Shown here piece after piece: positions 1 to 64,000 of a stretch of 64,000 bases of DNA; position 1 is the first letter of the stretch; each line of letters opens with the position of its first letter. Origin of the DNA: a bacterium (GTDB lineage: Bacteria > Latescibacterota > Latescibacteria > Latescibacterales > Latescibacteraceae); assembly GCA_021372535.1 (NCBI GenBank), contig JAJFUH010000050.1, positions 1 through 64,000 on the forward strand. Direction: 5' to 3'. Under the pieces are notes generated by a model. It saw only the letters and a program-made list of their open reading frames with translations. It was not told the origin of the DNA and searched no databases. A program made the translations under genes and the position numbers.

Positions 1-621
1 ATATCACACGATTTCATTTTTTTCTCCCGGTTATCGATTCGGATAATATTGAATAAAAATTGCTTGAAAGTTTATCTGAAAATACTCATGAACAATTTCA
101 CCACGGAGACACGGAGGACACGGAGAAAAACTCTCTCTGTATCTGAAAAATATACTTTCATCCTTCGTTGTGACCATGTATGGTCATGAGAGTTATTCAG
201 ATATAACCGTTATTCTGTAAATATTATTTTGCTCTATTCACTCCATATCTTTCCTCCCCAACACCGTTTCCCCATCTGTTACAGTAACTGCACGATACAT
301 GTATTATGATAAATGAAATTGTGAATATATTTGGATATTGCTTTGGTGGTTGCCTTTGACGAATCCGGTCATGCAACCAGAGACCAGAGACCATAAACTT
401 TTTTTATATTACACTGTTACAAACATGAAGAGTAAATATAAAAACAATAGAGGTTTCTTGCAAATACTTTACGTATATTGATCAGATGTTGCCGCTTGCG
501 AATCCCCTTGGGCAACAATACACCTCAAACGACAAACCGGAAAGACGGGCATATGGCATAAGGGACAAGGCATAAGGGGAAAAGACCACAAACCATGAAC
601 TCGTTTTCAAGGATATGAAAC
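1..621. other. Non-coding stretch before the first gene
   Basis: No convincing gene is seen here. The stretch is AT-rich and carries remnants of repeats found elsewhere in the window. A 'caccacggagacacgga' unit lies near 99-131. Short 'accagagaccataaac'-type runs lie near 376-400, and 'ggcataagg'/'accataaac'-like runs near 548-600, just before the M20 peptidase. I see no clear promoter or terminator. Confidence 0.5.
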
Positions 622-1869
622 ATGACAGACAGGAAAACGCTCCGGAATACATGCCTCGGGTATGAAAAGGAAGCCGCGGCATTTCTTGACCGGCTCGTAC
701 GGTTCGAATCGGTTTCAGGGTATGAAGGACCGGCTATGGAGTGGTTGTACGGGCAGTTTTCTGGTCTTGCCGATATCTGCGAGAAAGTGTCTGTCCCGGA
801 ATCGATCATTCATGATACAGAGTATTCTTCGAAGGTTGATAAACAGCCCTATGAGGGCCGTCCCAATGTCCGTGTCGTTCTCAGGGGGGACAGCTCCGGG
901 CGAAGTGTTATATTCAACGCCCATGCGGATGTGGTTCCTCCCACGAAGAAGCAGCCGCGGCCGTTTGATCCCTTTGTGAGGGATGGCGCCATGTACGGCC
1001 GTGGAACATGCGACGACAAGGGCCAGATTGCGGTTCTCTGGGTTATGCTCAGGGCGCTGAAGGAGCTCGGTGTAAGGCCGAAAGGCGATGTCATTCTCCA
1101 TCTTGTCATAGAAGAGGAGGCGGGCGGAAACGGCACCCTTGCGCTTGTTCGCAGCGGGGAGCGTGCAGACTGCTGTATCGACCTCGAACCGCTGTCGAAT
1201 ACCATCTGCACCTCGATCAGGGGCTCCGTATGGTTCGAGGGAGTCTGCCACGGCAGGGCAGGGCATTCCGGTTCTGCGCAAACAACAGTGAGCGCGCTCA
1301 AAATGGCCATGGAGGCGATCGGGATCATCGAGGATTACCACGACGATCTGCTCGCACGGACTATTCACGATGATCCCCTTTTTACGGCGTTCAAGAATCC
1401 CATGCCGGTTAATTTCGGCGAGCTTCACGCGGGAAACTGGCCGACGATTGCCCCTGAGCAAGCGGTTTTCAGCGGGATATTCGGATTTCTCACAACACCG
1501 CGGGAAGAAGTTATGCGCGAGCTTACGGAGCGGGTCAGAACACGCGGCCCGGAATGGCTGCGCGACAATTACGAGATGACCTTCCCCTACCGTCACGATA
1601 CGAGCAGGATCGATCCCGGCCTCACCTTTGTGAAAGTTCTCGCTGCATGTTACGAAGCCGCGGGAATACAGACCAGGATCGCGGGCGCGACAACATCCAT
1701 GGATGCCTGGCTCTACAATAATCTGCTCGGAGTGCCGACCCTTGCAACCGGCTGCGGCAATCTCGAGGATGCCCATACCATCAATGAGCATATCGGACTC
1801 AGGGATGTGGTTGCCACTGCATCAGTGCTTGCCATGTTCGTGTGCGAATGGTGCGGAATAGATAAATGA
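622..1869 (+). CDS. M20-family metallopeptidase (ArgE/DapE/CPG2-like)
   Basis: This is a predicted cytoplasmic zinc-dependent hydrolase of peptides or N-acyl amino acids, 415 aa, which is normal for the M20 family. The metal-site landmarks are present in order: NAHADVVP (H101, D103), the CDDKG segment (D131/D132) and the EEEAGG stretch (general base and metal-binding Glu near 164-166). The C-terminal part has the expected lid/dimerisation domain followed by a late His (near AHTINEH). There is no signal peptide. The gene stands alone, with about 150 bp before the next gene. The substrate cannot be read from the sequence; a dipeptidase or acylase role is most likely. Start chosen at the ATG that opens MTDRKTL; the ribosome site there is weak. 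Confidence 0.85.
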   Translation: MTDRKTLRNTCLGYEKEAAAFLDRLVRFESVSGYEGPAMEWLYGQFSGLADICEKVSVPESIIHDTEYSSKVDKQPYEGRPNVRVVLRGDSSGRSVIFNAHADVVPPTKKQPRPFDPFVRDGAMYGRGTCDDKGQIAVLWVMLRALKELGVRPKGDVILHLVIEEEAGGNGTLALVRSGERADCCIDLEPLSNTICTSIRGSVWFEGVCHGRAGHSGSAQTTVSALKMAMEAIGIIEDYHDDLLARTIHDDPLFTAFKNPMPVNFGELHAGNWPTIAPEQAVFSGIFGFLTTPREEVMRELTERVRTRGPEWLRDNYEMTFPYRHDTSRIDPGLTFVKVLAACYEAAGIQTRIAGATTSMDAWLYNNLLGVPTLATGCGNLEDAHTINEHIGLRDVVATASVLAMFVCEWCGIDK

Positions 1870-1955
1870 TGAAGTCTGAAATTATTATTTATATCTGGTT
1901 TCCCGTTTCTATGTAAAAATATAAATCACATCGGGTATTTGACATTATTTTTGTC

Positions 1956-2002
1956 CCATAAACCATAAACCATAAACTATGAACCATAAACTGCAAACCA
2001 TC
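1956..2002. repeat. Tandem 'ccataaac' low-complexity repeat
   Basis: Degenerate copies of a 'ccataaac' unit run head to tail just before the start of the zinc dehydrogenase at 2017. Similar tracts occur near 376-400, 548-600 and 27757-27809. Each lies close to a gene end, which suggests a small dispersed repeat family rather than chance. Confidence 0.6.
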
Positions 2003-2016
2003 TTAAGGAATTAATT

Positions 2017-3048
2017 ATGAAGGCGCTTGTACTCGAAGAATACAACCGGCTTGTCTACAAGGAAATACCGAAACCATCTGTCGGTCCGGGCGATGTGCTC
2101 ATAAAAGTGAAAGCCTGCGGAATCTGCGGGAGCGATGTGCATGGAATGGACGGCAGTACGGGCAGACGCATCCCTCCCCTCATCATGGGTCATGAAGCGT
2201 CCGGTGTTGTCGAAGAGACGGGGAAAAACGTGAAGGATTTTACCCCGGGAGACCGTGTCACCTTCGATTCGACCATATACTGCGGTGTCTGTCATTTTTG
2301 CAGGCAGGGGCTGATCAATCTCTGCGACAACAGACGGGTTCTCGGGGTGTCGTGCCGGGAATACCGTCAGCACGGCGCTTTTGCTGAATATGTTGCTGTT
2401 CCGGAACATATCGTGTATCCCCTGCCGGAAGGGCTCGGCTTCGAGCAGGCGGCGATGGTCGAGCCGCTCTCCGTTGCCGTTCATGCGGTCGAACGGACGC
2501 CGCGCTCGCTCAACGATTCCGCCGTGGTGGTCGGCGCCGGTATGATCGGGCTTCTCGTAATACAGGTGCTTCGCGCCGCCGGCTGCGGTAAGATAATCGC
2601 CGTGGATATGGATCAGACCCGTCTCGATCTCGCCACCCGTCAGGGCGCCGACAGAGGGCTGAAACCGGACAGCGGCGGATTTGCCGGGGAAATCCTGAGC
2701 CTGACCGGAGGCCGTGGCGCAGACCGGGCGTTCGAGGTTGTCGGTACGAGCTCCGCATTCGCGACGGCTCTTTCTGCGCTCCGGAAAGGTGGTACGCTCA
2801 CCCTGGTCGGCAATGTATCGCCGTCTGTGGAGATGCCCCTTCAGGCAGTAGTTACCCGTGAATACACCCTGTACGGCTCCTGCGCCTCACGGGGGGAGTA
2901 TCCGGCTTGTCTCGACATGATCGCGCGGGGATCGGTCGATGTCGATGTACTCAAGAGCGCTGTTGCTCCGCTCTCCGAGGGCGCCGAATGGTTCAGACGT
3001 CTCTACGACCGTGAGCCGGGATTGATGAAAGTGATTCTTGTACCGTGA
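2017..3048 (+). CDS. Zinc-binding medium-chain dehydrogenase (sugar alcohol type)
   Basis: A 343 aa cytoplasmic NAD(P)-dependent alcohol/polyol dehydrogenase of the MDR family. The catalytic zinc site is formed by C37 (CGICGSD) and H59-E60 (GHE). The structural zinc lobe has four cysteines (C89, C92, C95, C103). A Rossmann motif GAGMIGL near residue 170 binds the cofactor. The closest families by feel are sorbitol, galactitol-phosphate and threonine dehydrogenases, so a sugar alcohol or sugar-acid substrate is likely given the neighbourhood. Preceded by AAGGAATTAATT at ribosome-site distance. It is one of two zinc MDRs in the window; the other starts at 10545. Confidence 0.85.
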   Translation: MKALVLEEYNRLVYKEIPKPSVGPGDVLIKVKACGICGSDVHGMDGSTGRRIPPLIMGHEASGVVEETGKNVKDFTPGDRVTFDSTIYCGVCHFCRQGLINLCDNRRVLGVSCREYRQHGAFAEYVAVPEHIVYPLPEGLGFEQAAMVEPLSVAVHAVERTPRSLNDSAVVVGAGMIGLLVIQVLRAAGCGKIIAVDMDQTRLDLATRQGADRGLKPDSGGFAGEILSLTGGRGADRAFEVVGTSSAFATALSALRKGGTLTLVGNVSPSVEMPLQAVVTREYTLYGSCASRGEYPACLDMIARGSVDVDVLKSAVAPLSEGAEWFRRLYDREPGLMKVILVP

Positions 3049-3149
3049 AGAAGCACATGGAGGCTTTTTTCAATTATAATACAATGATATTTATATCACA
3101 TTATATTCGATAAGATATATCTTTCCCCCTCGGTGGATGTATACCCCGT

Positions 3150-3262
3150 CGATATAATTCCTGTGCAATTTTCCCCTCGATTATTCCGGTTCCGCCGTAC
3201 ATCATTCCTCCTCCTGTTCTGCCATTATTGCCTTTCTGCCGGAATTCCTTGCAGACACAGAT
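3150..3262. repeat. Dispersed intergenic repeat, copy 1
   Basis: The segment from 'tttcccctcgattattccgg' to 'ccggaattccttgcagac' matches, at roughly three quarters identity by eye, the segment near 4796-4882. Both copies lie in the same orientation in gaps between genes. Most of the 3049-3349 gap is made of this element; nothing else is recognised there. Read on the minus strand the copy has an open frame of about 60 codons, but the second copy has stops, so a coding role is doubtful. Confidence 0.5.
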
Positions 3263-3349
3263 GAATAATGAGTATTTTATCATGCATTGCATGTAAATCG
3301 ATTAAATACGATAAACCGCGGGATTCTACAATTAAAAGAGGGATTTACC

Positions 3350-4171
3350 ATGTCGGAGCACATCGCTGTAGAGCTTGGAAATATTCAGATTACCATGCTT
3401 CTGCCATTGTGGGGGCGTGCCGTTGAAACGATGAAACCGGAACCGTTGCTTGTTGACAGGACTGCCGCCGATATTATTACGAAGATCGACTATGATTTCT
3501 CCGTAATAGCCCGTAATACGAAAGAGTTAAGCCAGCTTGCATGGATTGTGCGCAGTCTCCGTATGGACGCGGTTATCAGGGAATTTCTCCGGAAATATCC
3601 GAAAGCAACTATAGTCAATATCGGATGCGGACTGGACACAACGTTCGATCGGATAGATAATGGCAGCCTTCTCTGGTACGATATGGATCTGCCGGATGTT
3701 ATCGAGTTAAGAAAAAAATTTATCGGCGAAACTGACCGAAGGAAGTTTATCGCCTGTTCGTTTCTTGACAGAGACTGGTTGAACCGGATAGAGGTACGGG
3801 AAAATGTGCTGTTTATGGCGGCTGGTGTGTTCTATTATTTCGAAGAATATCAGATCAGGGAGTTTTTCATTAAAATTGCCGGTTCTTTCCCCGGAAGCGA
3901 AATCTGCTTTGACGCATGTTCGCCGTATGGTGTCAGAGTCGCCAATAAGCTGGTAATACAAAACAGCGGCCTGGATGAGAAATCATTTCTGAAATGGGGT
4001 ATAAAGAACATAAAGGAAATCGAGTCATGGGATGACAGGATTAGAGTAATGCATGAGTACTCGTATTTCAGGAATTTGAAAAAATCATTAACATGTAAAA
4101 ACAGAATCATGGGTCTTGTTTCCGACCTTCTTAAAATCCAGTATATAGTCCATGCCGGTTTCAGTAGGTAG
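3350..4171 (+). CDS. Class I SAM methyltransferase, PPM1/LCM (TcmP-like) family
   Basis: A predicted cytoplasmic S-adenosylmethionine-dependent methyltransferase of 273 aa. The SAM-binding motif I reads VNIGCGLDTTFDRI, and an acidic YDMDLPDVIELR segment follows, a pair typical of the leucine carboxyl methyltransferase/PPM1 family, which includes polyketide O-methyltransferase TcmP. The start is placed at the ATG at 3350 because AAGAGGGATTTACC gives a good ribosome site. A longer frame opening at 3287 has none and would put a non-conserved leader in front. In bacteria this family often acts on small molecules; the substrate is unknown. It has no obvious partner gene. Confidence 0.75.
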   Translation: MSEHIAVELGNIQITMLLPLWGRAVETMKPEPLLVDRTAADIITKIDYDFSVIARNTKELSQLAWIVRSLRMDAVIREFLRKYPKATIVNIGCGLDTTFDRIDNGSLLWYDMDLPDVIELRKKFIGETDRRKFIACSFLDRDWLNRIEVRENVLFMAAGVFYYFEEYQIREFFIKIAGSFPGSEICFDACSPYGVRVANKLVIQNSGLDEKSFLKWGIKNIKEIESWDDRIRVMHEYSYFRNLKKSLTCKNRIMGLVSDLLKIQYIVHAGFSR

Positions 4172-4284
4172 CAAAGTAGATGGTATCGGGGTCTTATTGA
4201 ACTCTGTGGTCAGTACAGAAGTATAAAAATTCTAAATACTTTATAAACCACATTTTATTATGTAATGATTAGAGGATAATTATA

Positions 4285-4632
4285 ATGAAAGATCAACATA
4301 AGTCAGGCATAAATAAAAGATCGTTAAATGTTCTTGTAATGTTTTTTTCATGTGCATTATTGCCGCCCTCCGGAATTATACTTCATCTTTCGGATCATGC
4401 GGCTGCCTCGGATTTGGAACGTCAGTTTGTGATGTCAATTCACAATTTTTCAGCGGTACTGTTTCTGATTTCCGCAGTTATACATATGAAAACAAATTGG
4501 AAAACAATGATGCGGTATGTGTCATCGGAAACAGGTATGATTTTTCCATGCAAAAAAGAAGCGGTAATTGCATTAATAATAGTTTTCGGACTTGTCGCCC
4601 TGTTTTCTTCTCATGTATTCCACGCTGGCTGA
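4285..4632 (+). CDS. Small membrane protein, DUF4405-like
   Basis: A 115 aa inner-membrane protein with three hydrophobic segments (about residues 13-31, 50-68 and 91-110) and a conserved-looking His in the second (IHNFSAVLF) and another in ISAVIHMKTNW. This fits the DUF4405 family of small haem-binding-like or cytochrome b561-like membrane proteins, but the match is by eye and no function is known. A ribosome site (AGAGGATAATTATA) precedes the ATG. The AT content is higher than in its neighbours. It may belong with the methyltransferase upstream, 113 bp away. Confidence 0.55.
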   Translation: MKDQHKSGINKRSLNVLVMFFSCALLPPSGIILHLSDHAAASDLERQFVMSIHNFSAVLFLISAVIHMKTNWKTMMRYVSSETGMIFPCKKEAVIALIIVFGLVALFSSHVFHAG

Positions 4633-5061
4633 AGCTATTAACGTGCTTATATTTTTAAGCCATTCCGGGATATGGAATAATTCAGGAATATCGTGATACC
4701 TGAAATAATTTCACACTTGATAACGGTGCAACCTTACGCCAGAGTTTCCAAAAAAAAACATCTGTTTAAACAAACGATACTATCATCTTTCCTCAGTTTC
4801 CCCTCGATTATCCCAGTTTCGCCGGACATCACTACTCCTCAGGTACAATCACCATTGCTTTTTGCCGGAAATCCTTGCAAACTCTAACGTATGTTGTGTA
4901 TCTTTTTGCTTGGCAGACTCAACCGGATCATAATTGGTTTGACCGGTGATTTCATGGGAGCAAGTCATGAATTGCCCTGCCAGCCGACAAAATCCACGAA
5001 ATCCGTGTTCTATTTCGGAATATGAATATTTTGACATAAATAAAGGGAAGGAGCACAATCC
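4633..5061. repeat. Intergenic gap with two repeat remnants
   Basis: The gap before the GH38 gene holds the second copy of the repeat seen at 3150-3262 (about 4796-4882). Near 4988-5016 it has a remnant 'aaatccacgaaatccgtgttct', which is the reverse complement of the 'gaacacggatttttgcggattt' end of the composite repeat found near 18744, 31651 and 55231. A ribosome site AGGGAAGGAG lies just before the GH38 start. No gene is recognised. Confidence 0.5.
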
Positions 5062-8000
5062 ATGACACATTTCACCCGTTTCCATGCATATATGGCTTTG
5101 TTTGTTGTCATCGTCACCTTCTCCGTCACTGTCCGGGCGCAGCAAAGCGCGAATCCTGATTATTTCAGAGGCGGTGAGGTGGATATCATCTCTTCGAGTC
5201 ACCAGGACATCGGATGGATGGACACACCGGAAAAGTGCATCGAGTCGCGCGATCTGAAAGTCATCACACCTGCCCTCGAACGGTTGAAAGAAAATCCTGA
5301 ATTCCGTTTCGTCATGGAGGATATGCTTTCCCTTATGGAATATCTCGGCCGTCACCCGGAACGGAAAGAGGAGATCAGACGGCTGACTGCGGCGGGACGG
5401 TTCGAGTGGGGTGCGACCTACAACCAGCCGTACGAGTCCATGTATGACGGCGAGGCGCTCATCCGGCAGACATACCTCGGACGGAAGTGGCTGAAAAAGA
5501 ACCTGCCGGGCTGCGATTCACGTACCGCATGGAGTCCCGATGTTCCGGGACGGGCGATGCAGATGCCGCAGATACTTGCCAAAGCCGGTATCAGGTACCT
5601 TCACATGAGTCGTCACGAAAAAGGTTTCTACCGGTGGCTCAGCCCGGACGGCACCGGTGTGCTCGCGTTCTCTCCGGGTCACTACCACTGGTCGGGCGAG
5701 ATATTCCGCGAGAGCATGGCGCAGGCGGATCACACCACGATTGTGGAGAAAACCCGCGGTTTCGAGGCGATAGCACAAAGCCTTTCGGAACGGCTGAAGG
5801 CTGACGAGAAGTACTATAAGGAGCATGGTATCGGTCCCCGGTACGGCCTCATTTACTCGACCGATTTCAGCGGCCCCGCTAACCTCGATGAGCTCTTTAA
5901 GGATTGGAACGGAGCGGTCGACAGGGGTAATTACGGCCCCGACAGAAAGCCGTTTACCATGCCGAAACTCCAATACGCGACCGGGGAATCCTTCCTGAAA
6001 GCGGTGTCCGAAGGCAATCCGAAGTTCGATACCATTACCGGCGAGCGCCCGGATGTCTGGCTCTACATTCATGGGCCGACGCATCACCGGGCAATATCGG
6101 CAGGCCGTGATGCGGCGCGTCTTCTCACTGCTGCGGAGGAATTTTCGACCATCGAGGCTCTCCTTTCCGGCGGATTCGGAGCCTACCCGGCGGATGAACT
6201 TACCGGAGCGTGGTCCGAGGCGATTTACCCCGATCATGGCTGGGGCGGATACAACGGTCACATTACGGACAGGATCTTCAGGGACAAGATGGAGTCGGGG
6301 AGAGACAGAGCCCGTAAAGTGCTCGACAGCGCGCTTGTTTCCATTGCCGGTCGTGTGGCTGTCAAGGATGTCGGAATCCCCGTTGTCGTCTTCAACGATC
6401 TCTCGTGGAAGCGGACAGACCCCGTGGTCTGCACCGTTAACGTGTACGGCAGGGAAAATACGATGTTCAGGCTCGTCGATGCGCTCGGACGCGATATATC
6501 GTACCAGGTGATTCCCGGCTCGGATGGCGGACGTCCGGGCGATGAGGAACTCAGAATCGTTTTCGTGGCCGCCGATGTGCCGTCCATCGGTTACAAGACC
6601 TATTACCTGTTAATGGGTGAATCCCCGCGTGTCACTGGATCGCCCGTTACTGACAAAAACGGCGTTGTGGAGAATGATTATTACCGCATCGAATTCGCCC
6701 CCGGGGGAATCAGGCAGATTTTTGACCGTGAATTGAACAAGCCCGTTCTGAAAACCGACAAATTCCTTGGCGCCGAGCTCTTTACCATGCAGTCCGTCGG
6801 CAACGGCGCCGGCGAGTTTGCCGAGGTGCAGCAGCCGACCATGGATGGCTTCGAAAAACTGAGCGACTACAAGCCATCCTGGATGTGCACGGAAAACGGC
6901 CCGGTACGGAGCGTCTATGAAACTGCCCGGAAGATCAATCACTGCACCGTCCGCGAGCGGGTGATTGTATACCATACCGTCAAGCGTATCGACTGCGAGT
7001 TCGATCTGCTCGGCTGGGACGGCACGAATTCACGGGAGTTCCGACTGGCGTTTCCGCTCGATATGACAGGCGGGAAGGTTGCCTACGAAGTACCGATGGG
7101 TGTCGTCGAGGTCGGTAAAAGCGAGATTGCGGGCGCCGCCGGTGAACGCTACGTACAGAAATGCTCGGAGGTTCGCCCCCGCGAGGTGCAGGACTGGTTC
7201 GGCGCCTCGGATGGAAAGACCGGTATTACGATCAGTTCGAGCGTGGCGGTATTCGACTGGGCCGACCCGACCGAGGCTGCGGTATCGTACCCGGTGCTCC
7301 AGCCGGTTTTGCTTGCCAGCAGGCGGAGCTGCCACGGCGAGGGGAACTGGTATCTTCAGGCGGGAGATCATTCATACCGCTTCTCGATTTATTCGCACGG
7401 CGGCGACTGGCATAACGGGTATAAACTCGGAAAACAGTCGAACCGTCCGCTGCGGGTGGTGAGTTCGCCTGTGACGGCGGCCCGCCCGTCCCTGCCCGAA
7501 GAGATGAGTTTCTGCACAGTCGGGCCCGGTGACGTCATCGTCAGCACGGTCAAGAAATGCGAGGACGACGATACCGTGATCGTCCGCTGTTATGAGGTCG
7601 GAGGAAACGATACACAGGCTGCGATCGAGTGGTTTACACCGGTCGTAAAAGCCGAATTGACCAATATCATCGAAGAGGAAGGTGTCCCGGTCGAATCCAC
7701 CGCGGGAAAGATACCGGTAAAAATGGGGCATCACGCAATCGAGACGGTGAAGCTGAATCCGCAGGCATGGGCATATACGCCCGGAGATATCATGCCGCCC
7801 TCGCCGCCCGTATTTACGCCATCAGGGGGAATATACAGGGAATCGTCGCTGAAAGTGAGCCTGACCGCACAGCCGGTCGGTGCGGAAATACGCTATACTG
7901 TTGACGGAACCGAGCCGGATGAACGGTCGACGCTCTATGCCGCGCCGCTCGTTTTGAAGGGGAATACCCGCATACAGGCGCGGGCATTTGTGCCGGGAAG

Positions 8001-8499
8001 ATCGGCAAGCAGAGCATCGGACGCTGATTTCCGTGTCGGGATGAGCCCCGCAGTGAAGGTCTCCTCCGTGGTGAACGGGCTCGATTACGAGTATTTCGAG
8101 GGGTCATGGAGCATGATGCCCGATTTTTCCGCCCTGAAAGCCCTTAAAAAGGGAACGGCGCAGCATTTCGGGCTCGAACCGGCCGATCCCGGAGATAATT
8201 ACGGACTTCGTTTCAGCGGGTACATCGATGTTCCCGAAGATGGCATCTATACATTCTACACGACTTCGGACGACGGCAGCAGGCTGCTGATCGATAATCA
8301 GGTGCTTGTCGACAATGACGGTCTCCACTGGCCGATCACAAAAGAAGGGGCAATCGCTCTCAAAAAGGGCAGGCACATGATAGTTGTCCTGTATTTTCAG
8401 GGCGGAGGAAATAAATCGTTCGAGGTCGGATACGAGGGGCCGGGAGTTAAGCGGCAGATCATACCGGATTCGGTGCTCTTCCGGAAGAAAACCGACTAA
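5062..8499 (+). CDS. Secreted GH38 alpha-mannosidase with CHB_HEX_C and PA14 domains
   Basis: A 1145 aa exported glycosidase. Residues 1-26 form a signal peptide ending VRAQ. The GH38 catalytic domain begins with SSHQDIGWMD, giving metal ligands H47 and D49. The likely nucleophile Asp is in AWSPDVPG (about D160). The middle holds the GH38 beta-sandwich domains. About residues 913-990 form a chitobiase-type C-terminal repeat (IRYTVDGTEPD), and about 1003-1133 a PA14 domain (TTSDDGSRLLID), both linked to carbohydrate binding. Family members cleave alpha-mannosides; many extracellular bacterial ones act on mannan side chains or N-glycans. A strong AAGGAG ribosome site supports the start. It precedes a nitrilase-like gene by 69 bp. 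Confidence 0.88.
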   Translation: MTHFTRFHAYMALFVVIVTFSVTVRAQQSANPDYFRGGEVDIISSSHQDIGWMDTPEKCIESRDLKVITPALERLKENPEFRFVMEDMLSLMEYLGRHPERKEEIRRLTAAGRFEWGATYNQPYESMYDGEALIRQTYLGRKWLKKNLPGCDSRTAWSPDVPGRAMQMPQILAKAGIRYLHMSRHEKGFYRWLSPDGTGVLAFSPGHYHWSGEIFRESMAQADHTTIVEKTRGFEAIAQSLSERLKADEKYYKEHGIGPRYGLIYSTDFSGPANLDELFKDWNGAVDRGNYGPDRKPFTMPKLQYATGESFLKAVSEGNPKFDTITGERPDVWLYIHGPTHHRAISAGRDAARLLTAAEEFSTIEALLSGGFGAYPADELTGAWSEAIYPDHGWGGYNGHITDRIFRDKMESGRDRARKVLDSALVSIAGRVAVKDVGIPVVVFNDLSWKRTDPVVCTVNVYGRENTMFRLVDALGRDISYQVIPGSDGGRPGDEELRIVFVAADVPSIGYKTYYLLMGESPRVTGSPVTDKNGVVENDYYRIEFAPGGIRQIFDRELNKPVLKTDKFLGAELFTMQSVGNGAGEFAEVQQPTMDGFEKLSDYKPSWMCTENGPVRSVYETARKINHCTVRERVIVYHTVKRIDCEFDLLGWDGTNSREFRLAFPLDMTGGKVAYEVPMGVVEVGKSEIAGAAGERYVQKCSEVRPREVQDWFGASDGKTGITISSSVAVFDWADPTEAAVSYPVLQPVLLASRRSCHGEGNWYLQAGDHSYRFSIYSHGGDWHNGYKLGKQSNRPLRVVSSPVTAARPSLPEEMSFCTVGPGDVIVSTVKKCEDDDTVIVRCYEVGGNDTQAAIEWFTPVVKAELTNIIEEEGVPVESTAGKIPVKMGHHAIETVKLNPQAWAYTPGDIMPPSPPVFTPSGGIYRESSLKVSLTAQPVGAEIRYTVDGTEPDERSTLYAAPLVLKGNTRIQARAFVPGRSASRASDADFRVGMSPAVKVSSVVNGLDYEYFEGSWSMMPDFSALKALKKGTAQHFGLEPADPGDNYGLRFSGYIDVPEDGIYTFYTTSDDGSRLLIDNQVLVDNDGLHWPITKEGAIALKKGRHMIVVLYFQGGGNKSFEVGYEGPGVKRQIIPDSVLFRKKTD

Positions 8500-8568
8500 T
8501 ACATAATTTCCCTTATGAAATGTTGAATAATATTATAACGATAATGGATTTATTGCGGAGTTTAGATT

Positions 8569-9591
8569 ATGTACTGTAGAACGGTCATGATTGTTTTCCT
8601 CGGGCTGATATTTGCCAGCGTGTGCGGCTTGATGGGCATGGAGACTGTTACGGCCGCAGAAGAGATCGGGAAACCCGTTCGTATCGTAAGTCTCTGTTTT
8701 CAGCATGGAAAGAGTCTCGATGAAATTATAGGGATTATCGATGAAGAGGGCGCCCGCGGTGTCGATCTCATCTGTCTCCCGGAAGCATGGCGCGGCCAGA
8801 CGAATCCCGAGACCCTCGATGGAGAAACGATCACTGCGGTCGCGGGATGTGCGATGAAACACCACTGTTATATCGTCTGCCCCATTGACCGCAGGGAAGG
8901 GGAGTATCGCTTCAATTCCTCGGTGCTCATCGACCGTGAGGGAAACGTTGCATGCGTTTATGACAAGATATTCCCCTACTGGACCGAGTTCGATATCAAT
9001 CCGCCGGTCGAACCTTCACACAGGGATGTACAGGTGTTTGAAACCGATTTCGGGAAGGTGGGGCTGGCAATCTGTTATGATGCCAAGTTTCCGGAAGTCT
9101 GGCAGCGTCTCCGTGACAGGGGAGCGGAGCTTGTTGTCTGGTCGAGCGCGTATTCCGGAGCCACCGAGCTTCAGGCATTCGCTCTCATGCACCATTATTA
9201 TATCGTGACGAGCACGTGGACGGGTGACTGCCTCGTGTATGACATGACGGGCGCCTGTCTTCGCGATGAAAAGGACAGGAGCGGCTTTACCATCGCCCGT
9301 TTTACCCTCGACATGGACCGCATGATCTACCATTTCAATTTTAACCTCGAAAAACGCGATAAACTGCTCCGTGAGCGTGGCGATGATATTATCGAGGAAG
9401 TGAATCTGCCCCGTGAGGAATGGTTCGTGCTCAGGGCGCGGCGGCCCGGAATTTCAGTGAGAGCACTGGCACGGCAGTACGGGCTCGAGGAACTCCGCGA
9501 TTACAAGGACCGGAGCAGGCGGCAGATCGATGAGAAACGCGGATTCGGATTTGCCGATACGTTCGGCGGTTATCCGGGACATCCGAAATAG
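8569..9591 (+). CDS. Exported carbon-nitrogen hydrolase (nitrilase superfamily)
   Basis: A 340 aa amidase-fold protein with an N-terminal signal peptide of about 30 residues ending TVTAAEE. The catalytic triad of the family is visible: E72 in LPEAW, K133 in YDKIFPYW and C169 in GLAICYDAKFPE. Members hydrolyse amides, nitriles or ureido compounds. Most are cytoplasmic, so export to the periplasm is less usual and points to a role on an extracellular amide such as an N-acylated sugar or peptide. The C-terminal 70 residues form the usual tail. It lies 69 bp after the mannosidase and may be co-transcribed with it. Confidence 0.82.
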   Translation: MYCRTVMIVFLGLIFASVCGLMGMETVTAAEEIGKPVRIVSLCFQHGKSLDEIIGIIDEEGARGVDLICLPEAWRGQTNPETLDGETITAVAGCAMKHHCYIVCPIDRREGEYRFNSSVLIDREGNVACVYDKIFPYWTEFDINPPVEPSHRDVQVFETDFGKVGLAICYDAKFPEVWQRLRDRGAELVVWSSAYSGATELQAFALMHHYYIVTSTWTGDCLVYDMTGACLRDEKDRSGFTIARFTLDMDRMIYHFNFNLEKRDKLLRERGDDIIEEVNLPREEWFVLRARRPGISVRALARQYGLEELRDYKDRSRRQIDEKRGFGFADTFGGYPGHPK

Positions 9592-9699
9592 AGTATAGTG
9601 AGGGTATAGTGCTGCAAGGATAATACATAAGTTGTTCAGTGTGTGAATAATATCTGACTAAATCATAAAAAACAGTACAAAGTAAGGAGGCATAAACTC

Positions 9700-10449
9700 A
9701 TGAAATTGAAGGGGAAAGTGGCGTTGGTCACCGGCGGAACAAAGGGGATCGGAGCGGCGACCGCCCTCAGGCTTGCCGGATACGGCGCGGATGTGGCTGT
9801 TCTGGGCAGGTACGACGATGACGATGCTCAAAAAGTAATAAAGGCAATCGAGTCGAAGGGCTCACGGTGTATCATGATTACCGCTGATATGGCCAGGCCC
9901 GAAGATGCTGTCCGGGCGGTAAACGAAACAATCGGAAAGCTCGGGGGAATCGATGTGCTCGTTCATAACGCGGGCGGCGGTGTTCCCGGAGGTATCCTCG
10001 ATGTGACGCCGGAAGAATGGCATCACGCCTTTGATGTTCATGTCCATGCGGCTTTTTATCTCTGCCGCACCGCGCTTCCCCATATGAAGTCAAAGGGTGA
10101 AGGCTCCATCGTTTTCATGTCGTCGGTCGCCGGGATTCAGGCCGGTCCCGGTTCAATCACCTATGGAGTGGTCAAGGGCGCCCTTCCGCAGTTTGCGCGG
10201 TCGCTTGCCCGTGAGCTCGGGGATTTCAACATCCGTGTCAACTGTGTGGCGCCGGGTATCATACGGACGCGGTTCCATGAAAAAATGACACCGGAACAGA
10301 AAAAGCACAACATAGAAAACCGTATTCCCCTGCATCGTGAGGGCACGGCCGATGATGTTGCGGATGCCATCGTTTTTCTCGTGCAGAACGATTTTATTAC
10401 CGGGGAGATTGTTGTTATCGACGGTGGTATGACCATGAGAATTGGATGA
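9700..10449 (+). CDS. Short-chain dehydrogenase/reductase (FabG-like)
   Basis: A 249 aa classical SDR, the typical length. It has the TGGTKGIG cofactor loop at residues 11-18, HNAGGG near residue 90, and the catalytic Ser (about S142/S143), Y155 and K159 in the YGVVK box. The C-terminus DGGMTMRIG is typical. FabG-like sequences include both 3-oxoacyl-ACP reductases and sugar or polyol dehydrogenases; the neighbours favour the latter. A strong ribosome site AAGGAGG lies before the ATG. The zinc dehydrogenase that follows is 95 bp downstream on the same strand. Confidence 0.85.
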   Translation: MKLKGKVALVTGGTKGIGAATALRLAGYGADVAVLGRYDDDDAQKVIKAIESKGSRCIMITADMARPEDAVRAVNETIGKLGGIDVLVHNAGGGVPGGILDVTPEEWHHAFDVHVHAAFYLCRTALPHMKSKGEGSIVFMSSVAGIQAGPGSITYGVVKGALPQFARSLARELGDFNIRVNCVAPGIIRTRFHEKMTPEQKKHNIENRIPLHREGTADDVADAIVFLVQNDFITGEIVVIDGGMTMRIG

Positions 10450-10544
10450 ACCGGAACGCAGTATCCTGAATCCGGATAAATTGAGAGCAGATTGATTGAA
10501 TTATAGTTTTCATTATCTGAAACTAATTATTGAGGAGTAATCGG

Positions 10545-11591
10545 ATGAAAGCGGCAGTATTGACGGAATACAAAAAGATCGAATGGCTGGATGTTCCCAT
10601 GCCCACTATCGGTGATTCGGATGTTCTTGTGAAAGTCACTTACGCGAGCATTTGCGGGACCGACCAGCATATTTTCAACGGGGAATTTCATCCTCGTACA
10701 AAGCTCCCGCTCGTTCCGGGTCATGAATTTGTGGGAACGATAGCCGAAATGGGAAAAAACGTCACGGGTCATGCCATCGGAGAACGTGTCGCGGTCGATC
10801 CCATCATCTGGTGCGGAAAGTGCCCGGCATGCGAGATTCACCACTACCCGGCGTGTACATCGCTCAAACTCCTCGGTATCGATATGGATGGTGGTTTTGC
10901 GGAGTACGTTACCGCAAAAAGCTCGATGCTCTATCCGATCGCGGACTCGATCACAGACCGTGATTCCGCCCTCGTCGAGCCCTATTCGGTCGGATTCCAT
11001 GCCTCACGGCGTGCGGGTGTGCAGAAAGGCGACCGGATCGCGATTTTCGGCGCCGGAAAGATCGGGCAGTCCATCCTGCAGGCAGCCCGGACGATTTCAA
11101 AGAATGATTTTTACATCATCGATGTTGTGGAGAAACGGCTCGATATAGTCAGAAAAGCGTATCCCGATGTTATAACCATAAACGCCCGCGAAGCCCATCC
11201 CGTCGAGGTTATCCGTGAAAAGACCGGGGGCCGCGGAGTCGATATCGCCTTCGAATGCGCCGGAAAGGCGCTCGAAATCGAAGGTCGTTACCACCCGGTC
11301 CGTCAGGCTATCCACGCCATACGGGGCGCCGGAAAGGTCTGTGTCCTGAGCCTCGAAAATACCGAGGTTTCCCTTGTCATGAAGGAACTGATATGGAAAG
11401 AGGGGCTGCTCGTCACTTCGCGTGTCTCGCACGGCGAGTACAAGGATGCGCTCGAACATCTCGCAATCGGCGATCTTCATCCGGAAGCTCTCATTACCGC
11501 TGTCATGCATATGAGCGAGGCGCAGAAGGCCTTTGAGATGATCGAGCACGAGCCGGAGAAGTACCTTAAGGTTCTGATGACAACAGCATAA
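10545..11591 (+). CDS. Zinc-binding medium-chain dehydrogenase (threonine/polyol dehydrogenase-like)
   Basis: A 348 aa cytoplasmic MDR enzyme. Catalytic zinc ligands are C37 (SICGTD) and H60-E61; the structural zinc lobe has C90, C93, C96 and C104. The Rossmann motif FGAGKIGQ follows. Start at ATG 10545, because GAGGAG lies six to eight bases upstream; an in-frame TTG at 10530 is also open but has no ribosome site. Together with the SDR before it, it forms a pair of dehydrogenases that could interconvert a sugar acid or polyol. It differs clearly in sequence from the zinc dehydrogenase at 2017, so the two are not recent duplicates. Confidence 0.85.
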   Translation: MKAAVLTEYKKIEWLDVPMPTIGDSDVLVKVTYASICGTDQHIFNGEFHPRTKLPLVPGHEFVGTIAEMGKNVTGHAIGERVAVDPIIWCGKCPACEIHHYPACTSLKLLGIDMDGGFAEYVTAKSSMLYPIADSITDRDSALVEPYSVGFHASRRAGVQKGDRIAIFGAGKIGQSILQAARTISKNDFYIIDVVEKRLDIVRKAYPDVITINAREAHPVEVIREKTGGRGVDIAFECAGKALEIEGRYHPVRQAIHAIRGAGKVCVLSLENTEVSLVMKELIWKEGLLVTSRVSHGEYKDALEHLAIGDLHPEALITAVMHMSEAQKAFEMIEHEPEKYLKVLMTTA

Positions 11592-11688
11592 AACTTTTAA
11601 ATTACTGTTTTCTGCCCATGCTCCTGAAATAAAGGCAATAATACCAGGTTGCGTTGGGACAGGTAACATAGTTATATGTAGTGATTTC

Positions 11689-11757
11689 AATAGATGCTGA
11701 AGCAAGTTCAGCATGACGGCGGTAATGTCACCCTGAATTTATTTCAGGGTCTATTGT
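11689..11757. repeat. REP-like paired hairpin, copy a
   Basis: Two hairpins face each other: 'atgctgaagcaagttcagcat' and 'accctgaatttatttcagggt', with outer ends 'aatagat' and 'tctatt' that are themselves inverted. The same design recurs near 23091, 57999 and 58612, with half-copies near 31824 and 33212. It lies between convergent genes. Confidence 0.75.
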
Positions 11758-11799
11758 GCACTTTTATACTTCACTGATCGCAACGTAGTATTAATCCTG

Positions 11800-11838
11800 A
11801 AAAACCTCCGGACATTATCGATACCCGGAGGTTTTTTT
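11800..11838. terminator. Bidirectional intrinsic terminator
   Basis: An inverted repeat AAAACCTCCGG/CCGGAGGTTTT with an internal loop of about 13 bases is followed by a run of T on the plus strand and preceded by A's, so it can stop transcription from both sides. It sits between the plus-strand dehydrogenase (ending 11591) and the minus-strand CHAD gene (ending 11893). With repeat copy a it explains most of the 11592-11892 gap. Confidence 0.85.
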
Positions 11839-11892
11839 AATTCTACGCAGTCATGATATACAATAAAGAGTCGTTTACGGTTATGATTCCCG

Positions 11893-12726
11893 TCAGAGTG
11901 CTAAAGCGGTTTGTTTGAATATATCGAATGCGGGTCTGAAGGCTTTCCGTAACTCTCCCTTTTCATGGCTCATATAATCGTTTAATTGTTTGTACGGTTC
12001 ATGCGGGATGTTCTTGCCTCCGGTTTCAAGAAATTCTTTCAGGAACGCTCCTCCCACTTCATAGTCGTGCCATTTCCCCAGTATTTTGTGCATTTTTGCG
12101 ATATTTTCGATAAAATCGCTTGCTGCGGGGAACAGGAAGAAACACTGCTGAATAATCTCGAAACAGTAATGCATTTCCTTGGCGAGAACTCTGACTTTAT
12201 GGAGTTTTATGTTTCTGCTGCTGATTGAATTGACAAGGAGGATTATATCGTTTCTCAGGTTGTAGAATCGCCCCTGGACTTTTGTCTCTGCCCACACCGG
12301 GCTTATTACCTTTAATGCGGCATTGATAACTTTTTTCTTTTTTTGCAGTTTTATCAGGGGATTATTTTCGGATAATGTCCGGAATATCTCGCGGTTTTCC
12401 GCTTCCCTGGTTTTGAGAAACATTTCGTATTCGCCTGCATCGGTCTTTACTGAGGTTTTTATGGCTTCCAGCAGCTTCTGCTGTACCTGTGTATCCCTCA
12501 GCATGTTCGTTTTCTTGGATATTCTCCTGAAACACTTGAAATTACGGCGGGCATCGAAATCGGGATTGATAGATTCCGTGAGATTGAAAAAAGCGCGCAT
12601 ACGCTTCAGTTCCACCCGTAAATCATGAATCCCTTCCGGGTCGTTCTGCTCGAGGGCAAGCATATAGTTGTGTTCGATGCTGTTGAGGTGTACAATGAAA
12701 AATTCGAGCATTTCAGTACGAAACAT
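11893..12726 (-). CDS. CHAD domain protein
   Basis: A 277 aa all-helical protein with the CHAD signature of conserved basic and His residues: an early HDLRVELKRMRAFF segment (about residues 35-48), a RVLAKEMHYCFE helix and a late GKWHDYEV helix. CHAD domains bind inorganic polyphosphate or other phosphorylated polymers. It has no signal peptide and no attached CYTH domain. An AGAGGA ribosome site supports the start. The SixA-like phosphatase gene lies about 125 bp upstream on the same strand, and a link between CHAD proteins and SixA-type phosphatases is seen in many genomes, so a shared phosphate-related role is reasonable. Confidence 0.82.
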   Translation of the reverse strand: MFRTEMLEFFIVHLNSIEHNYMLALEQNDPEGIHDLRVELKRMRAFFNLTESINPDFDARRNFKCFRRISKKTNMLRDTQVQQKLLEAIKTSVKTDAGEYEMFLKTREAENREIFRTLSENNPLIKLQKKKKVINAALKVISPVWAETKVQGRFYNLRNDIILLVNSISSRNIKLHKVRVLAKEMHYCFEIIQQCFFLFPAASDFIENIAKMHKILGKWHDYEVGGAFLKEFLETGGKNIPHEPYKQLNDYMSHEKGELRKAFRPAFDIFKQTALAL

Positions 12727-12850
12727 GGATAATCCTCTGAACGATTACCGACCCGGTGTATATTGTGACGGCCATAGAGACGCCATCGTCTGCATTGTTC
12801 ACGATTGCTTCTGAGCGACTATTTATCTGTGGATATAAGGGATAGTGTTT

Positions 12851-13522
12851 TCAGACTCCGGATTTCTTTTGTAGTTTGACAGTTTCCCGGGCAATTTTTC
12901 TGCACAATTTCCGGACAATCGATTCGATGTCGTTGGAAAGCGGGATATTCATGTCTAACAATGCGCTCAGGTATTTATCGGTCAGTTCGTTGTGCAGAAT
13001 GTTGATACGGGACTTGATCGTTTCCTTTTTTTCCTTCGGCTGCGGATGGTCAAGCAGTTTCAACACTCCCGCACCCTCCGAGACCTCCTGCCATGATTCG
13101 GTATTGAATTCGATACCCGCAACGCCGCTTGTCGGCAGGCTTTCATTGAAATCCGGAACGAGATACCGGACAAAAGCGGTCATTGACGGATCATGCCCTA
13201 CTATCATGACGGAATTGTATTTTTCATTGATCCCGTGAACACAATCGAGGAGAGCGTTTTCTCCCTGTTCATAGAGCGTTTTACGGCTTTTTATGCTTTT
13301 AGCCTTGTATTTCAGGTGTTTGGCGCAAATACGGGCTGTTGCGGTCGCTCGTGGTGCCGGGCTCGTGAGTATCAGGTCCGGATGGATATCCTGTTTTTTC
13401 ATCCGGTCAACTACCTGGAGCATATCCTTTTTACCCTGCTTGATGAGTTTTCGCTTGAAATCTTCTTTGGGGATGTCCCTGCTTTCAGCTTTTCCGTGTC
13501 GTACGAGATAGATTGTCTTCAT
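12851..13522 (-). CDS. SixA-like histidine phosphatase
   Basis: A 223 aa protein whose first 160 residues match the small phosphohistidine-phosphatase branch of the histidine phosphatase superfamily: the catalytic LVRHGKAE motif (R8, H9) at the N-terminus and a second His at GHDPS (H110). SixA removes phosphate from His-phosphorylated phosphotransfer proteins. Residues about 165-223 form a basic helical extension not present in the short E. coli protein. The ATG at 13522 is chosen because it places the catalytic motif where the family has it; an open extension of 26 codons upstream is unlikely. Its neighbours are CHAD and ParA genes, all on the minus strand. Confidence 0.78.
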   Translation of the reverse strand: MKTIYLVRHGKAESRDIPKEDFKRKLIKQGKKDMLQVVDRMKKQDIHPDLILTSPAPRATATARICAKHLKYKAKSIKSRKTLYEQGENALLDCVHGINEKYNSVMIVGHDPSMTAFVRYLVPDFNESLPTSGVAGIEFNTESWQEVSEGAGVLKLLDHPQPKEKKETIKSRINILHNELTDKYLSALLDMNIPLSNDIESIVRKLCRKIARETVKLQKKSGV

Positions 13523-13615
13523 TGTAAGCCACCATCCGGGAATTGTGAATGATTGATGTATTTTTAGGGTCTGTACAGAACACATGACGGGATTCATCAT
13601 ATGCCCGGCCGGTTA

Positions 13616-14257
13616 TTATACCGGCCATGACCTCGCATGCCAGAGCATGATTTCCTTAACAAGCTGTTTAAAGTCTTTTGCCCCGCTTCCGTTCGGCTGG
13701 AGACGGTCGACCGTGAGCCCCTCATGCCATGTCTCGCTGTACACAACACGCTGAGGAATCTCGGTCATGAAAATGGGAATGCTCAAACGCTCGAGAAAAA
13801 AACGGAATTCCCTGCCGAGCCGTGTTCTCCGGTCGATACGTGATATGATCAGCCGGGCATCGAGGATCGGTCTTTTTTCCTTTTCAGCCCTGTAGAGATT
13901 CAGGAGCTGCTCGGTACTCCAGTAATCCGCCAGACCGGGAGATACGGGAATAATGAGCCTGTCCGCCGCATGTATGATAGAACGCATGCTTTTTTTAAAG
14001 GTCGGGGGAGTGTCGATAAGGATCATATCATACTTTTTCGACAGCTTTTTCAGCTTTTTATCGATTGCCCGGGGCTCTTCGGCAAGGATGTCAGGCTCGT
14101 CCTGTTTTTTTATTCCCGCCCACTGGGCTATGGAGCCCTGCGGGTCGGTATCGATGACAAGGACTTTTCGCCTGATTTTCAGGAGCGCACCGGCAAGGTT
14201 GAGGGTTATGGTGCTTTTTCCGGTGCCGCCTTTTGCGCTCACAACGGCGATAACCAT
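13616..14257 (-). CDS. ParA/MinD-type P-loop ATPase (orphan)
   Basis: A 213 aa Walker-type cytoskeletal ATPase. The deviant Walker A motif AKGGTGKST is at residues 8-16 and DTDPQGS follows near 37-43; a Walker A' strand MILIDTPP is near residue 80. At this length and with no ParB gene beside it, it resembles short ParA proteins that position chromosomes, plasmids or protein clusters rather than a full partition system. The ribosome site AAGGAACG precedes the start. It lies about 90 bp upstream of the SixA-like gene. The cargo cannot be inferred here. Confidence 0.85.
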   Translation of the reverse strand: MVIAVVSAKGGTGKSTITLNLAGALLKIRRKVLVIDTDPQGSIAQWAGIKKQDEPDILAEEPRAIDKKLKKLSKKYDMILIDTPPTFKKSMRSIIHAADRLIIPVSPGLADYWSTEQLLNLYRAEKEKRPILDARLIISRIDRRTRLGREFRFFLERLSIPIFMTEIPQRVVYSETWHEGLTVDRLQPNGSGAKDFKQLVKEIMLWHARSWPV

Positions 14258-14538
14258 GCTGATCGTTCCTTTCGTGTTTTATGGTACCAAAGGTTTAAGC
14301 ATGGAAGTGACTTTTTTGATTCCGGTGTTAATCCAACGATGTCCATCTTGCTGCGCTGCGCTTTGTTGCAACGGGAAGACACAAAGAAACATAGCTTTAT
14401 AATAGATGTTATATAAATTTACAAACAATTATTTCTGGGTAACATTAAAATAACACAAAAATAATGAAATCCGCAAAAACCGTATTCTGTCATAACCGGA
14501 TAAAGAATTTCAGAATCATTATTGAACTCAATTACAGT

Positions 14539-15336
14539 TTACTTTCCTGAGCCCGGAGCACAGGCTAAAATATCGCCCAGAGCCACTTCGGGATGATGAT
14601 ACCGCTTGTACATGGCTGTTTTTTTGCCGTATTGAATCGCTTCACGGGGGCACCACTGGATACAGGCAAGACACTGTTCGCAGCGGTGGAGCCATCTCGG
14701 TTTACCTTCGGCGATCTCGATATTCTCTGCGGGACAGACTTTTGCGCAGATGCCGCACGAGTTGCATTTTTCATCGGCATGAAAGCTTTTGTCCATCTGT
14801 GCGACTCTTTTAAAAGATATCCCGTATAGCCAGGAGAAAAGAATATTCTGCCAGAGCGGCCCCTTGTCCATTGGCTTCATCGTCTTTTGGGCGACTTCAC
14901 GGGCAATTCTTCTGATTTTTTCATTGGCGGTGTCGATTTTCGGTCGCCATTTTTCCTCCGCCCCGGGACCGCCCCAGGGGATGTAATTCGATGGCATGAC
15001 CAGATCATATCCGGCGGACAGGGTCAGTCCTTTCATGCTCATCACCTTGCGGAGTTGGAGAAGCGTCGCTGCCACCTGTCCCGCATTCACCGCCACGGCG
15101 AAGAAGTAATTCGGGGTATCTTCGGCAAGGAAATCGATGAACCGCAAGACCTTATGGGGAACACCCCACATATGCACCGGAAACACGAGTCCGACTGCGC
15201 CATCCGGGGCGCCGGAGACTGGAGTGTCGATTTTCGAGATAGGATGCAGCGTTGTATTCCCGAGTTCTTCCGCCAGCCTGCGCGCTGTCCAGAGGGAATT
15301 GCCTGTCCCTGAATAAAAATAGATATCTGTTGTCAT
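14539..15336 (-). CDS. EFR1-type flavodoxin-ferredoxin fusion
   Basis: A 265 aa cytoplasmic electron carrier. The N-terminal flavodoxin-like domain starts FYSGTGNS, a phosphate-binding loop for FMN. The C-terminal third has two 4Fe-4S clusters: CNSCGICAKVCP and CEQCLACIQWCP, each with the C-x2-C-x2-C-x3-C-P spacing. This domain order defines the EFR1 family. The ATG at 15336 is preferred over 15348 because GGATGGA lies in front of it. The protein probably moves low-potential electrons in an anaerobic or facultative metabolism; partner genes are not adjacent. Confidence 0.85.
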   Translation of the reverse strand: MTTDIYFYSGTGNSLWTARRLAEELGNTTLHPISKIDTPVSGAPDGAVGLVFPVHMWGVPHKVLRFIDFLAEDTPNYFFAVAVNAGQVAATLLQLRKVMSMKGLTLSAGYDLVMPSNYIPWGGPGAEEKWRPKIDTANEKIRRIAREVAQKTMKPMDKGPLWQNILFSWLYGISFKRVAQMDKSFHADEKCNSCGICAKVCPAENIEIAEGKPRWLHRCEQCLACIQWCPREAIQYGKKTAMYKRYHHPEVALGDILACAPGSGK

Positions 15337-15748
15337 GATTCCATCCATTATATGAAGAGCTGAGAAAAAATGCTTTTTCCCGCCCTCTTTATCAGGGTGG
15401 AAAAAGGCATGTACTATCGTGTCCGATGTGAAAATTAAAAAATACCTTATGTGCTGACGAGATACACTTTATAATACTAATACATATCAATGATAATCAC
15501 AAGCACAATATATAATAACAGGTTCAGATTGTTTTCTTTACGGAACGAAACAACGGAAACAAGTCAGGTGTTACATAGTGGTTTATAATGGAATCGGTAA
15601 AATATACTTTACAAAAGAAATGTGTCTTGTAATATTCTCTTTAGCTGACAGTAAAAAATTAGATGCCCTGTCATGATCGGATTTACGGTAAACGGGCATG
15701 TATGATTGTCATTGTCCGCACTCAATCATTCGCGAACGGGGAAACGCC
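15337..15748. other. Non-coding gap between divergent genes
   Basis: This AT-rich gap separates the minus-strand flavodoxin gene from the plus-strand amidohydrolase, so promoters for both should lie here. A TATAAT at 15470-15475 could be a -10 box, but I see no good -35 partner. No repeat of the window's families is obvious. Confidence 0.4.
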
Positions 15749-17197
15749 ATGAAAGGCAGGGTGATTCCAAGAAGATCCATACTGAAAGGAGCCGGGGCAT
15801 TAGGGCCTCTTGCGGTGTTGCATTCAAAAACGGCGCATGGTGAAGATAAAAAGCTGCCGGATATATACCGGACGATCAATATAAGCCCTCTGCGGAAAGA
15901 ACTGTTCGATAAAGTGTTTTCGACCCCGTTTATTGATACCCATGAACACTTATTTGAAGAAAGTGAACGGCTGGCCGGAACCGCAACTCCCGGAATCAGA
16001 TCGGATGACTGGACCATGGTTTTCAGTCTATATGTAAGCGATGACATGATGACCGCCGGTATGTCCCAACAGGAATCCAACCGGTTTTTCTCGCCCGATG
16101 TTGCGCCGAACGACAAATGGAGGCTTCTCGAACCCTGCTGGCCGTACATAAGGAATACCGGGTATGGTCAGGCTGTATGTATCGCCATCAGGGAGCTTTA
16201 TGGCGTCGATGAACTCACTGCTCAGACGGTAAGACAAGTGCAGGCGGGATATGAAAGGGTACGGCAGGCCGGTTTTTACCGGTATATTCTGGGCGATCTG
16301 GCGAATATCGAATCATGCCAGGTGAACTGCATAATCCCTCCGTTCAGAGAATCGGCAATGCCTCTCCTGCTCATGCAGGATATCAGTATTTTGAGGATGT
16401 ACGAGGGCCCGGATATCGAGACATATGCCAATCCGGCAGGTATACGGGTGACATCGCTGTCCGACTGGCACAGGGTGATCGACTGGTGGTTTGACAAATA
16501 TGGCGCATATGCCGTGGCGGTAAAATCACAGAACGCATACAGCCGTGACATCGATTATGAAAGAATTCCGGGGGAGAAAGTCGAAGGTGCATTTAAAAGA
16601 CTGTTGGACGGGCAAACCATCACGATTCCGGAAAAGAAGGCGATCGAGGATCATCTGTTCTGGTATGCGGCTGACAAGGCAGTACAATTCGATCTTCCGG
16701 TCAAACTGCATACAGGCTACTATGTCGGGCACGATTATATGCCATTGTCACGGCTCATGCAAAATCCCGGTTCCGCGGCGGATTTATGCCGCAGGGCACC
16801 GGATACGAAATTTGTGTTCATGCACATCTGCTATCCCCTCTATGAAGATATGATCGCCCTTGCCAAGCATTATACGAACGCTTATGTAGACATGTGCTGG
16901 TCATGGATAATCAATCCCGTCGCCGCCAAAGATTTTCTTAAAAAATTTCTCGTGACTGCTCCGGCAAACAAGGTTTTTACGTTCGGAGGCGACTATTATT
17001 CGGTGGAAGCGGTATTGGGACATGCCATGATGGCCAGGCAGGGGATAGCTCTCGCCCTGTCCGAGCTCGTTGAAGAGGGATGGATGAGCCGTGCCGATGC
17101 GCTCGAAATTGTCGATCCCGTCATGCATGAAAACGCGCGGGCTTTCTTTAATCTCGATGAAAAGAAAAAAGTACTCGAAAAGGCGCCGTGGCGGTGA
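15749..17197 (+). CDS. Tat-exported amidohydrolase-fold protein (uronate isomerase/amidohydrolase 2-like)
   Basis: A 482 aa protein of the metal-dependent amidohydrolase fold. The N-terminus RRSILKGAGAL resembles a twin-arginine signal. The metal-binding HxH is H65/H67 in DTHEHLFEE. Later landmarks include KLHTGYYVGH (about 315-325), FVFMHICYP and TFGGDYYS near the C-terminus, the last probably holding the catalytic Asp. The overall plan resembles distant glucuronate isomerase relatives more than classical hydrolases. Start at ATG 15749, from an ACGGGGAA ribosome site, so that RR lies near the N-terminus. It probably acts on a sugar acid or lactone in the periplasm. Confidence 0.72.
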   Translation: MKGRVIPRRSILKGAGALGPLAVLHSKTAHGEDKKLPDIYRTINISPLRKELFDKVFSTPFIDTHEHLFEESERLAGTATPGIRSDDWTMVFSLYVSDDMMTAGMSQQESNRFFSPDVAPNDKWRLLEPCWPYIRNTGYGQAVCIAIRELYGVDELTAQTVRQVQAGYERVRQAGFYRYILGDLANIESCQVNCIIPPFRESAMPLLLMQDISILRMYEGPDIETYANPAGIRVTSLSDWHRVIDWWFDKYGAYAVAVKSQNAYSRDIDYERIPGEKVEGAFKRLLDGQTITIPEKKAIEDHLFWYAADKAVQFDLPVKLHTGYYVGHDYMPLSRLMQNPGSAADLCRRAPDTKFVFMHICYPLYEDMIALAKHYTNAYVDMCWSWIINPVAAKDFLKKFLVTAPANKVFTFGGDYYSVEAVLGHAMMARQGIALALSELVEEGWMSRADALEIVDPVMHENARAFFNLDEKKKVLEKAPWR

Positions 17198-17351
17198 TTT
17201 CCCTCTGGGGGAATCATCTCGGATTGTCTGGTCTCGCCTGATAAATGCTTTTTCCGTGGCTCCGGAACCGGAACATGTATCCTGCGATTGAGAGCGTGAA
17301 AATAACCAGGTTCATGTTATGAATAACGAGTTACCGGATTCATCTGAAAAT

Positions 17352-18530
17352 TTATTTGAAAATCGATTCGTCTATCCAGTCCGCGTAAGGATTGGGAGCT
17401 TCCCAGTCATCGGAAAGATCATCAACCCTCGTCAGCGCTCCTTTATGTTCGAGATGAGATTTGAAGCCGGCGAGAAATATTTTATTTTTTTTCAGAATAT
17501 ACTCGTAACTCCAGGGCATTGTACGGGATTCGAACAATCTCTGGATTGCGAAAATTGTCGGGTAAAACAGAGAGTTAAGACGGTTCATGTGCTCGCCCTC
17601 AGGATTATGCTGATCGAGGTCCCACCAGCCCCCGCTGTAAAATATTCGCAGAGTGTTATCGGATTTTATGTATTCCGAGAACTGCTGCTGTGAAACAATA
17701 AACGGTGTTTTCTGTTCACCTGCACCGGGAATGTTGATTCCCCGGTACTGAAGTGTCAGCAGTCCGTATTGCTGAGGATGCGGTGACACTGGCGTCACAT
17801 CCCGCCACCAGCCGTCGGCCTGGTAACTCACCTGTTCGACATCGAGACCGAAAATTGCGAGAAGAAATACGAGACCATGAATTGCGTGCTGTGGGTATTC
17901 GCCTGCCGCATTACTCGAGTTGGCACCGATTATGACTTTTCCTTCTCTCAGAAGGTCCTGAACTTTACACCGGCCGACGATTGCTTCTTTAAACGTTTCC
18001 CGTCCCTCGGTGCAGAGTATCGGAGTGTTGTGCTTACGGGCCATATCGATGATCGTATTGGCGTCTTTCATGCTGTATGCAAGAGGGCGGTTGATATAAC
18101 AGGGGATTCCAGCTTCGAGGTATGGTTTTGTCAGTTGCGGCCACCACTTCGCCTCATTGAATCCGCCGAATATCATGCCGTCGACCTTGTCGACCATGTC
18201 ATAGTAATTTTTTACAGCCTCGCATTTGTATTTCTGTGCGAAAGCGTCTGCGACCTCTTTTCGTGAATCCCAGCAGTGCGTAATGATCATGCGGGTTGTC
18301 CGTGTCGGCCACTTGTCGGGTTCAACAGGATTGATTATTGGCGGCCAGATACTGAACTGGTATGACATGTGGCTGTTATCCCCGAGGGCAACAGCACCGA
18401 CTTTTATAAGTTCGACAGTGGGCGTTGACGTCCGGGGTATTGCACGGGCGCTGTGAGCGCCAGTGATTACCGCTCCCCCTGCAGCGGCAGCTTTACCGAA
18501 AAAGCTCCGGCGCGAAGGTTTTTTATCCAT
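17352..18530 (-). CDS. Tat-exported Gfo/Idh/MocA oxidoreductase
   Basis: A 392 aa NAD(P)-binding sugar oxidoreductase-like protein with a twin-arginine signal, SRRSFFGKAAAAGG, followed by a hydrophobic stretch and an ARA-type cleavage site. The middle has the features of the N-terminal Rossmann domain, with the dehydrogenase 'INRPLAYS' segment in place of the usual EKP box. Exported members of this family keep tightly bound NAD(H) and act on sugars in the periplasm. It is one of five family members in this window and is on the opposite strand from the next two. Its substrate is unknown. Confidence 0.75.
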   Translation of the reverse strand: MDKKPSRRSFFGKAAAAGGAVITGAHSARAIPRTSTPTVELIKVGAVALGDNSHMSYQFSIWPPIINPVEPDKWPTRTTRMIITHCWDSRKEVADAFAQKYKCEAVKNYYDMVDKVDGMIFGGFNEAKWWPQLTKPYLEAGIPCYINRPLAYSMKDANTIIDMARKHNTPILCTEGRETFKEAIVGRCKVQDLLREGKVIIGANSSNAAGEYPQHAIHGLVFLLAIFGLDVEQVSYQADGWWRDVTPVSPHPQQYGLLTLQYRGINIPGAGEQKTPFIVSQQQFSEYIKSDNTLRIFYSGGWWDLDQHNPEGEHMNRLNSLFYPTIFAIQRLFESRTMPWSYEYILKKNKIFLAGFKSHLEHKGALTRVDDLSDDWEAPNPYADWIDESIFK

Positions 18531-19090
18531 GATTTCACCTCCCGGATTTGTGCCGTTTCATTATATGAGAGAAAAGAGTGCATTACGGTCATTACGGAAA
18601 AAGGGCTATGTGTTGTGTCAGGTCAGTTTTACGATTACAAAAAGATTAATCCGGATATAATGCAAGATACTGCGCACAAAGAAGGATTCCAAGTATCATG
18701 GAAGTGTATCATATAATATCGGCCCTCTGCCATATCTATTCACAAATTTCGATAGAACACGGATTTTTGCGGATTTGAACTCTATATATCATTTTATAAT
18801 GTCGAGATTTAATTGTAACTAAAGATAATATTAATAATTTATTATATCTCTTTGTGACTTTGTGACTTTGTGGTTAAACATATTTTCATGAATAATCCGT
18901 GTCGGCAGGTGATTGTGAAAAAATGAGGGATTGCCGGAATTCTTCATTGAATTTGTTCACCATACCCATTATCTTCATAAGAATAAATGAAAAATACCAT
19001 ACATTATTTCCTGCAGTGCGGTTTTTATTTACCATTTATTACAGACAGCGCAACAGGATAAGCATTCAGCACAAATCCGGAGGGCTCGTG
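18531..19090. other. Non-coding gap between divergent oxidoreductase genes
   Basis: No gene is supported here. The right half carries the composite repeat at 18744-18897. A frame open from a GTG at 18899 is continuous with the following gene but has no ribosome site and adds an unconserved leader, so it is treated as non-coding. Confidence 0.5.
18744..18897. repeat. Composite dispersed repeat, copy 1
   Basis: Begins with 'atagaacacggatttttgcg' and ends with tandem 'ctttgtga' units followed by 'tttgtggttaaac' and 'ttttcatgaataat'. About 80-90 bases of AT-rich sequence join the ends. The same two ends, in the same order, occur at 31651-31785 and 55229-55385, and in reverse near 50355-50455. 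Confidence 0.65.
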
Positions 19091-20512
19091 ATGAGCGTAA
19101 TATCTTTTTTTCCCCATGAACACCTGATTCTTGTAGCTGCTCTTGTTCTCGTTCTCACTGTTGTCGGATGCGGCCAGGCAAAGGTGGAGAAAAAAACGGA
19201 GCAGGAACAGGAAAAGGATACGCTGCACCGGTTTATGGTAATCGACCCGGGACATTTTCATGCATCCCTCGTGTTCAAACGCTCCTCGTACGAGGGCATC
19301 TCGCCTCTTGTCGGAATTTATGCCCCTGTCGGGGAGGATTTTGTCGATCACATGAGCCGCGTCACCCCGTTCAACACACGGGCGGATGATCCCGCGCAGT
19401 GGCGTTATCATGTTTATCTGGGACAGGATTACCGTGAGGCTATGTTCAGGGAACGGTTCGGAGACATTGCAATTCTTTCGGGCAAGAACGACGAGAAAAT
19501 CAACACCATAAAGGCCTGTATCGACTCAGGATTCAACGTTCTTGCCGACAAGCCGTGGATTATAGAGCCCGAAAAATTCGCAGTCCTCGATGCGGTTCTT
19601 GCGGAAGCGGAACAAAAGGGGCTTGTGGCCTACGATATCATGACCGAGCGTTTTGAGATTACGAGTGTCATGCAGCGGCTGCTCGTGAACCATGAGCAGG
19701 TTTTCGGCACGGTCACGGCGGGAACTTCCGATGATCCCGCGGTGGTGAAAAGCAGCGTCCATCACCTGTCGAAGGTGGTTGCGGGAAAACAGCTGAAACG
19801 CCCATGGTGGTTCTTCGACACCTCGGTTCAGGGTGAGGGACTGGTCGATATTACGACCCACCTCGTTGACATCGTTTTCTGGACTCTCTACCCGGATAAA
19901 CCCATCGACTACAAGACCGACATCGAAGTTGTCTCCGCAAAACACTGGCCCACGGTGCTTACTCCGACCCAGTATGGGACGATTACCGCCAATCCCCAGT
20001 TCCCTTCGCAGTTCAAGCTCGACGACAAGGGCAATTACCCGTACTACTGCAACGGTCAGGCTAATTTCACGCTGAAGGGTGTGAATGTCAGGGTCGAGGT
20101 GGTCTGGAATTACGAAGCGCCCCCGGGAAGTGGCGATACCCATTTTTCGGTCATCAAAGGTACACGGGCTCATGTAATCATCCGCCAGGGTAAAGAGCAG
20201 AACTTCCTTCCCGAAGTATATGTCGAACCGGCTCCGGGAACCGACCGTACAGCCCTCGGAGAAGCGCTCAAGGCATATATCACGACGCTTGCCCGGGATA
20301 CATATCCCGGTGTTTCGGTAGTCGAGGAAAAAAACCGGTGGCGTATCGATATTCCCCAGAAATACCGTGTTGGGCACGAGGCTCATTTCGGCCAGGTTAC
20401 CGACCGGTTTCTCGAATTTCTGGGCGGCACACCCCAGCCGGCCTGGGAGAGGGCAAACATGCTTGCCAAGTATTATGTAACGACGAAGGCGCTCGAAATG
20501 TGCCGGAAATAG
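19091..20512 (+). CDS. Gfo/Idh/MocA-type lipoprotein with C-terminal oxidoreductase domain
   Basis: A 473 aa exported protein. The N-terminus has a lipoprotein signal with lipobox VVGC (C27). The central part carries a nucleotide-binding Rossmann-type domain, with the ADKPW box near residues 150-154 corresponding to the EKP motif of the family. The C-terminal half matches the 'putative oxidoreductase C-terminal' domain of PVC and Bacteroidota proteins. The start is the ATG at 19091, with GGAGGG six bases upstream, rather than the GTG at 18899. Lipid anchoring instead of a Tat signal means it is likely exported unfolded through Sec and acquires its cofactor outside. It precedes another family member by 125 bp. 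Confidence 0.75.
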   Translation: MSVISFFPHEHLILVAALVLVLTVVGCGQAKVEKKTEQEQEKDTLHRFMVIDPGHFHASLVFKRSSYEGISPLVGIYAPVGEDFVDHMSRVTPFNTRADDPAQWRYHVYLGQDYREAMFRERFGDIAILSGKNDEKINTIKACIDSGFNVLADKPWIIEPEKFAVLDAVLAEAEQKGLVAYDIMTERFEITSVMQRLLVNHEQVFGTVTAGTSDDPAVVKSSVHHLSKVVAGKQLKRPWWFFDTSVQGEGLVDITTHLVDIVFWTLYPDKPIDYKTDIEVVSAKHWPTVLTPTQYGTITANPQFPSQFKLDDKGNYPYYCNGQANFTLKGVNVRVEVVWNYEAPPGSGDTHFSVIKGTRAHVIIRQGKEQNFLPEVYVEPAPGTDRTALGEALKAYITTLARDTYPGVSVVEEKNRWRIDIPQKYRVGHEAHFGQVTDRFLEFLGGTPQPAWERANMLAKYYVTTKALEMCRK

Positions 20513-20637
20513 TATCATGCTGCGACCGCCGTTTTATCATCGCAGGGTGAAATGGCGGGTGGAATGACCAGTACCCGGTTTTTTCTGTCATGGCTGACTA
20601 TATCTGATACACAAAATGCAGGGGGGATAAATAAACG

Positions 20638-21981
20638 ATGAATCGCCGAAAATTCATCCACAAAGCTGGAACAGGCGCCGCCGCTCTTGGAGCGACAGGA
20701 CCATGGGTAACACAGGCATGGGCTAAAAAAAGCCCTAATGATACGATCAATATCGCCATTATGGGCATTCACGGCCGCGGGATGGATCATGTGCAGCACT
20801 ACATGAACGTGCCTAATGTCGAAGTGGCCATGCTCTGTGACATTGACGAGCGGCTTTTCCCCGACGCGCTCAAGAAGATTGCGGAGCTCGGAGCGAAACC
20901 TCCGAAAACCGAAACCGATATCCGCCGTGTGCTCGAGAACAAGGATATCGATGTTATCTCGATCGCATGCCCCAACCACTGGCATGCGCTTGCAGGAGTC
21001 TGGGCCTGTCAGGCGGGGAAGGATGTCTATGTCGAAAAACCGGCCTCCCATACTGTCTATGAAGGCCGCAAGCTTGTCGAGGCATCCCGTAAATATGACC
21101 GTATCGTCCAGACCGGCAGCCAGAGGAGAAGCGATCCCCTCATGCAGGAAGCGGTCGATTTCATTCAGAGCGGCAAACTCGGGAAAATTTACATGGTGAA
21201 AGCCTGTGTCTACCGGGCGCGGAAGGCTATCGGACGGGGAACAACCGGTCCGGTGCCCGAGGGGGTTCATTATGATCTTTTCCGTGGACCGGCCCCGTGG
21301 ATTCCCTTCAACGACAACCGTTTCCACTACAACTGGCACTGGTTCTGGGATACGGGAAACGGCGAGACGGGGAATAACGGCCCTCATCCTGCAGATATTG
21401 TACGCTGGGCGCTCAACAAGTATGACCACCCGCGCACGATCCAGAGCATGGGCGGACTCTATGTATACGACAGCGAACAGGAGACGCCCAACACGCAGAT
21501 TTCGGTGATGGAGTATGCAGATGGCACCATGGTACAGCTCGAGGTCAGAAACCACTATACCAACACCGACGGCACCGTACGGGAAGGTATCATTTTCTAC
21601 GGCTCCGAGGGCTGGATGCAGTTCAACCTCGGCAATACGTGGACGACCTTTTTCGGTCCGAAAAACGAGCCGGGGCCGAGCATGACCCGCGAGGAAGCCA
21701 ATACAAAGACCGGCATCATCATCAGCTACGGAAGGGGCAGGGAACCCCACTTTAATAATTTCATCGACTGTGTCCGCTCACGAAAACGCGAAGACCTCAA
21801 GGCCGATATAGTCGAAGGCCACCTCTCGGCAGCCATATGCCACCTGAGCAATATCGCATACCGGACCGGGCGTACCCTGACGTTCGATTCGGAAAGCGAG
21901 CGTTTTCTCGGGGACGAGGATGCGAACCGCTATCTGACACGGGAATACCGATATCCGTATGTAATGCCCGAGAACGTATAG
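20638..21981 (+). CDS. Tat-exported Gfo/Idh/MocA oxidoreductase
   Basis: A 447 aa oxidoreductase with a twin-arginine signal (NRRKFIHKAGTGAAAL) and probable cleavage after AWA near residue 29. Family landmarks are the Rossmann-domain CDIDE segment, WHALAGVWACQ and VEKPASH (the catalytic EKP box). The C-terminal half has the WHWFWDTG and HPADIVRWALNK stretches typical of the large exported subgroup. It is closely related to the protein at 27811-29184 along its length, with conserved blocks in the same order. The preceding lipoprotein gene is in the same direction, and the two probably form an operon. Confidence 0.82.
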   Translation: MNRRKFIHKAGTGAAALGATGPWVTQAWAKKSPNDTINIAIMGIHGRGMDHVQHYMNVPNVEVAMLCDIDERLFPDALKKIAELGAKPPKTETDIRRVLENKDIDVISIACPNHWHALAGVWACQAGKDVYVEKPASHTVYEGRKLVEASRKYDRIVQTGSQRRSDPLMQEAVDFIQSGKLGKIYMVKACVYRARKAIGRGTTGPVPEGVHYDLFRGPAPWIPFNDNRFHYNWHWFWDTGNGETGNNGPHPADIVRWALNKYDHPRTIQSMGGLYVYDSEQETPNTQISVMEYADGTMVQLEVRNHYTNTDGTVREGIIFYGSEGWMQFNLGNTWTTFFGPKNEPGPSMTREEANTKTGIIISYGRGREPHFNNFIDCVRSRKREDLKADIVEGHLSAAICHLSNIAYRTGRTLTFDSESERFLGDEDANRYLTREYRYPYVMPENV

Positions 21982-22056
21982 ATACTACGCGCCCGGACAG
22001 GCGGATTCTGAACCGGCGCTGGTATAAGTGACAGGTTTAAAATCGGATGCGTACGG

Positions 22057-22968
22057 TTACTTCACGATTTTCTGGCCGGCGATGATTTTATCCATACGCG
22101 CGCTGACATCCTTGAGATATACCTCGTCGCCGCCTTTGAGTTCCGCGCCCATGTATCCGCTGTAGCCGATATCGCTGAATGCGCGGCGGATTTCGAGCCA
22201 GTCGATGGTACCGTCGCCGAGGTTGGTGAATTCCTTCTTGTTGACATCGAATCCCTTGATATGGACTTTCACGATTCGCTTGCCGAGCGTCCGTATCCAG
22301 TCATGCGGATACCCGTACAGTGCGATATTCCCGCAGTCGAAATACGCCTTGAGGAACGGACTGTTCATCTCGTCGACGTACCGCGCAAATTCGAGCGGGC
22401 TCAGGAGAAACTTATTCCAGACATTTTCGACGGCGATTATGATATTCAACTCCTTCGCGAGCGGCAGGAGCTCCTTTATGTGAGTCTGTGAGCGTTCGTA
22501 TGCATCCTTGTACGAGGTTTCGGGGTTCACAACGGCGGGTACGAGGAGAACGGTGTCGGCGCCGATTTCCTTTGCATTGCGCAAAGAGGTCTCCATTCCT
22601 TCCATGCTCTGTTTGATAACGTCCGGGTCGCTGCTCGACAGGGGAAATTTCCAGTGACGCTGGTTCATGATCGAGTGTACTTTGATTCCGGCGGTCAGGG
22701 CTGCCTGCTTGATTTCAGCCAAAAGCTCGGATTGCTCGATTGTCGGAATCTCTACACCTTCGAAACCGGCCCTTTTCGCCAGTTGTATACGTTCCGTGGC
22801 ACTGAGCGAATCCGGAAGCATTCCATAATACAGGCTCTTTTTGATCTGTCCTTTGAACGGCTGTGATACGGCTTCTCCGGGGCGCAGGAATGTGCTGCCG
22901 AATGCCGCTCCCGCCATTGCCCCGGCGGTTGTTTTTTTCATGAATGAGCGCCTGCACATGTTCTTCAT
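22057..22968 (-). CDS. Exported TIM-barrel sugar isomerase/epimerase-like protein
   Basis: A 303 aa protein of the xylose isomerase-like TIM-barrel superfamily. A signal sequence with CRRSFMKKTTAGA (Tat-like) opens it. The barrel carries VEIPTIEQS, the metal-ligand region VENVWN (Glu), YFDCGN (Asp), and KVHIKGF (His), and ends with GAELKGGD, which supplies a further Glu. This pattern fits divalent-metal epimerases or isomerases. The ATG at 22968 follows a perfect GGAGG; an upstream ATG at 23043 does not. It is the last gene of the minus-strand sugar cluster and is separated from the Nramp gene by about 227 bp containing a REP-like repeat. Confidence 0.8.
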   Translation of the reverse strand: MKNMCRRSFMKKTTAGAMAGAAFGSTFLRPGEAVSQPFKGQIKKSLYYGMLPDSLSATERIQLAKRAGFEGVEIPTIEQSELLAEIKQAALTAGIKVHSIMNQRHWKFPLSSSDPDVIKQSMEGMETSLRNAKEIGADTVLLVPAVVNPETSYKDAYERSQTHIKELLPLAKELNIIIAVENVWNKFLLSPLEFARYVDEMNSPFLKAYFDCGNIALYGYPHDWIRTLGKRIVKVHIKGFDVNKKEFTNLGDGTIDWLEIRRAFSDIGYSGYMGAELKGGDEVYLKDVSARMDKIIAGQKIVK

Positions 22969-23087
22969 GACAATTTTCCTCCAAATTACGTAAAATGGTA
23001 TGGTGCATCTCACGCTATCATATATAACGCCAATATATGTCATACCATGCTGAGATCATTGATAGAAGATTCGGATGTTCATTATAG

Positions 23088-23177
23088 TATGCATAGACCC
23101 TGAAACAAGTTCAGAGTGACGGGTTCACGATCGGGTCGTCATGCTGAACCTGTTTCAGCATCTGTCATCAATGATCC
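23088..23177. repeat. REP-like paired hairpin, copy b
   Basis: 'tagaccctgaaacaagttcag' and 'atgctgaacctgtttcagcat' form two facing hairpins separated by about 24 bases, followed by 'ctgtcatcaatgatc'. It lies within the minus-strand gene cluster between the Nramp and isomerase genes. Confidence 0.75.
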
Positions 23178-23195
23178 ATGATATTTACCTGTATT

Positions 23196-24461
23196 TCACA
23201 TCTGCTTCAGTAAACCCATCAATCCCAGAACAGCGGTATACGACATGAATAATGAAAATATCAGGGTGATTATCAGACCAATGTTCAGCAGGAGGGGATT
23301 TTTATAATTGTTTTCCCGTTCCCTGCCGTTCAGCTGTATGATCAGCAGTACGATAAGCAACGGCATGACCACGGGGCTCACCGCCTGCGAGGCGATCATG
23401 ATGATAACCGGTTTTCCTCCGAAAACGGGGACGACGAATCCGAGTAACGATATGATCAGAACAGCGATACGGACGATCGGTCGATTCATCGTGCGGGGGA
23501 CGTTGAGATAATCGCAGACGAGCCATGGCCCGAGAACGTAATTGGGGAAGAGCGAGGAAAGCGCCGCCGCGATGATTCCCATGACAAAAATGGATGTTGC
23601 GAATCTCCCCGCAAGCGGTTCGAGCGTTTTGACCATGTCGATTGCGTTTTCGACCGTAATCCCATGCGGATACATGGTTCCCGCCGCGCATGCGACTATA
23701 GCCGCGCTCACAATGAAAGTCAGGGTGAGCGATACAATGGCGTCCCTGTTCTCGACTTTCAGGTCTTTGAGTGTCCACCCTTTTTCAGCTACGAGATAGC
23801 TCCTTGTCACAACACAGACAGACGCCATGGTGGTTCCGACAAGTCCGGCGAGAATGAGATGGGCATTGCCCCCGGTGGGAACCTTCGGTATGAGGCCCTT
23901 TACAATGTCGGCAGGTGAGGGGATGACAAGAACCATGGACAGTATGAAGCTGATCCCCATCATGGCCACGATGACAGCCATTGCCTTCAGGAAAAAGTTG
24001 TGCGTTCCGTTCCAGAACAGATAGTACAGAAGAGCGGTGAAAAAGAAAGCCGAGATAATGGGGTGTACTCCGCCGCCGGATGTTAGGGGTTTTGTCCATT
24101 CCCTCACAATATCGGTGACGATTCCCATGACTCCCATGATCGATGTCGTGACAGTCAGCATAAGCGAAAAGATTACAAAAATAGTTATAGCTCTCCCGAA
24201 CTTCAGCTTGAAACTGTACATGAGCGTCTGCCCCGTCACAATCGTGCTCCTGCTGATCGAGACAATCATGATGTAGGTGAAAAAGCAGGAAAGCGCCAGT
24301 GCCCATGTCAGCGACATGCCGTATTTTGCCCCGGCCGATGCCATCGAGGTGACACTGCCGGTGCCGATGATGTACCCGATGATGAATATTCCGGGGCCGA
24401 TGGACGAGGCAAAACGGATGAGTTTGTCTTTGAGTGTCGATGAATCACGATGAATATCCAT
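23196..24461 (-). CDS. Nramp-family membrane transporter with atypical metal-site motifs
   Basis: A 421 aa polytopic inner-membrane protein with about eleven hydrophobic segments. The N-terminal SIGPGIFIIGY and the overall segment spacing match the Nramp (natural resistance-associated macrophage protein) family. The first helix reads IGTGS where classical metal transporters have DPGN, and the sixth reads TMAS where they have MPHN, so the Asp, Asn and His that define Mn/Fe transport are missing although the Met is kept. A different substrate, perhaps Mg2+ or a solute, is likely. It lies among sugar-oxidation genes, 86 bp downstream of the DUF1080 gene. AGGATATA precedes the start. Confidence 0.75.
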   Translation of the reverse strand: MDIHRDSSTLKDKLIRFASSIGPGIFIIGYIIGTGSVTSMASAGAKYGMSLTWALALSCFFTYIMIVSISRSTIVTGQTLMYSFKLKFGRAITIFVIFSLMLTVTTSIMGVMGIVTDIVREWTKPLTSGGGVHPIISAFFFTALLYYLFWNGTHNFFLKAMAVIVAMMGISFILSMVLVIPSPADIVKGLIPKVPTGGNAHLILAGLVGTTMASVCVVTRSYLVAEKGWTLKDLKVENRDAIVSLTLTFIVSAAIVACAAGTMYPHGITVENAIDMVKTLEPLAGRFATSIFVMGIIAAALSSLFPNYVLGPWLVCDYLNVPRTMNRPIVRIAVLIISLLGFVVPVFGGKPVIIMIASQAVSPVVMPLLIVLLIIQLNGRERENNYKNPLLLNIGLIITLIFSLFMSYTAVLGLMGLLKQM

Positions 24462-24547
24462 GCAGTTATATCCTGTCTATCTATATGAAATTATTAATAA
24501 TATGGCGTGTTCTCATTGACAGAGCATATTTCATAAGCTTGTGTAAG

Positions 24548-25732
24548 CTATAAACCCGGACCCTCGATCGGTCGGAGGCACAGCCCCTTCAGTCTGATCA
24601 CACCGTCTTCCGGGCTGCGGTATAGAGCGATTCTACCGTGTGGAGACCGCCCCAACAGTTTATTGTCGGAAACGATAAACTCGTTGAGGTAAATCTGTGA
24701 TTCACGATCCGCGGAAATGATTCGATAGAGGAACAGCGCCGAGCGCATGGGGGGAATGACGGTTCCCGGAATCTTGTCGCCGTACGGGGCCGTATACCTG
24801 ACAGCATCCTTGAAATTATAAAAATCGACAGGATAACCGGGATCGCTCGGGCTTTTCCACCGGTAATAGAACCGTGAATCGTATGTCATGAGGGTATCGC
24901 ACTCGACATAGGCATGAAAGTAAACGTTATCGTACTCGCTGTTGGAGATAAGATATCCCTGTCCTTTGGTGGCGACAATCATCCCGTTCTCGACATGCCA
25001 GTCGGCGTCACCGATTGACGACCAACCCGTCAGATCGATACCGTTGAACACGGACAATCCGGTGTCTTTATCGGGCAGCTCTTTTATCCAGAGGTTACGG
25101 TAATCGACAGCATATCCGTGATTGGAAAGGCCGACAGGCCCTCGCCGCATACGGTATTTGAGCATGGGATTCGCCGAAAAATCGGTGTCCTGCACGAGTA
25201 CATCGTTGAGCCAGATTTTGCAGTTCGGCCAGTCGAAAAGGACATGATAACGGTTCCATGAGCCTGCCCGTTTCATGGCGTTCATAAGAGGCGGTACGAC
25301 GTCATAAATCGATCCGGTAGAGTTTTTGTCGGGTTTTTTCCCCGAATCATCGAGAATCTGCGTTTCAAAACCGAGGCGTGATTCACGGCCGGCGAGCGGA
25401 ACATGGAAGAAGATGCCGCTGTTGCAGTCCTTACTCACTTTGAATTCGCCATAGAACTCAAAATTTTCGTAATCTTTTTCGGTAAGGATGAGGTAGGGAA
25501 TACGCGGTTCGCCCTTGCAGTGAATCACACCGTCCTCGACCGACCAGGCGTTCTCGTCGGGTTTGACATTACCGATGTTCCAGCCGGTGAAATCCCGACC
25601 ATTGAAGAGCGCATGAAAATCAGGCCCCGGCGCTTCGGTGAACGGTGAAATCGGCTTTTCGCATGAGCCCGCCAGCAGAAGTATCATAAAAAAAACCGTA
25701 GACACGGTTAATACCTGAGTTTTTCGCATCAT
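24548..25732 (-). CDS. Lipoprotein with two tandem DUF1080 (3-keto-disaccharide hydrolase) domains
   Basis: A 394 aa exported protein. The signal peptide ends in an LLAGSC lipobox-like site. Two related jelly-roll domains follow, each beginning with the family's LFNG(R/I)D-x-(T)GW signature: LFNGRDFTGWN near residues 42-52 and VFNGIDLTGWS near 225. DUF1080 proteins include enzymes that cleave 3-keto-glycosides in the periplasm. Adjacent exported Gfo/Idh/MocA and TIM-barrel proteins fit that pathway. The second domain is less canonical and may only bind substrate. ATG 25732 (or the adjacent 25729) is chosen so that the lipoprotein signal is at the N-terminus; an upstream frame to 25801 is possible but unlikely. 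Confidence 0.78.
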   Translation of the reverse strand: MMRKTQVLTVSTVFFMILLLAGSCEKPISPFTEAPGPDFHALFNGRDFTGWNIGNVKPDENAWSVEDGVIHCKGEPRIPYLILTEKDYENFEFYGEFKVSKDCNSGIFFHVPLAGRESRLGFETQILDDSGKKPDKNSTGSIYDVVPPLMNAMKRAGSWNRYHVLFDWPNCKIWLNDVLVQDTDFSANPMLKYRMRRGPVGLSNHGYAVDYRNLWIKELPDKDTGLSVFNGIDLTGWSSIGDADWHVENGMIVATKGQGYLISNSEYDNVYFHAYVECDTLMTYDSRFYYRWKSPSDPGYPVDFYNFKDAVRYTAPYGDKIPGTVIPPMRSALFLYRIISADRESQIYLNEFIVSDNKLLGRSPHGRIALYRSPEDGVIRLKGLCLRPIEGPGL

Positions 25733-25826
25733 TATGGTATGCCTCATAAATGGAACGTTAAAAAAATTGACATAATTCTCCCTGACATGAACGGATTTCA
25801 TGGAGCGGAGATCCCGTCAGCCGCTG

Positions 25827-26798
25827 TCATTTCCGGTACGCTTCGAAACGCTTGTCGATCTCAGCTTTGGTTCTCGGCCCGTCGCATATAATCATGCAGA
25901 ATCTGAAAAGCGCGCTTTTACCCGGTTTCAGCGTCAATTCGAACGGTTTGGGATTTTCGACCCCGGTTCCCTGCTCGAAGACCGACTGTCCGAGCGGATT
26001 TGCCGAAAATAACCCGTAATCGCGGGCATGCCAGAATGTCGGGAAATTTGTGCTCGAAGGATGATTCAGAATCGCGATCCCGACTTTCCCGCCGTTATGA
26101 TCCCCTTCGAGACGGACCCATTCGGCGCGGCGTCCCCAGATATTCTGCGCAGTCTCGGCGCCGCGCGAGCTGATGTAAGAGCCGGTGCCGTCCTTTTCCT
26201 GGAGCCATGATGCGACACGGATGGCGAACATGCCCTCCTTGGTGTCTTTAAAAACGACCGTTGTATCGAGTGCGGTGAGCGTCATGGAGAAATCGATGGA
26301 ATATTCGTTCACTCCGGGACGGAACACCATGATACGTTTCTCTTCGAGGAGCGGTTTTCCGTTCATATCCTCCCAATGGAGAATCACCGAAAGTGTCCCC
26401 TTGTCCGAACCGCCCTTCATCCCGGTGATTTTTACCTGCCTGATCTTCGGCGGAGAAGCAGTGGCGGCCCAGAACCTCGTGTCGTTTACCTCGTCATATG
26501 TGAAAAAAACGCCCGTATGATGTGGATGGTCACGGCTTTCTCCCGCGATGTCCTCAAAGGGATAACCCCGTGTCACCACTGTTCCGGCAAAGGTCATGAC
26601 AGGGAACAGAACCGGCTTTGTCAGCTCGGGTTTGTAGACATAGGAAGTAACACGGCGTCCGTTGATCATGACATCGATGGCGTTATCGCCTTGAACGAAC
26701 GAAACCTCGCCGCAGGAAGCGGAAACCATCATGAAAAACAACACGACGACGGTTGCGGTCAGCAGTACAGTCACAGTTTTGATACCATTCACCCCCAT
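25827..26798 (-). CDS. Exported PmoA-like protein (DUF6807)
   Basis: A 323 aa protein with an N-terminal signal (hydrophobic residues about 9-26, then SASCGEVS, possibly a lipobox). The conserved core contains RDHPHHTGVFF, near residues 88-98, with three His typical of the family sometimes named 'methane oxygenase PmoA', a name that does not reflect its biochemistry. Such genes sit in carbohydrate clusters of Planctomycetota, Bacteroidota and Verrucomicrobiota, next to DUF1080 and Gfo/Idh/MocA genes, as here. A role in periplasmic sugar processing is inferred. The start has only a weak ribosome site, so a slightly different start is possible. Confidence 0.75.
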   Translation of the reverse strand: MGVNGIKTVTVLLTATVVVLFFMMVSASCGEVSFVQGDNAIDVMINGRRVTSYVYKPELTKPVLFPVMTFAGTVVTRGYPFEDIAGESRDHPHHTGVFFTYDEVNDTRFWAATASPPKIRQVKITGMKGGSDKGTLSVILHWEDMNGKPLLEEKRIMVFRPGVNEYSIDFSMTLTALDTTVVFKDTKEGMFAIRVASWLQEKDGTGSYISSRGAETAQNIWGRRAEWVRLEGDHNGGKVGIAILNHPSSTNFPTFWHARDYGLFSANPLGQSVFEQGTGVENPKPFELTLKPGKSALFRFCMIICDGPRTKAEIDKRFEAYRK

Positions 26799-26867
26799 TC
26801 ATGGTACATCTCATAAGCTTATTCTGTCGTTATTGATCCCGAATAGCGTTTTTTATAAATAATGCCG

Positions 26868-27719
26868 TCAGATGACAGCGAGCACCCCCTTGAGATATCC
26901 AATGGATTCAGCCGATCCCGGGAGGGGATCCAGTTCATCCTTTTCGTACTCGAGGGCGGCAACTCCGCTGTATTTGATTTTCAGGAGCGTCCGGAGAAAC
27001 TTCGGAATATCGATGACTCCCCTGCCGATCTCGACCGTGGACCCTTCCTTTGAGGCAGCCGAGACATCCTTGATGTGGACATCGAGGAGCCGGTCAGCGT
27101 ACTTTACGGCTGCTTCGGACGGATCGACGCCGCTCCGCTGCGTATGCCCGATGTCGATGCACAGGCCGATCCGCGGATCGAGCCCTTTTATTTTTTCATA
27201 TACGCTTTCCGGAGTCGGATATCGATTATCACCGGGGCCGTGGTTATGGATGGCGACTTTAATACTGTATTCCCGGACTTTTTTGTTCACAAGATCGAGG
27301 AGGTTATGTTCCGGAACACCGATGATAATGCTCATACCGGCTGTCTTCGCGTATTCGAAAGCCTGGTTGACCTCGTTCTCGTTTGTCATGTACACCACAC
27401 CACAGCCGTAGAGATCGAGTCCGGCCTCTCTGGTCTTCGATGCCGCAGCTTTTATCTGGTCAACAGTGCTGTCGAGTGCCAGGTGAAAGCTCTTGAAAGC
27501 GATGTACTCCAGCCCGAGCCGTTTTGTCATGGCCAGGGTGTCATCGAGGCTGAATTTTCTGAACGTATACGAGGCCATGCCGAGTTTCAGCCGCTTGAAA
27601 CCGTCCTTGACCGTCTGAGGGCCTCCCTGTGCGGAAGCATCCGGAATGCCGGCTGCAGAAGCCGCGGTCAAACCGATGCCCGCCGAGAGGCAGAATTTTC
27701 TTCGTGTCGTTTCGCTCAT
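26868..27719 (-). CDS. Tat-exported TIM-barrel sugar isomerase/epimerase-like protein
   Basis: A 283 aa protein of the xylose isomerase-like superfamily with a twin-arginine leader, TTRRKFCLSAGIGLTAA, ending near DASAQ. Barrel features include VAIHNHGPGDN, GLCIDIGHT (Asp and His of the metal site), DVHIKDV and ALEYEKDE near the C-terminus (Glu). The metal site is complete by this reading. It lies 69 bp upstream (in transcription order) of the DUF6807 gene and 91 bp after the Gfo/Idh/MocA gene. It is related to the proteins at 22057 and 29284 but not closely enough to be a recent copy. Confidence 0.8.
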   Translation of the reverse strand: MSETTRRKFCLSAGIGLTAASAAGIPDASAQGGPQTVKDGFKRLKLGMASYTFRKFSLDDTLAMTKRLGLEYIAFKSFHLALDSTVDQIKAAASKTREAGLDLYGCGVVYMTNENEVNQAFEYAKTAGMSIIIGVPEHNLLDLVNKKVREYSIKVAIHNHGPGDNRYPTPESVYEKIKGLDPRIGLCIDIGHTQRSGVDPSEAAVKYADRLLDVHIKDVSAASKEGSTVEIGRGVIDIPKFLRTLLKIKYSGVAALEYEKDELDPLPGSAESIGYLKGVLAVI

Positions 27720-27756
27720 GATTATATTCTCTCTGCCTTTGTTTTTTATGGAGCTT

Positions 27757-27809
27757 TAAACTATAAACTATAAACCATAGACCATTTACAATAGACCATA
27801 AACCCCAAA
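27757..27809. repeat. Tandem 'ccataaac'-type repeat
   Basis: Degenerate tandem units ('actataaact', 'ccatagacc', 'ccataaacc') fill most of the gap between two cluster genes. They match the tract at 1956-2002. Confidence 0.55.
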
Positions 27810-27810
27810 C

Positions 27811-29184
27811 TTACACCTTTTCAGGCACAACATACGGATACCGGTAATTACGGGTCAGGTAACTGTCAGCGATGTCATCTCCGACAAACCGCTCCGCCTG
27901 AGAATCGAAGGTCAGCTCACGGCCGAGACGGTTGGAGATATTGGAAAGATGGCACAGAGCTGTGGACAGGTGACCATCCTGAATATCACCGGTCAGGTTC
28001 ATCCAGTTGTTTGTCCTGAGGGCGTAGATAAAGTTCGCGAAATGCCCCTCGCCTCCTGCGCCGGCGAGGTTCATGGGATCGGCCGATTCTTCTGCCTTGG
28101 ACTGCTCGGCGATATCGTCCGAGCTCGGTCCGGGAGTATTTTCTCTGCCGAAGTATGTTTTCCATGTGCTGCCGTTAAGGTACATCCAGCCCTCGCTGCC
28201 GTAGAAGAGGTTACCGATGCGGACATCGGCTTCACCGTTTGTGTAGAGTCCCCGAACTTCGAACTGTAAAATGGTGCCGTCCTCGTATTCGAGTGTGGAA
28301 AGCTGGGTATTGGGAGTTTCCTGGTCAGAATCGAATGCGAAGTAACCACCGACACACTTGATTTTTCGAGGATATACAGACTTATTCAGGCCCCACCGGG
28401 CGATGTCCATCTGGTGCGGGCCCTGATTGCCCAGATCGGTGCATCCATAATCCCAGAACCAGTGCCAGTTGTAATGGAACCGGTTGGGATTGAACGGGCG
28501 CCATGGTGCGGGACCAAGCCATAAATCGTAATGAACGCCCGGAGGAACCGGACATTCCTGTTTTCTCCCTATGGAGTCACGGGGTTTGAAACACAGCCCC
28601 TTCGCCATATAGACCTTGCCGATTCCGCCCTGGTGGAGAAACTCCATCGCCTTCCGCACGTTTCTGATGCTCCGGTTCTGGGTACCTGCCGCGACGATAC
28701 GGTTGTATTTACGGGCCGCTTCGACCATTTTCCTGCCTTCCCATATATTATGGGAGGTGGGTTTTTCCACATAGACATGTTTTCCAGCCTGGCAGGCCCA
28801 GATGGTTGCGAGCGCGTGCCAGTGGTCGGTGGTCGCTATCGATACGGCGTCTATTTCCTTGTCGTCAAGCACCTTTCTGAGGTCATATTCGGTCAGCGGT
28901 TTTTTCCCCTGGAGTTTCTCGACTTCCTTGACCCGTTCTCCGAAAAGATTTTCGTCGATATCGCAGAGGGTTTTAACTTCTACATTCGGAATATTAGTCC
29001 ATTCACGGTAATGCTGATTTCCGCGGCTGCGTATTCCGATGACCGCCATGACGATACGGTCGTTGGCGCCGAGTACCCTGCCGGGTTTCATTGTGCTCAT
29101 GACTGCTCCGGCGGTAAGCCCTCCGGCTGTCTTTGCGCTGTTTGCAAGAAACTTGCGGCGTGTCAGTTCGGTGTTTTTATTCAT
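27811..29184 (-). CDS. Tat-exported Gfo/Idh/MocA oxidoreductase
   Basis: A 457 aa oxidoreductase with a twin-arginine signal (LTRRKFLANSAKTAGG). Landmarks are GIRSRGN in the Rossmann loop, CDIDENLF, DHWHALATIWACQ, VEKPTSH (EKP box) and, in the C-terminal domain, WHWFWDYG. It parallels the plus-strand protein at 20638 block by block, so the two are paralogues. Members of this exported group are thought to oxidise sugars, often at C3, with tightly bound NAD. The ribosome site AAAGGGGAA is clear. It follows the TIM-barrel gene at 29284 by 99 bp in the same direction. Confidence 0.82.
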   Translation of the reverse strand: MNKNTELTRRKFLANSAKTAGGLTAGAVMSTMKPGRVLGANDRIVMAVIGIRSRGNQHYREWTNIPNVEVKTLCDIDENLFGERVKEVEKLQGKKPLTEYDLRKVLDDKEIDAVSIATTDHWHALATIWACQAGKHVYVEKPTSHNIWEGRKMVEAARKYNRIVAAGTQNRSIRNVRKAMEFLHQGGIGKVYMAKGLCFKPRDSIGRKQECPVPPGVHYDLWLGPAPWRPFNPNRFHYNWHWFWDYGCTDLGNQGPHQMDIARWGLNKSVYPRKIKCVGGYFAFDSDQETPNTQLSTLEYEDGTILQFEVRGLYTNGEADVRIGNLFYGSEGWMYLNGSTWKTYFGRENTPGPSSDDIAEQSKAEESADPMNLAGAGGEGHFANFIYALRTNNWMNLTGDIQDGHLSTALCHLSNISNRLGRELTFDSQAERFVGDDIADSYLTRNYRYPYVVPEKV

Positions 29185-29283
29185 GCTATTCCCCTTTTTA
29201 GTATAAAGTGTTTGGTCTTTTTTTATATTTCAACTACATGCAGATGGTTCCGAAAACTGACAGTAATCATTCACTCTATCATG

Positions 29284-30213
29284 TCATGCCTCTAACAGGT
29301 TTTTAAGTTTCCCGATATACTGAGGAATCTCGATACGCGGATCACCCTTTGCTTCGTATTCGAGGGCAACCCATCCCCTGTAATTGGCTTTGACCAGAAT
29401 ATCCCTGAGTTTCCCGAGGTCGGCGGGGATAAGGGAGCCGTCCGGCTGGAAAACCTCAACTTTGACCTGCACGTTCACGGCGCGCGGGGCTGCCATTGCC
29501 AGTTCCTCGTACGGATTAGTGCGGTAATTGCCGGTGTCGAGGTTGATACCGAACCATGGGTGCCTGCCTACGGCATCGCAAATGGCGAGGTGGTCGGCAA
29601 CGAGGGCGGTGATTCCACCGTGATTTTCGAGCCCGAGCATAATACCGCACTGTGCCGCATGGCCGAGGCATTCCCTGATTCCGTCGGCGACCCAGCTGAT
29701 GCCGGTCTGTTTATCGGTTCCCTCGGGCAGTGTGCCGGCAAAAATCCGTATGTGCGGTGCAAAGAAATCGACCGAATAGTCGATCCACTTTTTCACATGA
29801 TCGATTTCCTTCTGCTTTGCAGGTCCGGAAGGCATGCAGAAATTATTGCGTATAGCTGTTCCGCTGATTGTGACGCCGCTGCCGAATGCCCGTCGCTTGA
29901 GCTCGGTCAGGTAGGATTTGTCAAATCCTTCCTTGAAGTAATATGAGGTGAGCTCGGTTCCCGCCAGATTCATTTCGGCGCACCAGTCGATAAATCCGAA
30001 CAGGTCCATTTCACCTTTCTGCAGGGCATCACGCATCGAATATGCGGCAAGGGAGACATGCATGTTTTTAGGTTTAACGGCTCCGGCCTGCGCAGATGTT
30101 TCTCCGGTGGATACAAGCGACGAAACAACCGCTGTCGTTGCCGTAAACGCGCCCGTTTTGAGAGCGTCACGGCGCGAGAAAGCCATGGTGTTCGGATTAT
30201 CGGTAGTGTTCAT
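29284..30213 (-). CDS. Tat-exported TIM-barrel sugar isomerase/epimerase-like protein (first gene of cluster)
   Basis: A 309 aa xylose isomerase-like TIM-barrel protein with a twin-arginine signal (SRRDALKTGAFTATTA). Metal-site candidates are GLENHGG (Glu), GINLDTGNYR (Asp) and VQVKVEVF, with ALEYEAKGD near the end (Glu). ATG 30213 is preferred because GAGGAG lies in front of it. Being furthest upstream on the minus strand, it probably opens the seven-gene run that ends at 22057. Its substrate is unknown, but the cluster suggests an oxidised sugar. Confidence 0.8.
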   Translation of the reverse strand: MNTTDNPNTMAFSRRDALKTGAFTATTAVVSSLVSTGETSAQAGAVKPKNMHVSLAAYSMRDALQKGEMDLFGFIDWCAEMNLAGTELTSYYFKEGFDKSYLTELKRRAFGSGVTISGTAIRNNFCMPSGPAKQKEIDHVKKWIDYSVDFFAPHIRIFAGTLPEGTDKQTGISWVADGIRECLGHAAQCGIMLGLENHGGITALVADHLAICDAVGRHPWFGINLDTGNYRTNPYEELAMAAPRAVNVQVKVEVFQPDGSLIPADLGKLRDILVKANYRGWVALEYEAKGDPRIEIPQYIGKLKNLLEA

Positions 30214-30690
30214 CGGCGGCTCCTCTGATATTCTATGTATCACAAGGACATTAAGTAATTGAATGTTTACGGATATAGTATAACAAAATGTGCATTCATG
30301 GAGTAGTATGAGAAATATACATAAAAAATGCAGATGAATTCAGATAGTCAAGTAATTCCGCCTGAAACGATAAAAAATAAATGTACGATGCCCATATGCT
30401 TGGAAAAAGCGAGAATAGTATTGCCCGCGATATGAAAGAGAGTTACCATTTATAATAATTGTTTATGGCACTATCGCACCGTAATACGTATTTTATAAAT
30501 CCGGATACCAATTAAAAGTGTTGTGATAAACACCATTTACGTGGATATAAACTGTCAAGAGTCGGCACGAAGTACCGATTTACATGTTTTTGACAGCAAC
30601 AAAACAACACATTTCGTCATGGGGCTTGTGAAAAAAATCCTTTTTCACAGCCCTCTTAAACTATCACACATGCAGAAGGGAGAAACGGAG
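30214..30690. other. Divergent promoter region of the sugar cluster
   Basis: This gap lies between the divergently transcribed TIM-barrel gene and the amidohydrolase lipoprotein, so both promoters should be here. The sequence is AT-rich. No clear operator or -10/-35 pair stands out, and the frame from a GTG at 30523 into the next gene lacks a ribosome site. Confidence 0.4.
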
Positions 30691-31617
30691 ATGTACGGTA
30701 AAATCAGAATCCTGACAGGTTTGTTTCTGATGATATATCTCATGGGCTGCGGTCAGCAGGCGCAGGAAAAAACAGAAGCTGCGCCACCTCCGCAGGCGCC
30801 GAATCTTTCAACACCCGGATTTATCATCGATTCGCACATCCATTACCGGGCAACGGACGAATGGGAGAAATCCTTTCTGGAGATTTTCGGGAAATTTAAT
30901 GCAATGGGATGCATCCTCGTCAACATGAAAGACCTCGACAGGGGAATTGCCTTTGCACAGGCTCATCCCGATCGGGTAATCCCTTATGCCGCCATTGATA
31001 TCGACAGTCCCACAGTGCTCAAGGATATACAAAAAGTGAAAGATATGGGATTTCAGGGTCTCGGCGAGCTGTTTGCCGTCCACCAGTGGAATTACGATGA
31101 TCCGAAATACGATCCCATATGGGCTCTTGCAGAGAAGCTCAATCTCCCCATAGCGCCGCACACCGGAATTCTTGCCAACGGCATGATGGCCCGTATGCGG
31201 CCGGGGTATCTCGCGACAATCGCGTCCAGATTCCCCAATCTCATCATCCACGCTGCTCATTTCGGCAATCCCTGGTATGACGAGGCGGGAGAAGCGACGA
31301 GGAGAAACGGAAACCTGTTCTTTGACATGACCGGTTCCTCGCTCATCAAGAAAGATAATAATCCGGGTATCTGGAAGGAATACCTCTGGTGGACTCCCTA
31401 TATCGGGAAGGCCCATATGCCTAAAGACGCTGTTCCGGCGTTTCAGAAAATCGTTTTCGCCACGGACGAAGACCCCGAAGCGCTTGAGGAAAACATTATC
31501 CGTTTCAACAAGATGCTCGATGCCTGCGGGGTGGACGAAGCGACACGTAAAAAATGCTATTACGAGACGATTGCCCGTATACACGGTATCGATCCGGAAA
31601 AGTATCTGAAAAAATAG
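30691..31617 (+). CDS. Amidohydrolase lipoprotein (amidohydrolase 2 family)
   Basis: A 308 aa exported metal-dependent hydrolase-like protein. A lipoprotein signal ends LMGC (C20). The TIM barrel begins with IDSHIHYR (metal ligands H49 and H51). Other landmarks are LPIAPHTGI (His), IIHAAHFG (His) and FATDEDPEA (catalytic Asp). This arrangement matches the amidohydrolase 2 group, which includes decarboxylases and lactonases. In this setting a sugar lactone is a plausible substrate. Start at ATG 30691 with an AGGGAG ribosome site; the frame remains open upstream but no start there is better. It is divergent from the minus-strand sugar cluster. Confidence 0.75.
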   Translation: MYGKIRILTGLFLMIYLMGCGQQAQEKTEAAPPPQAPNLSTPGFIIDSHIHYRATDEWEKSFLEIFGKFNAMGCILVNMKDLDRGIAFAQAHPDRVIPYAAIDIDSPTVLKDIQKVKDMGFQGLGELFAVHQWNYDDPKYDPIWALAEKLNLPIAPHTGILANGMMARMRPGYLATIASRFPNLIIHAAHFGNPWYDEAGEATRRNGNLFFDMTGSSLIKKDNNPGIWKEYLWWTPYIGKAHMPKDAVPAFQKIVFATDEDPEALEENIIRFNKMLDACGVDEATRKKCYYETIARIHGIDPEKYLKK

Positions 31618-31960
31618 CATGATATTTAACCCGACCGATTCGAAAAAAATCAATGGAACGCGGATTTTCGCGGATTTGTTTTTTTCTCTGTTTCAATGTG
31701 AACGATCAATAATTCTAAAGATAGTCTATACATTCTTTTGTATGTATTTGTGTCTTAGTGTCTTTGTGGTAAGATTTTTTGAATTATTGCTCCGGCGGAT
31801 AAATAATGATACCAATAGCAGGAATAGATGCCGAAACAAGTTCGGCATGACGTCATCCGATATCACTGTTTAATCGCCGAAGCAATATCCTGATAAAAGT
31901 GATAAAAAACTGTTGTGCCGGGCAGAAAATCGGTATTAGACACTGACGAAAAGAAGGGTG
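31618..31960. repeat. Intergenic gap with composite repeat copy 2 and a half REP
   Basis: Positions 31651-31785 carry the composite repeat ('ggaacgcggattttcgcgga' then, after about 70 bases, 'gtgtcttagtgtctttgtgg'). Positions 31824-31855 carry one arm of the REP-like element ('atgccgaaacaagttcggcat'), a hairpin with a 9 bp stem. Nothing else is recognised. Confidence 0.65.
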
Positions 31961-33100
31961 ATGTATACCTACCAGCTTACGAACAGATATTTTGCCCAGA
32001 TAGCCGATGGCCTGGAGGACCTCGGGGCGGAAGAGCTTCACGAGCTGGGCGCCCGGAATATCAAAACCGCATACCGTGGTATCTATTTTGAAGCGGATTT
32101 GGGCACTCTTTACCGTATTAATTATGTGTCACGGCTTGTATCGCGGATTCTTGCGCCATTGAAGGTATTCAAATGTCACAGCACAAAATATCTGTATCGG
32201 ACGGCACGGTCGATTGAGTGGACGGATTTTTTTACGGTCGATAAAACCTTCGCCGTTTTCGCTACCGTGGCGAACAGCACCATTTCCCATTCGCAGTATG
32301 CCGCGTTGTGCCTGAAAGATGCAATCGTTGACTGGTTCCGTGAGCGGTGCGGTTCACGGCCGTCGGTCGATACCATCGATCCCGATGTATGGATCAATCT
32401 GCATATCGAGAATAACCGGGCTGTCATAAGTCTCGATACTTCCGGCGGGTCGCTCCACCGTCGCGGATACCGTTCCGTTTCGGTCGAGGCGCCCATGCAG
32501 GAAACGCTTGCTGCGGCGATTATCCGTCTTTCGGACTGGGATGGAACGCAGCCGCTGTACGATCCCATGTGCGGCTCCGGCACCCTGCTCGCCGAGGCGC
32601 TCCTTCGGTACTGCCGTATACCTTCCGGGATATTACGGAACCATTTCGGATTCGAGCTGCTGCCTGAATTTGATAAAAACGTATGGGAATCGGTCAGAAA
32701 AGATGCCGGTCATCTTATCCGACCGTTGCCGGAAGGTCTCTTGGCGGGAAGCGACAGCGATCGTGAAGCCATTAAAGCCGCGTCGGCCAATATCCGGAGC
32801 CTGCCGGGAGGGAAACATGTGTCGCTGCAGGTAACGGATTTCAATAAAATTTCCGCTTTGGAGCATTCGGTGATTGTCTGTAATCCCCCCTATGGCATAC
32901 GGAGCGGGAAAGACGAGGATATTGCCGCGATATACGGAGCGTTCGGCGTGTTTCTGAAACAGCGCTGCAAGGATTCGACGGTGTATATTTATTTCGGGGA
33001 CAGAAACCTTATCAGGTATATCGGGTTGAGACCCGCATGGAAAAAGCCGCTCAAAAACGGCGGTCTCGATGGCAGGCTGGCCCGGTTCGACATGTATTAA
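31961..33100 (+). CDS. THUMP-domain class I RNA methyltransferase (RlmL/YpsC-like)
   Basis: A 379 aa protein with an N-terminal ferredoxin-like and THUMP region (residues about 1-155) that binds RNA, and a C-terminal Rossmann methyltransferase. The catalytic part shows DPMCGSGT near residue 200 (SAM-binding motif I) and NPPYG near 307, the motif of amino-methylating enzymes. Relatives methylate guanine N2 in 23S rRNA. The ATG at 31961 follows AAGAAGGG; a GTG one codon earlier is also possible. It is a housekeeping gene and has no operon partners nearby. Confidence 0.88.
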   Translation: MYTYQLTNRYFAQIADGLEDLGAEELHELGARNIKTAYRGIYFEADLGTLYRINYVSRLVSRILAPLKVFKCHSTKYLYRTARSIEWTDFFTVDKTFAVFATVANSTISHSQYAALCLKDAIVDWFRERCGSRPSVDTIDPDVWINLHIENNRAVISLDTSGGSLHRRGYRSVSVEAPMQETLAAAIIRLSDWDGTQPLYDPMCGSGTLLAEALLRYCRIPSGILRNHFGFELLPEFDKNVWESVRKDAGHLIRPLPEGLLAGSDSDREAIKAASANIRSLPGGKHVSLQVTDFNKISALEHSVIVCNPPYGIRSGKDEDIAAIYGAFGVFLKQRCKDSTVYIYFGDRNLIRYIGLRPAWKKPLKNGGLDGRLARFDMY

Positions 33101-33204
33101 CATTGGGCGTAATCCCTCATATTTCACCGTTCGCAGCGACAGGGCATCATGAAACTGTTTGATCCGATTATGCTTTTTATTACCCCGGTGTATGGACAAT
33201 ATCG

Positions 33205-33245
33205 ACGGATTTCGTCATACCGAATTTATTTCGGCATCTGTTCCG
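33205..33245. repeat. Half copy of REP-like element
   Basis: 'gtcataccgaatttatttcg' followed by 'gcatctgttcc' is one arm of the REP-like element, in the orientation opposite to the half copy at 31824. It lies between the RNA methyltransferase and the DUF45 gene. Confidence 0.6.
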
Positions 33246-33345
33246 GATATCGGTATCAATGTTTTTCTTGAAGTACTGTTGAAGATAAAAGAGCGATTCC
33301 CCGATAGAAAACCGATGAAAATAAAAGAGAAGGAGGGTGTTATTT

Positions 33346-33915
33346 ATGGCGGGTTCCGCCACGATTGAAATTGACAGGATAGGTCCGGTGTTCTTTGAAA
33401 GGAGCAGACGGGCCAGGCACCTCGTCATTTCGATTAAACCGGTGAGAGGCGTACGTGTTGCTGTCCCGTATGGAGTTACCTTCGAAAATGCCCTCACCAT
33501 CGTCCATGCAAAAATACCATGGATACTGAAACATCTGGCGCGGATGAAAAAAAGTGAGCATTATCATAAAAAGCAGTCCGTCGATAACATCGGCATCGAC
33601 CCGATTGAAGCAGCGCGAAAGCTCGTGCGAAGACTTCGTGAACTGTCCATTCAGCATGGTCTGCCTTTTAAAAAAGTGACCATACGAAACCAGAGGACTC
33701 GCTGGGGAAGCTGTTCGTCAAAAAACAGTATCAGCCTCAATATGAACCTTGTGAAACTGCCGGATGATCTGATCGATTATGTGCTTATACACGAGCTTGT
33801 TCATACACGCATCAAGAACCACAGCATTGATTTCTGGACGGAGATGAACAGGCACATAAGTGATGCGCGGCTTCTCAGTAAACGGTTGAAAAAATATTGC
33901 ATTGAAATACTTTAA
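33346..33915 (+). CDS. DUF45/YgjP-like metallopeptidase
   Basis: A 189 aa protein of the YgjP/WLM-type zinc metallopeptidase family. It has the zinc motif HELVH (H149, E150, H153) and the upstream RTRWGSCSS block, about residues 120-128, which is diagnostic of this family. Members often sit near type I restriction genes or stand alone; here it stands alone. Start at ATG 33346 after AAGGAGG. The GTG at 33337 would add three residues only. The biological substrate is unknown for most members. Confidence 0.83.
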   Translation: MAGSATIEIDRIGPVFFERSRRARHLVISIKPVRGVRVAVPYGVTFENALTIVHAKIPWILKHLARMKKSEHYHKKQSVDNIGIDPIEAARKLVRRLRELSIQHGLPFKKVTIRNQRTRWGSCSSKNSISLNMNLVKLPDDLIDYVLIHELVHTRIKNHSIDFWTEMNRHISDARLLSKRLKKYCIEIL

Positions 33916-33975
33916 ACGAACGGAGCATATAACGAAGCAACTAAATACAGATACATGTTCTGAAAGGGGGAAACA

Positions 33976-34965
33976 GTGAAACCGGTACGATGGGGAATTA
34001 TCGGGGTAGGGAAGCATGCGGTCATGAGAATAATCCTGCCCATGCAGAAGACAGAAATGGTAGAGCTTTATGGCATTGCATCCCGCAATCCTGAAAAGGC
34101 ACGGCAGATATCCGGGAAATTCGGGATACCGCGTTCTTTTTCTTCCTATGAGGAACTACTCGCGGATAAGTCGATCGAGGCGGTATTCATTCCCCTTCCC
34201 AATCATATCCATCTCGAATGGATAAAAAAAGCCGCGGATGCGGGGAAACATATCCTCTGCGAAAAACCGCTCACGCTCGATGCTGCGGAAGCCCAAGAAG
34301 CCGTCGATTATACACGGAGCAGAAATGTGCTCCTCATGGAAGCTTTCATGTACCGGTTCCATCCGCAGTGGAGACGGGTCAGGGAACTGATCATTACCGG
34401 AAATATCGGAACCGTCAGGGCTGTCCATACCTATTTCAGCTATAACAACACCGATCCCCGCAACATCAGGAACATGCTCGAAACAGGAGGCGGCGCCCTC
34501 TATGATATCGGATGCTATGCTGTCTCTACGGCACGGTATGTTTATGGCTGCGAGCCTGAAAGAGTATTGAGTCTCATCGCCCGGGATACGTCGTTCAAAA
34601 CAGATGTGCTGACCTCCGGTCTCATGGATTTCCCCGAAGGGCATGCCCTCTTTACCGTAAGCACCCAGGCATTCCCGCATCAGAAAGTGGATATTCATGG
34701 CTCGGGCGGAAGGATACTGGTTCATATTCCCTTCAACACCTTCGATGACGTTCCCGCTGCGGTCACGGTGTCCACGGGTGTCGGTGTCCGTGAGGTGCGG
34801 TTCGATCCCGTCGATCAGTACGGTCTCCAGTTTGGGGAGTTTTCGGAGGCAGTTCGGAAGGGCGGGCCGGTTCCGGTGCCTCCTGAGGATGCGGTCAATA
34901 ACTGCATGGTTCTGGATGCGTTTTTCAGATCGGAAAAGTCGGGAACATGGGAAACGGTGGGGTGA
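33976..34965 (+). CDS. Gfo/Idh/MocA oxidoreductase (cytoplasmic)
   Basis: A 329 aa NAD(P)-dependent oxidoreductase without a signal peptide, unlike the four exported members in this window. The N-terminal GIIGVGKHA is the cofactor loop, CEKPL near residues 95-99 the catalytic box, and GALYDIGCY a C-terminal-domain motif with the usual Asp and His/Tyr. It resembles the trans-1,2-dihydrobenzenediol/xylose dehydrogenase group. GTG at 33976, with an AAAGGGGG ribosome site, is taken as the start. It probably oxidises an intracellular sugar. A clean terminator follows. Confidence 0.82.
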   Translation: MKPVRWGIIGVGKHAVMRIILPMQKTEMVELYGIASRNPEKARQISGKFGIPRSFSSYEELLADKSIEAVFIPLPNHIHLEWIKKAADAGKHILCEKPLTLDAAEAQEAVDYTRSRNVLLMEAFMYRFHPQWRRVRELIITGNIGTVRAVHTYFSYNNTDPRNIRNMLETGGGALYDIGCYAVSTARYVYGCEPERVLSLIARDTSFKTDVLTSGLMDFPEGHALFTVSTQAFPHQKVDIHGSGGRILVHIPFNTFDDVPAAVTVSTGVGVREVRFDPVDQYGLQFGEFSEAVRKGGPVPVPPEDAVNNCMVLDAFFRSEKSGTWETVG

Positions 34966-35058
34966 CGCTATCCTTTAGATTCAGCCGATTACTCCGACAA
35001 TAAGCCCGGTCTGTGAAGATTGAACACTTTCAGGGCGGAACAGTGCTGCCCAATTCGT

Positions 35059-35094
35059 AAAAAGACCCGGAAACCATTGGATCCGGGTCTTTTT
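35059..35094. terminator. Bidirectional intrinsic terminator
   Basis: AAAAAGACCCGG and CCGGGTCTTTTT form a 12 bp inverted repeat around a 12-base loop. A's on one side and T's on the other make it work in both directions, for the plus-strand oxidoreductase (ending 34965) and the minus-strand lipoprotein gene (ending 35147). Confidence 0.88.
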
Positions 35095-35146
35095 GACTCT
35101 GGATGCTGCCATGTTCTGTTTTGGAAATGTGAAACAGCACGATGTG

Positions 35147-35785
35147 TTACTTTTTACGGGGAGCTGCCTTCGCCTTCGGTTTAGCTTTGGATTTGGCTGC
35201 CTTCTCCATCTCTAATGCTTTTGCAGCCTCAATTTTCTGCTGGGCAGTCTGCATGGAAGCGGCGATCTTGCCTTTCAGTGAATTGGAATCGTCATATACC
35301 TTCACGAAGGAGGAATTATCGAGGTCGGTTTTGAGTGCCTGGAGCTGGCTCTCGAATGCGGTGATTTCATCGGCGAACGATTTACTGTCAGCCGCACCGA
35401 GCAGTTTGGCAGTTTCGGGAGCGAGGAATGATTTCATCTTTTCTATCTCGGCGTTCACATCGAGTACTGCTTGTCCGGCAACTTTTTTACCGTTCGTTGT
35501 TGTCGCGGTAATAAGAGCAGTAATATCCGCTTTTAAAGAATCCGCAAGAGCGGTGGCGGGACCGAATTTTTTCTGGTCCATCATACCCTGTAGCTCATTC
35601 ATCTTCTTTGATATCTGTGCGTACTGGTCGGGGGCGAAAATCTTTGCGCCTTTGGTTTCAACATTCTGCATATCGTTCTGGAGCGCGGTAACCTGTTCTG
35701 TCGGAGGCTTTGCACAACCGGTAAATATCATTATACTTGCCATTACTATCATGGCAACAGCAGCTAAGAGCATTTTGTTTTTCAT
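35147..35785 (-). CDS. Helical lipoprotein of unknown function
   Basis: A 212 aa predicted lipoprotein. The signal peptide ends at FTGC (C24). The mature part is rich in Ala, Lys, Gln and Glu, with long helical or coiled-coil stretches (about residues 30-190) and a very basic tail of alternating Ala and Lys/Pro-Lys (about 195-212). I do not recognise a family. The basic tail could touch peptidoglycan, lipopolysaccharide or nucleic acid; this is only a guess. The gene has its own terminator side and no obvious operon. Confidence 0.65.
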   Translation of the reverse strand: MKNKMLLAAVAMIVMASIMIFTGCAKPPTEQVTALQNDMQNVETKGAKIFAPDQYAQISKKMNELQGMMDQKKFGPATALADSLKADITALITATTTNGKKVAGQAVLDVNAEIEKMKSFLAPETAKLLGAADSKSFADEITAFESQLQALKTDLDNSSFVKVYDDSNSLKGKIAASMQTAQQKIEAAKALEMEKAAKSKAKPKAKAAPRKK

Positions 35786-36133
35786 GGCTTGATAATCCTT
35801 TCATTTTTCGGTTTCATGGAACTCAAACATTTCCATGTTCATGAAAATAAAATACGAACAAGATATAAGACTCAGACTTCGCGCGTTTCAAAGCATTGCT
35901 GCCTGAACGGTAACGCCATATTCTCTCGGTGTCTCTTTCCCAAACCGTATTCATGTAAGTCCGGTACATGCCACTAACGGGAATCCACGATGAGGCTTTA
36001 CCGATTACTGAAAACGAAGTATGTAATGGACACGTTTTTCTCTCCGCCTCATTCAAGTCTCATGTAGTTCATATTAGTTTCCGGATACTGTTAACGGCCG
36101 CATGCACTGGTGAAACGGCTTCAGTATCGAGAT
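35786..36133. other. Intergenic gap, nothing recognised
   Basis: The gap separates two minus-strand genes. Short open frames exist on both strands but lack ribosome sites and family features. No repeat of the window's families is evident. Confidence 0.4.
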
Positions 36134-36352
36134 TTATACAGTTTTCTCCTTTCTGTCCATTTTTACTGTTTTTTCTTGAGCAGTTGACAATGATGTCGTA
36201 TCTATCTCATCGGTGATTTCATGTGCTGCTTTTTTAAATTCATTGATTCCCTTGCCAAGTCCACGGGCGATTTCAGGTATTCGTTTTGCGCCGAAAAGAA
36301 GAAGAATAACCATAAATATGAGTATCAGTTCTGATGGACCGACACCAAACAT
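36134..36352 (-). CDS. tatA: Sec-independent translocase component TatA/TatE
   Basis: A 72 aa protein with the TatA pattern: a short N-terminal transmembrane helix (about residues 5-21), the FGAKRIPEIARGLGKG hinge and amphipathic helix (FG at 20-21), and a polar acidic tail. TatA forms the pore-like oligomer that exports folded twin-arginine proteins. At least five proteins encoded in this window have likely Tat signals. No tatB or tatC is next to it. An AAGGTGG ribosome site supports the start. TatA, TatB and TatE are hard to separate by sequence alone; the length and sequence favour TatA/E. Confidence 0.9.
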   Translation of the reverse strand: MFGVGPSELILIFMVILLLFGAKRIPEIARGLGKGINEFKKAAHEITDEIDTTSLSTAQEKTVKMDRKEKTV

Positions 36353-36928
36353 ATTGCCACCTTCCCATCTTCAAAGTTATACATTGGGTATAAATATAGT
36401 ATTATGGATACACCCGCTTTGCCGGATACGACAAAGCAGGTGATACATGGACTGTTCAAACGGTATTGCGGCTCGGAAAGAAGACTATGTAAAATTATCC
36501 TTGAGGTTGAAGAAAAGAGGAGTATTAACACAAAAGAGAATAAAGGGAGCAGCAGAATTAAAAAGAATAGAGCGGTCTTTTATTATTCTTTGAATAACCG
36601 AAGATAATATCCGGTATTTGATAATAATGTGAGAATATTTCATATCAATACAATATAATATATATTTATAAAATATAAAAGAAGAAATTTATGAATTATA
36701 ATTTAGATTATAAATATAATAAATAATAATGAATTGAGTAAAATTCAGCGAAAAATATATTTATATTTAACCTTTCATTTTAAATGGAAAAAAATAAAAA
36801 AGCAATAAAAAAATACAAATATTTTTCTTTAAATAAGTTATATAATTATATATAGATTATATATATAATATTACAAATCAATTAGTTATAAGCATTATCA
36901 ATCAAAATTCGTGCAAAAAAATATTTTA
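36353..36928. other. Extremely AT-rich non-coding stretch
   Basis: From about 36600 to 36930 the sequence is almost only A and T, with long A and T runs and many TA steps. It lies directly upstream of a promoter-like sequence at 36929. A short frame near 36404-36607 lacks a ribosome site and family features and is not called. Such tracts can be curved DNA, UP elements or nucleoid-protein binding sites. Confidence 0.6.
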
Positions 36929-36958
36929 TTGACAGATTAGAATTTTCTAGTATATTAT
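36929..36958 (+). promoter_or_regulatory. Sigma-70-type promoter
   Basis: A perfect TTGACA at 36929-36934 is followed after 16-18 bases by TATATT (36951-36956) or TATTAT (36953-36958), each one mismatch from TATAAT. A start near 36964 would give a leader of about 250 bases before the gene at 37214. The AT-rich DNA upstream resembles an UP element. Confidence 0.65.
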
Positions 36959-36963
36959 CGCTG

Positions 36964-37120
36964 CAATTTAAACGACCTTAATAATACTGTTTGATTTTAT
37001 TCAAACAGTACCATTCTAACAACGTAACCGGTGAAGGGGGGTGGGGTCGAGTTACCATACGGTTTCATACATAGGTAATGCTGGAAGTGAGCGCTTGAAA
37101 GTATTTTGAGCGTTTTTTTT
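36964..37120 (+). ncRNA. Candidate structured leader or small RNA ending in a terminator-like hairpin
   Basis: Downstream of the promoter, ACTGTTTGA (36986-36994) pairs perfectly with TCAAACAGT (37001-37009). A G-rich segment (about 37031-37048) follows. GTAAC (37024-37028) can pair with GTTAC (37051-37055), while TTACC (37052-37056) can pair instead with GGTAA (37074-37078); the two pairings exclude each other. At 37092-37112 a nine-pair stem (two of them G-T wobbles) with a three-base loop is followed by eight T's, a terminator or attenuator. I do not recognise a known riboswitch class. It could be a leader regulating the gene at 37214 or an independent RNA of about 155 bases. Confidence 0.4.
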
Positions 37121-37213
37121 ATAAGTGTATTTAAATAAATCGCGTATTATCAATAAGTTGTATTATGCGCGTGTGTTTCAAAATCACAACAATTTTCAGG
37201 AGGAGGTACTACT

Positions 37214-38185
37214 ATGGATGCTCTGTCATCTGAAAAATCGAGTACGGAGTTTGTCAAACAATCCAATAACACCAAATTATATGTGTTTATTGGATTGTTA
37301 GTCGTTCTTGCCGCTCTGTCAGCCTGGCAGTTCTGGTCAATCAACAATAAAAACAATCAGATAAGTGTATTGCAGCAGGAAAAGCTTGCAGGTGAGACCG
37401 AACAGCAGAAACTCAAAGCTTCCATTACCGAAATCACCGATACCATCAATGAAGTTGCCAACAAACTCCAGGATGTCCGTAAAAAACAGGTCGCTATCAG
37501 CGATATCGTTACACGTTCAGAGGTAAATAATACACAGAAAGCCCAGATCATTAATGACATTACCGCTATTGAGGGACAGCTCCAGCAGGATAAAAAAGAT
37601 GTCGAAGGTCTGTTGGCCAAAATGAAAAAAACCGATATCAGAATCAAGTCTCTTGAGAAGATGGTAACTTCCCTCAAGAAAGAAATAGAGAAGAATGAAA
37701 AATCGATAGCTGAATTGAGAAGCACTATTGAAGAGAAAGATGTCATTATTAAAAATACACAGTATTCTCTGAAAACTACCGAAGATAACCTCAAGGTTGC
37801 ACAAGGCGATCTCGATCAGACCAGAGCTGATCTTCAGGACACCAGGAATGTTCTCGAGGAGACCAGAAATACTGCTTATTATGTGATCGGCAGCAAGGAT
37901 GAACTGAAAGCGGAAAACATTCTTTCAGAAAGCGGCAGATTCTACCAGAAGAAGAGCGTTGATCTTGCCGGTGAATTTGACACGGCTGCTTTCACGAAAA
38001 TTGATATAACCAAACAGAAAGTATTCGCGGTCAACTGCAGCGCTAAAGATGTAAAACTGTTTCCGCTTCGGAGTGATTCGAGCTATAAGCTGGAAGAAAC
38101 GGAAAAAGGCAAGTCGGTCCTGACCGTGGTCAATCCTGAAAAATTCTGGAAGATTCCGTATGTGGCCATAGTGGTCAAGGGATAA
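37214..38185 (+). CDS. Membrane-anchored coiled-coil protein of unknown function
   Basis: A 323 aa protein. A single transmembrane helix at about residues 23-43 is followed by a long coiled coil (about 48-225) with heptad-like Leu/Ile spacing. The C-terminal globular domain (about 225-323) starts AYYVIGSKDELKAENIL, a pattern I associate with coiled-coil proteins common in Bacteroidota, some labelled adhesins. There is no cleavable signal, so the coiled coil would project into the periplasm. A very strong GGAGGAGG ribosome site and the promoter at 36929 suggest high expression. A terminator follows at 38259. Confidence 0.7.
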   Translation: MDALSSEKSSTEFVKQSNNTKLYVFIGLLVVLAALSAWQFWSINNKNNQISVLQQEKLAGETEQQKLKASITEITDTINEVANKLQDVRKKQVAISDIVTRSEVNNTQKAQIINDITAIEGQLQQDKKDVEGLLAKMKKTDIRIKSLEKMVTSLKKEIEKNEKSIAELRSTIEEKDVIIKNTQYSLKTTEDNLKVAQGDLDQTRADLQDTRNVLEETRNTAYYVIGSKDELKAENILSESGRFYQKKSVDLAGEFDTAAFTKIDITKQKVFAVNCSAKDVKLFPLRSDSSYKLEETEKGKSVLTVVNPEKFWKIPYVAIVVKG

Positions 38186-38258
38186 ATTCCTGCGACAGGT
38201 ACGCATCAGTATTGACATGCTGGTTCTGATTATTTTATAATAATAACACTGCTGCTTT

Positions 38259-38296
38259 AAAAGAAGGATTTGCGGAAGTCCGTAAATCCTTCTTTT
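38259..38296 (+). terminator. Intrinsic terminator
   Basis: AAAAGAAGGATTTGCGG pairs with the downstream CCGTAAATCCTTCTTTT, leaving a small loop, and ends in T's. It closes the coiled-coil gene unit, 80 bases after its stop. Confidence 0.88.
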
Positions 38297-38376
38297 TACC
38301 TTGGAAGAAGCGTATTATATGCATTGAGGATAAATATATACTTGTTTGACTGTTTCCCGGTTAAAGGATTGATAGT

Positions 38377-39654
38377 ATGAACTTTCAGGTGATTACAACT
38401 ATCGCTGTTTTTGTGGTTGTATATCTCATTATTTCATTTGAATTGATAAATAAAGCATATATTGCCCTTTTAGGTGCAGGACTTTTTCTTGTTTTAAAAA
38501 TCATTCCCGTCGATACAGCCTTCAGCAAAGTTGATCTGAAAGTCATATCCATTCTTATCTCCACTATGATTATCGTCAATATTCTGAAAAAGACCGGTGT
38601 TTTTCAATATCTAGCCATAAAATCCTCAAAGATGGTTAAAGGCGATCCGATAAAAATTCTTATTTTACTTATGGTTATTACGGCAGTGATATCGGCATTC
38701 CTTCCCAATGTTACAACTATCATGATTTTAGGCCCGGTTTCAATCCTGATTGCAGTCGAGCTCGGTATTTCACCTGTTCCGTTTCTTATTCTGCTTGCCG
38801 TTGCATCGAATATCGGCGGTACTGCCACATTGATCGGCGATCCTCCCAATATCATGATAGCTTATGGCGCAAATCTGACGTTTAACGCGTTTATATTCAA
38901 CCTGAGCCCGCTTATTCTTGTCATAATGGTGGGCAGTGTTGGTATTACCTATGTATTGTTCAAAAAAGTTCTTGTCGTACCTTTTGAACGCCGGGCACGT
39001 ATTATGGAGTTTGATGAAACAAAGACAATCACCGACAAGCCGTTTCTTATTAAGTCCCTCGTCGTACTTGGGCTCGTGATCGCAGGATTCTTATTTTATA
39101 ATGTGATAAATCTTGATCCGGCGATCGTAGCGGTTTTCGGTGCCACGGTGCTTATGGTAATCACGAAAAACAAACCTGATGAAATTTTCGGCGAGGTCGA
39201 ATGGACGACCATATTCTTTTTTGTCGGGCTTTTTATTATGGTCGGAACGCTCGAAGAGCTCGGTGTTATCAATTATCTTGCGCATGGAATGACAAAATTG
39301 TCCGGAGGTAATATTAAGACCGCGGCAATTACCATTGTCTGGGGATCGGGTATCCTGTCCGGATTCATCGACAATATCCCGTTTGTTGCGACAATGATTC
39401 CACTGATCAAGGACTTGAACTTACATATCGATCCGTCAGTCGGCAACGTACTCTGGTGGTCGCTTTCCGCAGGCGCCTGTCTCGGCGGAAATCTCACCCT
39501 GGTCGGCGCTTCAGCCAATGTCATTTCGGCCGGTATCGCCCAAAAAAACGGGTATACCATTACATTCATGGATTTTACAAAATACGGAGTTATCTACACC
39601 GTCATTTCTCTCATTGTCACAACTATCTATATATATGTAAGATATCTGTTATGA
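38377..39654 (+). CDS. ArsB/NhaD (SLC13/ion transporter superfamily) permease
   Basis: A 425 aa inner-membrane protein with about eleven hydrophobic segments. The repeat motif SNIGGTATLIGDPPNIMIA (about residues 147-165) and its second-half counterpart GACLGGNLTLVGASANVI (about 366-383) are diagnostic of the ion-transporter superfamily that includes ArsB, NhaD and P-protein-like permeases. Most use the sodium or proton gradient to move anions, or exchange Na+ for H+. Which ion is carried is not clear from sequence. The Ca2+/Na+ antiporter begins 52 bp downstream on the same strand. Confidence 0.83.
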   Translation: MNFQVITTIAVFVVVYLIISFELINKAYIALLGAGLFLVLKIIPVDTAFSKVDLKVISILISTMIIVNILKKTGVFQYLAIKSSKMVKGDPIKILILLMVITAVISAFLPNVTTIMILGPVSILIAVELGISPVPFLILLAVASNIGGTATLIGDPPNIMIAYGANLTFNAFIFNLSPLILVIMVGSVGITYVLFKKVLVVPFERRARIMEFDETKTITDKPFLIKSLVVLGLVIAGFLFYNVINLDPAIVAVFGATVLMVITKNKPDEIFGEVEWTTIFFFVGLFIMVGTLEELGVINYLAHGMTKLSGGNIKTAAITIVWGSGILSGFIDNIPFVATMIPLIKDLNLHIDPSVGNVLWWSLSAGACLGGNLTLVGASANVISAGIAQKNGYTITFMDFTKYGVIYTVISLIVTTIYIYVRYLL

Positions 39655-39706
39655 CGATACGCATTTCCTGTTCTGCTTTTCTGTAAAGGAGAGGTTGGCG
39701 CAGCGT

Positions 39707-40783
39707 ATGACCATGATCTTTTTCATCCTTGGACTCGGAGCGCTCGTTCTTGGCGCCGAGATGCTCGTACGCGGCGCATCGCGGCTTGCGGCAGCGGTCA
39801 GAATTTCATCCCTCGTCATCGGACTTACCGTGGTTGCGTTCGGAACCAGTTTCCCCGAACTGGCGGTAAGTGTTCAATCCGCGTTTCTCGGTCAGGCGGA
39901 TATCGCGCTCGGCAATGTTGTCGGCAGTAATATCTTCAACGTACTCTTAATCCTCGGTATATCAGCTCTCATTGTCCCTCTCAGGGTTTCTCATCAGCTT
40001 GTACGGTTTGATGTCCCGATAATGATCGGTGTCTCGATTCTTTTATTCATGATGAGCCTTGACGGAAAAATCGGCAGAGCGGACGGGATTATACTGTTTT
40101 CCGGAATCGTGGCATATACGGCCTGGCTTTTCCGTAAAGGCTCAAAAACTGTTGAGGAGCCCGGATCGGTTCAGGCAGCCGGATCAACGAAAGATGTGAC
40201 AATTTATTATTTTATACTCCAGATTGTGCTGCTTCTTTCAGGTTTGGTACTTCTCGTTATCGGGTCACGGTGGCTCGTGCAAAGTGCGATTGTGATTGCC
40301 CATACACTGGGATTGAGCGAGCTCGTGGTGGGTCTGACCATCGTTGCAGCAGGCACCTCGCTTCCTGAAGTTGCCACGTCGATCGTTGCCAGCATCCGCA
40401 GGGAACGTGACATCGCCGTCGGCAATGTCGTGGGAAGTAACATTTTCAACATACTGTCGGTGCTCGGTGTTTCAGCATCCATTGCCCCGGACGGTATCCG
40501 TGTCGCGCCATCGGCGCTCCATTTTGACATTCCCGTCATGGTCGCGGCTGCGGTAGTGTGTCTGCCGGTTTTTTTTACCGGGAGAATCATAGCGCGGTGG
40601 GAAGGGGCGCTTTTCCTCGGTTATTATGGCGCATATACGCTCTATCTTATAATGGCCTCGTCACATCATAATGCACTGCCCGTGTTCAACAGCGTCATGA
40701 TGATGTTTGTTATTCCGCTTACGGTGCTGGTGTTGGGAGGATCACTTTTGCAGAGTTTCAGGGGGCAATCAGGTGATGGGTAA
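39707..40783 (+). CDS. Calcium/sodium antiporter (CaCA family, YrbG-like)
   Basis: A 358 aa inner-membrane protein with ten hydrophobic segments in two inverted halves. The alpha-repeat signatures GTSFPELAVS and GTSLPEVATS each appear once, with NVVGSNIFN following in both halves; the Glu in each repeat is part of the ion-binding site. Members exchange Ca2+ for Na+ or H+. The ATG at 39707 is chosen; a TTG at 39695 in the same frame lies very close to the AAAGGAGAGG ribosome site, so the true start could be either. It is probably transcribed with the permease upstream and faces the V-ATPase operon. Confidence 0.87.
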   Translation: MTMIFFILGLGALVLGAEMLVRGASRLAAAVRISSLVIGLTVVAFGTSFPELAVSVQSAFLGQADIALGNVVGSNIFNVLLILGISALIVPLRVSHQLVRFDVPIMIGVSILLFMMSLDGKIGRADGIILFSGIVAYTAWLFRKGSKTVEEPGSVQAAGSTKDVTIYYFILQIVLLLSGLVLLVIGSRWLVQSAIVIAHTLGLSELVVGLTIVAAGTSLPEVATSIVASIRRERDIAVGNVVGSNIFNILSVLGVSASIAPDGIRVAPSALHFDIPVMVAAAVVCLPVFFTGRIIARWEGALFLGYYGAYTLYLIMASSHHNALPVFNSVMMMFVIPLTVLVLGGSLLQSFRGQSGDG

Positions 40784-41251
40784 GTCTGATGCCTGAGTTA
40801 CCGATGCGGAGGCATGTGCGTTTCACATCACTGCTGTTAAAAAATGGTATTGATTTATAAGTATGTTCAAACGTCTTGTGCGGTTGAAGTAAAACTACAA
40901 TTCTGAAGGGAAAAATTATGTTTGGAATGAGCTTGGAGCAATTGCTGGTTCTGGTATTTTTCCTGGCGCTTGTCATTTTTCTAATTTACAATATGAAAAT
41001 TCAAAAATAACAGGCCGTTATTATTTTTCGAAATGATGATATAAGGAGGTTTTACCGATAAAAAGGTAAGGCGGGAAGTATATTTTAAAAAATCGGATTT
41101 ATGTTAAACAACATGTATCAGCTCAGGATTTCTGCTCACAATCCCTCACGACAGTCCACCACAAAACGCCCTATGCAATCTTCCGTCATTGTAACCGGTA
41201 AAGATGGATTATCGTGTAATCAAAAGCAGCAATTTTCCCCACGCGCACTTT
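40784..41251. other. Gap between convergent transcription units
   Basis: Apart from the 30-codon membrane protein gene at 40918, nothing is recognised. There is a TAAGGAGG-like sequence near 41042 with no good start at the right distance. I see no strong terminator for either flank. Confidence 0.4.
40918..41010 (+). CDS. Small single-helix membrane protein
   Basis: A 30-codon gene, MFGMSLEQLLVLVFFLALVI followed by a short basic tail (YNMKIQK), preceded by GAAGGGAAAAATT at ribosome-site distance. It codes for one transmembrane helix with a positively charged end. The first residues resemble the N-terminus of TatA, but the FG-hinge and amphipathic helix are absent. It may be a small regulatory membrane protein or a decayed TatA-type gene. 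It lies 134 bp after the antiporter, in the same direction. Confidence 0.4.
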   Translation: MFGMSLEQLLVLVFFLALVIFLIYNMKIQK

Positions 41252-41881
41252 CTAACCCATCTCTCCCATGCTGAGCATATCCTTGATTTTCATGAGCCGT
41301 GCGCGGTCGGCGCGGTCGTTTTCCTCGAGCTTGTTTGAAATTGATTTGATGGCCGAACCGAGCGTCGGGATAAGCACATATTCGAGCGCATTCACCCGCC
41401 GGCGTGTCTTTTCGATCTCCTGAGCCATGCGGAGGACTGCCTCCTCGAGATTGGCGAGTTTCAGGAGCAGGGGGAAGAGGGCGCGGAGCGAGTTGCTGGC
41501 GCGGTCGAAATCGGCTTTTGTCGATACCGTGCTGTAGGTGTTGCGTATATCGAACCCTTTAAGGGTCAGCTCCGGCATGGGAACGCTCATGATGATTTTT
41601 TTCGCTATGTCCATGTCGAGCCTGGTTTCGTACTCGTCGAGAGCGGCTTCGATAGCCTTTTCGTCCGATGATGCGCCGGCGAGGATAAAAAGATGGAGCG
41701 TCGCAGGAAGCTCACGGTCGACCTGCTTTCTGAGACGGCCGTATTCCTCGACAATAGGCATGAATGCCTGGAGAAGCCCTTCAAGCTTATCCTTGAGCAG
41801 CTTGTGACCGCGCCGCGCAACGACAAAACGCTTGCGAAGCCCGAGCAGAGCCATTCGTGTCGGGTTGATTTTTATCTGCAT
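41252..41881 (-). CDS. atpD: V-type ATPase subunit D
   Basis: A 209 aa central-stalk subunit, normal length for bacterial/archaeal V/A-ATPases. It starts with the family signature INPTRMALLGLRKR and is almost all helical, forming the rotor shaft inside the A3B3 head. The middle and C-terminal parts end in the conserved RRVNALEYVLIP helix. It is the last gene of the operon and begins 6 bp after the B gene ends. Confidence 0.93.
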   Translation of the reverse strand: MQIKINPTRMALLGLRKRFVVARRGHKLLKDKLEGLLQAFMPIVEEYGRLRKQVDRELPATLHLFILAGASSDEKAIEAALDEYETRLDMDIAKKIIMSVPMPELTLKGFDIRNTYSTVSTKADFDRASNSLRALFPLLLKLANLEEAVLRMAQEIEKTRRRVNALEYVLIPTLGSAIKSISNKLEENDRADRARLMKIKDMLSMGEMG

Positions 41882-41887
41882 AGCTTC

Positions 41888-43273
41888 TCACTTTGCCGCT
41901 TTATAGTACTTTTCAACGTATTCGGGACGGATACGCTTGAGCTCGGTTTTGGGAAGAATGCCGAGCAGTTTCCACCCGAGATCGAGTGATTCCACGATGG
42001 AACGGTTTTCGTGTTCGCCCTGAGTAATGAATTCAGCCTCGAAATGTTTGGCAAATTCCATGTAAAGAAGGTCCAGCGGGGTGAGCGCCGATTCACCGAG
42101 CACCACTGCAAGCTCTTCCGCATTCTTGCCGCGTGCATATCCTGCGTAAAGCTGATTCATGACACCGGAATGATCTTCACGGGTTTTGCCTTTGCCGATT
42201 CCCTTGTCCTTGAGACGGGACAGCGAGGGCAGCACATCCACGGGCGGATAAATTCCCTGCGTGTGGAGGGGACGGCTCTGGATGATCTGGCCTTCGGTGA
42301 TGTACCCTGTCAGGTCGGGAACCGGGTGAGTTTTGTCGTCCTCGGGCATGGTAAGGATAGGAATCTGTGTGATCGATCCACCTTTACCCTGGATACGTCC
42401 CGCACGCTCTTAGATGGTCGAGAGGTCGGTGTAGAGGTACCCGGGATAGCCGCGACGGCTCGGAACCTCTTTCCGCGCGGCCGATATCTCCCGGAGCGCT
42501 TCGCAGTAATTCGTCATGTCGGTCAGAATCACGAGCACATGCATTTCGAGCTCGTATGCAAGATACTCCGCCGTTGTGAGCGCCATGCGGGGCACAGCGA
42601 TACGTTCGATCGGCGGGTCGTTGGCAAGGTTGATGAACAGCACCGAGCGTTCGAGCGCGCCTGTCCGTCTGAAATCCTCGATAAAGAAATTCGCTTCCTC
42701 GAATGTAATCCCCATTGCAGTGAATACAACGCCGAATTTCTCGCCCGACTTGAGAACGGTCGCCTGACGGGCGATCTGCGCCGCAATGCGGTTGTGGGGA
42801 AGTCCGTTGCCCGAGAACACCGGAAGCTTCTGTCCGCGGACAAGCGGATTGAGAACATCGATGGTCGATATGCCTGTCTGGATGAACTCGTTCGGAAAGT
42901 CACGGGCATACGGGTTCATCGGAATGCCGTTCACGTTGGTATATTTTTCGGGGATAATCGGAGGGCCGCCGTCGATCGGCTGGCCGAATCCATTGAAAAT
43001 ACGTCCCACCATATCGGGTGAAAGCCCGATTTCCAAGCCTTTTCCGGTAAAACGAATCTGTGTTGTCGCGGGTTCGAGTCCGCTTGTGCCCTCGAAAACC
43101 TGAACCAGTACCGTGTCCTCACGGGTTTCGAGAACCTTACCGCGCCGAATAGTACCGTCCGGCATTTTTATCTCGGCGATTTCACCATAGCCGACATTTC
43201 CGACGCCTTTAACAAGGATGAGGGGGCCGACTATGTTTTCAACCGTTCGGAATTCTTTTGATGCGGTTATCAT
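41888..43273 (-). pseudogene. atpB: V-type ATPase subunit B, interrupted by an in-frame TAA
   Basis: The non-catalytic head subunit, which would be 461 aa long. The frame is perfectly continuous, but codon 288 (positions 42410-42412) is TAA. The residues on both sides (YLYTDLSTI, then ERAGRI and [11 protein letters not shown]) match a highly conserved stretch where the family has Tyr (TDL-x-TIYERAGRI), so one base change from TAT or TAC explains it. The stop cuts the protein to 287 aa and removes the C-terminal helical domain. A restart at the ATG before PEDDKTHP (42349) would have no clear ribosome site. It is either a sequencing or assembly error, a true null mutation, or a read-through codon. 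It overlaps the A gene by 4 bp. Confidence 0.85.
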
Positions 43274-45048
43274 GAATGTTTTGTCTCCGTCAGCAGAGCG
43301 TTAAATTCGTCCTTGATTTTTGTTCTGAGGGTATCGAATGCGTCGAGCTTTGTTTCCTCGATCAGCTTGGCGCGGCTTATTTCCACACGTACCGGCAGAT
43401 CGAGCATTGTGTCGAGATCGACACCCTTCGAGAGAGCATCGGAAGCCTGGTGATAAAAGTCCATGATAATATTGAGCATGTGCGACTGCTTGACCATGGA
43501 TGTATAGGTATCGATATCATCGAATGCATTCTGGTGCAGGAAATCCTCGCGCACCATCCGGGCAGCTTCGAGGAGCAGGCGATCGGTCGGTGACAGAGAG
43601 TCCATACCGACCAGACGGACGAGTTCCTGGAGGTCTGCTTCGCGTTTCAGCATGCTCATGGCTTCCTGGCGGTTTTTAGGCCATGACGGTGAAACGTTTT
43701 TATCCGCCCAGTTGTCGACGACTTCCTGGTAGAGCGAATAACTCGAAAGCCAGTTGATTGCCGGGAAATGCCGCTGGAAAGCCAGCTGGTCATCGAGACC
43801 CCAGTACACTTTCGTCACACGGAGTGTGCCCTGTACTACGGGATCGGCAAGGTCACCGCCCGGAGGCGATACCGCTCCGATGATGCTGATGCTCCCCTTG
43901 CGCTTATCCTTGCCGAGGCAGGTTACGAGTCCCGAGCGTTCATAGAATGCGGCCAGACGGCTCGACAGGTATGCGGGATACCCTTCCTCGCCGGGCATCT
44001 CCTCGAGACGGCCCGACATTTCACGCATTGCTTCGGCCCAGCGGCTCGTGGAATCCGCCATAAGGGCCACATCGTAGCCCATGTCGCGGAAGTACTCCGC
44101 AATGGTGATTCCGGTGAACACCGACGCCTCGCGCGCCGCAACGGGCATGTTCGAGGTATTGGCCACGAGAACGGTACGCTCCATGAGGGGTTTGCCGCTC
44201 GATGGGTCCTTGAGGTGAGGGAATTCGAGAAGAACGTCGGTCATCTCGTTTCCGCGCTCGCCGCAGCCGATAAAGATGATAATATCGGTATCCGACCATT
44301 TCGCAAGCTGGTGCTGGACAACAGTCTTTCCGCTCCCGAAGGGTCCGGGAACGCACCCGGTGCCCCCCTTGGTCATGGGGAAGAACATGTCGATAATCCG
44401 CTGACCGGTGATAAGCGGGATGACGGGAGGAAGCTTGTCGGCTCGCGGCCTCGATATTCTTACAGGCCAGCGCTGCATGAGCGTGGCGTTATAATCGCCG
44501 GTTTCCGTTGCGAGAACGGCGATGGTCTCCTCGACGGTGAATTCGCCGGGAGTGATCGACTTGATTTTCCCCTGTACACCGGGCGGTACCATGATGCGGT
44601 GGACGATAAGCTCGGTCTCCTGTACCGTTCCGAGAATATCCCCCGTGCCAACCTCATCTCCCGCTTTTATGGTCGGGGTAAATGCCCATTTTTTCTTACG
44701 GTCGAGCGCCGGGCTTTCCGCGCCACGCACGATAAAATTTCCGTACTGTTCCATCAGAACATTGAGCGGCCTTTGGACACCATCATATATGGATGTCAGG
44801 AGTCCCGGTCCGAGTTCCACACTGAGCGGAAGTCCCGTGGGAACAACCGGCTCTCCCGGTGCGATGTCTTCCGTTTCCTCGTAGACCTGAATCGAGTAGT
44901 TATTACCTTTTATTTCGATAATCTCTCCGAAAAGCCCGAGCTTGCCGACACGGACCATCTCGAACATCCTCGATCCGCTGAGACCCCGTGCAACGACCAG
45001 GGGACCGCTCACTTTGATAACCGTTCCCTCTGACCTTGTATCAACCAT
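43270..45048 (-). CDS. atpA: V-type ATPase catalytic subunit A
   Basis: The ATP-hydrolysing head subunit, 592 aa, the usual length, including the A-specific 'non-homologous' insert in the N-terminal third. The Walker A loop GPFGSGKT is at residues 235-242 (K241); the catalytic Glu lies in [11 protein letters not shown], about residue 265. An [16 protein letters not shown] stretch follows. Together with B it forms the A3B3 hexamer. The gene overlaps the B gene by 4 bp and follows the F gene by 102 bp. Confidence 0.95.
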
Positions 45049-45150
45049 AATAAAGTCCTTCCATTATGCTTATGAGCTCATAAGTATCTATTATAAAATA
45101 CCTTACATATTCGAGCGCAACAATGTCATGGCTCCGGCCTTCGCTGTTTG

Positions 45151-45495
45151 TTATGTCTGTCCGTCCGGCTGTGAGTATTTCTGCCCGAGCAGATCGACTC
45201 CGAGTGCACGCGCCACAAGCGACCGCACCTCCTCCATTCTCGCTCCCGGTGTTACCGACAGTGTCGGTATGGGAAGGAGCATGTTCATGGCATTTTCACG
45301 GAAATCCGTGATCGCTTCGGAACATTTGCCTGCCAGGTCTTCGGTCATCATGACCATGACGGGCTCCGGTGAACGCTTGATTTCGCTCAGTACGGGGGCG
45401 ACTTTCGTTTCATCCTCGATTTCCACGAGCTCGCTCCCCAGGGCCTTGAACGGGAGTATATCCGCACGGCGGCCGATCACGACGACTTTAGGCAT
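45151..45495 (-). CDS. atpF: V-type ATPase subunit F
   Basis: A 114 aa subunit of the central stalk, with the Rossmann-like beginning VVVIGRRADILPFKALG that typifies V-type F. It sits on the D subunit and regulates coupling. The start overlaps the C gene by 8 bp, which suggests translational coupling. The C-terminal part is a short helix with ALGVDLLGQKY. Confidence 0.9.
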   Translation of the reverse strand: MPKVVVIGRRADILPFKALGSELVEIEDETKVAPVLSEIKRSPEPVMVMMTEDLAGKCSEAITDFRENAMNMLLPIPTLSVTPGARMEEVRSLVARALGVDLLGQKYSQPDGQT

Positions 45496-46498
45496 ATTCT
45501 CTCCTCAGTGTTTCCATTGCAGCCCTGGGCTCGATTCCGTTGACCAGAGAAGCGAGCGCCAGCCGGAGATTCTCCTGCTCGACAGCATATGCAGCCAGAA
45601 ATACGAGAACCTTTTCAGGTCCATATGGTATTCCCCTGTATTCAATCGCTTCATCACGGATCACTTCCTGGGTGCAGGCATCGATATTCTGACGCAGTTT
45701 CTCCGTTCCCTCGGCGCGGAGTTTCCTGAAAACGGTATCGGAAACCTTTCCCGCAAGCGCTTCGGCGGGATTTGATTCGGAGAGGAGCGCGGTATCCCGT
45801 ATCATGGCGGTATACATATCGGGCACGACAAACCACTTCTGGATCACCTCGGCAGGAGTGCCGTTCCAGCGGCTTCTCAGAACAGCGGTCCATGTCTGGA
45901 GCACGGCCATGGTACCGAGAAGGGTCGAGATCGATTGCTCCGGGGCCTGCGATGCAAGGCTGAGCCTGAGGGTACAGACCGCCGAATCGAGAAAGAGCGA
46001 TTTGCCAACCGCATCGGTAGTCTGGGGCGCTTCACGGCTTTTGAGCAGGGCTTTGTGAAGGGCGAGCGCTTCGGCTTCTTCGTGAGTCTCCGTCAGGGTG
46101 TCGAACGTGCTTTCGAGTTCAGCAGCCGACCCTCCCCGTGCACTGACACGGAGGAAAAGCGTCCTGAACACGATATACCGTTGCAAAACATCGAAAAATG
46201 AGACCAGAACGTGCGGCGGTGAATCATGTATGATGCCGTCTGTCAGGTCTTTACCGTAGGATGCAAGAAGACTCGCATAATCCTTTATCGATTCGTCCGA
46301 CGTGAAAAGCTGACGGTATTGCGTTTTCGCAAGCGACGAGCGTACATCGGACAGCGAGCGGCTCCTGAGCAGCCCTTCGAAAAAGTTCCGGTTGAGCAGA
46401 GCCGTTTCCAGTACGCTTATCCGCCCGCTTACATAGCTCCAGTCGGTGGCCGGTGTAGCCCGGAACGATGAACCGGTTTGTGTCATGTATTCATTCAT
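45488..46498 (-). CDS. atpC: V-type ATPase subunit C (AC39-like)
   Basis: A 336 aa all-helical subunit that caps the c-ring and connects it to the central stalk. It begins with DWSYVSGRISVLETALL, typical of the family, and continues with repeated helical segments in three related units; these proteins vary widely, so the match relies on the start motif, length and position in the operon. It overlaps the E gene by 4 bp and the F gene by 8 bp. Confidence 0.85.
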   Translation of the reverse strand: MNEYMTQTGSSFRATPATDWSYVSGRISVLETALLNRNFFEGLLRSRSLSDVRSSLAKTQYRQLFTSDESIKDYASLLASYGKDLTDGIIHDSPPHVLVSFFDVLQRYIVFRTLFLRVSARGGSAAELESTFDTLTETHEEAEALALHKALLKSREAPQTTDAVGKSLFLDSAVCTLRLSLASQAPEQSISTLLGTMAVLQTWTAVLRSRWNGTPAEVIQKWFVVPDMYTAMIRDTALLSESNPAEALAGKVSDTVFRKLRAEGTEKLRQNIDACTQEVIRDEAIEYRGIPYGPEKVLVFLAAYAVEQENLRLALASLVNGIEPRAAMETLRREYA

Positions 46499-47085
46499 GA
46501 TTCAAACAATTCCCTGGCAAGTTCGCCCGCTATTGATTCACGGAGCTCGTTGAGTTTTCTGTCGAGTGTGAAATCAACCATATAGGTATCTCCCTCGACG
46601 ATAAATCCTCTCGATATCCGGTTGTCGGCGCTGACAGAAGTAAATGTACCCTGAGGAGACCGACCGGAATTGATGCGTTTCAGAAATGCACCGTCCAGCA
46701 GGGCGGCATCGCGCGGATTCACCTTCAGCGTTCCGCTGATCTCCGGGGACAGGCTCTGTATCCATCCCTCGATCAGTTCAAGATATTCCTTTGCTTCAAG
46801 CGACTGAAGCTTTTCGGCAACGATCCCGAAAATATCATCGATCACCCGGTTTTTCGCCTGAAGAACCTCAAGCCGTCCCTCATGACGGGCAAGTCCTATC
46901 TGACGGGCGGTTTCACGGGCTGCTGCCGCTTCGGCCTGGTGGAGAGCCTCGTCGAGGGTTTTCTGGTTTTCTCCGCGAGACTGCGCCAGAAGTTCATCGC
47001 TTTCCCCACGGGCTTCTGCAAGAATTTTATCCGCGTCTGCCCGGGCATCGGTCGTGATCGCATTCTCAACTTTATCGAAACTCAT
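46495..47085 (-). CDS. atpE: V-type ATPase subunit E (peripheral stalk)
   Basis: A 196 aa subunit: an N-terminal long helix, Ala/Glu/Arg-rich (about residues 1-85), and a compact C-terminal alpha/beta domain with SRGFIVEGDTYMVDFTLD (about 152-170), which binds the top of the head. With the H-like subunit at 49792 it forms the stator stalk. It lies 24 bp downstream of the K gene and overlaps the C gene by 4 bp. Confidence 0.88.
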   Translation of the reverse strand: MSFDKVENAITTDARADADKILAEARGESDELLAQSRGENQKTLDEALHQAEAAAARETARQIGLARHEGRLEVLQAKNRVIDDIFGIVAEKLQSLEAKEYLELIEGWIQSLSPEISGTLKVNPRDAALLDGAFLKRINSGRSPQGTFTSVSADNRISRGFIVEGDTYMVDFTLDRKLNELRESIAGELARELFES

Positions 47086-47109
47086 TGTTCCTTCCTTTCC
47101 GCGGATTAA

Positions 47110-47637
47110 TTATCCCAGGCTGGAAAGCGGCGCAGTGAGCCAGAATGTCATGAGAATACCGATGAGGAGCGCGACAACCGCATAGGTTTCCACGAGTGCG
47201 GGAAAGAGTATGGCCCGGCCGCCTTCATCGGGCCTTTTGCCGACCAGATTGATCGAAGCCGCCGATGTCATTCCCTGGTTGATGGCGCTGATCAACTGGA
47301 CAACGCCGACACAGATACCTACAAAGAGGAGGCCTATTCCTATCGGAGGAGCGAGTTTGACTGCCTGATCGATCGATGCGATAAGATTGATTTTCATGGC
47401 AATGAAAATTGCACAGATAAAACCGTAAAATCCCTGCGTGCCGGGAAGGGCCATAAGGACAAGAAGCTTTCCGAACAGGTCGGGTTTTTCAGCAAGAACC
47501 CCCGCAGCCTGCGAACAGGCTATCCGGATTCCCATTGCACTTCCGACGCACCCTAACATAACCGCTGCCATTCCGCCAAGAACAGCCCAGCCTACCCCGG
47601 TATGAATGAAGTAGGTATTGATAAACTGCTCCCACAT
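47110..47637 (-). CDS. atpK: V-type ATPase subunit K (c-ring proteolipid) with a Na+-site pattern
   Basis: A 175 aa membrane protein of two hairpins, four transmembrane helices (duplicated c-subunit). The ion-carrying Glu is E150 in PALVETYA. The residues that form the sodium site in the Enterococcus hirae K subunit (Leu61, Thr64, Gln65, Gln110, Glu139) appear to correspond to L64, T67, Q68, Q121 and E150 here: ALPGTQG in the first hairpin and INQG before the second. The spacing Q121 to E150 is 29 residues, as in E. hirae. This supports Na+ rather than H+ as the coupling ion. The gap to the I gene is about 150 bp. Confidence 0.9.
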   Translation of the reverse strand: MWEQFINTYFIHTGVGWAVLGGMAAVMLGCVGSAMGIRIACSQAAGVLAEKPDLFGKLLVLMALPGTQGFYGFICAIFIAMKINLIASIDQAVKLAPPIGIGLLFVGICVGVVQLISAINQGMTSAASINLVGKRPDEGGRAILFPALVETYAVVALLIGILMTFWLTAPLSSLG

Positions 47638-47785
47638 TATAGTGTTCCTCCTTTTGAAAACCCTGCCTGAAAATATCAGGAGTGATATGAATTAATTCTC
47701 TCTATTATTATGGTGCATGACCTCAAATGCCTGGGATAAAGCCCGATCTTCATCATCGGGAGCGTCAGAAACTATTCACCGCCCT

Positions 47786-49795
47786 TTAATTCTCTGTCAG
47801 GTCGAGACGGCTGCTGCTGAATCCGAATGGTTTGAAGGGAACGCCGCCTCCCTCGTAAAACCTGCTGAACCATTCGAGCAGAATCAACCGCGCCGAATGT
47901 ACAAAGGCGCTCAGTATACTCATGACAAAATTGAAAACATGCCCGAATATGATCAAAGCAATAAATAACACCCAGCCCACATAGGGTATTTCTTTCAGCA
48001 TGCCGCCGATAATGTTGAATGACATGCCCACAACCGATGTCGTCATGCCGAGCGCCATCAATCGTGAATAGCTGATGACATCACCTACAAACGCCGTTGT
48101 GCCATAAGTGCCCATGATACCATACAGGCTGACCACACCGGCGATGAAACGCGGAACCAGCCCCTTCTGATCGCGACCCTGGGTGAGGACGAGGCCGATG
48201 GCGGCGATAATGAATAAGACGAGTGCCGGCATGGTGACCAGCCGCGGCCCTTTCATAACCAGAGAAAGCGCAAGAACGATCAGACTTATCAGATACACGA
48301 GCCACAGGACACCGTCATAGATGGACGATGCGATGTCCCCTCTCCGGAAGTCCCGGAGAAACCGCATGAATATCCCGTAAAGCTGATTGGTCACTCCGAT
48401 CCCGACAGCGATTCCGAGCGCTACTACCGGTTTCGTGAGCGGATCGAGCAGGCACAGCTTCAACCGCAGTTTATCGACAACGTTGCCTTCGCCAAAATAC
48501 ATGGGCAGATCGGCTCCCCAGCTTCCGACTGCAAAACCGAATATGACCGTACTGACACCGGCGTAGGTGAACAGCCTGAAGAACTGGACAAGCCCCTTCT
48601 GGTCACGGAACCGCTTCCTGAGCCACCATGCGAGAAGAATGAGCATGACGCCGTAGAGAACATCACCGTAGCAGATGCCGAAAAAGGTCAGGAATGACAG
48701 GGTAAGAAACGCTGTGGGGTCGATGCCGCGGTACGACGGCAGTCCGAACATCTTGACCAGAAGACCGGCGGGCCGCAGGAAATTGTTCCACGAAACGCTC
48801 ACCGGCGGCTCTTCGCCTTCGTAGGTCTGAACGGGGACAAATTCGGCTGACGGAAACTCAGCTTCAAGGCGCGCCCTGAATTCATCGATGCTGTTTGCCC
48901 TGATAAATCCCCGGACGGCGAACAGGTTGTTCGATGTCACCATGTGCTGCTGGTCGATAATACGGTTCCGCTCGCTCTCCCAGTAGATGTGGGTAAGCGT
49001 AGCCCTGTGTATCCATTCTTTCGAGAGATTTGCTCCTTGTTCACGGAGTTCCTTTTCCCGTGACCGTGCGGTCTGTATCTGCTCTTCGAGCGATGCGATG
49101 GCTTCGGTTACCGTTCCCTGAATCGGGGGAAGGACAATTTCACGGAGGCTGTAATCGATGATGATTTCATTCAGTGATTCCGACAGGGCGGGAGGAGCGA
49201 CCATGATATAGATTGTCGTGTTGCCTCTGACGGAGAGTTGTTCGACATGAATATTCTGCTCGGAAAGACGGGTGTCGTTCAGAAACGATTTCTGTGCCTG
49301 ACCGGTCACTCCGACAAGGTGGAAAACGACATGGTTGACCGCTCTCAGCCGGCTGATGTCCACTTTAAGAACATCGAGCTCGCCGAGCCTGTCACGTTCC
49401 GCGGCAAGATGTATGCGCTGCTCTTCGGCTGATTCGATATCGCTCTGGAGTTTCTGGCAGGCGGATGCAAGTGAGTCGGGATCGACCGCATCGGCGGCTT
49501 CCTTTATCTCACAGGAAGATGCGAGCATCCGGACGGGGAACAGGCTTTCCAGAAAATCTCCGGGAGTCTTGTGAATTTCGCGGAGAAAATCGACTACCCC
49601 CTGGAGTTTTGACGCCTGAATATCGGCATGAGAAGAATCCTCCTCGATCGGGCTGAAACGTTCGGACCAGTTCTCGGGGGTCTCCCTGAATTCATCGATA
49701 TGGACCTGGCGCTCCCGGTACAGCCATTCGACAAACCTGTCGCGGTGGCTTGACGGAACGAGCAAAAGAATGCTTTCCATCCGCTCGATACTCAT
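47786..49795 (-). CDS. atpI: V-type ATPase subunit I (a-type stator subunit)
   Basis: A 669 aa two-part subunit. Residues about 1-345 are the cytoplasmic helical part holding the stator stalks; the C-terminal half has seven to eight transmembrane helices that form the ion half-channels. FFGICYGDVLYG (near residues 377-388) and the late TSVVGMSFNIIGGML region with GHVFN are typical. The conserved Arg that contacts the c-ring Glu is expected in YSRLMALGMTT. The start overlaps the end of the H-like gene by 4 bp. Confidence 0.9.
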   Translation of the reverse strand: MSIERMESILLLVPSSHRDRFVEWLYRERQVHIDEFRETPENWSERFSPIEEDSSHADIQASKLQGVVDFLREIHKTPGDFLESLFPVRMLASSCEIKEAADAVDPDSLASACQKLQSDIESAEEQRIHLAAERDRLGELDVLKVDISRLRAVNHVVFHLVGVTGQAQKSFLNDTRLSEQNIHVEQLSVRGNTTIYIMVAPPALSESLNEIIIDYSLREIVLPPIQGTVTEAIASLEEQIQTARSREKELREQGANLSKEWIHRATLTHIYWESERNRIIDQQHMVTSNNLFAVRGFIRANSIDEFRARLEAEFPSAEFVPVQTYEGEEPPVSVSWNNFLRPAGLLVKMFGLPSYRGIDPTAFLTLSFLTFFGICYGDVLYGVMLILLAWWLRKRFRDQKGLVQFFRLFTYAGVSTVIFGFAVGSWGADLPMYFGEGNVVDKLRLKLCLLDPLTKPVVALGIAVGIGVTNQLYGIFMRFLRDFRRGDIASSIYDGVLWLVYLISLIVLALSLVMKGPRLVTMPALVLFIIAAIGLVLTQGRDQKGLVPRFIAGVVSLYGIMGTYGTTAFVGDVISYSRLMALGMTTSVVGMSFNIIGGMLKEIPYVGWVLFIALIIFGHVFNFVMSILSAFVHSARLILLEWFSRFYEGGGVPFKPFGFSSSRLDLTEN

Positions 49796-50118
49796 GGTGT
49801 GCTTCCCTTTATCCTGGAGATAATACGGTTTACGCTGCGGTCTACCGATTCGCGGGGGAGATTTTTAACCGATTCCGCCATCGTTTTATATTCTTTCCGT
49901 ACACGGTCAAGTTCTTCATCACGTTTCCGGGCGGCATCGTCATTGATTCGGGTGGTTTTTTCGGCTATCTGCTTCTGTAAAGCCAGTTTCTCATCTTCTA
50001 TACGCTTGAGAGTATCCTGTTTGATTCTGCCGGCTTCGGCGTGTGCTTCGGAACGGATATTCTCAGCCTTTGAATCGAGATCGATTATTCTGGAAATTAT
50101 GTTTTCGGCTGAATGCAT
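49792..50118 (-). CDS. V-type ATPase subunit H/G-like (peripheral stalk)
   Basis: A 108 aa subunit, almost entirely one long amphipathic helix with many Lys, Glu, Arg and Ala, as in the G/H subunits that pair with E in the peripheral stalk. It is the first gene of the operon. The start follows a GGAGACCGCCCC ribosome site. It overlaps the I gene by 4 bp. Small coiled-coil subunits vary greatly, so the assignment rests mainly on its composition, length and position. Confidence 0.75.
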   Translation of the reverse strand: MHSAENIISRIIDLDSKAENIRSEAHAEAGRIKQDTLKRIEDEKLALQKQIAEKTTRINDDAARKRDEELDRVRKEYKTMAESVKNLPRESVDRSVNRIISRIKGSTP

Positions 50119-50632
50119 GGGGCGGTCTCCTGTAAAACTTCAAATGAGATTTAAAACCTACACGAGACGGGGAAAGAATATGTATTGTACTTGCAATTCA
50201 TATATTCTTGATAATTAATCGATATATGTTCAATTAATACCAAAAATTAACAATTCCTGCTAATATAATTGATGATATGAATTGAGGTCAAGATAATTTC
50301 TGGTAAATATTTGATAGTTTTTTCCGGTTGTATTTTGCTATACGAATGCAGGAAATAACTACACCACAAAGACACAGGAAACACGATACGGAATTGTCAG
50401 AAAAAGTGAAAACCCGCTATAATCAGTTTAATCCGCTAAAATCCGCTTTCAATTATCCGATCGAAACCTTTTAATAATTCTCTTTCACATGCACTGATCC
50501 CTGATATAATGCTTTTCTTCCCTCTCCTGTTTACGGGAGAGAGACCGAGAGTCAGAGTAATAATTCTACGAAATTCAGTACGAATTTTCTGCGGAGACTG
50601 AATAGAAAAAGAGTATAGAGCAGGCACCGGTA
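50119..50632. repeat. V-ATPase upstream region with reversed composite repeat
   Basis: The gap should hold the V-ATPase promoter (read on the minus strand). I see no convincing -35/-10 pair. Positions about 50355-50455 carry a reversed copy of the composite repeat ('ccacaaagacacaggaaaca' and, after about 45 bases, 'taatccgctaaaatccgctt'). Confidence 0.5.
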
Positions 50633-51892
50633 TCATGACCGGTTTTTAGCGCGTTTCGTGAATATCGTTTCGTTCGTTACGAGAGGTCTTGCACGGAAGC
50701 CGATGCTCAATATATACCCGAGCGTGATATACAGAAACATCAGGCCGCTTCGGAGACCGAACATATCGCCGAGTCCTCCGATAATGAGGGGAACGACTGC
50801 ACCCCCGACGATTCCCGTGCATAAAATCCCCGATACCGCGCCGTGATGTTCTTTCAGAGAGTTCAAGCCGAGGGAAAATATGATTGACCACATCGACGAA
50901 GCGAAGAATCCCACGAGGGGGAAAGCATAGAGGGAAACCTGAGCAGGGCCGAAAAGAGCGGCGGTCAGGCACCCGGTCGCGCCGGCCGAAAAGATGATGA
51001 GCACGGTTCTGCTGTCGAGGATTTTAAGGAGAATGAGCCCGAGCACGGTGCCCGCGGTAAAGAGTCCCCAGAACCATGAAACCGCCTTTGCGCCGGTTAT
51101 ATGAGGATCGAAACCATGATAGACGGCGAGGAATTTCGATATCCAGTTTGCGACACCCTGCTCGGTGCCGACATAGGCGAAAATTCCGATAAAAAACATG
51201 ATGACGGTGGTGTTCTTCAGGAGGTTACGGCTTTTTTCCCACGATCCGACACGTTCATCGTCCTTCAGCTCGACAGACGGAAGTTTAATCAGCACCATGA
51301 CGAGGAGCATCGCAAGCGAGATAACAGCGAATATCCAGTATATCGAAATCCATGCCAGGCCCGGTGGCACAACCTTCGACAGGAATGATATAAGAGCGTT
51401 GCCGGGTGCGGCATTCCCTGAAAGGCGGGTGACCAGATACGAATAGACCCGGGGACTGATATAGGAGGCCGAACCGAATACGAGCTGTACCATGACCATG
51501 TTGAAAGCATAATGCTCTTCTCCGCCGGCAACCCTCAGAAGGGGATTGAGTGTCACCTGGAGCATGGTCATTCCGGCACCGATCAAGAAGAGCGAAATCA
51601 TGGCGATCCGGAAGTCTGCGAACAGGGCGAAAATGAGGGCGCCCGCGAAAGCGACGGAAAAAGATGCCACAAGGACTGGTTTCTCATGGAACCGTTCGAC
51701 ACCGAAGCCGGATGGTATTGACATGAATCCGTACGCAAGAAAAAAGGAAAAGGGCAGGAGGGCGGCCAGAGTCAGGTTGAGCTTGAAACTGTCGATGATA
51801 TCGGGAATAATCGGGCCGAGAATGTTTGTGAGGAACGAAATAACGAAAAATACAACAAGAATGAGAAAAACAAGGCCGCGATACCGTTTCAT
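50633..51892 (-). CDS. MFS sugar transporter (FucP-like)
   Basis: A 419 aa inner-membrane major facilitator superfamily permease with twelve hydrophobic segments in two halves. The FFLAYGFMSIPSGFGVER stretch near residues 51-68 is the motif of the fucose/glucose/galactose (FHS) branch. Probably a proton-coupled uptake system for a sugar or amino sugar. It follows the SIS gene by 30 bp, the same direction as the SIS and ROK genes, so the three form a short operon. Confidence 0.83.
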   Translation of the reverse strand: MKRYRGLVFLILVVFFVISFLTNILGPIIPDIIDSFKLNLTLAALLPFSFFLAYGFMSIPSGFGVERFHEKPVLVASFSVAFAGALIFALFADFRIAMISLFLIGAGMTMLQVTLNPLLRVAGGEEHYAFNMVMVQLVFGSASYISPRVYSYLVTRLSGNAAPGNALISFLSKVVPPGLAWISIYWIFAVISLAMLLVMVLIKLPSVELKDDERVGSWEKSRNLLKNTTVIMFFIGIFAYVGTEQGVANWISKFLAVYHGFDPHITGAKAVSWFWGLFTAGTVLGLILLKILDSRTVLIIFSAGATGCLTAALFGPAQVSLYAFPLVGFFASSMWSIIFSLGLNSLKEHHGAVSGILCTGIVGGAVVPLIIGGLGDMFGLRSGLMFLYITLGYILSIGFRARPLVTNETIFTKRAKNRS

Positions 51893-51922
51893 GACATTTG
51901 CCTTCGGGCGGATGGTAGTGTG

Positions 51923-52978
51923 TTATTCCCGTGCGGTGATTTTTTGTATGTGACGGAATATCCCGGCTTCCCTGCCTCTCCTTTTCGCCGTTTCATGAAT
52001 GAATAAACCGCTGAGAGGTGCGCACAGCATTGAAAAGAACCGTGGATCGGGACATTTGATTGATACCGGCAGCATGTTTGAACATTCAACATCCGGTTTT
52101 TCCTCGTCGGTAATGAGGAGTACCCTGCTTCCGTATTGTGCGAGATCCTTCGCCAGATTCACCGTAAGCTCCCATTGATTCACCCGCGAAGCTATACAGA
52201 CGGCATAGTGGCCGTTCCCGGCCATCTCGATGGGGCCGTGCCTGAAAAGCCCCGCCGAAAGCGCCTCGGTGAATATTCCCGCGCCCTCTTTCAGGGTCAA
52301 AGCCCACTGCCGGGCGGTAACGAGGTCGCTTCCCCGGGCTATGAGGTGAAGTGAGTCGAAGCCTCCGAAGAAGCTCACCGCGCTCTGTGCAAGCTCACTG
52401 GTCGCTTCGAGTGTATTCTCCATGATATCGGCCGTTTCACGGATTCCCCGGATGACTTTACCCGGCTCTTTCGACAGTATGGACTCGGCAAGCAGGAGCA
52501 GCACTGCGAGGGTGTTGGTATATGTCTTTGTGGAAATGGAAGCTTCGTCACCGGCTTGGAGGGGAAGAACGAAATCGGAGTTCATGCCCATGAAACTGGC
52601 GGTGTTATTGACAATCGAGACGGTGCTTATCCTGCCTTTCAGCGCCCCGACCGCCTGCTTTGTCTCCGCGCTCTCTCCGGACTGGGAGACCGCGACAAGG
52701 AGTTCGTCGCCGTGAAAGCAATCAAGGCCGAAGTGAATGAGTTCCCCGGCGTCGTGGATTTCAATGTCCGGTACGATTCCCGCGAGCTCCCTGACGAGTA
52801 AGTACGGAGCATAGAGCGATGTGCCCATTCCGGTGAATACAATCTTTCGCTTCGACCGGGCTGTTTCCGCAACTGCCGTCAGGAGGGAGTACCCCTCGCG
52901 AGAACTGTAAAAATCCGCTGCCTTTCTGAGCGCATCGGGCTGCATCCTGATTTCTCTCACAAACCGTGTGTCATCCAT
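51923..52978 (-). CDS. Double SIS-domain protein (GlmS C-terminal/AgaS-like)
   Basis: A 351 aa cytoplasmic protein with two sugar isomerase (SIS) domains. The first contains GMGTSLYAPYLL and AVSQSGESAET, the phosphosugar-binding Ser/Thr loops of GlmS-type isomerases; the second begins around HLIARGSDLVTARQW. No glutaminase domain is present, so it is not GlmS but could be a deaminating or isomerising enzyme for a phosphorylated amino sugar, like AgaS or the FrlB/NagB-II group. It overlaps the ROK kinase gene by 8 bp. Together with the permease it suggests uptake, phosphorylation and isomerisation or deamination. Confidence 0.8.
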   Translation of the reverse strand: MDDTRFVREIRMQPDALRKAADFYSSREGYSLLTAVAETARSKRKIVFTGMGTSLYAPYLLVRELAGIVPDIEIHDAGELIHFGLDCFHGDELLVAVSQSGESAETKQAVGALKGRISTVSIVNNTASFMGMNSDFVLPLQAGDEASISTKTYTNTLAVLLLLAESILSKEPGKVIRGIRETADIMENTLEATSELAQSAVSFFGGFDSLHLIARGSDLVTARQWALTLKEGAGIFTEALSAGLFRHGPIEMAGNGHYAVCIASRVNQWELTVNLAKDLAQYGSRVLLITDEEKPDVECSNMLPVSIKCPDPRFFSMLCAPLSGLFIHETAKRRGREAGIFRHIQKITARE

Positions 52979-53846
52979 ATACTGTCTCCTCGATCAGTGC
53001 AGCCGCACCGAGTATCGCTGCTCTGCTCGACAGCGCTGCGGGAACAATTTTACGGGGCGCATCCTTACCCCATGACTTTTCGACATTTCTCGCCATACCG
53101 TCTCGGAATGCATCGAATGCTTTTGCGATTCCGCCGCCAATGGCGATCCTTTCCGGGTCGAGGGTCGAGAGAATCATGACCATGACCGCACCCACCGTTT
53201 CGCCGTAACGGTCGAAAATTTCTCCGGCCTGCTTGTCGCCGTCACGATAACGCTCGTAAAGCGCGGATGGTTCGATGTCGCTTCCGGTGATTGATTTACA
53301 GATCGCTTTCAGTCCCCGGAGACCGACCCGGTCCTCGAGCATGAGGCCGTCATTCCATGGAATGTTCCAGATTTCGCCCTCGCCGTATGAGCTTCCCCGG
53401 TAGATTTTCCCGTCGACAATAATACCGCACCCGAGCCCTGTTCCGAGTGTGATGCAGATACAGTGACTGCATCCTTTCAGGGCGCCGGCACGGTGTTCTC
53501 CGAGGGCCATGCACCGCGCATCGTTCTCGAGAGAGACCGGAACGTGAAAGTGATCCGTGAGGCGTGATTTCAAGGGGTAGCTTTCGAGAGCCGGGATGTT
53601 TGCAACGAGGAAAAGCGCATCGCTTTCGGGACCCGCCGGGTTGGGAACACCGATCCCAATGCCCTGTATTCTGTGTCCGTTGGCGACATCTCCGATAAGA
53701 CCGGCGATGGTTCCGCAGATTTCGTCTGCCGTTCGGTCGGGACAGGTCGGAACGGTTTTTTCGGTAAGTATCTTTGAGTCGGCGACGGCGCCTGCGGTTA
53801 TCGTCGTTCCGCCGAGATCGACACCGACAAATGTTTTATCTGCCAT
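52971..53846 (-). CDS. ROK-family sugar kinase without the usual zinc motif
   Basis: A 291 aa ROK protein. It begins DLGGTTITAGAV (ATP phosphate loop), has ENDARCMALGE (catalytic Asp) and LGTGLGCGIIVDG. The expected zinc site (GHxxxxxxxxxCxCGxxGCxE) is missing: after GEGEIW comes NIPWND, with no cysteine cluster. It may still be a kinase, since some ROK enzymes lack zinc, but substrate range may differ. There is no N-terminal DNA-binding domain, so it is not a NagC-type repressor. It is the first gene of the short MFS/SIS/ROK operon. Confidence 0.8.
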   Translation of the reverse strand: MADKTFVGVDLGGTTITAGAVADSKILTEKTVPTCPDRTADEICGTIAGLIGDVANGHRIQGIGIGVPNPAGPESDALFLVANIPALESYPLKSRLTDHFHVPVSLENDARCMALGEHRAGALKGCSHCICITLGTGLGCGIIVDGKIYRGSSYGEGEIWNIPWNDGLMLEDRVGLRGLKAICKSITGSDIEPSALYERYRDGDKQAGEIFDRYGETVGAVMVMILSTLDPERIAIGGGIAKAFDAFRDGMARNVEKSWGKDAPRKIVPAALSSRAAILGAAALIEETVYG

Positions 53847-54080
53847 AAAGTACCCGAGTAAAATAATTACACTATATAGAATGATATATTCCCGTACGGA
53901 GATTTGAAAAATTCATCTCCGCAGTTTTGTACGGGTAACGATAATACAATGAGCAGAGGAAATCAAATAAATACCGTTATCAGAATTGACTGTCTTTCCA
54001 AAAATACGTATACTGAATCACATTCGGGTATTATTGATGAAATATTCGCTTCCATTATAAGACATGACAAGGATAACTCA
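53847..54080. promoter_or_regulatory. Divergent promoter region
   Basis: This 234 bp region lies between the minus-strand ROK operon and the plus-strand dipeptidase, so it must hold both promoters. I see no clear boxes or operator. The dipeptidase frame is open back to a TTG at 53904, but no ribosome site is found there. Confidence 0.35.
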
Positions 54081-55214
54081 ATGAAAAGACGTCATTTCGT
54101 TGCCGCCGCAGTCATGGCCGGTGCGGTGAAGGTGTCTGTGTCTTCCCCGCTGAACCGTATGCTTTCCGAGAAAGAGGCTGTCCGTGAGGGCAAATCAATC
54201 CACGAGAGCATTCTGACACTCGATACCCATGTCGATCTTGAAATAGACCCTGAAAAGGATGTGCTCGATCTAGGCAAACGGCTTGAAAACCGCAAGGTCG
54301 ATCTCGTCAAGATGCGAGAGGGCGGTCTCGATGCGGTCTTTTTTGCCGTGTGGGTCGGCCAGAAAGAGCTCACGGAGGCAGAGTATGCCGAGGCATATAA
54401 AACAGCCCTGCTGCTCTTCGGGGCTATTCACCGCATGTGTGAAGAGTTGAACGGGGACCTCATCGAACTCGCTTTAACACCGGATGATGTGGTCAGGATC
54501 AACAAAAAAGGCAAGCTCGTTGCCGCGATAGGTATCGAGAACGGTTTCCCGCTCGGCATGGACATCGCCCGCGTCAAAGAGTTTTATGATCTCGGCGCCC
54601 GGTATATAACGCTCACCCATATGGGGTACAATCAATTGGGTGATTCCTCCAATAGATCGAAGGAAATTCCGGCGGAGAAATTCGGCGGCCTGACCGATTT
54701 CGGCAAACAGGTCGTCCAGGAGATGAACAGGCTCGGCATGATGGTCGATGTTTCGCATGTTTCAATAAACTCGTTTTACGATGCCCTTTCCGTGTCGAAG
54801 GCGCCGGTTATCGCGTCCCATTCGGGCTGCCGCGCCGTGTGTGATGTCGAGCGTAACCTTGACGACGACCAGTTGCGGGCTCTCAAGGGGAACGGCGGTG
54901 TCATCCAGGTCGTCGCATACGGGGGCTATGTGAAAAAACCGGCGGAGGAGGCGAACCTTGCAAGTTTCGCGGATCACATCGATCATGCGGTCAATCTCAT
55001 CGGAATCGATCATGTCGGCATAGGCGCCGATTTTGATGGCGGCGGGGGAATACCCGGGTATAACGATGCCTCTGAATGCATGAATGTCACCGTCGAGCTC
55101 GTACGGCGCGGATATTCCCGTGAAGACATCGAAAAAATCTGGGGCGGAAATCTGCTCCGCGTCTGGCGCGAGGTTGAAAAGATCGCGGCGAACGTGCGGG
55201 ATGAGAGAAAATAG
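54081..55214 (+). CDS. M19-family membrane dipeptidase-like hydrolase, exported
   Basis: A 377 aa zinc dipeptidase of the renal dipeptidase (M19) family with a Tat- or Sec-type leader (MKRRHFVAAAVMAG). Metal ligands are visible: LDTHVDLE (H and D), GIENGFP (Glu), DVSHVS and IASHSGCR (two His), and IGADFDGG (Asp). It cleaves dipeptides, including those with D-amino acids, so it could act on peptidoglycan peptides in the periplasm. Start at ATG 54081 with AAGGATAAC. It faces away from the ROK operon, which shares the amino-sugar theme. Confidence 0.83.
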   Translation: MKRRHFVAAAVMAGAVKVSVSSPLNRMLSEKEAVREGKSIHESILTLDTHVDLEIDPEKDVLDLGKRLENRKVDLVKMREGGLDAVFFAVWVGQKELTEAEYAEAYKTALLLFGAIHRMCEELNGDLIELALTPDDVVRINKKGKLVAAIGIENGFPLGMDIARVKEFYDLGARYITLTHMGYNQLGDSSNRSKEIPAEKFGGLTDFGKQVVQEMNRLGMMVDVSHVSINSFYDALSVSKAPVIASHSGCRAVCDVERNLDDDQLRALKGNGGVIQVVAYGGYVKKPAEEANLASFADHIDHAVNLIGIDHVGIGADFDGGGGIPGYNDASECMNVTVELVRRGYSREDIEKIWGGNLLRVWREVEKIAANVRDERK

Positions 55215-55417
55215 CCCATGCTATTGAATTATAATAGAACGCGGATTGTGCGGATTTACGCTGATATGATATTTTTTTATACATTTTTTGTATCGACAAT
55301 TGATTGTAGCTCAGGATAGTATTAATAATCGATTATACCGCATTATACTCTTGTGGTTAAATATTTTCATGAATAATCAGGGATCGATATATTTCTGAAA
55401 ATCGGAGAATCCGTGCT
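55215..55417. repeat. Composite dispersed repeat, copy 3
   Basis: Positions 55229-55385 carry the ends 'taatagaacgcggattgtgc' and 'ctcttgtggttaaatatttt', with 'catgaataatcaggg' beyond. The order and orientation match copies at 18744 and 31651, and the last part matches copy 1 almost exactly. Confidence 0.65.
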
Positions 55418-57922
55418 ATGAGGAATTCCATTCTCTGCTCCATTACCGTCATCATGACACTTTTGTGTTTATCGGGGAAAGGTATCGAAGCTCAAAGCTG
55501 GATACGGATTAACCAGCTCGGGTATCTTCCCGAATCGATTAAGGTTGCCGTATTTGTCAGTAAAAACTCCGCCCGGATTACATCGTTCGATCTCCGCGAT
55601 GCCCTTACCGGAGAGATTGTCTATGTCCCGAAAACAAGCCCGGCGGAGTATGGGCCCTATGGCGCGTTTTCGAATGGTTATCGTCTCGATTTCTCCGCAT
55701 TTTCACGGGAAGGGGCATATTATGTCAGCGCTGGCGGCGTGCAGTCTCCCCATTTCAGAATCTCGAACGATGTGTACGACGGTACCGCTGATTATCTCCT
55801 CAATTACATGCGCCAGCAGCAGTGCGGGTACAATCCCTGCCTCAGGGATTCCTGCCATACTCATGACGGCTTCATCATCTACCATCCCACACGGGATTCG
55901 ACCCACATCGATGTAACGGGAGGATGGCACGATGCATCCGATTACCTCCAGTATGTGACCACTTCCGCGAACGCGACATACCAGATGCTGTTTGCATACG
56001 AGCAGAATCCCGGATCGTTCGGCGACCGTTTCGACAGGAACGGCGACCCCGGCCCGAACGGTATTCCCGATATTCTCGATGAAGCGAAATGGGGACTTGA
56101 CTGGCTTGCCAAAATGAATCCGGGCAAGAATATCATGTTCAACCAGATCGCCGATGACCGCGACCACGTTGGATTCCGCCTCCCGTCGCGGGATTCGGCG
56201 TTCTACGGCAAGGGGCTCGAACGTCCCGTATATTATATAACCGGGAGTCCTCAGGGCGTTTTCGAGCACAAGAACAGGACGACGGGAATTGCTTCCGCCT
56301 CCGGTAAATACGCCTCGGCTTTTGCCCTTGGCTCGAAGCTGCTGAAACAGTACGATCCCGGTTATGCAGAGATGCTCCGTATAAAAGCGGTTGATGCGTA
56401 CGATTATGGTATGAGGTATCCCGGTGTTTGTCAGACCGCTCCCGGCCGGGCACCTTATTTCTATGAGGAGGACAACTGGACCGATGACATGGAGCTCGCC
56501 GCGTACGAGGTCTTTTCGCTGACAGGTGAGGAAAAACACAGAAAAGAAGCGTATGATTACGGCAGGATCGAGCCGGTCACTCCCTGGATGGGTCATGACA
56601 CCGCCCGTCATTACCAATGGTATCCCTTCGTCAATCTCGGCCATTACCATCTGGCCGGGTCAGGTGACAGTGCGGATGCGCGGGAATCTGCCTCGTTCAT
56701 GAAGAAGGGTCTCGATGCGGTGTATGAGAAGGGGAGAGGGAATATGTTTCTCATGGGTGTTCCGTACATCTGGTGTTCGAACAACCTCGTGGCGGCTCTT
56801 ATCACCCAGTGCCGCCTGTATGGCGAGGTAACAGGGGACAGAACCTATGCGGAGATGGAAGCCGCGATGCGGGATTGGCTTTTCGGCTGCAATCCCTGGG
56901 GAACAAGCATGATTGTCGGGCTTCCCGCTCACGGGGATTATCCTGAAGACACCCATTCAGCCTTTTCGGCTGTCTATGGTTATCAGGTGTACGGCGGGCT
57001 CGTTGACGGCCCCGTGTATGCGTCGATTTTCAACAGCCTGATCGGTATCGAGATGCACGGCGGTGACGAATATTCCGAGTTTCAGTCCGACCTTGCGGTC
57101 TATCATGACGATTACGGCGATTACTCGACGAATGAACCAACCATGGATGGCACGGCGAGCCTGACCTATTATCTCTCTGCCATGCAGAAGGACGGGATGA
57201 AAAATCGGAGTAATTCGAGTCTTGTGTACGAATATGGTGGAATCGTCCGCACCGACCCGGCCAGGAAAGAGATAAATCTCGTTTTTACCGCGCACGAGTT
57301 TGTGGACGGGTACGAAACAATCAGGACGGTGCTCAACAGGCATGGAATCAAGGCGGCGTTTTTCTTCACCGGTGATTTCTACCGTAATAAAAAATTCGCC
57401 CCCATCATACGGGCTCTGAAAAAGGACGGGATGTATATCGGCGCCCATTCGGACAAACATATTCTTTATGCTCCATGGGAAAACAGGGATTCGACGCTCG
57501 TTGCGAAAGAGGAATTCCTGACCGACCTCAAAGGGAATTATGCCGAAATGGCGAAATTCGGCATAACAAAAGAGGATGCTCCTTATTTCATGCCTCCGTA
57601 CGAGTGGTACAACGATACTATAAGTTCCTGGTGCAGTGAGTACGGGTTAAAGCTGATAAATTTGACGCCGGAGACCTGGGTGAATCAGGACTGGACGATT
57701 CCGGTCGAGGGCGGGCCGTATTACAGCAGCGATGACCTCTACAAACGGCTCATGGATTTCGAGGCGCATGATGCTTCAGGGCTGAACGGCACGATCCTGC
57801 TCGTTCATTTCGGCACCGATCCCCGGAGAACCGACAAGTTCTACAACAGGCTCGATTCGCTCATAACCGGGCTTGAAAAAAAGGGATACCGGTTCACCTC
57901 GTTGCGTGAAACGATTCGATAG
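55418..57922 (+). CDS. GH9 cellulase-like enzyme fused to a polysaccharide deacetylase-like domain
   Basis: An 834 aa exported protein. The signal peptide is residues 1-25. Residues about 28-110 are the immunoglobulin-like domain that precedes many GH9 enzymes (RINQLGYLP). The GH9 (alpha/alpha)6 barrel follows (about 115-600) with the catalytic base pair in GGWHDASDY (D172, D175) and the acid Glu in NEPTMDG (about 573). Residues about 620-834 resemble a NodB polysaccharide deacetylase (HGIKAAFFFTGDF and GAHSDKH), although the first acidic pair appears as His-Glu in TAHEFVDG. GH9 enzymes cut beta-1,4-glucan; the fusion suggests a substituted glucan. There is no direct operon partner. Confidence 0.82.
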   Translation: MRNSILCSITVIMTLLCLSGKGIEAQSWIRINQLGYLPESIKVAVFVSKNSARITSFDLRDALTGEIVYVPKTSPAEYGPYGAFSNGYRLDFSAFSREGAYYVSAGGVQSPHFRISNDVYDGTADYLLNYMRQQQCGYNPCLRDSCHTHDGFIIYHPTRDSTHIDVTGGWHDASDYLQYVTTSANATYQMLFAYEQNPGSFGDRFDRNGDPGPNGIPDILDEAKWGLDWLAKMNPGKNIMFNQIADDRDHVGFRLPSRDSAFYGKGLERPVYYITGSPQGVFEHKNRTTGIASASGKYASAFALGSKLLKQYDPGYAEMLRIKAVDAYDYGMRYPGVCQTAPGRAPYFYEEDNWTDDMELAAYEVFSLTGEEKHRKEAYDYGRIEPVTPWMGHDTARHYQWYPFVNLGHYHLAGSGDSADARESASFMKKGLDAVYEKGRGNMFLMGVPYIWCSNNLVAALITQCRLYGEVTGDRTYAEMEAAMRDWLFGCNPWGTSMIVGLPAHGDYPEDTHSAFSAVYGYQVYGGLVDGPVYASIFNSLIGIEMHGGDEYSEFQSDLAVYHDDYGDYSTNEPTMDGTASLTYYLSAMQKDGMKNRSNSSLVYEYGGIVRTDPARKEINLVFTAHEFVDGYETIRTVLNRHGIKAAFFFTGDFYRNKKFAPIIRALKKDGMYIGAHSDKHILYAPWENRDSTLVAKEEFLTDLKGNYAEMAKFGITKEDAPYFMPPYEWYNDTISSWCSEYGLKLINLTPETWVNQDWTIPVEGGPYYSSDDLYKRLMDFEAHDASGLNGTILLVHFGTDPRRTDKFYNRLDSLITGLEKKGYRFTSLRETIR

Positions 57923-57998
57923 TATCGGGCGTTAAAGAAAAAGGGGATATATACCAAGAGTCAATCATTGAAATAAGACCCGGACGTTCATTTTATAT

Positions 57999-58083
57999 AG
58001 TATAGACTCTAAAACAAGTTCAGGGTAACGGATGTATGATCAGTACGTCATGCTGAATTTATTTTAGTATCTATCATCATTGA
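57999..58083. repeat. REP-like paired hairpin, copy c
   Basis: 'agactctaaaacaagttcag' and 'atgctgaatttattttagta' are two diverged facing hairpins. This copy is on the left side of the PilZ gene. Confidence 0.65.
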
Positions 58084-58145
58084 TTCGATATAGTAACATG
58101 CATCACCATAACTTGGAATAACATCGTAAAAAGGAAATTTAAGAA

Positions 58146-58556
58146 ATGCGCCAGTTTATTCGTCATCCCTCCGATATACCGATTCACTACGATCTCGAGG
58201 ATGTCGTTGCCCATAGAAAGGACTATCTGTACAACGTCAGTCATGGTGGCTTGTCCTTTCGGTCAGGAGTCTATATAAAACAGGGGTCCGTAATCAATAT
58301 CAGCATCCCGATCCGTGAACCGGTTTTTCAGGCCGAGGGTATTGTTGTCTGGTGCCGCAAGAACGGAGATCAGTACGACATCGGCGTTGAATTCAGGGAA
58401 ACGGATGTTGAATACCGTGTCCGCATGGTAGAACAGGTATGCTATATCGAGGAGTACAAGCAGGAGGTTCTGAAGAAGGAAGGCCGTAAGCTCACCGGCG
58501 AGCAGGCCGCCACCGAGTGGATCACAAAATACGCAAAAGACTTCCCCCGTGAATAG
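58146..58556 (+). CDS. PilZ-domain protein (c-di-GMP effector candidate)
   Basis: A 136 aa protein starting RQFIRHPSDIPIHYD. The RH-x-R/P-type motif near the start and the later DIGVEFRE (near residue 79-86) recall the RxxxR and D/NxSxxG motifs of PilZ domains, though here the second motif in VSHGGLSFRSG is 'SHGG' rather than 'NISxxG'. PilZ domains bind cyclic di-GMP and control motility, adhesion or polysaccharide production. A ribosome site AAGGAAATTT supports the start. REP-like elements lie on both sides. Confidence 0.72.
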   Translation: MRQFIRHPSDIPIHYDLEDVVAHRKDYLYNVSHGGLSFRSGVYIKQGSVINISIPIREPVFQAEGIVVWCRKNGDQYDIGVEFRETDVEYRVRMVEQVCYIEEYKQEVLKKEGRKLTGEQAATEWITKYAKDFPRE

Positions 58557-58609
58557 TGACACAAAATTTTGTCATTGATTGAAAAATCTGCTATAGCATA
58601 ATTTTATAA

Positions 58610-58690
58610 TGTAATAGACCCTGAAATAAATTCAGGGTGACATAAGCGCTGTCATGCTGAATTTGTTTCAGCATCTGTCATCAATTATCT
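58610..58690. repeat. REP-like paired hairpin, copy d
   Basis: 'tagaccctgaaataaattca' and 'atgctgaatttgtttcagca' form two facing hairpins, with 'ctgtcatcaattatct' at the end, closely matching copy b. It lies on the right side of the PilZ gene. Confidence 0.75.
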
Positions 58691-58733
58691 ATATGTAAAA
58701 TATAAACCTGCCCGAAACCATCCTGATATTTCA

Positions 58734-60752
58734 TCATTTCTTCGGTGTACACCAGGCTTTCCGTTCTTTCAGGTCACGGCCCGCCAGCCATGTTTTCCCG
58801 AATGCGCGGACTTCCACCTCGATTCTGTCTGCACCTGCCTTGACCGTATCGGGCAGTAGCGCCGAAACCTCGGGGATTTCGGTTCCCCTGAACGGGACGA
58901 GCAATGTCAGAAAAACGGCAGGCGCTGAGCCGGTATACTCGTAGCACAATGCCTTTCTCGGCAGCCGTGAACCGTACTGCCATGCAAACCAGCCCTCTTC
59001 CTCTTTTACGGTAACCGGGGCCGCGGGATTTTCCCAGACGAGCACATTCGCATCGTCGAATGAGGTTACCGCGCGTTTATGGTCCGTATCGACCTGCGCT
59101 TTTCCTTCCGCAAGCTGAAAATGGAGCTCCGGCACGCCCTTCATATTCCCGATTGCCTCATCGAGAAGGACGAAAAACGATCTGTCGATGAACCATATCG
59201 TCCGGCGGTGGGTGAGGTTTTCATAGGAGCCGTTTTCGACCACCACAACGTCGAAACTCTGCGATGGATACCAGAGGAGTAGCCTTCCGTCCACCTTCGT
59301 ATCTTTCCCGTCGACCGTCAGAGTCTGGTGTACGCTGGTCTGACGGTGCCATGCCCGTTTATCGGGATCGTGGCCGTACGTGAAAAAGCCCGTATCGGTC
59401 ATGAGCCACCGTCCGAATGCATACAACTCGAATGTTCCGTTGTCCGGCTGATCATGGCTCGAAATGGCGGGCGGAGAACAGTGGAGAGCGAAATAAATCT
59501 GATCGGGCCCCCAGTCGTTCCGCAGTATATACATTCCCGCCTCGGAGAAAGCATAGCTGGTCTGCGCCGGAAGGTGCGCTCTGTCGAGCCGGGCGAGGGC
59601 ATCGTACTTCGGATCGCCCAAGAGCTCGGTCGCCTCGATGAGCGTACGGTAGAACGGCTGGTGAGAACGGTCGGTGTCGGACGGATAGGGTCTGCTCACA
59701 TCGCCGAACATCGCCCATCCGAGGTCGGGAGTCGCGACAGCGAAGATGTAGTCGTACATTTTTTTCACCCGGTCGTGATATCGGTCGGAAACGGGTATAC
59801 CGAACGTTTCAGCGCGCCCCATGATTTCCACTGCATCTCTCAGCACGCCAAGGTGATAACCTCCAGACCATTCACGCTGGACTCCGTCCCCCGTGGTCTG
59901 CGCGAGGAGATTTTCCTCTGTCCGCTGCACCGCGAGCTCCATCCATCTCCGGGAATCCCTGAATTCGCGGAACGTATAGGCGACATTGACGAATCCGCGC
60001 TGCTCGAAAATGGCCTTGTTGTGAACCACGCCCATAGGCAGAAACTCGGTTTTAATTTCGTGGTCGTACATGCTTGCGAGGAAAACAGCAAGAAATTCAG
60101 GAGTGAAAGCCTTTGAATGCACCATGGTTTTAAATACGGTGCACAGGTTCGTCGCACGGATGCCGGTCTGGATGTCGAGCCAGGCAAAACCATGCCACGA
60201 TGTGTATACCGGGTGGGTTTTCTCATGGTTCTCGAGGGGATGCTTGGCGATCCAGTCGCCTGTAAGATCGACAAACGCCCGTGCATATCGCTCGTCACGG
60301 GTTGCCCGGTAGGCATCCGCAAGCGGCAGCGCCCAGTAAAACCGGTACACGGCCGCTACCCATTCGATGTCTCCCCGCGGGTCCCATTCCCAGTTCATGG
60401 AATCGCCGTAATCAGCGGCTTCGTAAGGTCCCCACTGGAACACGTGCCGGACTATCTGGTCGGCCTTACTCAGATCGGCTTCTCTGCCGCCCTGCAGGGT
60501 ATCCGGAAGAGGGTAGAGGTTACGGTAATATGTCAGGAGTCCGGTGAGGGCTGCCTGACGGTTGCCTTTTTCGTAGGCCGTTTTTACCGCTTCGAGCCCC
60601 GGCTTGGTCAGGTCAAGCTTCGACAGGATTTCCTCCGGTTTGAGTGCCCGGAGCTTGACCGTGCCGGCGGTTTTCCCCTGAGCCGTTATAACCCGGTGAT
60701 ATGGAAGCATAAGGAACAATGCGGCAAGGATGAATACGCGTAATAGATTCAT
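58734..60752 (-). CDS. Heparinase II/III-type polysaccharide lyase (exported)
   Basis: A 672 aa exported protein. The signal peptide ends near VITAQGK. The N-terminal part is an alpha/alpha toroid typical of alginate and heparin lyases, with WHGFAWLDIQTGIR and RGFVNVAYTFREF; the C-terminal half is a beta-sheet domain of the heparinase II/III type (SSHDQPDNGTFELYAFGRW). It probably cuts a uronic acid-containing polysaccharide by beta-elimination. The ATG at 60752 has a GAGGAG site; an upstream TTG at 60770 is in frame but less likely. It stands alone between the PilZ gene and the AT-rich cassette. Confidence 0.8.
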   Translation of the reverse strand: MNLLRVFILAALFLMLPYHRVITAQGKTAGTVKLRALKPEEILSKLDLTKPGLEAVKTAYEKGNRQAALTGLLTYYRNLYPLPDTLQGGREADLSKADQIVRHVFQWGPYEAADYGDSMNWEWDPRGDIEWVAAVYRFYWALPLADAYRATRDERYARAFVDLTGDWIAKHPLENHEKTHPVYTSWHGFAWLDIQTGIRATNLCTVFKTMVHSKAFTPEFLAVFLASMYDHEIKTEFLPMGVVHNKAIFEQRGFVNVAYTFREFRDSRRWMELAVQRTEENLLAQTTGDGVQREWSGGYHLGVLRDAVEIMGRAETFGIPVSDRYHDRVKKMYDYIFAVATPDLGWAMFGDVSRPYPSDTDRSHQPFYRTLIEATELLGDPKYDALARLDRAHLPAQTSYAFSEAGMYILRNDWGPDQIYFALHCSPPAISSHDQPDNGTFELYAFGRWLMTDTGFFTYGHDPDKRAWHRQTSVHQTLTVDGKDTKVDGRLLLWYPSQSFDVVVVENGSYENLTHRRTIWFIDRSFFVLLDEAIGNMKGVPELHFQLAEGKAQVDTDHKRAVTSFDDANVLVWENPAAPVTVKEEEGWFAWQYGSRLPRKALCYEYTGSAPAVFLTLLVPFRGTEIPEVSALLPDTVKAGADRIEVEVRAFGKTWLAGRDLKERKAWCTPKK

Positions 60753-60770
60753 TGTCGGCTCCTCGGTCAA

Positions 60771-61125
60771 TACATCCGGTTATTTGTTATAAATATCAGC
60801 TGTCATGTCGTTGTCTTCGGGGAATATACGGAGTTTTAGGAATATTTGAAATAGATGATTGGATAAAGCACTATAAATGAATGTCAGATAGTTATAGTAA
60901 TCAGGCGGTTATAAATCATGGAGGATTTTTCATCCTTGCTTCCACAGAGAGAATAATAGAGGTTGCCATAAATCTTATGAATAGATCTGGCTAAAAATCA
61001 ACGTAAGAAAAAATATGTTTATAGTGAAAATATCTCTTGAATATTATAAAAAAAGGTTTAAATTGGTTATATATAGGGCAAAATACGAGAAATATTCTCT
61101 GAATTATTAAAGAGAGAGGTATAAA
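60771..61125. other. Left border of the AT-rich AAA-RloB cassette
   Basis: Base composition changes sharply here, from the balanced chromosome to AT-rich DNA. GAGAA and TTCTC (61087-61099) form a small palindrome just before the cassette's ribosome site and could be an operator. No direct repeats, integrase or tRNA are seen at the border. Confidence 0.45.
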
Positions 61126-62496
61126 ATGATTATTTCTTTTTCTGTAGAAAATTTTCTTTCTTTCAAGGAAGAAATACATTTTTCGATGATTGCAAATGGA
61201 AGAGAGGACCAACACTCTGAGCGTGTTGCAAAATTAAACAACTATAATAAAATGATTTTGCCGGTTTCGGAGTTATTCGGAGGTAATGCCTCTGGAAAAT
61301 CAAACTTTGTAAAGGCTATTGGTTTTGCACGTGAATATATTCTTTCAGGAATATCTAAAGACCAAAAAATCGAAGTAAAACCATTTAAGCTTAGTTCTGA
61401 AACAATGAAAAATCCATCGAAATTTGTTTTTCAGATACTTCTTAATGAAAATATTTATGAATATGGTTTTGAGATAACTTCTGAAGAAGTTAAGCGTGAA
61501 TGGTTATTTAATATTGGAAAGAAAACATCAAAAAAGATTTATACACGTGAAAAAAATAAATATGATTTTAACTATCCTGCTTGGGGAATAACTAATGGTG
61601 TTGCTAATGCAAAACAATATATAGATTTTATTGCAGATAGTACACTTTCAAATAAGCTTTATCTTAGCAATGTAAATGATATAAGAATAGAAGAACATAA
61701 AGAGTTAGATATTTTGCAATCAGTATATGATTGGTTTATTCAACTTATAATAATAAGTCCTGAAGCTAGTTATCTTTTTTCAAAAAAATATTCATCAAAC
61801 AAACAAATGATAGAGTATCTAAGTAACTTGTTACAACAACTAGATACTGGTTTATCATCTTTTGAAATAAATGAAGTTTCGATACCTAAAAAAATTATTG
61901 AAAATTCTGAAGGATTCATAGACGCAGACATACTTAAATCTTTTAAAATTGACTTAAAAAGCCTAAGAATAGATAAGAATAAAGATAATTATATTGGACT
62001 TCAAAAATTAACAAAACATATTGACGAATCGGGAGACTCTATTGAATTCAGCCTTGGTGAGGAATCCGATGGGACAGAACGTTTGATTGATCTGTTACCT
62101 GCTTTTTATCTTCTTTGCAAAAAGAAACTTAATAGAGTTATTATTATTGATGAGTTTAACAGAAGTTTACATCCTTTATTAACCCAAAAATTATTGAAAG
62201 CTTATCTGTCATGTTGTAACGAAAATTCAAGGTCTCAGTTGATTTTTACTACTCATGATGTTATGCTTCTGGATCAGATTATATTTCGAAGAGACGAAAT
62301 ATGGTTTACTGAAAGGGATAAGCACGGTGCCACTAAACTATCTTCATTAAGCGATTTCAAAAATGTCAGGAAAGATAAAAGATTACGTAACGACTACCTA
62401 ATTGGTAGATTTGACGGAATTCCGAATATTGTGCTTCCCTCTAATGCTATGTTATCTATTTCTAAAGACATTGGGCAAAAGAAGGGGAATGATTGA
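61126..62496 (+). CDS. AAA/ABC-type ATPase of a RloB-linked defence cassette
   Basis: A 456 aa P-loop ATPase of the AAA_15/AAA_21 (OLD-like) class: it starts ISFSVENFLSFKEE, has a Walker A GGNASGKS (residues 52-59, K58), an ABC-like signature GEESDGTERL (about 310-320), Walker B IIIDEFNRSLHP (about 339-350) and a TTHD switch (about 374-377). Such ATPases serve as sensors in antiviral modules such as PARIS (AriA) and in retron- or Septu-type systems. The gene is strongly AT-rich against its neighbours. An AGAGAGG site supports the start. Its stop overlaps the next start by one base (TGATG), so the two are coupled. Confidence 0.85.
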   Translation: MIISFSVENFLSFKEEIHFSMIANGREDQHSERVAKLNNYNKMILPVSELFGGNASGKSNFVKAIGFAREYILSGISKDQKIEVKPFKLSSETMKNPSKFVFQILLNENIYEYGFEITSEEVKREWLFNIGKKTSKKIYTREKNKYDFNYPAWGITNGVANAKQYIDFIADSTLSNKLYLSNVNDIRIEEHKELDILQSVYDWFIQLIIISPEASYLFSKKYSSNKQMIEYLSNLLQQLDTGLSSFEINEVSIPKKIIENSEGFIDADILKSFKIDLKSLRIDKNKDNYIGLQKLTKHIDESGDSIEFSLGEESDGTERLIDLLPAFYLLCKKKLNRVIIIDEFNRSLHPLLTQKLLKAYLSCCNENSRSQLIFTTHDVMLLDQIIFRRDEIWFTERDKHGATKLSSLSDFKNVRKDKRLRNDYLIGRFDGIPNIVLPSNAMLSISKDIGQKKGND

Positions 62497-63119
62497 TGAG
62501 TTCATTTAAAAGACCTCTTTCACGAAGGCGATCTAATAGAGAACAAAAGAAAGTATTTATTATATCGTCAGAAGGTAAGGAAACAGAACCAAAATATTTT
62601 AATGAATTCAATTCTGATAATATCCGTATTAAAATAATTGATGAAAGAGTCGGGACAGATCCTAATTCTGTCGTTAAAGCTGCTAAAAACTATAAAAAGA
62701 AGGAAGAAGGCAGTTTAAAGAAAGGTGATGAAATATGGGTGGTTGTCGATACTGAGTTATCACCAGAAACAAAAGATATCCAAGCGATACAACTGACTGA
62801 AGCAGGAAATCTATGTAAAAAATATGAATTTGGATATGCTGCCAGTAATCCATGTTTTGAGTATTGGTTGCTTCTTCATTTTGAAAAAAAACCAAAACTA
62901 AAATGTACCATAAGAATTCAAGATAAGTGTATACATCTTTTGAAAAACCATTATCCCCAATATGATAAAAGTACATATGATCCAAAAAAATTTGTTGATA
63001 AAGTAAAGTATGCTATTGAAAATGCAAAAAAGCTTGATCAAACAAGAAATGGATTGTGGCCGGAGAATAATGGTTCAACCGTCTATAAATTAATGGAAAA
63101 ACTCCTTGAAATACAATGA
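62496..63119 (+). CDS. rloB: RloB-family protein with TOPRIM-like acidic motifs
   Basis: A 207 aa protein. The hallmark SNPCFEYWLLLHF (residues about 117-129) and the early SSEGKETEPKYF (E26, E31) identify RloB. The E in EGKETE and the acidic pair in VVVDTE (D85, E87) resemble the TOPRIM pattern of a Glu and a DxD motif, with Glu instead of Asp in the second. A basic N-terminus (RPLSRRRSNR) may contact nucleic acid or the ATPase. RloB genes often occur next to restriction-modification loci. The pair ATPase-RloB fits an abortive-infection design with an ATPase sensor and a nuclease-like effector. Composition matches the ATPase gene. Confidence 0.8.
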   Translation: MSSFKRPLSRRRSNREQKKVFIISSEGKETEPKYFNEFNSDNIRIKIIDERVGTDPNSVVKAAKNYKKKEEGSLKKGDEIWVVVDTELSPETKDIQAIQLTEAGNLCKKYEFGYAASNPCFEYWLLLHFEKKPKLKCTIRIQDKCIHLLKNHYPQYDKSTYDPKKFVDKVKYAIENAKKLDQTRNGLWPENNGSTVYKLMEKLLEIQ

Positions 63120-63212
63120 GATATAGAATATCTTATAATACTTCCAGCCTAAAAAGAGTATTTTTATTCATATATACCTTCCTCAGAATAATTTTTCATT
63201 ATTTTTCTACAC

Positions 63213-64000
63213 TTACATCCCGTTTTTTTCCTGTCCGGTCAGGGTGATAACCGTAATCTCCGAAGGCTGCCCGATTCTGAAAGGCGGACCCCAGTATCCT
63301 GTCCCGCGGCTGATGTATATCCAGGTATTTTCATGGCGGTGGAGTCCATGGGTATAGGGCTGCTGCAAACCCACAAAGAAATTCCAGGGGAAATACTGCC
63401 CACCGTGGGTATGCCCGGAGATAAGGATATCGAATCCCGCACGGGCTGCTTTGAAAATACTCCTCGGCTGGTGGGCAAGTAGTATTTTTACATCACTCTG
63501 ATCTGCGCCCGCCAGAGCGGCTTCGGGACTCGATGTGTGATCGGGGAAAAACCGTCCGCCTTCGTAATCGGTCACTCCCGCCAGGAGAATACGGGCGTTG
63601 CCATACCGTATCATTCTGTGTTCGTTGAGAAGGACTGTCATTCCTAATCTCCGTATTTCCTGTATCCATGCCTTGACTCCCGAATAGTATTCATGGTTTC
63701 CGGTGACGAAGAAAACGCCGTATGGAGCTGATAAACCGGCAAGCGGCGCCACATCCTCACGGAGTGATTCGACCGTACCGTCCGCAAGGTCGCCGGTGAA
63801 AACGATGATATCCGGCGCGAGTTTGTTGACCTCGTCCACGATGGTCTGTACGAACGGCCGTGTGACGGTCTCGCCGACGTGGAAATCGGTAATCTGAACT
63901 ATCGTGAGTTTTTCGAGGTCCTTATGGAGATTGTGTACGAGCATGGCGACCCTTTTAGTTCCCGGGGTTCGTTTTGCCTCGTAGAGGCCATATCCTGCCA
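63213..64000 (-). CDS. Calcineurin-like metallophosphoesterase (5' end outside the window)
   Basis: At least 262 residues of a YkuE-type membrane-linked phosphoesterase. The metal motifs are TDFHVG, VFTGDLADG, VTGNHEYYSG, LLAHQP and ISGHTHGGQ, all five canonical blocks. The frame runs open to the window edge, and the residues before the first internal ATG (GLYEAKRTPGTKRVA) match the linker that precedes the catalytic domain in YkuE-like proteins. The true start, probably with transmembrane helices, lies beyond 64000. Members hydrolyse UDP-diacylglucosamine-like or other phosphodiesters. The gene shows normal base composition, so the AT-rich cassette ends before it. Confidence 0.85.
   Translation of the reverse strand, partial: AGYGLYEAKRTPGTKRVAMLVHNLHKDLEKLTIVQITDFHVGETVTRPFVQTIVDEVNKLAPDIIVFTGDLADGTVESLREDVAPLAGLSAPYGVFFVTGNHEYYSGVKAWIQEIRRLGMTVLLNEHRMIRYGNARILLAGVTDYEGGRFFPDHTSSPEAALAGADQSDVKILLAHQPRSIFKAARAGFDILISGHTHGGQYFPWNFFVGLQQPYTHGLHRHENTWIYISRGTGYWGPPFRIGQPSEITVITLTGQEKNGM

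Follow-up and report, generated by a model that had tools for sequence, protein, structure and literature searches.

The window is the whole stretch of DNA analysed, 64,000 nucleotides from a Latescibacteraceae genome of 5.35 Mb (95.9% complete). The element under study lies in a gap of 861 bases between tatA, on the minus strand at 36134-36352 with its start at 36352, and cbp1, on the plus strand at 37214-38185. The first two thirds of the gap are 24% G+C, and its very A+T-rich noncoding part, to which no strand is assigned, runs from 36360 to 36928 (23.7% G+C by composition). The gap ends in a plus-strand spacer (37121-37213) with a Shine-Dalgarno sequence, AGGAGG, directly before cbp1.

The gene at 37214 had been described in a first-pass annotation as a coiled-coil gene. 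Its product is indeed a coiled-coil protein with an N-terminal hydrophobic stretch, and it belongs to the Cbp1 family, scoring 154.1 bits against profile NF052320 (cut-off 90). The three homologues tested (L038, L046 and L049) also score above that cut-off. The family takes its name from a collagen-binding protein of Bacteroides fragilis, described in print as a collagen adhesin (PMC3949742). Besides this Latescibacterota genome, two others of its family have a Cbp1-family protein, one of the same genus (G001) and one of the same family (G003), with relatives at 44% and 50% identity. Seventeen more distant ones are in records of Bacteroidota groups or Chlorobi.

Downstream of cbp1 is a gene for a CitMHS/ArsB-like transporter (38377-39651). 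The transporter has a paralogue of 67% identity at G000:C181, elsewhere in the genome, that comes directly after a frame of 304 codons; the G001 orthologue comes after one of 307 codons. There is no frame of about 300 codons between cbp1 and the transporter gene in the window copy. Between the two genes, at 38212-38300, is a second promoter-terminator-gene arrangement. A 12/12 consensus promoter, TTGACA-18-TATAAT, lies 26 bases past the stop codon of cbp1; next come a 17-pair hairpin with T5 and the transporter gene at 38377. The window also holds a dispersed repeat with the core GTCATGCTGAAYNTGTTTCAGCATC, at 11693-11717, 23138-23162, 31827-31851, 58047-58071 and 58651-58675 (five matches within 3 mismatches, 0.00 expected). 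This repeat overlaps two stretches (23041, minus strand, and 58561, plus strand) that are among the best-folding in the window.

Promoter, terminator and predicted fold

The TTGACA-type promoter named in the first-pass annotation is found both by reading the sequence and by scans. It occupies 36929-36958 on the plus strand, with TTGACA at 36929-36934 and a spacer of 16 to TATATT or 18 to TATTAT, and has 11 of 12 matches. Only four places on either strand of the 64 kb reach at least 11/12, this one included, and the scans find no other strong promoter in the gap. Immediately 5' of the -35 element, a pattern search finds the UP-element-like sequence AAAAATATTTT (36917-36927, plus strand). The UP-element consensus is AAAWWTWTTTT. 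The pattern matches three times in 64 kb against 0.85 expected, which is weak, the gap being A+T-rich.

The terminator-like hairpin with eight T's described earlier is also there. An intrinsic terminator spans 37089-37120 on the plus strand, with a 12-pair stem (3 G-C pairs), a 3-nt loop and a folding energy of -10.0 kcal/mol on its own; the hairpin (37089-37115) runs into the T8 at 37113-37120. Since the gene upstream, tatA, is on the minus strand, a terminator on the plus strand cannot serve an upstream gene and must end a transcript begun within the gap. Under a strict rule that asks for a promoter with 11/12 or more matches, a hairpin with 7 or more uninterrupted pairs and a T-run of about six, and a distance of at most 320 nt, this is the only promoter-terminator pair on either strand of the 64 kb, the rule missing the pair at 38212-38300 with its T-run of five. 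The pairing of promoter and terminator exceeds chance.

Together they delimit a predicted noncoding RNA of about 155 nt (36964-37120, plus strand), its start placed from the promoter. The 157-nt stretch folds at -42.5 kcal/mol, matched by 0.3% of 1000 dinucleotide shuffles, and z against shuffles is -3.18, or -3.19 when the stretch is extended to 37123. Of 200 other 157-nt stretches sampled from the window, 5 do as well or better against their own shuffles, and the fold is thus unusual in the window and not unique. The stretch has a G+C content of 38% inside the 24% gap.

The predicted pair probabilities describe a three-way junction at 36973-37049 on the plus strand. P1 pairs CGACC with GGTCG (36973-36977 and 37045-37049; probability 0.91-1.0), P2 is a ten-pair hairpin (36985-37010; 0.82-1.0), and P3 joins 37011-37017 to 37038-37044 (0.81-0.85). 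A further hairpin, P4, follows at 37051-37079 on the same strand, pairing GTTACC with GGTAAT at 0.64-0.92; it contains the TTACC-GGTAA helix of the first-pass annotation. That annotation also had a perfect nine-pair hairpin. The hairpin at 36985-37010 is perfect and its length is ten pairs, a stem reached by 0.2% of 1000 dinucleotide shuffles. The G-rich segment reported there is present as GGGGGGTGGGG; allowing a G-quadruplex leaves the predicted fold unchanged. A contact between the loops of P3 and P4 (AACCG-CGGTT) was set aside, 14% being expected by chance.

Nothing beyond tiny frames is encoded in the RNA. The longest frame starting inside it and ending before the terminator has 27 codons from a TTG and lacks a Shine-Dalgarno sequence. 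A leader peptide was rejected, the small frames (6 codons from ATG, 15 and 22 from GTG, 27 from TTG) having no convincing ribosome site.

Relatives of the element

That no known class was recognised at first reading agrees with Rfam, which has no match over the window. A search of 36850-37300 alone returned four matches up to E = 10, all far below gathering, and 6S RNA (RF00013) was not among them. A genome-wide 6S search of four genomes gave nothing above the cut-off, with limited sensitivity (the control rang in 8 of 14, 4 of them over the cut-off). No known family appeared in the homologue loci either.

A covariance model, R1, was built from the single sequence, which limits its reach. Among 64 genomes of the phylum it matches this one only (E <= 1, stricter filters), and the result is the same when the four closest genomes are searched alone; a weak match in G029 (E 5.4) was treated as chance. 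When the window and 19 homologue loci (20 sources in all) are searched, R1 has one match besides the element itself, of 10.9 bits (E 0.93), lying some 2.4 kb upstream of the orthologue in G001. By DNA similarity, 23 of 60 genomes match at E <= 1, and, the window itself aside, all the matching stretches are of 44 bases or fewer. A 'distant' search of plasmids and two exact patterns run against viral contigs gave no relative either. A regulon operator was also considered. In the genome, the dyad of the hairpin, TACTGTTTGA-N6-TCAAACAGTA, is found at a single place even when 3 mismatches are allowed, and the viral contigs do not have it; because of this single occurrence in the genome, it is not taken for a regulon operator.

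These searches bear on the reading of the stretch as intergenic DNA that arose by chance or is decaying, such as a degenerate mobile or protein-binding element, and yields no transcript. The lack of a relative in the 64 phylum genomes, or in the plasmids and viral contigs as searched, speaks for such a reading. A promoter, a fold and a terminator in order on one strand, at 38% G+C in a 24% gap, speak against it, and we consider it quite improbable.

The first-pass annotation had offered conservation in homologous upstream regions as a check, and the element is in none of those examined. None of the 19 homologue regions has a terminator-like site within 450 nt upstream, with gene starts placed mechanically and with about 300 nt (L038) and about 270 nt (L059) of upstream sequence available at two of the loci. 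The 19 regions do not include three weak coiled-coil matches (L041-L043) or the more distant G006 homologue (L040); inspected by eye, the sequence upstream of L040 shows nothing resembling this leader. A crude rule, which measures back to the nearest frame of at least 100 codons and overlooks tatA in the window, puts the gap before the gene at 1413 nt for the window and at 105-451 nt for the 17 homologues with an estimate. In the same-genus genome G001, cbp1 on contig C319 is followed first by a frame of some 300 codons and then by the orthologue of the CitMHS transporter, and the element is absent upstream. The cbp1-citMHS neighbourhood is thus partly shared with G001 while the predicted RNA is absent there. 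Because none of the 19 regions has the terminator and the G001 orthologue lacks the element, the element is, as judged by these comparisons, not tied to cbp1.

Attenuation, read-through and possible targets

The first-pass annotation named a riboswitch or attenuator first. The 5' untranslated region of cbp1 would then be a regulated leader, with a ligand, a protein or the ribosome setting read-through at 37120. The layout is suitable in that promoter, structured leader, terminator and gene are all on one strand and no better cbp1 promoter is found. The 6-codon frame, with its ATG at 37078 and its stop at 37096-37098 within the 5' arm of the terminator, could in principle couple translation to read-through.

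The expected switching parts are another matter. Both motifs of the proposed competing helices are present, with GTAAC at 37024, GTTAC at 37051, TTACC at 37052 and GGTAA at 37074; what does not stand is competition beyond chance. The leader has 11 five-pair helices (9.9 +/- 4.1 in shuffles) and 3 mutually exclusive helix pairs against a shuffle mean of 12.2. In the ensemble, pseudoknots excluded, GTAAC-GTTAC has a probability of 0.0 and TTACC-GGTAA one of 0.75-0.92. An attenuator requires something able to occupy a terminator arm. The best duplex of the leader with the 5' arm is -6.0 kcal/mol against a shuffle mean of -8.8, and 96.4% of shuffled leaders pair at least as well. With the 3' arm the best duplex is -8.7 kcal/mol, reached by 17% of shuffles, and pairings of the arms with downstream sequence are within the shuffle range (15% and 7%). 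These duplexes give no antiterminator, that is, no alternative pairing beyond chance that would disrupt the terminator. Since the three-way junction is unchanged when the 5' arm is kept unpaired and the arm duplexes stay within the shuffle range, the junction and terminator halves look independent in the models, with no visible switching logic. Adding the lack of an Rfam match and of the element before the homologous genes examined, we regard a regulated leader as unlikely. No riboswitch evidence was found, the element is ordinary in kind, and the riboswitch candidacy should be dropped unless new relatives appear.

A leader need not be regulated, and the main rival is a passive one. In this explanation, cbp1 is transcribed from 36929, a leaky terminator merely dampens its expression, and the RNA has no function. 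No promoter above chance is found for cbp1 downstream of the terminator: nothing in 37050-37213 scores better than 6.9, and shuffles give 6.8 +/- 1.5. As cbp1 lacks a recognisable promoter after the terminator, leakage may feed it, which makes a passive leaky leader the main rival. The similar layout before the next gene, at 38212-38300, would likewise suggest a local habit and not a special RNA. However, the ten-pair hairpin and the fold energy both beat shuffles, and a passive leader needs neither. On balance we find this explanation doubtful, though less so than a regulated leader.

Three unpaired regions of the RNA were tested against 14 translation-start regions, all in the window; these 42 comparisons gave no convincing target. 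Four comparisons fall at or below 3% of shuffles, where about one is expected; they involve the transporter gene, a Gfo/Idh gene (two) and a 212-aa gene, and cbp1 is not among them. The P3 loop (the AACCGGTGAAGG region) would pair with the CitMHS/ArsB-like start region at a nominal -17.3 kcal/mol, reached by 2% of shuffles, a level at which about one of 42 tests is expected by chance. These hits are a lead only. That an orphan regulatory RNA controls its neighbourhood in trans through this pairing of the P3 loop with a start about 1.2 kb downstream is a reading that we hold to be very improbable.

A candidate small RNA and its known counterparts

What is observed is a promoter, a stable fold, a terminator, tiny frames only and no relative found in the phylum. 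From these features we infer transcription, the transcript ends and action in trans. As far as the sequence shows, the element is a clearly delimited orphan RNA unit of an ordinary kind, probably a small RNA specific to its lineage or a terminated leader. The independent small RNA that the first-pass annotation had listed as its alternative fits best, having its own promoter and terminator and no long frame; we put the probability of a stand-alone, lineage-restricted noncoding RNA gene, probably for a small RNA acting in trans, at a little under one half. RNA polymerase would start near 36964 from the strong sigma-70-type promoter and transcribe about 155 nt, which would fold into the three-way junction and the hairpin. 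Transcription would stop near 37120, at the T8 of the terminator, most likely yielding a trans-acting small RNA that works through its unpaired loops; leakage past the terminator may supply some cbp1 mRNA. Against this reading, cbp1 has no recognisable promoter in 37121-37213, which favours a read-through leader; the element is not conserved, being single copy in the 64 phylum genomes; the five of 200 sampled stretches fold equally well relative to shuffles; and the target comparisons turned up nothing convincing. Should the element be transcribed, it would represent a small RNA of a phylum that has been little studied; no report of a small RNA or riboswitch in Latescibacterota was found in the literature searched.

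With riboswitches and leader-peptide attenuators, the element shares a structured region between promoter and gene and a terminator at its end. It differs from them in lacking an antiterminator, a conserved aptamer, an Rfam match and conservation before homologous genes. With 6S RNA it shares a similar length and a strong promoter, but 6S RNA is a rod with a central bubble, whereas the RNA here is predicted to form a three-way junction. Compared with the intergenic, trans-acting small RNAs of bacteria, the candidate is known from sequence alone, with no known target and no relative by sequence or covariance. It would share with them a sigma-70-type promoter, a length of 100-200 nt, a stable fold, an intrinsic terminator and restriction to a lineage.
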